Shown piece after piece: positions 1-10,601 of a stretch of 10,601 nucleotides of DNA (position 1 is the stretch's first letter; each line of letters opens with the position of its first letter). The stretch is from Sphingomonas bacterium (GTDB lineage Bacteria > Pseudomonadota > Alphaproteobacteria > Sphingomonadales > Sphingomonadaceae): contig JAJAYY010000036.1 in NCBI GenBank assembly GCA_026785965.1, positions 1-10,601 of the forward strand. Reading direction: 5' to 3'. The notes below the pieces were generated by a model, which saw nothing but the letters and a program-made list of their open reading frames with translations, was not told where the DNA came from and did not search any database. Both the position numbers and the translations under genes were made by a program.

Positions 1-1339
1 CCTCGAACTTGATCTCGTGGAGCTTTAACAAGGCGATCACGTCCGGCTTGGTCGCGGGAACCCACCAGGCTGCGGGTAGGGTTGCGACGAAGTCGGGGGC
101 TTGGATAAACACCGGCACTTTGCGAGACACCGGGCGGCCGAGCCAGCGAACCTCATCGCCGCCGGAAGCGGCCGACCGATAGCTCTCCTGCTCGATTCCC
201 TTGAACGCTTCGATGGTGAACAGAGGCTTGGCGACCGGCTTCCACGTCAGCACCGTCGTCGCCGGGCGCGAGATGCGATCGGTCGCGATCGCCGTGGCCA
301 GTCCCTCCCCCTTTGTGCCGAGCAACCGCAGCGACTCCTCGATCAGCACATAGGTGCCGAGCACGCGCTGGCGATAGGGCTTGAGCGAGTGGGCCTCGAC
401 CAGCACCGTCGGTTGCCGCGCGAGCTCGCCGTAACCGGTCGAAAAGCGCGGCGTATCGGGGCTAAGCAACGCGCCCTTCTCGAGCCGACGCGGATCGACG
501 GCCTCGATGTAAAGTCCGGGGATGTGACCGGCCCGGGTGAGCGCAGTGGTTACTGCGGGGCGATAATGCGCATCGAGCCAAAGGCCGATCGCCGGTGAAT
601 GGCTCGGCGACCCCGCCCAGCCGGGGAAGGTGAAGCCGATGTCATACTGGTAATCGATCCCGTCCGAGACGTGGAGATCGAGGATCAGCGCCGGCTCCAG
701 CCGGTTGAGATAGGTCCGCATGGCGCGCATCTCGGGCGTGTCGGCCTTGAGATAGTCGCGGTTGAGGTTGAGATTTTGGGCGGTCGTGCGCCAGCCCTGG
801 TTGGCGGGACCGCGCTGGTTGGGGCGATTGGTGGGCGAGGTCCGCTCGTGCCCGTCGGCGTTGAAGATCGGCACGAATATCAGGTCGGCGTGGTCAAGCA
901 GCCGGTCCTTGCCGCGCAGCGCGATGTCGCGCAGCAACATCAGCCCGGCGTCCTTGCCGTCGATCTCGCCTGAATGAATTCCGGCCTGAACGAACAAGAG
1001 CGGCTTGGTCGCGGTGCCCGGTTTCGCAGCACGCACCGCATAGAGTTCGCGGCCCTGTGCGGTGCGCCCGAAAGTTTGGATGCTCAGCAACGGCGAGGCG
1101 GCGACCAACCGGTCGATCCACGCGCGCGTTTCGGCGTACGACGGCGTAGTCTCGAAGCGATTCGCCTCGGCCGGCGTAATCCACGGGTCGGACGGCGCCA
1201 CGACCAGTTTCTCGCTCGCCCCATGCCATGGCAGGACCGGCGGAAGCGGCGCGGACTGATCGGCGGTCGAGCGCGGCTGGGCTGCTGCCGGGGTGGCAAG
1301 GAAAGCGAGCGCCGAGACGGCCATGAGGAAGAGTTGCAT
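1..1339 (-). CDS. Secreted M14-family zinc carboxypeptidase, C-terminus cut off by window edge
   Basis: A metallopeptidase of the M14 (carboxypeptidase A-like) superfamily, expected to trim peptides outside the cytoplasm. The visible part is 446 residues and stays open to the left edge. Residues 1-20 form a hydrophobic signal peptide ending in an Ala-rich cleavage site (AAA before QP), although its n-region lacks Lys or Arg. The M14 zinc ligands are visible: H122 and E125 in HSGEIDGKD, and H223 in LDLHVSD. E315 in VLVEAHS is the likely catalytic glutamate. Substrate-pocket-like sequence NLNLNRDY lies between them. Spacing agrees with carboxypeptidase A (H69, E72, H196, E270). The ATG at 1339 is the earliest possible start because an in-frame TAG sits 12 nt upstream. 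There is no Shine-Dalgarno sequence, and a promoter candidate abuts the ATG. The exact substrate and M14 subfamily are not determined. The gene is divergent from the PEP-mutase-like gene. Confidence 0.88.
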   Translation of the reverse strand, partial: MQLFLMAVSALAFLATPAAAQPRSTADQSAPLPPVLPWHGASEKLVVAPSDPWITPAEANRFETTPSYAETRAWIDRLVAASPLLSIQTFGRTAQGRELYAVRAAKPGTATKPLLFVQAGIHSGEIDGKDAGLMLLRDIALRGKDRLLDHADLIFVPIFNADGHERTSPTNRPNQRGPANQGWRTTAQNLNLNRDYLKADTPEMRAMRTYLNRLEPALILDLHVSDGIDYQYDIGFTFPGWAGSPSHSPAIGLWLDAHYRPAVTTALTRAGHIPGLYIEAVDPRRLEKGALLSPDTPRFSTGYGELARQPTVLVEAHSLKPYRQRVLGTYVLIEESLRLLGTKGEGLATAIATDRISRPATTVLTWKPVAKPLFTIEAFKGIEQESYRSAASGGDEVRWLGRPVSRKVPVFIQAPDFVATLPAAWWVPATKPDVIALLKLHEIKFE

Positions 1340-1345
1340 GGTGCA

Positions 1346-1374
1346 AGCCTAGGGGCGGCGGCTTGTGCTGACAA
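1346..1374 (-). promoter_or_regulatory. Candidate promoter of the M14 peptidase gene
   Basis: Read on the minus strand, TTGTCA (1374-1369, 5 of 6 to the -35 consensus) is followed after 17 nt by TAGGCT (1351-1346, 3 of 6 to the -10 consensus). Only 6 nt separate this box from the ATG at 1339, so transcription would begin about at the start codon, giving a leaderless mRNA. That fits the lack of a Shine-Dalgarno sequence. Prediction by eye only. Confidence 0.35.
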
Positions 1375-1396
1375 TCGCCCTCGCTGGTGCGATATC
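1368..1396 (+). promoter_or_regulatory. Candidate promoter of the PEP-mutase-like gene
   Basis: CTGACA (1368-1373, 5 of 6 to the -35 consensus) and GATATC (1391-1396, 3 of 6 to the -10 consensus) are separated by 17 nt. The predicted transcription start, near 1403, gives a leader of about 36 nt that includes the Shine-Dalgarno GGGAG at 1425-1429. The -35 element overlaps the opposite-strand -35 of the divergent peptidase promoter. Prediction by eye only. Confidence 0.3.
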
Positions 1397-1438
1397 GAGC
1401 CTGCTATGGCGGATGGGTCACTTTGGGAGATTGCGGGC

Positions 1439-2185
1439 ATGTCGACCTTCGAAACCTTCGCCGCGCTTCACATCCCCGGTGATCCGGTCGTGCTGTACAA
1501 CATCTGGGACGTCGGCAGCGCGCTGGCGGTGGTCGCGGCGGGGGCCAAGGCACTCGCCACGGGGAGCCACCCGGTCGGCGACGCGGCGGGGTTCGGCGAC
1601 GGCGAGAAGGTGCCGATCGACTTTGCCTTGGCCAATGCCAAGCGGATCGTCGGCGCGGTCGCGGTGCCGCTAAGCGTTGATTTCGAGGGCGCTTATTCGA
1701 CCGATCCGGGTCAAGGCGCAGCCAATTTCAAGCGGCTCGCCGCGACCGGCGCGGTGGGCTGCAATTTCGAAGACCAGGTGATCGGCGGCGCGGGGCTGCA
1801 CCCGCTAGACCTCCAGTGCCGCCGCATCGCCGCAGGCCGCCAGGCGGTCGGCAATGCCTTTTTCATCAACGCGCGCACCGATATGTTCCTGAAGGCCAAA
1901 CCCGACGACCATGACCAAGCGCTCGCCGATCAGGCGATCGAGCGCGGCAAGGGCTTCGCCGATGCCGGTGCAAGCGGCTTCTTCATTCCCCGGCTGGGCG
2001 ACCTCAAACTGGTCGAGCGGATCGTCAAGGCGGTGCCGCTGCCGGTTAACGCGATCGCTTACCCCGGCGCGCCGTCGAAAGCCGATTGGGCCGCCGCCGG
2101 GATCGCCCGCATCAGTCACGGCCCCTTCCCGCACAAGGCGCTGATGGCGCAATTGACCGAAAATGCCAAAGCGGCGATCGGCTAG
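1439..2185 (+). CDS. Isocitrate lyase/PEP mutase superfamily enzyme
   Basis: A 248-residue TIM-barrel enzyme of the PEP mutase/isocitrate lyase superfamily. Members make or break C-C or P-C bonds next to a carboxylate, using Mg2+ and an enolate intermediate. Superfamily motifs are clear: ATGSHPVGDAAGFGDGE near residues 38-55, metal-site VDFEGAYS (D81, E83), VGCNFEDQ (E111, D112) and NARTD at 144-148. The KKCGH/KRCGH cysteine loop of isocitrate and methylisocitrate lyases is absent, so neither of those activities is expected. It resembles the uncharacterised short group often annotated simply as 'isocitrate lyase/phosphoenolpyruvate mutase family protein', and the true substrate is unknown. 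The start at 1439 is preferred because GGGAG at 1425-1429 lies 9 nt upstream. An in-frame ATG at 1406 would add 11 residues but lacks a good ribosome site. The TAG stop shares CTAG with the stop of the convergent ABC permease gene. Confidence 0.87.
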   Translation: MSTFETFAALHIPGDPVVLYNIWDVGSALAVVAAGAKALATGSHPVGDAAGFGDGEKVPIDFALANAKRIVGAVAVPLSVDFEGAYSTDPGQGAANFKRLAATGAVGCNFEDQVIGGAGLHPLDLQCRRIAAGRQAVGNAFFINARTDMFLKAKPDDHDQALADQAIERGKGFADAGASGFFIPRLGDLKLVERIVKAVPLPVNAIAYPGAPSKADWAAAGIARISHGPFPHKALMAQLTENAKAAIG

Positions 2186-3405
2186 ACCGCCTTGCGTTGC
2201 CACGGCCAGCGGCGCGTCGGCCCCGATTTGAGCACGCTGCGGCGAAACATCGCGGCGGCGAACTTGAGGATGATGGCGACCCACAAAGCTTGCCACGCAA
2301 TCGCGACGAAGTGCGGCCACAGCGCTTCGCTCTCGGCGGCGCGGGCGATCATCGCGAATGGCGACGACAAAGGGAAGATCGCCCCGGCCAGCGCCTCGCG
2401 GCTGTCGGGCTTGCCCACGCCAAGGCTGGCGAGCCCGAAGATCACGACCTGGATCATGGTCACCGGCATCGACAGTGTCTGGACCTCGCGCACGGTCGAG
2501 GCCTGTCCGCCGATGCCAAGGAACACCCCGCCGATGAGCAGATAGCTCATCGCGAAATAGACCAGGATCAGCGCCAGGAAAATCGGCCAGCCGATCGCCG
2601 GCGGCGGCAAGCCGCCAAGCCCACCTTCGGTCCAGATCGCGATCGCTGCCGCGCCGGCCGCGGTCCACACCGCGATCCCGACCAGCGACATCGCCAGCAT
2701 GGCGAACAATTTGCCGAGGAAGATCGCGTCGATCGGCACCGCCGCGGCGAGAATCTCGATCACCTTGTTCGATTTCTCCTCGATCAGTTGCGACAACAGC
2801 ATTCCCGCGAGCAGGATGGTGAGCACGAACAGGATCGTCTGCCCGCCGCGCGCGACCAGTTGCCGGGCAAAAGCGAGCGAGCCCGACGAGCTGTCGGCGA
2901 GGGTCACCGACATGGCAGCACCGGGGGCCGAACGCGGCGGCGCGCTGCGCATCGCCCGCGCTTCATCGACGAACAGGCCGATCTGGCGAACGATCCGTCC
3001 GTCGGCAGCGACCGCGCCGGTGAAATGCGGGCTCGCCAACCCGCCATCGAGCACCCCGACGCGCTCGATCTTGTCGTCAAGGAGCAAGGCCTGGCGCTGC
3101 CGCACCAGATCGCCGGCCGGCACAGCGTGGCTCAGCATTACGAACGGCCGCTCATCGGCGAGCGGGGCCAGCCGCTCGCGCGCCGCGCTCAGCGCTTGAT
3201 AATCGGCAAGCGACGAAATTACCGCGATCTGCGGCGGCGCCCGGCCGGAGTCGATGCGCTCGCCGATCCCACCGAACATCACCCCCAGCACGACCGGGAA
3301 CAGCGGCCCGAGGAGGAATAACAAAAACGTCTTGCTCAGCACCGTCGCGGTGAAATCGCGCCGCGCGATCACGAACGCGGCGCGGATCGTTTCGGGCAGT
3401 TTCAT
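2182..3405 (-). CDS. ABC-2 type transporter permease (NatB-like)
   Basis: A 407-residue inner-membrane subunit of an ABC exporter, resembling NatB of the Na+ efflux NatAB system and related ABC-2 permeases. One transmembrane helix lies at about 27-47. An extracytoplasmic domain of about 140 residues follows, then a C-terminal block of about five helices (roughly 188-208, 228-254, 274-298, 312-332, 365-386). Two hallmarks are visible: EEKSNKVIEIL at 209-219 in the cytoplasmic coupling region and FPLSSPFAMIAR at 344-355. The start ATG overlaps the stop of the upstream ATPase as ATGA (3402-3405), and GGAGG lies just upstream, so translation is probably coupled. The two proteins should form one transporter. 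The transported substrate (Na+, drug or other) cannot be told from sequence. A further 112 codons are open upstream of this ATG but lie inside the ATPase gene and are a shadow. Confidence 0.9.
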   Translation of the reverse strand: MKLPETIRAAFVIARRDFTATVLSKTFLLFLLGPLFPVVLGVMFGGIGERIDSGRAPPQIAVISSLADYQALSAARERLAPLADERPFVMLSHAVPAGDLVRQRQALLLDDKIERVGVLDGGLASPHFTGAVAADGRIVRQIGLFVDEARAMRSAPPRSAPGAAMSVTLADSSSGSLAFARQLVARGGQTILFVLTILLAGMLLSQLIEEKSNKVIEILAAAVPIDAIFLGKLFAMLAMSLVGIAVWTAAGAAAIAIWTEGGLGGLPPPAIGWPIFLALILVYFAMSYLLIGGVFLGIGGQASTVREVQTLSMPVTMIQVVIFGLASLGVGKPDSREALAGAIFPLSSPFAMIARAAESEALWPHFVAIAWQALWVAIILKFAAAMFRRSVLKSGPTRRWPWQRKAV

Positions 3406-4343
3406 ACCGCCTCCTGGGGCGCGTGACCCATCTCGCGCGCCGCGGCAGCCCCGGCAATGGCGATGAACGCGTCGTGCAGCCCTGGCCGCTCGATGCTCAA
3501 GGTCTCGATCCCGGCGTGCCCGTCGAGCAAAGCCTTGAGCAAGGGTTCGGGTCCGCCGTCGGGAAGCTCGAAGCGCCACTCGCCGCCGATCCGCTCGGCC
3601 GATGCCGGTATTGCCTGACGCCACGGCCCGTCGGCGGCGCGGGTGCGCAAATGGACGATCGGCCGCAATTGGCCGCGCGCCTCGTCGACCGCGCCTTCGA
3701 ACGCGACCTTGCCCTCGGCGATGATCGCGACGCGTTCGCACAAGCGTTCGGCGTGGGCGATGACGTGGGTTGAAAAGATCACGGTGGTCCCCGCTGCAGC
3801 CTCGTCGCGGATCAATTGCTCAAGCTTTTCCTGGTTGATCGCATCGAGCCCCGAAAACGGCTCATCGAGTACGATCAGTCGGGGCTTGTGGACAATCGTG
3901 CCGAGCAATTGGACCGTCTGCGCCATGCCCTTGGACAGCGTCCGGATCGGCCGTTTGGCCCAATCGCCAAACCCGCGCCCCTCAAGCAATTCGACCGCGC
4001 GGCGGCGCCCGGTGGTGATCGGCAATCCGCGCAGCGCGCCCATGAAGGCGATCGCCTCGGCCGCGGGCATCGACGGATAAAGCCCGCGCTCCTCGGGCAG
4101 ATAACCGACCTCGCGCGCTGCTTCCAATGGCTTGTCGCGCCCCAGCAAGGTGCGCGTTCCCGAAGTCGGATCGATGATCCCGAGCAGCATGCGCAGGCAC
4201 GTGGTCTTGCCCGCGCCATTGGGGCCAAGGATGCCGCTGATGCTCCCCGCCGGGACCGACAGGCTGACCCCGTCGACCGCGCGATTGCCGTCGAAATCCT
4301 TGACCAGGTCGTGCGCCGCGGCGGCGATGTGTCTTTCCCCCAT
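3402..4343 (-). CDS. ABC transporter ATP-binding protein (NatA-like)
   Basis: The cytoplasmic ATPase that powers the exporter with the downstream permease. It is 313 residues from the ATG at 4343. It carries Walker A GPNGAGKTT at 40-48, YLPEERGLY at 81-89 in the Q-loop region (the form typical of NatA-type ATPases, without the usual Gln), signature LSKGMAQ at 136-142, Walker B LIVLDEP with E161, D-loop SGLD at 164-167 and switch STH with H193. About 100 residues after the nucleotide-binding domain match the extra C-terminal domain common in this group (DUF4162-like). A TTG start at 4379 would add 12 residues but would run into queG. No Shine-Dalgarno sequence precedes 4343, and a promoter candidate lies 8 nt upstream. 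The 4-nt overlap with the permease defines a two-gene operon. NatA-like is a family statement and substrate specificity is unknown. Confidence 0.92.
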   Translation of the reverse strand: MGERHIAAAAHDLVKDFDGNRAVDGVSLSVPAGSISGILGPNGAGKTTCLRMLLGIIDPTSGTRTLLGRDKPLEAAREVGYLPEERGLYPSMPAAEAIAFMGALRGLPITTGRRRAVELLEGRGFGDWAKRPIRTLSKGMAQTVQLLGTIVHKPRLIVLDEPFSGLDAINQEKLEQLIRDEAAAGTTVIFSTHVIAHAERLCERVAIIAEGKVAFEGAVDEARGQLRPIVHLRTRAADGPWRQAIPASAERIGGEWRFELPDGGPEPLLKALLDGHAGIETLSIERPGLHDAFIAIAGAAAAREMGHAPQEAV

Positions 4344-4351
4344 GCACGAAG

Positions 4352-4379
4352 TTGGTAAGGGCTGGAGTCGCAATGGCAA
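4352..4379 (-). promoter_or_regulatory. Candidate promoter of the ABC exporter operon
   Basis: On the minus strand, TTGCCA (4379-4374, 5 of 6 to the -35 consensus) and TACCAA (4357-4352, 3 of 6 to the -10 consensus) are separated by 16 nt. Eight nt then lead to the ATG at 4343, so the transcript would be nearly or fully leaderless. The -35 box covers part of the queG start codon (4373-4375), which would explain how two divergent genes fit in a 29-bp gap. By eye only. Confidence 0.3.
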
Positions 4380-5419
4380 GCCTCGAACAGCGCATCCGCG
4401 AGCAAGCGGCGAAGCTCGGCTTCATCGCCTGCGGTTTCGCTTGCGCCGACGCCGCGCCTGAGGCCGGGGCCCAGCTCAGGCAATGGATCGCGGCTGGGCA
4501 TCATGGCGAAATGGGCTGGATCGAGGATCGTGCCGAGCAGCGCGCCAGACCGCGCGCACTGTGGCCCGATGCGCGCTCGGTGATCGCGCTGGCGATGAGC
4601 TATGCCCCCGCGACCGATCCGCTGGCGCTCGCCGCAGAGCGCAGTCGAGGCCGGATTTCGGTCTATGCCCAAGGCTCCGACTATCACAAGGTGGTCAAGA
4701 AGGCGCTCAAAGCGCTCGGCCGCTGGCTTGCCGACACCGAAGGCTGTCAGCTCAAGGTATTCGTCGATACCGCCCCGGTGATGGAGAAGCCGCTGTCCGC
4801 CGCCGCCGGGCTCGGCTGGCAGGGCAAGCACACCAATTTGCTCAGTCGCGAGCATGGCAATTGGCTGTTCCTCGGGGTGATCTATACCACGCTCGACCTT
4901 GTCCCCGATGCCCCCGCTGTGGATCATTGCGGCAGTTGCACGCGCTGCATCACGGCCTGTCCGACCGGTGCGATCACCGCCCCACATCGGCTCGATGCGC
5001 GCAAATGCATTTCCTACCTGACGATCGAACATGCCGGGCCGATCCCGACCGAATATCGCCGCAGCATCGGCAACCGAATCTATGGCTGTGACGATTGCCT
5101 TGCGGTGTGCCCGTGGAACCGGTTTGCCGAAACGGCGCAGGCCAATCGCGCTTTCCTGCCCCGCGCCGAACTTGCCGCCCCCGCGCTCGCCGACCTGCTC
5201 GGCCTCGACGATGTCAGCTTCCGTGCGATGTTCTCGGGATCGCCGATCAAGCGCATCGGGGTCGCGCGGATGATCCGCAATTGCCTGATCGCGGCAGGCA
5301 ACAGCGCCGATCCCGCGCTGCGCCCCGCGGTCGAGCGCCATGCGACGAGCGACGATCCGGTGATCGCCGACGCAGCGCGCTGGGCGTTAGCGGCGCTCGA
5401 TCGCGGCGATGCAGGCTGA
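4373..5419 (+). CDS. queG: Epoxyqueuosine reductase QueG
   Basis: A cytoplasmic, cobalamin-dependent iron-sulfur enzyme that reduces epoxyqueuosine to queuosine in the wobble position of GUN-decoding tRNAs, the last step of the pathway. The 348-residue length is normal. An N-terminal domain contains VDTAPVMEKP, with D132 matching the catalytic aspartate region, followed by GWQGKHTNLL. Two [4Fe-4S] clusters are supplied by a ferredoxin-like segment: C186, C189, C192 and C196 (CGSCTRCITACP), and C239, C242 and C246 (CDDCLAVCP). The C-terminal helical part (about 285-345) fits the HEAT-like tRNA-binding domain. The ATG at 4373 is chosen because GGAG at 4364-4367 lies 5 nt upstream; a TTG at 4352 is in frame but less likely. 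The gene stands alone, divergent from the ABC operon, and its last 33 bp overlap the convergent lipoprotein gene. No other queuosine genes are in the window. Confidence 0.95.
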   Translation: MASLEQRIREQAAKLGFIACGFACADAAPEAGAQLRQWIAAGHHGEMGWIEDRAEQRARPRALWPDARSVIALAMSYAPATDPLALAAERSRGRISVYAQGSDYHKVVKKALKALGRWLADTEGCQLKVFVDTAPVMEKPLSAAAGLGWQGKHTNLLSREHGNWLFLGVIYTTLDLVPDAPAVDHCGSCTRCITACPTGAITAPHRLDARKCISYLTIEHAGPIPTEYRRSIGNRIYGCDDCLAVCPWNRFAETAQANRAFLPRAELAAPALADLLGLDDVSFRAMFSGSPIKRIGVARMIRNCLIAAGNSADPALRPAVERHATSDDPVIADAARWALAALDRGDAG

Positions 5420-5743
5420 CTGGGGAGCGCTTCGCCCCTCGCGATTGCGGGTGTCGACGTGCGTCACTCGGGCTGCTCCACCGCCGCTGGTGGGCGGGTA
5501 AAGGTAGGCGTCGAGCACGCAGTCGCCCGCGCCATATTGGACCTTGGTTCCGTCGCCCTCGCGCACCTCCAGTCGCGGTTGGCCGAGCCGTTGGCCAAGC
5601 TCGCCCGCGCTCATCCCGATAAGGTCGCTCGAATAATGCGGGGCGGCGGTCACCGGCGTGGCGGACGGACCCGGCGCTGGTTTGGGATCGGAAGCGCACG
5701 CGGCGAGCAGCCCGGCGGCGACGGCAATGAAAGCGAAACGCAT
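5387..5743 (-). CDS. Small putative lipoprotein, possibly BamE/SmpA-like fold
   Basis: A 118-residue protein whose first 16 residues end in a lipobox (LLAAC, lipidated C16), so it should be exported and anchored to a membrane. A Pro/Ala-rich linker (about 17-38) follows. A compact region containing SSDLIGMSAGELGQRLGQP and GDCVLDAYLYP then resembles, in layout, the small BamE/SmpA-type lipoprotein fold (short helix, LG-P turn, strands). That likeness is by eye and weak. Two cysteines in the mature domain (GDCVLD and SACIAA) could form a disulfide. The start at 5743 is fixed by the signal peptide, and AAGG lies 4 nt upstream. Its stop lies inside the 3' end of queG, a 33-bp tail-to-tail overlap. 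No function can be assigned. It is probably a conserved sphingomonad hypothetical. Confidence 0.72.
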   Translation of the reverse strand: MRFAFIAVAAGLLAACASDPKPAPGPSATPVTAAPHYSSDLIGMSAGELGQRLGQPRLEVREGDGTKVQYGAGDCVLDAYLYPPTSGGGAARVTHVDTRNREGRSAPQSACIAAIERR

Positions 5744-5779
5744 CGCGCCTTGTGGCGTCGGCGCGGCGGGCTGGCAAGC

Positions 5780-5808
5780 TTGTCGAACCGCCCCCGGCCC
5801 GCTAGGCG
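5780..5808 (+). promoter_or_regulatory. Candidate promoter of the PfkB kinase gene
   Basis: TTGTCGA (5780-5786), a 14-nt gap and GCTAGGCG (5801-5808) loosely fit the Caulobacter-type housekeeping pattern (TTGACGS, 10-14 nt, GCTANAWC): GCTA is exact and the rest is poor. It lies in the 100-bp gap between the divergent lipoprotein and kinase genes. Nothing else notable was seen in that gap. Confidence 0.22.
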
Positions 5809-5843
5809 CCGCCGCGACATATTTTCTCAAGGATCTCCGTTTC

Positions 5844-6839
5844 ATGATCACTCCCAGCCTCGATGTCCTGTGCATCGGCAATGCCATCGTCGACGTCATC
5901 GCCGATGCCGACGATGCCTTTCTTGCCGGCCAGGGGCTCGACAAGGGCTCGATGCGGTTGATCGACGAGGCCGAGGCAGTGCGCCTCTATGGCGTGATGG
6001 GGCCGGGGCGCGAACTCAGCGGCGGATCGGCAGGCAATACCGCCGCCGGGCTCGCCGCCTTGGGCATTCGCACTGGCTTCATTGGCCAGGTCGCCGACGA
6101 CCAATTGGGCAAAATCTATCAGCATGACGTCGAGGCGCAGGGGGTCGAATTCCTCGTCGCGGCGCGCGGCGATGTCGGCGCCACCGCGCGCTGCCTGATC
6201 CTCGTCACCCCCGATGCCCAGCGGACGATGAACACCTTCCTTGGCGCGGCGCAGCGGCTTGAGGCGAAGGACGTCGATTTGGCACGCGTCGCCGACGCCG
6301 CGATCGTCTATCTCGAAGGCTATCTGTGGGATCCGGCCGAGCCGCGTGCGGCGATGGAAGCGGCGATCGATGCCGCCCATGCCGCCGGACGCAAGGTCGC
6401 GTTCACCTTGTCCGACACCTTCTGCGTCGATCGCCACCGCGATGGCTTCTGGGCGCTGATCGATGCCGGCCAGATCGACATATTGTTCGCCAATGAAGCC
6501 GAATTGCTCGCGATGGCCGGTGGCGAAAATTTCGAGGCCGCGCTGGCTATGCTCGCGGCCAAGGTTGGAACCTTGGTCGTGACTCGCAGCGAGGCCGGCG
6601 CGGTCGCGGTGTCGGACGAAGAGCGCGCGTCGGTAGCGGCAGAGCCGATCGAGCGGCTGGTCGACACCACCGGTGCGGGCGATTTATTCGCCGCCGGTTT
6701 CCTCGCCGGGCAGGCGCGTGGATTGGGGCTTGAGGTGTCGCTGAAGCTCGGCGCGATCGCCGCCGCCGAAGTCATCCAGCATTATGGCGCGCGCCCTGAA
6801 GCCGACCTGAAAGCGCTCGCGGGCGACCTGCTCGGCTAA
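5844..6839 (+). CDS. PfkB-family carbohydrate/nucleoside kinase, probable adenosine kinase
   Basis: A 331-residue cytoplasmic kinase of the ribokinase/PfkB family. The opening DVLCIGNAIVDVIA and overall length match the alphaproteobacterial group annotated as adenosine kinase, which makes AMP from adenosine and ATP in purine salvage. The first PfkB signature is GGSAGNTAAGLAALG from residue 60. The second is DTTGAGDLFAAGF, with DTTGAGD at 274-280 and D280 the catalytic base of the anion-hole motif GAGD. NEAELLAM near 215-225 is the usual NExE-type Mg/phosphate motif. The start is supported by AAGGA at 5829-5833, 10 nt upstream. The gene ends in TAA, followed by a strong terminator, so it is a single-gene unit or the end of one. 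Sugar specificity (ribokinase or fructokinase) cannot be fully excluded by reading alone. Confidence 0.85.
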   Translation: MITPSLDVLCIGNAIVDVIADADDAFLAGQGLDKGSMRLIDEAEAVRLYGVMGPGRELSGGSAGNTAAGLAALGIRTGFIGQVADDQLGKIYQHDVEAQGVEFLVAARGDVGATARCLILVTPDAQRTMNTFLGAAQRLEAKDVDLARVADAAIVYLEGYLWDPAEPRAAMEAAIDAAHAAGRKVAFTLSDTFCVDRHRDGFWALIDAGQIDILFANEAELLAMAGGENFEAALAMLAAKVGTLVVTRSEAGAVAVSDEERASVAAEPIERLVDTTGAGDLFAAGFLAGQARGLGLEVSLKLGAIAAAEVIQHYGARPEADLKALAGDLLG

Positions 6840-6855
6840 GCAGCGGACAAGGAAA

Positions 6856-6890
6856 GGGGCGGCCCGGATACCCGGACCGCCCCTTTTTTT
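6856..6890 (+). terminator. Rho-independent terminator after the PfkB kinase gene
   Basis: GGGGCGGCCCGG (6856-6867) pairs with its near-complement ending at 6883: 12 positions with one C-A mismatch and a 4-nt ATAC loop. Seven T residues (6884-6890) follow directly. It lies 17 nt after the kinase stop. On the minus strand only three T would follow the stem, so it should act mainly on plus-strand transcription and poorly for the convergent permease gene. Confidence 0.93.
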
Positions 6891-6907
6891 GCCTTGCGGC
6901 TGTCAGC

Positions 6908-8485
6908 CTACGACTTGGGAACGTCGATCCCCGGGACGTGCGGGTGAATGTCGTCAAGCTCGGCCTCATGGACCTCGATCTTACCCTGGCCGAGGTGGCT
7001 GCGGCGGCGGCTGTAGCCGAAGTAGATCAGCAGCCCGATCGCCGACCAACCTGGCAGGACCAGCATCGCCGCGGTCGGCAGGTTGAAGAACAGGAACATG
7101 CAGCCAAGGATCGTCAGCGGGCCGATGATGATCAGCCCCGGGACCCTGAAAGCGCGCTTGCGCTCGGGATCGCGTTTGCGCAGCAACATCACCGAGATCG
7201 CCACCATCATGAAGGCGTAGAGCGTCCCGGCATTGGCGATGTCGGCGAGCTGTCCGACCGGCAGGAAGGCCGCGCCGATGGCGACCGCAACCCCGGTGAT
7301 CGCGGTGATCACATACGGCGTCTTCCACTTCGGATGGACCTTTGACCAGCTCTCCGGAAGTAGGCCGTCGCGCGCCATGACGAAGGCGATACGGGTCTGG
7401 CCGAACAGCAGGATCAGGATCACCGACGGCAGCGCGATGATCGCCGCATAGCCGAGCATGTTGCCGATCGTCCCGAACCCGATCTGGCGCAGGACATGCG
7501 CCAGTGCCTCATTCGAACAGACCAGGCGTTCGGCATATTGCGGCATTGCGCATTGGCGGGCGAGCTCTTCTGAGCCGGCCGGGAAGGGCACGCCGCCCGG
7601 GCCCATGATCGGCTGTCCGCCGATCGTGCCGACCGCACCGGCCGCGACCAAGATGTAGAAGATGGTGCAGAACAACAGGCTGCCGATCAGGCCGATCGGA
7701 ACGTTGCGCTGTGGGTTCTTGGTTTCCTCGGCGGCGGTCGAGACCGCGTCGAAGCCGACGTAAGCGAAGAAGATCGTCGCCGCTGCGCCGACCGCGCCGA
7801 CCCCGGTGCCGAAGCCCCCGAACGTCCCGGCGGGAAGGAAGGGGTTAAAATTGGCGGCGTCGATCTTGGGCAGGGTGAGCGCGATGAACGCAGTCAGTGC
7901 GATCAGCTTGATCGTCACCAGCACGGCGTTGACGCGCGCGCTTTCATTGGTGCCGATCATCAACAGCCAGGTCACCAGCAGCGCGATGACGAAGGCAGGG
8001 AGGTTGATCATTCCGCCCGGCGCGCCGCCCAGCGCCAGCGGACCAGCAGACAGCGCGGCAGGCAAAGCGATCCCGAACGTCTCTTTCAGGATCGTTCCGG
8101 TAAAGAAGCCCGCCCAGCCGACCGACACCGCCGAGGCGGCGATGGCATATTCAAGCACCAGCGCCCAGCCGACCGTCCAGGCGAGAATTTCACCCATCGT
8201 CGCGTAACTATAGGTGTAGGCCGAGCCCGCAACCGGGACCATTGCGGCGATTTCGGCATAGCAAAGCGCGGCCACGATGCACACCGCGCCGGCGATCACG
8301 AACGCCAGCATCAGCCCCGGTCCAGCCTTCTGCGCACCCGCTGCAGTGAGCACGAAAATGCCCGTGCCGATGATGCAGCCGATCCCGAACAGCGTCAGCT
8401 GCAACGCGCCCAATGATCGATGAAGTGACTTTTTCTCGGCTGTCGCCAAAATAGCATCGAGTGGCTTTACGCGCCCGAATATCAT
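6908..8485 (-). CDS. APC-superfamily amino acid permease (cationic amino acid transporter type)
   Basis: A 525-residue inner-membrane transporter of the amino acid-polyamine-organocation superfamily, expected to import amino acids by H+ symport or exchange. The TM1 unwinding motif GIGCIIGTGIF is at 34-44. LVLEYAIA with E111 fits the TM3 region and TIKLIAL with K193 the TM5 region of the CAT/YfnA group. FFAYVGFDAVSTAAEETKNPQR at 239-260 is the TM6 and following loop, the best conserved stretch in this group. About 12 or more hydrophobic helices are visible, with a cytoplasmic tail after about 492. A roughly 50-residue polar loop (about 288-335) carries two cysteines, C312 and C323. The start at 8485 has AAGGGG a few nt upstream. 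The gene lies 97-99 nt downstream of the HIT gene on the same strand and may be co-transcribed. Amino acid specificity is not determined. Confidence 0.92.
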   Translation of the reverse strand: MIFGRVKPLDAILATAEKKSLHRSLGALQLTLFGIGCIIGTGIFVLTAAGAQKAGPGLMLAFVIAGAVCIVAALCYAEIAAMVPVAGSAYTYSYATMGEILAWTVGWALVLEYAIAASAVSVGWAGFFTGTILKETFGIALPAALSAGPLALGGAPGGMINLPAFVIALLVTWLLMIGTNESARVNAVLVTIKLIALTAFIALTLPKIDAANFNPFLPAGTFGGFGTGVGAVGAAATIFFAYVGFDAVSTAAEETKNPQRNVPIGLIGSLLFCTIFYILVAAGAVGTIGGQPIMGPGGVPFPAGSEELARQCAMPQYAERLVCSNEALAHVLRQIGFGTIGNMLGYAAIIALPSVILILLFGQTRIAFVMARDGLLPESWSKVHPKWKTPYVITAITGVAVAIGAAFLPVGQLADIANAGTLYAFMMVAISVMLLRKRDPERKRAFRVPGLIIIGPLTILGCMFLFFNLPTAAMLVLPGWSAIGLLIYFGYSRRRSHLGQGKIEVHEAELDDIHPHVPGIDVPKS

Positions 8486-8539
8486 GTCCGTCCCCTTGGA
8501 ATTTCAGGCCGTTCGTGCGGCCCTTGTGGTTTGCGGTCG

Positions 8540-8567
8540 AGCCTAGCGCCTCCGACAAATCGCGCAA
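8540..8567 (-). promoter_or_regulatory. Weak candidate promoter upstream of the amino acid permease gene
   Basis: On the minus strand, TTGCGCG (8567-8561), a 13-nt gap and GCTAGGCT (8547-8540) partly match the alphaproteobacterial housekeeping pattern, in the 99-bp gap between the HIT and permease genes. It would give a leader of about 50 nt. The same gap shows a 6-bp GC hairpin without a T-tract but no clear terminator, so read-through from the HIT gene remains possible. Confidence 0.2.
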
Positions 8568-8584
8568 TCCCCCTATCGTTCGCT

Positions 8585-8962
8585 CTAGCTCGCCAGCATC
8601 GGCCCCAGCGGCGCCCCGCCAAAGATATGGACGTGGAGGTGGGCGACTTCCTGTCCGGCGCGCTTTCCGACGTTCGACAGCAATCGATAGCCTTGCGTAT
8701 CGGCCCCGACCGCGACCGCGACCTTGCCCACCATGCGGGTGAGGTCGGCGATCTCGGCGTCCGATGCCTGGTCGGCGAAATCGTCCCAGCTGACATAGGC
8801 GCCCTTGGGGATCACCAGCACATGGATCGGCGCGAGCGGGTTGATGTCGTGGAACGCCAGGCTATGCTCGCTCTCCATCACCGTCTTGTTGGGCAATTCC
8901 CCCCGCAGGATCCGCGCGAAAATATTGCCATCGTCATAAGGCAGCTTGGCATCGATGGGCAT
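8585..8962 (-). CDS. HIT-family (HINT-like) nucleotide-binding hydrolase
   Basis: A 125-residue cytoplasmic histidine-triad protein. The triad HLHVHIF has H108, H110 and H112, where H110 is expected to be the nucleophile attacking the alpha-phosphate of AMP conjugates. The N-terminal NIFARILRGELP, central DINPLAPIHVLVIPK and C-terminal GGAPLGPMLAS are all typical of HINT-type members (purine nucleoside phosphoramidases). Its length is normal for HINT. The ATG at 8962 is chosen because the family begins close to NIF; an in-frame GTG at 9007 would add 15 residues not expected in the family. GGAG lies 10 nt upstream. The gene is divergent from sspB with a 53-bp gap and is followed by the amino acid permease on the same strand. 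The physiological substrate of bacterial HINT proteins is generally unclear. Confidence 0.93.
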   Translation of the reverse strand: MPIDAKLPYDDGNIFARILRGELPNKTVMESEHSLAFHDINPLAPIHVLVIPKGAYVSWDDFADQASDAEIADLTRMVGKVAVAVGADTQGYRLLSNVGKRAGQEVAHLHVHIFGGAPLGPMLAS

Positions 8963-8979
8963 GGCGTGATGACTCCGGC

Positions 8980-9007
8980 TTGACCGCTTGGCCGCCTTCG
9001 CTACCAC
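8980..9007 (+). promoter_or_regulatory. Candidate housekeeping promoter of sspB
   Basis: TTGACCG (8980-8986), a 13-nt gap and GCTACCAC (9000-9007) closely match the Caulobacter sigma-73 consensus TTGACGS, 10-14 nt, GCTANAWC: 6 of 7 and 7 of 8. This is the best promoter seen in the window. Eight nt separate it from the sspB ATG at 9016, so the transcript should start at or within a few nt of the start codon. Confidence 0.5.
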
Positions 9008-9015
9008 GAAATGTG

Positions 9016-9498
9016 ATGAGCGAGGAAACCCCTGAGTCCCTGATTCCCTACGACGAGATCGTCCAGGAAGCGCTGCGCGAGGTCGTCGGCCGTGTGCTGC
9101 TTGAGGTCGAGAAGACCGGCGGGCTGCCCGGCGGGCATCATTTCTACATCACCTTCAAGACCCGGCTGCCAGGCGTCGACATCCCCAAGCACCTCGCCGA
9201 GCGGTTCCCCGACGAAATGACGATCGTCATCCAGCACCGCTATTGGGACCTCAAGGTCGAAAGCGATTTCTTTTCGGTCGGACTGTCGTTCGGCGGGGTG
9301 CCGTCGATGCTCACCGTGCCGTTCGTCGCGGTTACCGACTTTGTCGATCCGGCAGTCGATTTCAGTCTCAAATTCCAGGCCAATGGCGCACCCGAAGGGC
9401 ATGAAGAGCATGACGAGCCGGCCAATGAGGTGCCACTCGGCGAACCGCTCGAGGACGGCTCGAACGTCGTCTCGGTCGACTTTACGCGTAAGAAGTGA
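9016..9498 (+). CDS. sspB: SspB-family ClpXP adaptor protein
   Basis: A 160-residue adaptor of the alphaproteobacterial SspB type. It binds ssrA-tagged proteins from stalled ribosomes and brings them to the ClpXP protease in the cytoplasm. The N-terminal substrate-binding domain (about 1-125) opens with IPYDEIVQEALREVVGRVL and contains HHFYITFKTRLPGVDIP and LSFGGVPSMLTVPFVAVTDFVDP, typical of the family. An acidic, presumably flexible linker (about 126-149) follows. The extreme C-terminus NVVSVDFTRKK at 150-160 fits the ClpX-binding tail. ATG 9016 agrees with the family N-terminus; the in-frame TTG at 8980 lies in the promoter candidate. There is no Shine-Dalgarno sequence. A one-codon ORF, ATG TGA at 9011-9016, touches the start. 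fumC follows downstream on the same strand with a palindromic element between them. Confidence 0.93.
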   Translation: MSEETPESLIPYDEIVQEALREVVGRVLLEVEKTGGLPGGHHFYITFKTRLPGVDIPKHLAERFPDEMTIVIQHRYWDLKVESDFFSVGLSFGGVPSMLTVPFVAVTDFVDPAVDFSLKFQANGAPEGHEEHDEPANEVPLGEPLEDGSNVVSVDFTRKK

Positions 9499-9511
9499 CT
9501 GTATTCTAGCC

Positions 9512-9597
9512 GTCACCCCGGGCTTGACCGGGGGTCTGCCTTTCTTACTAGGCCGCTGAATGAAAAAAGGCGGATCCCGGCTCAAGTTCGGGATGAC
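9512..9597. repeat. Palindromic intergenic element (REP-like) between sspB and fumC
   Basis: An imperfect inverted repeat. The arm at 9512-9546 (starting GTCACCCCGGGCTTGACC) matches the reverse complement of 9563-9597 (starting GTCATCCCGAACTTGAGC) at 27 of 35 positions. Four of the eight differences become G-U pairs in RNA. The loop is 16 nt. Each arm also has its own small palindrome (CCCCGG-GCTTGA-CCGGGG on the left; ATCCCG and CGGGAT on the right), so one long or two short hairpins are possible. I recall similar GTCATCCCGGACTTGATCC-like palindromes as common dispersed repeats in sphingomonads, but no second copy lies in this window. The right arm ends 2 nt before the fumC Shine-Dalgarno sequence, so it sits in the fumC leader or ends the sspB transcript. 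The left hairpin has only a weak T-rich tail. Confidence 0.7.
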
Positions 9598-9609
9598 GGA
9601 AGGAATTTC

Positions 9610-10601
9610 ATGGTCACCCCAACCCGCACCGAAACCGACAGCTTCGGCCCGATCGAAGTCCCCGGCGACAGCTATTGGGGGGCGCAGACCGAGCGCTCGA
9701 TCGTCAACTTCCCGTTCGGCGAGCGCGAACGCATGCCGGCCGAGATCGTCCACGCTTTGGGGTTCGTCAAACAGGCGGCGGCGCGGGTCAATGCCCGGCT
9801 CGGCGGGCTCGATGCCGAAATCGCCGAGGCGATCCAGGCCGCGGCCGGCGAAGTCGCGCGCGGCGACCTCGACAATCAATTTCCGCTCGTGATCTGGCAG
9901 ACCGGATCGGGCACCCAGTCGAATATGAACGCCAACGAAGTCATCGCCGGGCGCGCCAATGAGCAGCTCACGGGAACCAAGGGCGGCAAACAACCGGTCC
10001 ACCCCAACGATCACGTCAACCTCGGCCAGTCGTCGAACGACAGCTTTCCGACTGCAATGCACATCGCTGCGGGGATCGCGGTGGCCAAGAAATTGCTGCC
10101 CGCGCTGAAGGCGGTCCACGCCCGCCTCGCCGACCAGGCGAAGCGTTGGGATCATATCGTCAAGATCGGCCGCACCCACCTCCAGGACGCGACCCCATTG
10201 ACGCTCGGACAGGAATTCTCCGGCTACGCCGCTCAGATCGAGGACAATATCGCTCGCGTCGAAGGGGTGCAACCGCGAGTCATGCGGCTCGCTCAGGGCG
10301 GTACCGCGGTCGGCACCGGATTGAACGCGCCCAAGGAGTTCGCCGCGGCCTTTGCCTAGGAAGTCGCCAATCTTACCCAATTGCCGTTCACCTCGGCGCC
10401 CAACAAATTTGCCGAGCTCGCCGCGCACGATACGCTGGTCGAGCTATCGGGCACGCTCAACACGATCGCCGTGTCGCTGACCAAGATCGCCAACGACATC
10501 CGCTTGCTCGGCTCGGGGCCGCGTTGCGGGCTGGGCGAATTGAAGCTGCCCGAAAATGAGCCCGGCAGCTCGATCATGCCGGGCAAGGTCAACCCGACCC
10601 A
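9610..10601 (+). pseudogene. fumC: Class II fumarate hydratase, interrupted by an in-frame TAG; 3' end beyond window
   Basis: Class II fumarase, the homotetrameric iron-independent enzyme that interconverts fumarate and L-malate in the TCA cycle. AAGGA at 9600-9604 lies 5 nt before the ATG. The reading frame shows [10 protein letters not shown] from residue 98, [14 protein letters not shown] (130-143) and [10 protein letters not shown] with H190. Codon 250 is TAG (10357-10359), after FAAAFA. The same frame then continues without further stops: [23 protein letters not shown] and [12 protein letters not shown] from 319, the fumarase signature with the presumed catalytic serine S320. The 249-residue product would lack this loop and much of the central helical bundle and should be inactive. 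No frameshift is needed; one base change (GAG, AAG or CAG to TAG) explains it. It could be a recent pseudogene, a sequencing error or a suppressed amber codon. If the base is wrong, this is an ordinary fumC. Confidence 0.92.
10357..10359 (+). other. In-frame amber codon inside fumC
   Basis: TAG at codon 250 of fumC, within CCTAGG at 10355-10360. The flanking protein sequence aligns without a gap to what is expected of class II fumarases (FA-x-FA-[E/K/Q]-E-x-A-x-LT), so the TAG replaces one residue, probably Glu, Lys or Gln. No convincing restart codon with a ribosome site follows closely. Confidence 0.9.

Follow-up and report, generated by a model that had tools for sequence, protein, structure and literature searches.

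Class II fumarate hydratases (FumC) are described by the NCBIfam profile TIGR00979 and carry the motifs TGSGT and GRTH as well as a GSS loop, which we take to be the active-site signatures of the class. Here, we analyzed a fumC gene that runs into the end of a stretch of 10,601 nucleotides (the window), which is the entire contig C36 of the draft genome G000. As in class II FumC, homology extends across the whole profile. The protein shares 80 to 89% identity with the nine top relative sequences and has sequence relatives among solved structures (best, 4hgv). Unlike usual FumC genes, it contains one in-frame TAG, at codon 250, and is split over two contigs of the draft. Base errors occur in draft metagenome-type assemblies, and G000 (1,795,498 bases, 270 contigs, completeness 79.68%, contamination 3.38%) resembles error-bearing assemblies in having isolated in-frame stops in a fragmented draft, several of them near contig ends.

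The fumC reading frame is interrupted at codon 250

The fumC frame starts with ATG at position 9610 and comprises 249 sense codons, followed by TAG at positions 10357 to 10359, 244 bases from the end of C36. The original prediction had described a frame open to codon 249, a TAG, and fumarase sequence onward in the same frame. This split frame was confirmed by translation and by TIGR00979; omitted from that description was that the window ends where the contig ends and that the remainder of the gene lies on another contig, C92. The gene is laid out as follows.

9610..10356, plus strand: fumC codons 1 to 249 (N-terminal part), TIGR00979 positions 2-242
10357..10359, plus strand: in-frame TAG, fumC codon 250; relatives have a sense codon there
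10360..10601, plus strand: fumC continuation in frame, with the GSS loop, up to the contig end, TIGR00979 positions 246-325
10573..10601, plus strand: final 29 bases of C36, identical to the first 29 of C92; overlap with the contig carrying the fumC remainder
C92:1-432, outside the window: fumC remainder, TIGR00979 positions 317-458

The match of the N-terminal part comprises residues 6 to 247, and the three pieces together cover profile positions 2 to 458, with a gap of a few positions around the TAG; each split piece stays below the curated cut-off of 664.75 bits. Joining C36 and C92 via the exact 29-base overlap yields an in-frame gene of 464 codons with one internal stop, the TAG, which interrupts its reading frame. 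In the translation, TGSGT and GRTH lie upstream of the TAG and the GSS loop lies downstream of it. Since homology is conserved on both sides of the TAG, chance is excluded as the source of the split frame.

fumC in the genus and search for another fumarase

The original prediction had named fumC of sister strains as a check, and the gene proved to be full length, stop-free, and above the cut-off in 60 of the 71 genus genomes searched. Among the matches listed, fumC with a stop occurs in G000 only; matches beyond this list are weaker. In two genomes (G005 and G058), the gene is found in pieces over two contigs, and G039 has a short fumC fragment. Six genomes (G003, G012, G016, G049, G051, and G080) have no fumC piece among the matches listed, with weak matches of other lyase types only; each consists of at least 100 contigs, two are rated 97% complete, and the missing genes are perhaps due to assembly gaps.

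In the single-contig genome G052, fumC consists of two overlapping pieces in different frames (G052:C1:137105-138477). This arrangement resembles a frameshift near residue 258.

No class I fumarase (PF05681) was detected in G000, a draft of about 80% completeness, or in any of the 61 genus genomes in this search, which included G000. Since none of these genomes gave a class I match, fumC looks like the sole fumarase of the genus, with a fifth of G000 missing. A second fumarase, which had been put forward earlier as one way to live with the TAG, was found neither in G000 nor, as a class I enzyme, in the genus. One candidate, the only other full Lyase_1 gene found in G000 (on contig C28), turned out to be PurB.

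Constraint on the sequence after the TAG

The frame downstream of the TAG was compared with seven relatives. For codons 251 to 330, the median dN/dS between G000 and the relatives was 0.11 (0.105 between relatives), and for codons 331 to 463 it was 0.116 (0.136 between relatives), so that this comparison gave no sign of decay or relaxed selection in fumC after the TAG. The earlier view that the undecayed frame points to a recent lesion is supported by these values, which are as in relatives. At the TAG site, the eleven nearest rows, in which L004 and L092 look like one genome and L165 and L087 represent a single gene, have Lys, Ala, or Arg; many other residues are found farther off.

Further in-frame stops in G000

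A sample of G000 comprising 63 stretches and 431,562 bases (24% of the draft) was scanned with a codon-usage model, which returned 63 in-frame stops within coding runs. In this sample and in those of the controls, the decision as to which stops interrupt a gene was made by eye, and not blind. Six of the 63 stops, in five genes, were judged to do so, and most of the others mark the end of a gene followed by another gene in the same frame. Besides fumC, the interrupted genes are as follows.

L207 (G000:C46) 3411-3413, minus strand: TAA in pdhB (pyruvate dehydrogenase E1 beta), NF008854
L212 (G000:C51) 12470-12472, minus strand: TAG in a gene for a TPP-requiring enzyme, NF006129
L150 (G000:C6) 931-933, plus strand: TAG in a gene for a sigma-54 regulator, with domains on both sides
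L151 (G000:C7) 4013-4318: two TAG in a VOC-like gene

The pdhB pieces match NF008854 at positions 107-314 and 316-464. For the TPP-requiring enzyme, the NF006129 matches are at 1-102 and 104-594, and in either case one residue is missing between the pieces. In the sigma-54 regulator, the sigma-54 interaction and lid domains precede the TAG and a Fis-type helix-turn-helix follows it. The pieces of the VOC-like gene matched no family in Pfam, its name being a reading of the sequence. Full-length, stop-free pdhB is present in 64 genus genomes, and among the 66 genomes above the cut-off the pdhB stop occurs only in G000, with G044 having a partial match. Just 1 of 10 other genomes gave long matches to the TPP-requiring enzyme, and 2 of 10 matched the VOC-like gene. 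Stops were also seen in 11 weaker matches listed in the pdhB search, which belong to other dehydrogenase subunits; these are gene boundaries just before the subunit start and were discarded. After its stop, pdhB shows a median dN/dS of 0.257 (0.207 between relatives), a higher level that mostly reflects the region itself. The start of another contig (G000:C270:1-947) carries a second sigma-54 regulator copy, which shares 76% identity with that on C6 and is possibly bin contamination.

Samples of three congeners served as controls. The codon-usage model returned 8 stops in 150,000 bases of G004, 32 in 205,909 bases of G005, and 33 in 400,000 bases of G007, none of which was judged by eye to interrupt a gene. 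Thus, by-eye calls gave 5 interrupted genes per 431,562 bases in G000 versus 0 per 755,909 bases in the congeners. With random placement across the coding bases read, the probability that all five fall in G000 by chance is about 0.009, and without the VOC-like gene (4 versus 0 interrupted genes) it is 0.022; both values rest on by-eye calls and small numbers. Four of the five interrupted genes have their stops less than 1 kb from a contig end (P = 0.028, again with by-eye calls and small numbers); for comparison, 29% of all bases read are no more than 1 kb from the end of a stretch. Without the VOC-like gene, this becomes three of four (P = 0.078), a weak trend.

An automatic filter that discards early ATG/GTG cases retained 11 stops in G000 and 1, 2, and 5 in G004, G005, and G007, respectively, including two of the six stops called by eye in G000 (those in fumC and the TPP-requiring enzyme); on this filter alone, an excess of stops in G000 is not clearly shown. 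A tblastn comparison of the samples yielded 31 sites in G000, 4 in G004, 18 in G005, and 16 in G007, nearly all of which look like wrong-frame noise, with the fumC stop as the one clear case seen. A codon-score scan with strict margins detected no stops and missed the fumC TAG as well.

Explanations for the TAG in fumC

The TAG in fumC is probably a wrong consensus base in a fragmentary draft, and the gene would then be an ordinary class II fumarase from which the real organism makes a normal full-length FumC. What is seen directly is the TAG itself, the intact remainder of the gene, the rarity of such a stop in the genus, and the other stops in G000; the wrong base and its cause are inferred. 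Among the three options of the original prediction (wrong base, second fumarase, and amber suppression), the wrong base is the best supported because G000 has other in-frame stops, one of them in the core gene pdhB. The error would probably stem from thin or mixed reads near the break of C36. If this is so, lone in-frame stops in G000 call for caution before metabolic gaps are inferred from them.

In the most likely ranking, a genuine recent nonsense mutation comes second to a base error, and we regard it as possible but rather unlikely. The sequenced cells would then have a fumC cut short by the stop, whether as a minor variant of the strain or as a loss that has become fixed, and would either lack fumarase or use one that is absent from the incomplete draft. 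In a consensus, such a mutation and a base error have the same appearance. The TAG is present in the draft sequence, the roughly 20% of G000 that is missing could hide a second enzyme, and the six genomes of at least 100 contigs each without a fumC piece among the matches listed are compatible with it, whereas the 60 of 71 genus genomes with stop-free fumC and the 0 of 61 with a class I fumarase argue against it. So do the dN/dS values of fumC, which show no relaxation, and the interruption of pdhB, as the loss of both genes in one lineage without other decay would be unlikely. If the stop were real, G000 would represent a close relative of ordinary, fumC-intact bacteria that lives without the apparently sole fumarase of its genus; alternatively, stop codons in core genes would be read through.

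Read-through of the TAG, via an amber-suppressor tRNA or local recoding, would give full-length FumC. Like amber suppression and reassignment systems, G000 has an in-frame TAG that conserved sequence follows; the frame is constrained downstream, many residues are tolerated at codon 250, and TAG accounts for five of the six stops judged to interrupt genes in G000. Unlike these systems, it has mixed stops, mixed residues at the stop sites, TAG as a terminator, and no suppressor tRNA that could be found: CUA and UUA anticodons are both absent from the 33 tRNAs found in G000, an incomplete set from a draft of about 80% completeness, which also speaks against the amber suppression considered earlier. 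One of the stops is TAA, and from codon usage about 51 to 53% of single-base stop mutations are expected to be TAG, which five of six is near. No single meaning fits the residues at the stop sites, as they differ among relatives: apart from those in fumC, they are Tyr in nine of nine relatives at the pdhB TAA; Trp in two of two at the first site of the VOC-like gene and Lys or Met at the other; Ala, Ser, Val, or Arg in the sigma-54 regulator; and Ala in the single relative with the TPP-requiring enzyme. Moreover, TAG is the terminal stop of four other genes in the window (PEP-mutase-like, ABC permease, APC permease, and HIT), an observation of the original prediction that was confirmed and counts against TAG reassignment. 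We therefore consider read-through of this kind very improbable. Even less probable is low-efficiency reading of stops, TAG above all, with no dedicated suppressor tRNA, as the source of FumC, PdhB, and other proteins; related species might then tolerate stops too, of which the TAG that G014 has in its VOC-like gene might be a hint. None of the findings suggests a novel reading of the genetic code, and read-through has no specific support.

Least probable of all is that the bin contains C36 from one organism and C92 from another, which would make the joined fumC a chimera and its interrupted copy that of a contaminant. The bin contamination of 3.38%, the second sigma-54 regulator copy on C270, and the position of the 29-base overlap within the conserved GSS loop motif are compatible with such a mixture. 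Against it, the join of C36 and C92 is in frame and gives a normal fumC length, the gene that follows fumC on C92 matches its counterparts in G004 and G014, though with identities of only 49% and 42%, and the TAG lies within C36 and is hence left unexplained by the join.

The VOC-like gene in G014

The VOC-like gene of G014 (L253 1507-1875), a relative with a genome of nine contigs rated 100% complete, contains one TAG at a position unlike that of either TAG in G000. Conserved sequence flanks the TAGs in both genomes, and the VOC-like gene may be a true pseudogene of the group.
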